From: Dethiosulfovibrio sp.
Lineage (GTDB): Bacteria; Synergistota; Synergistia; Synergistales; Dethiosulfovibrionaceae
Reading direction: 5' to 3'
NCBI GenBank assembly: GCA_028709985.1
Contig: JAQUTB010000003.1
Span: 3,857-16,443, forward strand
Length of the DNA stretch: 12,587 bases
The translations under genes and the position numbers were made by a program. Positions within the stretch are counted from its first letter, which is position 1; each line of letters begins with the position of its first letter. The notes under the pieces are model-generated. The model was not told the origin of the DNA and did not search any database. It worked only from the letters and a program-made list of their open reading frames with translations. Below, in pieces: positions 1-12,587 of the stretch.

Positions 1-797
1 AGGCACAGATAGCCGTGGCCCAGGCACAGGTGGCCCAGGCCATGGCGGAGCTTGAGAACGCCCAGAGGGAGAGAGACCGATATAAGAGGCTGGTGAAGGA
101 GGGATTCTCCACCCAGCAGCAGCTCGACGCCAAGGAAACCGCCTACAGGACCACAAAGGCGGCGGTGGACCTGAACATGGCCCAGGTTCGCCAGTACCAG
201 GCCAACCTTAAAAGGCTCCAGGTAGACCTGTCCGAATACACACTGAAGGCATCGATACCTGGGACCATAGTCAACGACTACAACCGCACTCCGGGAGAGA
301 TGATAACGACCCAGACCGCCCTAGCCCAGATAGCGGACACCACCAAGCTAAAGGCCGTGATCCAGGCAACGGAGGCCCACGCCAAGCTGATAGAGAACGG
401 CATGGCCGCGACCGTGACCATAGGGGAACTCAAGGTCAGTGGGCAGGTATACAGGGTCCGCCCCTTCGTGGACGTGAGCACCAGGACAACCCAGGTCGAG
501 GTAGCCATGGACAACCCAGGAGATCTGAAGCCAGGCATGTTCGCCAGGGTGTTCATAGTCGAAAAGGAGCTAAAGAACGCCATAATGATACCGGCCGAAT
601 CGGTCCAGACCGACGGGCAAATCCATTGGGTCATGGTCAGCAAGGAAGGCAAGGCCCACAGGATAGAGGTTAAAACAGGAGTGGTGTCCGACGGCAGGAT
701 AGAGGTAGTCGAGGGTCTCTCGCCAGGAGACAGACTTATAGTCTCAGGCGGAAGAAACCTGAACGATCAGGACCCAGTGTCCGAGATAGGAGTTTAA
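1..797 (+). CDS. RND efflux pump periplasmic adaptor (HlyD/MFP family), 5' partial
   Basis: The reading frame is open from the window edge (first full codon at base 3), so the N-terminus, including any signal peptide or lipoprotein anchor, lies outside. About 264 residues are visible. They begin in an alanine/glutamine-rich alpha-helical hairpin (A-Q-x-A repeats, then charged coiled coil) of the kind that meets the outer-membrane channel. Next comes the second half of the lipoyl-like domain (LKASIPGTIVNDYNRTPGEMI), a beta-barrel region (TKLKAVIQATEAHAKLIENG to LKPGMFARVFI) and a membrane-proximal C-terminal domain ending in VEGLSPGDRLIVSGG. This order is standard for membrane-fusion proteins linking an inner-membrane RND pump to a TolC-like channel. 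A terminator follows the stop directly, so the partner pump gene is not downstream and must be upstream or elsewhere. The substrate cannot be judged from this part. Confidence 0.93.
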   Translation, partial: AQIAVAQAQVAQAMAELENAQRERDRYKRLVKEGFSTQQQLDAKETAYRTTKAAVDLNMAQVRQYQANLKRLQVDLSEYTLKASIPGTIVNDYNRTPGEMITTQTALAQIADTTKLKAVIQATEAHAKLIENGMAATVTIGELKVSGQVYRVRPFVDVSTRTTQVEVAMDNPGDLKPGMFARVFIVEKELKNAIMIPAESVQTDGQIHWVMVSKEGKAHRIEVKTGVVSDGRIEVVEGLSPGDRLIVSGGRNLNDQDPVSEIGV

Positions 798-824
798 AAA
801 GAGGCCCTCAGGGGCCTCTTTTTT
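796..824 (+). terminator. Rho-independent terminator of the efflux adaptor gene
   Basis: A perfect 12-bp stem (796-807 with 812-823), loop TCAG (808-811), has a GC core flanked by an A run on the left arm and a T run on the right. It begins at the stop codon of the adaptor gene. The A/T flanks could let it work in both directions, but no minus-strand gene is nearby. Confidence 0.92.
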
Positions 825-852
825 GATATTATCCACCTTTGGCCTGTATAAT
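823..852 (+). promoter_or_regulatory. Sigma70-type promoter of the solute-binding protein/HD-GYP operon
   Basis: TTGATA (823-828) and a consensus TATAAT (847-852) are separated by 18 bases. The -35 box overlaps the T-run of the preceding terminator, so one operon stops where the next starts. Predicted transcription starts near 859, just before the ribosome site of the first gene, leaving a very short leader. Confidence 0.8.
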
Positions 853-860
853 CACTCCAG

Positions 861-868
861 GGGAGGGG
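861..868 (+). promoter_or_regulatory. Ribosome binding site fixing a TTG start at 875
   Basis: GGGAGGGG lies 6-8 bases before TTG 875. The longer in-frame TTG at 839 lies upstream of the predicted transcription start and would overlap the -10 box, so 875 is preferred. Confidence 0.8.
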
Positions 869-874
869 ATCACG

Positions 875-1762
875 TTGAAAAAAAGTTTCTTTCGTCTGAC
901 TTTATGGACCATCCTATTGTTTTCCCTGTCTATCCGCCCCTGTCGGGCGGGGACCCTTCAGGAAATCCTGGATAGAGGGGAAATTCGGCATCTGGGAGTC
1001 CCCTACGCCAGGTTCGTCACAGGCTCGGGCGACGGCCTGGACGTAGAGCTTATGGAGAGGTTCGCCCAATATCTGGGGGTCTCTTACCGGTATGTCGAGA
1101 GCAACTGGGAGGACGTGATACCGGACCTGATAGGAAGGGATATATCGATATCGGGCGACATAGCGGTACCCGGGGCAAATCGTCCGATAATGGGTGACGT
1201 CATAGCCTCAGGTCTCACAGTGCTGGAATGGCGTAAGAGCGTGCTGGCCTTCTCCTCTCCCACATTCCCGACTCAGGTATGGCTGCTATCGCCCTACGAC
1301 CACCCACAGAGACCCATCGAGCCCTGTGGATATATGCCCGAGGATAGAAGAAAGACCTCCGACATGGTCCGTGGGATGACCGTGATGGGAGTAGAGCGAA
1401 CCTGCCTAGATCCAAATCTATACGGCCTGGGGGACAAAGGGGCGAGAATCGTCGCTTTTAAGGGGGATACCAGCGACCTAGTTCCAGCCATGTTAGGAGG
1501 GGTATCAGACCTTATCATACTGGACGTCCCTGACGTATTGGTCGCCCTGTCCCATTGGCAGGGGAGGATAAAGGTCCTGGGTCCCATATCGCAAAAACAG
1601 GATATGGCCGTGGCCTTTTCGTTGGATGACAAGGATCTACTGTCCGAGTTCGAGGCCTTTTACGGACAGCTCATCGCGAGCGGTGAATACAGGAATATGG
1701 TGGAGAAATACTATCCCTCCCTGTTTCTGCATTTTCCATCTTTCCTGGAGGGGAGCAGATAG
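875..1762 (+). CDS. Exported family-3 solute-binding protein, stand-alone sensor candidate
   Basis: From the TTG at 875 the product is 295 residues. It starts with a Sec-type signal peptide (MKK, hydrophobic LTLWTILLFSLSI, probable cleavage after CRA at residue 25). The mature part opens with TLQEILDRGEIRHLGVPYARF and GLDVELMERFAQYLGVSYRYVES, the usual beginning of SBP_bac_3 periplasmic binding proteins (polar amino acid type). It ends with an interdomain return segment and a conserved FYGQLIASGEYRNMVEKYYPS helix. Two cysteines near residues 150-180 could form a disulfide. No permease or ATPase gene is adjacent. The next gene, three bases after the stop, is a membrane sensor, followed by a response regulator, so the protein more likely presents a ligand to a signalling system than to an ABC transporter. 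The family call is firm. The ligand is unknown and the sensor role is inferred from context. Confidence 0.85.
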   Translation: MKKSFFRLTLWTILLFSLSIRPCRAGTLQEILDRGEIRHLGVPYARFVTGSGDGLDVELMERFAQYLGVSYRYVESNWEDVIPDLIGRDISISGDIAVPGANRPIMGDVIASGLTVLEWRKSVLAFSSPTFPTQVWLLSPYDHPQRPIEPCGYMPEDRRKTSDMVRGMTVMGVERTCLDPNLYGLGDKGARIVAFKGDTSDLVPAMLGGVSDLIILDVPDVLVALSHWQGRIKVLGPISQKQDMAVAFSLDDKDLLSEFEAFYGQLIASGEYRNMVEKYYPSLFLHFPSFLEGSR

Positions 1763-1765
1763 GCC

Positions 1766-3319
1766 ATGCCGGATCGGTTTAAGGGCCTAAAGAGGGCCCT
1801 CCTGGCCATATCCTGTATGGGGCTGGTAGTCCTCGTTTTCGCCGTCGCATCCATAAACCATCAGAGACAAAAATCGGTCAGGACCCAGGTGTTGAAGGAT
1901 TTTTCCAACAGAGCAGACCATCTCGCGGCCCTGATGAGCTACGTGATCTTCGAGAGAAACCAGGACGGAGAGGACATAGCTAGCAGCAGGGAATTGACGT
2001 CCTACTTTCAGGGCAGAGACCTAGGGATGTCCTCTCAATACGGGCTTATGGCGGCACAGGAGAACATCCACGATCTCCTGAAAAGGAAGCTCCATAACAC
2101 GACATATCAGGACAGCCCGGTTTACAGCAGGATAGCCGTAATACTGGACGGAGGGCGTCCCCTAGCGGTCGCTCCTTCGACCATAAACGCCCCTATAGAC
2201 TGGTCGAAATATCGCTATACCCTGGACGAAAGGGGCAGGATGACCACCGAATGGGAGGAGGGATCCCCAAGGCTGGTCATATCCCGACCTTTCTTCTACA
2301 AGGGCAGGTACGAGGCTCAGATAGTCCTCTGGATACTGCCATCCGACCTGATGGCCAGGATAAGGACCTCTCAACAGGACCTGCCCTGGGACAGGGTTTT
2401 CATGACGACAAAAAACGGCCAAAAGGTGGTCAGTCCCTTTCAGGACAGCCGATGGACCTCCTGGTTGTTTCAGGCCATGGAGGGAAGCCAAGGGCCGGAG
2501 ATTCTGTCCTATAAGGACGGCAAGAAGCGTTTACTTGTCGCTAAGTCGGATATACCAAACACCCCTTTATACCTGTATCTGGTGGCTCCGGAGGAAAAGG
2601 TCTTAAACGACGTGAGGGTCGACGCTACTACAATCTTGATCGCGCTCCTTTCCATGATCCTGGTGATAACCTGGATATGGTTGGCCCAGGTCAGGCTTGG
2701 AAGACAAGAGATACTCCTGAAGCTAACGCAGGCGGAGAAGATCAATGTCGTCTTGCTCAAAAGGATATCGCTCTACATCGGAAGGATCTCCTCCTACAGG
2801 GACAGGGTCTCGAATCTCACGGAAAAGAGCGAAAATCTATCCCTCTCACAGGGCCCGGACGAAGATCAGGCAAACGGGGGGGATAAAAGGGTCAAAGTCA
2901 GCACGGTCAGGCGAAAGAACCGCCGTCTCCCCCTCTCCAAGAAAAAAGTCGCCTCTCCTCCTTCTCCATGGGCCATACTGGACCGTGAGAAATTCTCCAA
3001 ACTCACCGAGATGGCCGGAAACCACGTCGATCTGCTGGAGGGAGTCATAAGGGACTTCCTCAACGCCCTCCCTTCGATGCAAAAAGGCCTGAAACAGGCC
3101 ATCGAGGAAGGAGACATGGCTAAAATAGAGGAGTCGTCTTCAAGGCTAGGGGAAGCTCTCTATTCACTAGGTAGCCCTTCTATGGCGGATATATGCAGAT
3201 CGATGGCGATAAAATCCCTGAGCGGTAGCATCGATGACATCAGGCTTCTGGATATAGACCTAACCTCCGGCCTGGATAACCTGGTCAAAATCTTGCTCGC
3301 GGGGGAATGGAGGCGATAG
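1766..3319 (+). CDS. Membrane sensor: Cache-like outer domain, C-terminal degenerate Hpt domain
   Basis: The 517-residue protein has TM1 at about residues 11-30, a periplasmic region of about 255 residues, TM2 at about 287-308, a cytoplasmic helical stretch (310-356), a basic low-complexity linker (375-394, rich in R and K) and a C-terminal helical domain (about 403-515). The periplasmic region ends NTPLYLYLVAPEEKVLNDV just before TM2, typical of double-Cache sensors, though the match is by pattern only. The C-terminal domain reads like histidine phosphotransfer domains (FLNALPSMQKGLKQAIEEGDMAKIEE, then RLGEALYSLGSPSMADICRSM). At the position of the phospho-accepting His of the HxLKG motif it has Ser459, and K-G is replaced by G462-E463. 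The only histidine in the domain is His420, in an earlier helix. No kinase, HAMP or GGDEF domain is seen. The ribosome site GGAGGGGAG (1747-1755) supports ATG 1766. It probably transmits ligand state to the downstream regulator without classical phosphotransfer. Confidence 0.75.
   Translation: MPDRFKGLKRALLAISCMGLVVLVFAVASINHQRQKSVRTQVLKDFSNRADHLAALMSYVIFERNQDGEDIASSRELTSYFQGRDLGMSSQYGLMAAQENIHDLLKRKLHNTTYQDSPVYSRIAVILDGGRPLAVAPSTINAPIDWSKYRYTLDERGRMTTEWEEGSPRLVISRPFFYKGRYEAQIVLWILPSDLMARIRTSQQDLPWDRVFMTTKNGQKVVSPFQDSRWTSWLFQAMEGSQGPEILSYKDGKKRLLVAKSDIPNTPLYLYLVAPEEKVLNDVRVDATTILIALLSMILVITWIWLAQVRLGRQEILLKLTQAEKINVVLLKRISLYIGRISSYRDRVSNLTEKSENLSLSQGPDEDQANGGDKRVKVSTVRRKNRRLPLSKKKVASPPSPWAILDREKFSKLTEMAGNHVDLLEGVIRDFLNALPSMQKGLKQAIEEGDMAKIEESSSRLGEALYSLGSPSMADICRSMAIKSLSGSIDDIRLLDIDLTSGLDNLVKILLAGEWRR
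3309..3313 (+). promoter_or_regulatory. Ribosome binding site fixing the HD-GYP gene start at 3322
   Basis: GGAGG ends 8 bases before ATG 3322, two bases after the preceding stop. An in-frame ATG at 3307 overlaps this site and has no ribosome site at normal distance. Starting at 3322 also gives the classical REC opening MAKVLIVDDD. Confidence 0.8.
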
Positions 3320-3321
3320 GT

Positions 3322-4419
3322 ATGGCTAAGGTACTGATAGTGGACGACGATCCCATAACCAGAGCGGTCCTTTCCAAGGGGATAGGCAATATGGGACACG
3401 AAACGATCCAGGCGTCCAACGGCCTCGAAGCGGTGCAGATAGCCTCAAGGGAATCCCGGATCGACATAGTCCTCATGGACGTGGTGATGCCTATAATGGA
3501 CGGAATAGAGGCGACGAGGCAGATAAGATCGCTGGAGATACCGGCGGTGATAATGGTCCTCACGTCCGACGACTCAAACGACACGATCCGTAAAGCGGTC
3601 CACGCCGGAGCGGACGACTATCTCAACAAGCCCGTAAATCAGGGCCAGCTATCGACCAGGCTGGATCTGGCCCTCAAGGCCTCGGGTTTTTATCGGTATC
3701 GAAACAAATTTGCGTCCCAGATGGAGAGCCTCAGCGACGTATCGGTCAAAGACGGCTCCTCCATGGAACGCATGGTGGAGAAAAACGAGAGCCTCCTCTC
3801 CGACCTTCTAGGGACATTGAACCTCGTGGCGAAGATGAGGGACAACCAGACCTACGAGCACACGGCCAGAGTTGGATGGCTATCGGGACTCCTGGCAAAG
3901 CATATGGGAGAGCCCGGGGACGAGGTGGTGGCCATAGGGTTGGCCGCCCCACTGCACGACCTGGGCAAGATAGGGGTTCCAGACTCCATACTCCTAAAAC
4001 CGGACAAGCTGACAGACCGGGAATGGGAGGTAATGAAGGAGCACACTGTGTACGGGTGGAAACTTCTCAATCGTTTTTCCTCTGGAGTCCTCAAAACCGC
4101 AGCCACCATCGCTCTAAGCCACCACGAGAGATGGGACGGCAAGGGGTATCCCAGGGGTCTCAAAGGCGATGAAATAGCCCTAGAGGGGAGAATCGTCACC
4201 GTGGCGGACTGTTTCGACGTAATAGTCACCCCAAGGCCCTACAAAAAGTCTAGGCCCATATCGTGGGGATTCGACGAGATAGCCTCCCTATCGGGAAAAC
4301 AGTTCTGCCCAAAGACGGTTGAGGCCTTCTTGGACATGAGGCAGGAGATAGAACCCCGTTACAGGGCAAATTACGAAGGTAAAGAAGAGGATACGATAGA
4401 GCCAGAGAGGGAAAGATAG
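3322..4419 (+). CDS. REC-HD-GYP response regulator, predicted cyclic-di-GMP phosphodiesterase
   Basis: The 365-residue product begins with a complete receiver domain (about 1-120): acidic pocket D8-D10, phospho-acceptor Asp53 in MDVVMP, Thr81 and Lys103 in NKP. A helical linker leads to an HD-GYP domain (about 155-350) with the expected metal and catalytic residues: His180 (HTARV), His212-Asp213 with Lys216 (HDLGKIGVPD), His241, His267-His268 (HHERWDGKGYP, the GYP motif intact) and Asp296. The usual FDP near the C-terminus is FCP, a small deviation. Such proteins hydrolyse c-di-GMP to pGpG or GMP in the cytoplasm, under phosphorylation of the receiver. It is third in an operon with the binding protein and membrane sensor, two bases after the sensor stop. 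No histidine kinase lies in the operon, so the phosphate source is not visible. Confidence 0.93.
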   Translation: MAKVLIVDDDPITRAVLSKGIGNMGHETIQASNGLEAVQIASRESRIDIVLMDVVMPIMDGIEATRQIRSLEIPAVIMVLTSDDSNDTIRKAVHAGADDYLNKPVNQGQLSTRLDLALKASGFYRYRNKFASQMESLSDVSVKDGSSMERMVEKNESLLSDLLGTLNLVAKMRDNQTYEHTARVGWLSGLLAKHMGEPGDEVVAIGLAAPLHDLGKIGVPDSILLKPDKLTDREWEVMKEHTVYGWKLLNRFSSGVLKTAATIALSHHERWDGKGYPRGLKGDEIALEGRIVTVADCFDVIVTPRPYKKSRPISWGFDEIASLSGKQFCPKTVEAFLDMRQEIEPRYRANYEGKEEDTIEPERER

Positions 4420-4439
4420 CCCCCGGAACCGCCTTTTTG

Positions 4440-4448
4440 TGTCATAAT
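4440..4448 (+). promoter_or_regulatory. Possible extended -10 promoter for the CNNM gene
   Basis: TGTCATAAT (4440-4448) matches the extended -10 pattern TGnTATAAT at all but one position and lies 38 bases before the start at 4487. No good -35 box is seen, and no terminator hairpin separates this gene from the HD-GYP gene, so read-through from the upstream operon is also possible. Confidence 0.4.
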
Positions 4449-4486
4449 GGACGACATCAAAAAGCGTCAAAACCGGAGGTAACTAA

Positions 4487-5776
4487 ATGGCAGGTGGAAC
4501 AATATTCAGCTTTATCGTGGCCTTTGGGATACTCTTCGCCCTATCGGCTTTCTTCTCAGCAAGCGACACGGCATACTCCAGCGTCAATAAAATCAGGCTG
4601 AGACGCCTGATCGAGGAGGACCGTCCCGGCGCGCAGACCGCCATGGAACTGGCAAAGGACTATAACAGGACCATATCGGCAATCCTAATAGGCGGCAACA
4701 TAGTTGACATCCTCATCACGTCCATAGCGACCGCGGTCTTGACCGCTATGTTCGGACCCATAGGGGCAGTCTACGCCACAGTGCTCATGACCATACTGAT
4801 CATCCTCTTCGGCGAGATAATGCCCAAGGCGCTGGTCAAGGACAGAGCCGACTCGTTTGCCCTATTCGTAGCCCCGATGGTCCAACTGTTCGTCAGGATC
4901 CTCAACCCCATATGCTGGTTCACGACCAAGGTGACCATGGCCATGAGAAAGGGCAGAGGGGGGATGGAGCCTATCCCAAGCGTCACCCACGACGAGCTTC
5001 TCGGTATAGTGGAGACCATGGGCGCGGAGGGCGAGCTTCCGGTCTCGGAGAGAGAGCTAGTGGAGAACTCGGTGAACTTCAACGGTCTGGAGGTATGGGA
5101 GGTACAGACCCCTCGGGTGGACCTGTTCGCCATAGATGTCGAGGACGACCCATCCACCGTGACAGGGCTGATACTGGCGAACCACTACTCTAGGGTTCCG
5201 GTCTATCAGGGCTCTATCGACAACATCGTCGGGATTCTCTACGAAAAGGACTACCTCGCGTCGGTCATAGCAGGGGAAAAGCCTGACATCAAAAAGCTCA
5301 TGAGACGTCCCATACTCATAGCGGGAAGCGCCAGCCTGATGGACAGCCTGAAGATACTCAAGTCCAGCCACACACACATGGCGGTGGTGCTGGACGAGTA
5401 CGGCGGGACATCTGGCATAGTCACTCTGGAGGACCTCCTGGAGGAGCTTGTGGGAGAGCTCTACGACGAACACGACGACATAAAGGAAAACGTCACCAAG
5501 ATAGAGGAAAACGTCTATATGGCCAACGGGGACATCTACCTGAGGCAACTTTTCGAGAACTTCCTCAAATATCAGGACATACCTGACACCGAGTCCACTA
5601 CACTGAGCGGATGGCTTCTGGAGAGCTTCAAGACCCTTCCTGAGCCGGGAGCGGAGACGTCCTGGGAGGTCTTCAGGTTCCAGGTAGCAAAGCTATCGGG
5701 ACAGAGGATACAAAAGGTGAGGATATTCAGGGAGAGCCAAGTCAGGCCCTCCGATGGAAACGACCAAGACGAATAA
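4487..5776 (+). CDS. CNNM/CorC-family (HlyC/CorC, UPF0053) membrane protein with CBS pair
   Basis: The 429-residue protein follows GGAGGT (4475-4480) by six bases. Residues 1-155 form the CNNM (DUF21) transmembrane domain, with about four hydrophobic segments (5-25, 62-85, 88-110, 124-148) and conserved features SASDTAYSSVN, GGNIVDI and GEIMPKALV. A CBS pair follows (about 205-330; VQTPRVDLFAID, YSRVPVYQGSIDNIVGILYEKD, HMAVVLDEYGGTSGIVTLEDLLEELVGEL). The C-terminal CorC_HlyC domain (about 340-415) includes STTLSGWLLESF. Length and order match the full family. Members have been linked to magnesium or cobalt export or homeostasis, and the older name hemolysin is misleading. The gene stands alone between a possible weak promoter and a strong terminator. 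Confidence 0.93.
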   Translation: MAGGTIFSFIVAFGILFALSAFFSASDTAYSSVNKIRLRRLIEEDRPGAQTAMELAKDYNRTISAILIGGNIVDILITSIATAVLTAMFGPIGAVYATVLMTILIILFGEIMPKALVKDRADSFALFVAPMVQLFVRILNPICWFTTKVTMAMRKGRGGMEPIPSVTHDELLGIVETMGAEGELPVSERELVENSVNFNGLEVWEVQTPRVDLFAIDVEDDPSTVTGLILANHYSRVPVYQGSIDNIVGILYEKDYLASVIAGEKPDIKKLMRRPILIAGSASLMDSLKILKSSHTHMAVVLDEYGGTSGIVTLEDLLEELVGELYDEHDDIKENVTKIEENVYMANGDIYLRQLFENFLKYQDIPDTESTTLSGWLLESFKTLPEPGAETSWEVFRFQVAKLSGQRIQKVRIFRESQVRPSDGNDQDE

Positions 5777-5778
5777 GA

Positions 5779-5819
5779 GGCAGGGCGGGGACAAAAACCC
5801 CGTCCTGCCCCTTTTTTTT
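5779..5819 (+). terminator. Rho-independent terminator of the CNNM gene
   Basis: A GC-rich stem (about 5779-5790 with 5798-5809; one G:U pair) closes an A-rich loop (5791-5797) and is followed by eight T residues (5812-5819). It lies directly after the stop at 5776. On the minus strand no T-run follows the hairpin, so it is one-directional. Confidence 0.93.
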
Positions 5820-5853
5820 ACCTAGATGACCTGTAAAAACTCACTTTTAAGTC

Positions 5854-6053
5854 CCCTCGGAGAGATCGTTCCGCCTGCGCCCTGTCTCGCCCGGGCGTAT
5901 ACTCGACCTGCCTGTTCCGTACGAACCGCCTCGGAGGGCACGTCCTGTGCCCCCTCGGCTTGGGGCGACGTCCTGTCGCCCCATTCGTACTACACGACGG
6001 CATGTCGAGTATACGGGCTCGAAGGGGCTTAGTCGGAACGATCTCTCCGAGGG
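5854..6053. repeat. 200-bp nested palindrome; candidate structured RNA or MITE-like element
   Basis: The gene-free stretch between the convergent genes ending at 5776 and 6077 holds one long self-complementary element. Outermost is a perfect 20-bp stem (5854-5873 with 6034-6053). Inside are a short stem (5879-5883 with 6024-6028), a 17-position stem with one mismatch (5896-5912 with 5999-6015), a 7-bp stem (5919-5925 with 5984-5990) and two tip hairpins. Hairpin one is 5936-5941 with 5947-5952 (6 bp). Hairpin two is 5962-5969 with 5975-5982 (8 bp). Both have the loop GTCCT within the 9-base repeat ACGTCCTGT. A further 7-bp AT match (5834-5840 with 6059-6065) flanks the outer stem, putting T5 runs just outside it on either strand. 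No convincing protein frame, promoter or recognised RNA family is seen. It may be an RNA gene, the 3' UTR of the minus operon, or a transposon-derived palindrome. Confidence 0.7.
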
Positions 6054-6076
6054 TCAGCGTTTTTAGAGATGCCCCC

Positions 6077-6799
6077 CTAGATATTGGAGATTATCATGAC
6101 CAGGCCGGTTGCCGCGATCAAGAGCAAAGTCATCCTCCGAAAGACCCTCTCCGGCAACAACCGAGAGGCCTTGATGCCTAACCACGTCCCGATCAAAAGC
6201 ACCGGAGCGTAGGACAAAGTAATCAACGTCACCTGGCCCGTAAGGACCCCCTTGTAGATGTAGAGGGCTATCGTCGCCAGGTTCAACGACAGAAAATACG
6301 CCGCCAGGTTCGCCCTGAACTCGTCCTTGTCCACCCCCTGGTTCGACAGAAAAAGCACCACCGGAGGCCCACTCATGGAGAGGCTGCCGTTAAGAACCCC
6401 GCTGAACAGCCCTATCGGCAGCAACGCCCAGAGCCTGTAGGGAAGGGGTTTTCTCCATCCAGACAGCATAACCAAGGACACCAGAACTATGAACCCTCCC
6501 ACGAAGAGCCTGAAGGACCGAGGATCCATGGCGGTCAACACCCATATACCGACAGGAAGGGAGATTATCCCTCCTGCCAGTATAGGCAGAACCTTTTTGA
6601 AGTCCAAAGACGAACCGCAGTCCTTCAGCACCATCAGGTTGAGTCCCAAACTGACCAGGACCAACATGGGGATAACCACCTCTTGGGGCAGGAAGAACAG
6701 CAAAAAAGGGGCGGCAACCAAGGAAAAGGCAAAACCCGCGCAACCCTGGACGACGCTTCCAGCGAAGACGGCTACCCCGCCCAGGACCAGGGAGGACAT
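6077..6799 (-). CDS. TSUP-family (TauE/SafE-like) membrane permease
   Basis: This 240-residue, very hydrophobic protein has about seven to eight membrane segments in two halves. Each half carries the family signature: GSVVQGCAGFAFSLVAAPFLL near the N-terminus and FSGVLNGSLSMSGPPVVLFLS in the middle. Length and signatures fit the TSUP (DUF81) family of anion permeases and exporters, several members of which move sulfite, sulfoacetate or other organosulfur anions. The substrate here is not shown by the sequence. The ATG at 6799 lies one base after the stop of the upstream chemoreceptor gene, with GGAG about ten bases before it inside that gene, so translation is probably coupled. It is the last gene of the minus-strand operon, and its 3' end faces the palindromic element. 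Confidence 0.88.
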   Translation of the reverse strand: MSSLVLGGVAVFAGSVVQGCAGFAFSLVAAPFLLFFLPQEVVIPMLVLVSLGLNLMVLKDCGSSLDFKKVLPILAGGIISLPVGIWVLTAMDPRSFRLFVGGFIVLVSLVMLSGWRKPLPYRLWALLPIGLFSGVLNGSLSMSGPPVVLFLSNQGVDKDEFRANLAAYFLSLNLATIALYIYKGVLTGQVTLITLSYAPVLLIGTWLGIKASRLLPERVFRRMTLLLIAATGLVMIISNI

Positions 6800-6800
6800 T

Positions 6801-8951
6801 CTATGAGCGCTCCACAGGGGCCAGGCCAGAGCCCTCCCTGTTTACTTTAAAGGCCTTCACCAGGTCCACCAGCTCATCGGACCGAGCTGACATCAGCTGG
6901 GCCTCGTCGGACACCCCTCCCGATGCCCTGGCGGTCTCGTCCGTGGCGGTCCTGACGTTGTCCATCATGTCCGACACGTCCACTATCGTCCGAGACACCG
7001 ACTCTATGGCCGAGGCCATCTCCTGGCTGGACTTGGACTGAGACTCGGCAACCTGGGCTATCTCACCTATGGCCTCCGCGGCCCTGTCGACCTGCTCGAG
7101 GACGGAGCCCAGCTTCTCCCTGGCTTTTTCGGCCCGAGATACCACTGCGTCCACCATGGTCTCAGTCTCCTCCGCCACTGTAACCGAGTTATGGGCCTTA
7201 TCTATTAGGCTGTCTATCAGCTTCTCGACCTCCTGGGCGGCCTTGGCGGACTCCTCTGCCAACTTCCTGACCTCCTCAGCCACCACCGCGAAGCCTCTAC
7301 CTGCCTCCCCCGCCCTGGCCGCCTCTATGGCAGCGTTCAAGGCAAGAAGATTGGTCTGGTCCGCTATGGTCGTTATAGTGCTGACGAACTTGACTATGGA
7401 CTCCACCGATGTCGCCAGGTCCGAGATATTGGCCTTGGTCTTGGCGGTCTGATCGCCAAGACCCTGGACGTCGTCTATGGTCCTGGCCATCTCGCCCACC
7501 GCGTCGTTTGTGCTACGCCTGGAGCTCTCTCCAGCAGCGGCGGCGTCCTGAGCGGACTTAGCCGCCCTCTCAGAACCTGCGGCTATCTCCTCTATACCTG
7601 CCGAGGACTGCTGCAGCGAAGCAGCTCCCGCCTCGGCAAGCTCCGCCACCTTGTCCACTGCGTTTTGGACCTCGGTCATGGAGGCGTTCATCTCCTCCGC
7701 CAGGGCAGCCAGGGTTCCAGCTCCGTCGGAGAACTGTCCAGACCTGTCCAGGATCTGTCTAACGACGTCCCTCTGACGCCCCATCATCTCCGACAGGGCC
7801 TCGGCCATGGCGGACATCTCACCGGAACTGCCCACGTTAAAGTCCGATCTGTCCACTGTTAGGTCTCCGTCCCTGCCCCTCTCGGCGAAGCGAATAACCG
7901 ATTTTATGGGAGACGTGACGCTCCTCGAGAGGAATAGGCCAAGGGACAGAGCCAGCACCACTCCGACCAGTACCGCCACGGAGGAGGCCTTCATAGCCCC
8001 AGAAGCCACGTCCCTTCCGGATTTGACCGAGGCAATCGTCTCCTTCTGGTTGACCGATATAACCTGCTCCATGGCGGAGGCCACCGACTCCTGAGCTATG
8101 GACATATCCCCTCGATAGAAATCGGCCATCTTTCCGTATATAGCGACCGACTGATCCGCCACGTCTGTGGCGTTTTTGAAAAGCCTCCTCATGACCGAAA
8201 GGGGCGACAGGACTCGGCTGACGTAGGCCATTTCAAGCCTCTCCCTGAGCATCTCGTCGGAAATAGTGCCCTTTTGTTGAACCAGCTTGTTGATAAAGAC
8301 CGCGCCCTTATGGATCTTCTCGTGCTGTATGGACATGAGCTTGAATATCTCTTTAAGCTTTGCATTGGGCGAGTCAAAACCGGCCAAGAACACCCCCAAA
8401 TCACACTTTGAGTTATCCAGTTGGCCCGTAAAGCTGGTCTGAGTAACTATGGCCTCGCTGAGTTTTATCACCCAGTCCTCGTGTTTTGACAGAAGAACCG
8501 CCAGCTGGGCCTTAAAAAGGGTCGGGCTGTCTATGCCCAGCTCGTCCATGTTTCCGCAGAGGGCCAAAAATCCGTCAACTCCGTCCTTCCACGACCGCCA
8601 AGCCGGGGCGAAGGCATCCCAGGCCTGGGCCTCAGCCTCCGACTTAGGCAGAGCGGAGAACCTACCGATGAGGGATTCTGCCTTGCCGAATCTATCGAAG
8701 ATATCGCCGTAAAGGGCCAGACGACGGTCAGGAGGAAGTCCCTCCTGGATCAGCTGAGCCCCGTCCTCAGCGATCTTCAGCTGCTCGGAGTGGACCAGGG
8801 AGATTATGTTCATACCCTCCATCCTGACAGTTGCAAGCTCCTCTACAACGTCGGAGACCTTTCCCAGTCCCCTGTAGCCGGCTATCCCGACTATACCGCA
8901 GATAGCTGCGACCAGCAGGAAACCGCCGGTCAATTTTGTAGAAATCTTCAA
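6801..8951 (-). CDS. Methyl-accepting chemotaxis protein with periplasmic CZB-like zinc-binding signature
   Basis: The 716-residue product has TM1 at about 8-28, a helical periplasmic region (29-321), TM2 at about 322-341, a HAMP domain (342-396) and a cytoplasmic signalling domain (400-700) with the conserved hairpin tip [15 protein letters not shown] at 531-545. The periplasmic part contains a CZB-like pattern: His157 (KHEDW), Cys183 ([10 protein letters not shown], resembling C-x-G-x-W-L), and His210 and His214 (HEKIH). In CZB domains these His/Cys/His/His residues bind zinc, and the Cys is redox reactive. CZB domains are usually cytoplasmic, so this location is unusual. No C-terminal NWETF-type CheR tether is present. 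The start is taken as TTG 8951, about 11 bases after GGGGAG, because [13 protein letters not shown] is a normal receptor opening. The ATG pair nearer the ribosome site is out of frame. It lies 18 bases after the transaldolase gene and is coupled to the TSUP permease. Confidence 0.9.
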
Positions 8952-8969
8952 ACCAACATCATCTCCCCT

Positions 8970-10064
8970 CTAACTCAAGGATGCCTTGGCCTCTATGGCC
9001 CTCATGAGATCGTCGAAGGCCTGGATGAAGGCTTGGACTCCCTGATCCATAAGCCGTGAGGTCACCTGGTCCAGGTCTATCCCAGACTCGGCCATAGAGG
9101 CCCTTCGGGACGACGCCCCGTCCAGGTCAAGCCCTATCCGGTCCTCCACAACCCCGTGGTCCATAAACGCCTCCATCGTGGCAGGAGGGACGGTGTTAAC
9201 CGTATCAGGCCCCATCAGCTCCTCCACGTAGAAGGTATCCCTGTAGGCCTCGCTCTTGGTTCCGGTACTGGCCCAAAGCATCCTCTGAGGAGAGGCCCCT
9301 TTAGCGACGAGATCGCCCCACCTGGAGGAGGAGAACAGATCTCTCCAGCCGGAGTAGGCCAGCCTGGCGTTGTCGACGCCGCAGTGTCCCATAACGTCGG
9401 AGAGCCCCTTTTCCATGAGGACCGGATCCAGTGCCGAGTCGAGTCGACTCACGAACAGGGAGGCTACGGACCTTATCGAGGACAGGTCCTCTCCCCTTTC
9501 GAGTCTCCTCTCCAGGCCGTTTATGTAGGCTAAGTTAACCCTCTCGGACTGATCGACGGAGAATATCAAAGTGGCGTTCACCGATATGCCCATGGCGGTG
9601 GCCTCCTCTATGGCGGCCATCCCTGCCTCCGTGGCCGGTATCTTTATCATGACGTTTGGGCGACCCAGAAGCCCCCTCAGCTTGACCGCCTGAACCACAG
9701 TGCCATCTACGTCGTCCGCCAATCGAGGGTCCACCTCCAGGCTGACGTACCCATCCAGACCACCTGTGGCCTGAAACACCGGCAACAGGATATCAGCGGC
9801 TCTACCGACGTCCTCTATGGCCAGCTCCTGGTAGATATCCTCCACCGACAGACCGGCCTTTGAAAAAGCTGAAATAGGACCGTCGTACTCCACTCCCTCA
9901 CCTATGGCCTTCTTGAATATGGCGGGATTGGACGTCACGCCTCTGACCCCCTGGGAGATCATCTCCAGAAGCCCACCCGAGTCCAGCAGCTCCCTGCTTA
10001 TAAAATCACACCAGATGCTCTGCCCCAGCTCTGAGGCCCTCCACAAAGAACTCACATACACCAT
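8970..10064 (-). CDS. tal: Transaldolase
   Basis: The 364-residue protein carries the transaldolase motifs. GVTSNPAIFKKAI is at about 42-54 and YVSLEVDPRLADD at about 106-118. Lys141 in NVMIKIPATEAG is the expected Schiff-base lysine. GISVNATLIFS and ASLFVSRLDSALDP (about 195-210) follow, then the WASTGTK and NTVPPAT stretches of the C-terminal part. Length and motifs match the long, about 360-residue Tal type rather than the short TalC/Fsa type. It transfers a dihydroxyacetone unit between sugar phosphates in the non-oxidative pentose phosphate pathway, in the cytoplasm. ATG 10064 sits almost against the GAAGGG ribosome site, so GTG 10061 or GTG 10055 may be the true start, changing the length by 1-3 residues. 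The gene is 21 bases after one chemoreceptor gene and 18 before the next, an odd setting for a metabolic enzyme. Confidence 0.93.
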   Translation of the reverse strand: MVYVSSLWRASELGQSIWCDFISRELLDSGGLLEMISQGVRGVTSNPAIFKKAIGEGVEYDGPISAFSKAGLSVEDIYQELAIEDVGRAADILLPVFQATGGLDGYVSLEVDPRLADDVDGTVVQAVKLRGLLGRPNVMIKIPATEAGMAAIEEATAMGISVNATLIFSVDQSERVNLAYINGLERRLERGEDLSSIRSVASLFVSRLDSALDPVLMEKGLSDVMGHCGVDNARLAYSGWRDLFSSSRWGDLVAKGASPQRMLWASTGTKSEAYRDTFYVEELMGPDTVNTVPPATMEAFMDHGVVEDRIGLDLDGASSRRASMAESGIDLDQVTSRLMDQGVQAFIQAFDDLMRAIEAKASLS

Positions 10065-10085
10065 TCCCTTCTATATCGGCAAAAA

Positions 10086-12221
10086 TCAAACCTTGGCTAG
10101 CCCTCTGTCGGATTCGAGAACGTAGCCCGAGGTCATCTCCCTCAGCTCGATCAATCTCTTGTCCTGCCCCTCTCTCACCTTTCGGAGCTCCTCCAGCTTA
10201 GCTCCCATCCTATCAGCGGCCAGTTTCATCTCCTTCGCCGACTCACTTCCGTTGTTGAGCATAGACGCGATGGAGTCGACCGCCCTCGCTATCTCCTGCG
10301 TGCTGGCCGACTGTTCCTCGGAAGCAGCTGCGATGGACTGGATACCCTCAGCCATGGCGGCAACCCCCTCCGCTGCCTGTCTTATCTCGACGGCGGCCTG
10401 GTCGGCCCTTCTAAGCAGGTCATCCATCATGGCCCCAGCGTCTTTGGTGTCCTTTGCTGCTACAGCCATATCCTGCTGCACCTTGTCTATGACGTTTTTG
10501 ATGCTGGAGGCGGCGTTGTTGCTCTCCTCAGCCAGTTTTCTGACCTCCTCCGCGACGACGGCAAAGCCCCTGCCAGCCTCCCCTGCCCTGGCTGCCTCTA
10601 TGGCAGCGTTGAGAGCCAGGAGATTGGTCTGGTCCGCTATGGTGACTATGGTATTGACGAAGCCGGTGATACCGCTGACAGAGCCCTCCAGCTCGGCCAT
10701 GGCCCCCATAACCCTGGAGGTCGCCTCACCGGCCCTGGTCGTCCCGGAGGACACTTCGTCCACGGCCTTGCGTCCCTGCTTGGCGTTTTCCGACACAGAG
10801 TTGGCTTTCTCGCTCAGCTCGGTCACCACCTGGGTGGAGCTGGAGACGCCAGAGGATACCTCCTCCACACCAGCGTTGGTCTCCTCGGCGGAGGACGCTA
10901 TTGAGTCCACCATGTCCGCCACAGTTTTGGATGCCCCCTCAACCGCGTCAAGAGCATCATGGACGTCGGAGGCGATATCACTCATTACCTTGGATCCAGA
11001 GGCAAACTGTTCGTTCATGACATTGACCTTTTTTACCAGCTGACGGTATTCCTCCAAAATGCGGCCGAAGGCCACCATAACCCGATCTATCTCGTTTACA
11101 CTGTCCCCCCTGGCCGCGACTTTCACGGAAAGATCGCCCTGGGCGATGCGGTCCGCAACAGACACGACGTTCTTAAGGGGAGAGACCAGCTTGATGACTA
11201 TCAGAGTCAGGGCCAAGAGACCTAATACAGCCAGAGGTAAGGTCCAAAGCAACAACCCTCTCTTCATGGCGCTGACCGGAGCCATGGCTAAGTCGGCGTT
11301 AACCACGACCATGACGAACCAAGGAGTCCCGTCTATCCTCTGGATGTACCCCCTCGAGTGCCTTCCGTTAAAGACGTATTCCAACGATACCGGGGATTGA
11401 GAGGAGAACACCCCTGATTCCAGACAGGCCTCCCACAGGGATGGAGCGCTGTCTTTCATGTAGACCCCGGCCTCCACCTTGGGATGGGAGACTATGGCCC
11501 CTTCTCCGTCCATCACTATGCCATAACTGCCCTCTCCCAGGCGAGCCTTGAGTATTCTATCGGCGACGGGGGTCAGGGACGTGCCGGAGAAGATGACCAT
11601 ACGTATGTTTCCGTCCACGTCAGGAACTCCCCTGTAACATCCAGCGTAGGGTTCTCCACCGAGCCATACTATGTCCTCGAAAAACCCTCTATCCTTGACA
11701 GCGTTCCTGTAGACAGGGCTGTCAACGCCAAAGACACCGCCTAGGAGAAGGTTGCCCTCTTTGTCCGTCAGGGTCGTGGCGACCCGAACCAGACCTTCGT
11801 CCGTGACCTGGAAAACGGAGAAATGGGAACCCATAGCCTCGCTCCATCCCTCGACCATGGTCTGATCTCCCGTTATGGGGTGTAGACCGTTGTCCATCAC
11901 GAAGATCTTATTGACCTTTTTATCCCCAACCTGAATGAGATCCTCGTTTGCGAAAATCCTCTTGCCCTCCAGCCTTTGGACGATGACGTTGACGAAGGAC
12001 TGGTTCGCGCCTCTCAAAGCCCCTATCTCCTGAGAAACGCCGACCTGAAGGCTTTCCACGAAGCCAAGCCCTCCGTCGTCTATGGTCCGCTCCAACATCC
12101 TACCTGCCCTCACCGACGCCACTCCCACCACGACGGCCAAAAGCAAGGCGATCATTATCCCGACTACGGACGCCACCTGAAAACCTACAGACATACCACG
12201 GCGTTTTCCCAAAACGTTCAC
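10086..12221 (-). CDS. Methyl-accepting chemotaxis protein with Cache3-Cache2-type sensor
   Basis: From GTG 12221 the product is 711 residues, with TM1 at about 12-36 and a periplasmic domain (about 37-320). That domain contains [35 protein letters not shown], a pattern typical of Cache_3-Cache_2 fusion sensors for small organic ligands. TM2 is at about 323-345 and the HAMP domain at 346-398. The signalling domain has its conserved tip at about 529-565 ([15 protein letters not shown], then [17 protein letters not shown]). The GTG is preceded by GGGAGGT (12228-12234) at six bases. A longer in-frame GTG at 12251 has no ribosome site and would place that site inside the coding region. This is the first gene of the minus-strand operon, and its promoter lies at 12305-12333. 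The ligand is not identifiable. No CheR-tether pentapeptide ends the protein. Confidence 0.92.
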
Positions 12222-12227
12222 GGCTCT

Positions 12228-12234
12228 ACCTCCC
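12228..12234 (-). promoter_or_regulatory. Ribosome binding site fixing GTG start at 12221
   Basis: GGGAGGT on the minus strand ends six bases before GTG 12221, making this start much better than the upstream in-frame GTG at 12251. Confidence 0.8.
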
Positions 12235-12280
12235 TTTGAAGAATATCCCACTGATTGGACACGATCTCTGAGTATATCGT

Positions 12281-12306
12281 CTCATCCCGAGTCCCGCTAG
12301 GATGAG
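12281..12306. promoter_or_regulatory. Inverted repeat over the transcription start; operator candidate
   Basis: CTCATCC (12281-12287) and GGATGAG (12300-12306) are perfect 7-bp arms 12 bases apart. The right arm overlaps the -10 box (12305-12310) and the rest covers the predicted start point near 12298. The placement suits a repressor site, though it could also form a 5' leader hairpin. No regulator gene is in the window. Confidence 0.45.
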
Positions 12307-12333
12307 TCTAAAGAAACGGAAAGTCCATGTCAA
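12305..12333 (-). promoter_or_regulatory. Sigma70-type promoter of the chemoreceptor/transaldolase operon
   Basis: On the minus strand a consensus TTGACA (12333-12328) is followed by a 17-base spacer and TAGACT (12310-12305, four of six consensus bases). The predicted start is near 12298, giving a leader of about 77 bases before GTG 12221. No other promoter is evident in the 21- and 18-base gaps of the operon, so it likely drives all four genes. Confidence 0.75.
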
Positions 12334-12335
12334 TC

Positions 12336-12379
12336 GAAACGAGAAAAGAGGGGGCTTTTGCCCCCTCTTTTCTCGTTTC
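12336..12379. terminator. Bidirectional-type hairpin terminator
   Basis: A perfect 20-bp stem (12336-12355 with 12360-12379) with a TTTT loop has a GAGGGGGC core flanked by AAAA and TTTT, so the core hairpin is followed by a T run on both strands. It ends the minus-strand gene that stops at 12396, just ahead of the operon promoter at 12333. Confidence 0.9.
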
Positions 12380-12395
12380 ACCGGTAAACCGGGTA

Positions 12396-12587
12396 TTATC
12401 TCTCAGGCAGGCCCAACATCTCCGAGATGCTAGCCACCTCGTGAATCTCCTCTTTATTGGACAGGTCCCAGGAGGATATGGATACCTTGCCTGGACCGGA
12501 CTGACCGGATCCTATGGCTATCACCCCACCAAGCATGATGGTGCTCACTCCCCTGGCTATCCCCTGACGAAGCCTCGAGGAGAGCCC
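12396..12587 (-). CDS. C-terminal end of an unidentified protein, 5' partial
   Basis: The minus-strand frame is open from the window edge to TAA at 12398-12396, giving 63 residues. It reads GLSSRLRQGIARGVSTIML, then GGVIAIGSGQSGPGKVSIS, SWDLSNKEEIHEVASISEM and LGLPER. Base composition and codon use match the neighbours, and a strong terminator follows the stop by 16 bases, so it is probably the real 3' end of a gene. The glycine-rich GGVIAIGSGQSGPGK stretch only superficially resembles a nucleotide-binding loop. I do not recognise the family and assign no function. Confidence 0.65.
   Translation of the reverse strand, partial: GLSSRLRQGIARGVSTIMLGGVIAIGSGQSGPGKVSISSWDLSNKEEIHEVASISEMLGLPER

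Follow-up and report, generated by a model that had tools for sequence, protein, structure and literature searches.

A mobile palindrome in Dethiosulfovibrio: an IS5-type MITE with a TwoAYGGAY-like module predicted to bind CsrA

In the 12,587-nucleotide stretch of Dethiosulfovibrio sp. DNA analysed here (the window), most of a 200-bp interval between two convergent genes can pair with itself, which raises the question of what kind of element occupies this site. A sequence-only reading had described the interval as a nested palindrome and offered three options: a structured non-coding RNA, a MITE or the structured 3′ end of the minus-strand operon. Its geometry holds on re-examination. A perfect 20-bp outer stem pairs 5854–5873 with 6034–6053 (plus-strand coordinates) and ends exactly at 5854 and 6053; an inner stem of 17 positions with one mismatch pairs 5896–5912 with 5999–6015; and two hairpins, at 5962–5982 and 5936–5952, make up the forked tip. 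The setting was also described correctly, with a CNNM/CorC-like gene on the plus strand (4487–5776) facing a tauE/safE gene (TauE/SafE) on the minus strand (6077–6799) and a separate terminator at 5779–5819 (plus strand), an ordinary intrinsic terminator of the CNNM gene that lies outside the element. When 5820–6076 is folded as RNA, the plus strand reaches −138.6 kcal/mol (z −11.1) and the minus strand −144.5 kcal/mol (z −10.2), and 0 of 200 shuffled sequences is as stable in either case.

The palindrome and its mobility

The element reaches past the ends of the palindrome, to approximately 5825–6074 (250 bp), with boundaries placed by terminal inverted repeats common to the copies in the genus. 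The left repeat, GATGACCTGTAAAAAC, is worn (5825–5840, plus strand), and the right repeat reads GGGCATCTCTAAAAAC on the minus strand (6059–6074). They are flanked by a duplicated target, CCTA, at 5821–5824 and 6076–6079, assigned from the sequence under a 4-bp rule derived from 71 copies; the right copy lies one base off its ideal place. The stop codon of tauE (TAG, minus strand) occupies 6077–6079, within the right CCTA copy, so that the element lies directly past the end of the gene and its minus strand would form the tauE 3′ untranslated region (UTR) if transcription reads through. The option of a structured 3′ end thus gains support from the overlap between the duplicated target and the stop codon.

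A DNA search of the own genome (G000; 2.04 Mb in 358 contigs, 66% complete) placed the element, whole or partial, at at least 40 separate sites. Among the matches listed, about 30 are near full length, and the rest are partial, several of them cut by contig ends. Across 41 genomes, the same search found the element in all seven belonging to the genus and in none of the 34 others. Database matches of the CNNM neighbour point to Synergistota MAGs as relatives of the own genome. In 47 copies aligned with their flanks, similarity begins and stops at GGGNAYCTCTAAAAAC...GTTTTTAGAGRTNCCC. In the one-contig genome G004, a 15-base end (two mismatches or fewer) occurs 58 times forward and 57 times in reverse, compared with 5 and 1 for the reversed pattern. 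We collected 92 cores, distinct within each genome, of which 71 have both ends readable. In these 71 copies, the four bases flanking the two ends agree at 77% of positions, compared with 46% for shuffled pairings (z 13.7), the 4-bp setting being the best of 128 combinations of offset and length tried; 26 duplications are identical, 31 match at three of four bases and 14 at fewer, with some of the copies representing one site in two species. The insertion targets are AT-rich and are duplicated over 4 bp.

Comparison between species adds empty sites. At the window site, G000 and G003 carry the element, whereas the G004 site is empty; G002 has no element in the interval, where the flanks are too diverged for a clean call, and G001 and G005 carry an arm fragment only. 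A second clean empty site emerges from the comparison of L034 (G000) with L152 (G004). The L123/L159 and L158/L136 comparisons likewise include a side that lacks the element, although their junctions are not as clean, and L128 shows a short end-to-end remnant. Elsewhere in G004, four elements of 48–72 bp (L143, L144, L145 and L148) share the terminal repeats of the MITE and contain little beyond the two ends, and a full element at L134 adjoins an apparent remnant of an older one that resembles the G000 element at L043.

A transposase search identified an IS5 element of 1298 bp in two sister genomes: G001, with seven intact copies and broken ones, and G003, with one. Its transposase matches NF033581 at 281 bits (cut-off 140) and the frame is intact in both genomes. 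The ends in G001 are GGGCACCTCTAGCAAC and GGGCATCTCTAAAAAC, and by BLAST the right end of the MITE is identical to one IS5 end at 16 of 16 bases. The interior of the MITE has short chance matches only to the IS5 element, leaving the 16-bp ends alone in common. Duplications of 4 bp flank the IS5 at seven of the eight loci inspected, the eighth, in G003, being mis-trimmed. The seven intact G001 copies (for example, L173:1209-2506) have 4-bp duplications and those compared are 98–100% identical to one another, which indicates recent activity in that genome. G006 has partial transposase matches only, many of them broken, and the search returned none in G000 (66% complete), G002, G004 or G005. A search for the IS partner from terminal-repeat pairs alone in G004 was abandoned: among 100 of the 115 sites there were 25 inverted pairs, of which two exceeded 260 bp (800 and 2608 bp) and were taken as chance pairings.

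The palindrome is almost certainly a non-autonomous, IS5-type MITE, as judged from its sequence and that of its relatives. Among the options raised earlier, that of a MITE is borne out by the many copies, the lack of a transposase gene within the element, the terminal repeats, the 4-bp target duplications, the empty sites and the matching IS5, and the DNA search of this genome and its relatives, which returned a multi-copy element with target duplications, points to a mobile element. The evidence as a whole favours the three original options together rather than any one of them.

The hairpin core and its conservation

Although the sequence-only reading recognized no known family, the core of the palindrome scores as one. 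The sole Rfam match in the window is TwoAYGGAY (RF01731), on the minus strand from 6015 to 5895, where the covariance model scores 51.4 bits and so passes the gathering score of 43. The gathering score is also passed by 17 of 20 further loci of the own genome and by none of four in G006. A 6S-like role had been imagined as well; Rfam gives no 6S RNA match in the window, and twin GGA loops are present instead. The proposal of a structured RNA is therefore strengthened in family and strand, on the basis of a sequence match to what is still a putative RNA.

On the minus strand, hairpin A (5962–5982) reads GGGGCGAC-AGGAC-GUCGCCCC, with its GGA at 5971–5973, and hairpin B (5936–5952) reads GGGCAC-AGGAC-GUGCCC, with its GGA at 5943–5945; both assignments draw on the fold and on conservation. 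Both AGGAC loops are unpaired in the minus-strand fold, and in the genus both read CAGGACG, a CsrB-type repeat. Escherichia coli csrB has nine CAGGA[UAC]G repeats, and the plus strand of the element has none. The GGA-loop hairpins occur as a pair in the element, as in CsrB-type RNAs, and a scan of the E. coli K-12 csrB locus places TwoAYGGAY and CsrB in a common clan (CL00106). Neither loop reads strictly AYGGAY: the GGA is kept and the base preceding it is missing. The CsrA consensus is CANGGANG, and the CAGGACG loop is one base short of AYGGAY/CANGGANG. Because of this missing base, we term the module TwoAYGGAY-like. Parts of Gardner and Eldai 2014 (PMC4333381) contain the prediction that TwoAYGGAY binds CsrA via its paired GGA loops. 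From the loops and their arrangement, we consider it rather likely that the core described here would bind CsrA when transcribed.

Conservation was assessed in 84 aligned full-length copies, leaving out G006. Identity to the consensus is 98.9% in the hairpin core, 85% in the left terminal repeat and 88–90% in the arms, figures that somewhat favour the core because the copies were found by similarity and that include several orthologous, and hence not independent, copies. Loop bases average 98.7% and the 52 other unpaired positions 86.7%, with 19 of the latter reaching the same level as the loops. The 88 copies outside G006 gave 86 parsed loops at each hairpin (two unparsed each), of which 85 A loops and 83 B loops retain GGA, and the base after GGA varies more often (7 of 168) than those within it (4 of 516; p 0.006). 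In the four G006 copies, GGA is kept in two of three parsed loops at each hairpin. In one of these, L062 (element 1461–1712), hairpin A alone appears reversed, placing its GGA on the strand opposite that of hairpin B.

A second MITE and the distribution of CsrA

RF01731 matches were found in 11 of 185 Synergistota genomes, with 10 passing the cut-off, and the 14 control genomes gave none; the search is lossy, having missed G000 and G006. Three genomes of a second genus, g20, carry a different MITE, with the ends CCTAAATCCGC. It is flanked by 5-bp duplications, perfect in seven of nine testable copies (12 examined), and it gives 46, 29 and 59 DNA matches in the three genomes, some of which are pieces of one copy. 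We inspected 20 g20 loci, picked mostly for unusual match patterns. These range from 107 to 364 bp, with hairpins gained or lost; two of the 20 are short forms without GGA hairpins, and one of the 20 passes the RF01731 cut-off. In the counted loops, which exclude those with stems off the search pattern, the A loop is ACANGGATGT in 28 of 28, with N being C in 13, A in 8, T in 4 and G in 3, and the B loop has GGA in 28 of 29. Overall, the g20 loops read ANGGAY. A fixed GGA beside a free neighbour is the pattern that recognition by CsrA would leave in these sequences.

Several loci in the phylum have further structure. L200 (G057:C47, 164–527), a g20 element 364 bp long, has two units of twin hairpins and three GGA loops, one of them mutated, as if sites were multiplying. 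At L107:1612-2448 (G018), tandem direct repeats of approximately 144 bp adjoin an RF01731 match, and a 151-bp inverted copy lies approximately 2 kb off (L100). L091 (G168) has two 42-bp palindromes, at 189–230 and 1647–1688, which are 95% self-complementary, the second lying just past an RF01731 match. G168 has the highest RF01731 score among the phylum matches listed (64.9 bits), with only one match found.

Each of the seven genomes of the genus encodes one CsrA. In the own genome, csrA follows fliW and its product resembles CsrA/RsmE proteins of solved structure. Across the phylum, CsrA matches occur in 116 of 185 genomes and exceed the cut-off in 114. The latter include all 13 in which the element or RF01731 was detected, namely the 11 RF01731-positive genomes together with G000 and G006, which were added on DNA evidence. 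Within g20, the three genomes with the MITE are CsrA-positive, and the two that gave no CsrA match, 95% and 93% complete, also lack the MITE. A genome-level test of co-occurrence with CsrA gives p 0.002, in which the genomes are related and the absences rest on a lossy search; counted by genus, the comparison is 4 of 36 versus 0 of 26 (p 0.13).

Position, inversion and the predicted role

The reading that we prefer, with a probability of roughly 0.7, is that the element is a mobile CsrA-binding RNA, predicted from sequence, that forms the tauE 3′ UTR at this locus and is possibly part of a dispersed sponge. The IS5-family MITE carries a rod-shaped TwoAYGGAY-like module with its two GGA hairpins on one strand, the minus strand in the window, and read-through from tauE would transcribe that strand into the 3′ UTR. 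The paired loops may then bind a CsrA dimer. Single copies could provide host mRNAs with a CsrA site at the 3′ end, and many copies could jointly act as a dispersed CsrA sponge. A net effect of such a sponge on CsrA activity is a more tentative proposal, which we would put at somewhat under an even chance.

The location of the copies is relevant both to this reading and to its main competitor. Among the 84 of 92 copies with both neighbours called, 34 lie between convergent and 16 between divergent genes (p 0.015), and in the remainder the GGA strand runs along both genes in 21 and against both in 13. A gene 3′ end falls within −30 to +20 bp in 46 of the 92 copies, and a gene start in seven. 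These counts support a location at gene ends. They do not support selection for GGA-strand read-through: the bias of the GGA strand with respect to the flanking genes, 21 versus 13, is not significant (p 0.23), and selection for GGA on the coding strand is likewise not supported.

The preference for convergent sites and gene 3′ ends and the lack of strand bias are also what speaks for an ordinary MITE with passive hairpins, in which the palindrome is merely a bidirectional terminator or an RNase III or 3′-end stabilizer and CsrA is irrelevant. Such a role would suit an element that folds strongly on both strands and whose terminal repeats end in T5 after a GC-rich stem. Small bacterial repeats with long stem loops (NEMIS/Correia, ERIC and RUP) are a parallel, and sections of a review of these families (PMC2229807) report that some, NEMIS and ERIC among them, affect adjacent mRNAs; neither ‘CsrA’ nor ‘carbon storage’ appears in the main text of that review. 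However, an ordinary MITE leaves unexplained why GGA is found on one strand only, why the g20 MITE has it fixed next to a free base and the genus MITE retains it, why the core is conserved above the transposon ends and why the g20 MITE and csrA are absent together. We regard this explanation as unlikely.

Alternatively, the GGA hairpins might serve the element, either because CsrA or another RNA- or DNA-binding protein controls transposition or because the folded DNA is a signal for the IS5 transposase. The recurrence of twin hairpins in two MITE families fits this idea, and a host regulator could tune the element. However, the autonomous IS5 gives no RF01731 match (0 of 3 loci) and has only its ends in common with the MITE, and the g20 MITE has different ends and a 5-bp duplication. 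Moreover, elements with identical ends that lack the GGA hairpins exist, so the hairpins are not required for movement. A role for the hairpins in the element's own transposition is thus improbable. A fixed, conserved structural RNA gene, whether 6S-like, a cis-regulator of tauE or a leader or terminator gene, is consistent with the strong folding and the Rfam family match but can be dismissed for practical purposes, given that Rfam gives no 6S match, the locus is empty in G004 with no intact copy in G002, G005 or G001, and the many copies adjoin many other genes.

The prediction of a mobile CsrA-binding RNA has one further facet, the orientation of the core. At 11 insertion sites found at the same point in more than one species, with orientation readable, the core is opposite at three (L031 versus L058/L122, L060 versus L061 and L113 versus L066) and agrees at eight (L033/L125, L054/L137, L073/L072, L156/L128, L159/L123, L155/L140, L158/L136 and the window site in G000/G003). 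Three other opposite pairs, L123/L030, L043/L134 and L046/L126, were left out of this sample as probable separate or nested insertions: their insertion points are offset, their flanks have diverged or a remnant adjoins the new copy. At L060/L061, a private left-end variant keeps its place on the left with the whole interior inverted, which disfavours independent insertion; at L113/L066, the inversion break lies deeper in the arm. Recombination across the arms would be the simplest cause of these inversions, and flips of this kind may decide whether a particular transcript includes the GGA loops.

Relation to known systems

The module resembles TwoAYGGAY in having two GGA-loop hairpins within an enclosing stem and in passing the gathering score, but its loops lack the Y before GGA. 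Moreover, Rfam types TwoAYGGAY as ‘Cis-reg’, whereas here it is the interior of a multi-copy transposable element in Synergistota. Passages of Weinberg 2010 describe TwoAYGGAY from the human gut, gamma-Proteobacteria and Clostridiales. According to parts of PMC4333381, Gammaproteobacteria were as of 2014 the only group with known CsrA-sponge small RNAs (sRNAs), and the function of TwoAYGGAY was unknown, with a sponge role predicted.

Among the sponge sRNAs CsrB, CsrC, RsmX, RsmY and RsmZ, CsrB has its Rfam clan and loop type in common with the module (CAGGACG here, CAGGA[UAC]G in csrB). CsrB, however, is one locus with many sites, whereas the MITE brings two sites with each of its many mobile copies, and we found no promoter-like site inside the element. 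Like other IS5-family MITEs, the element has terminal repeats common to an IS5 transposon and a 4-bp target duplication; unlike them, its interior is a conserved hairpin module rather than a deleted transposase gene. The Salmonella IS200 5′tnpA sRNA is likewise a transposon-derived regulatory RNA, in which, in sections of PMC12594629, its authors note three GGA sites and suggest a CsrA test; this RNA is a transposase mRNA leader and not a MITE with paired GGA hairpins (PMC12594629, same sections). Among the papers listed in searches of the licence-limited PMC literature, outside which most subscription journals lie, none was seen to join CsrA with a MITE; the relevant portions of PMC4383904 mention both and handle them apart.

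A broader and speculative proposal, which we rate as somewhat less likely than not, is that the capture of a CsrA decoy by selfish elements has happened repeatedly. MITEs whose ends differ would, in two or more Synergistota lineages, have spread a twin-GGA sponge RNA through the genome, free CsrA would be tied to the transposon load, flips would silence or expose sites, and TwoAYGGAY, at least in this phylum, would be a mobile CsrA-titrating RNA. A similar module lies inside two MITEs whose ends differ, is conserved more strictly than the ends needed for movement and is absent from two csrA-less g20 genomes. This suggests that transposon load is linked to a global regulator, and the MITE modules give a simple way to probe the function of TwoAYGGAY. 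If this is true, a genome may be strewn with mobile decoys for its own global regulator, CsrA.
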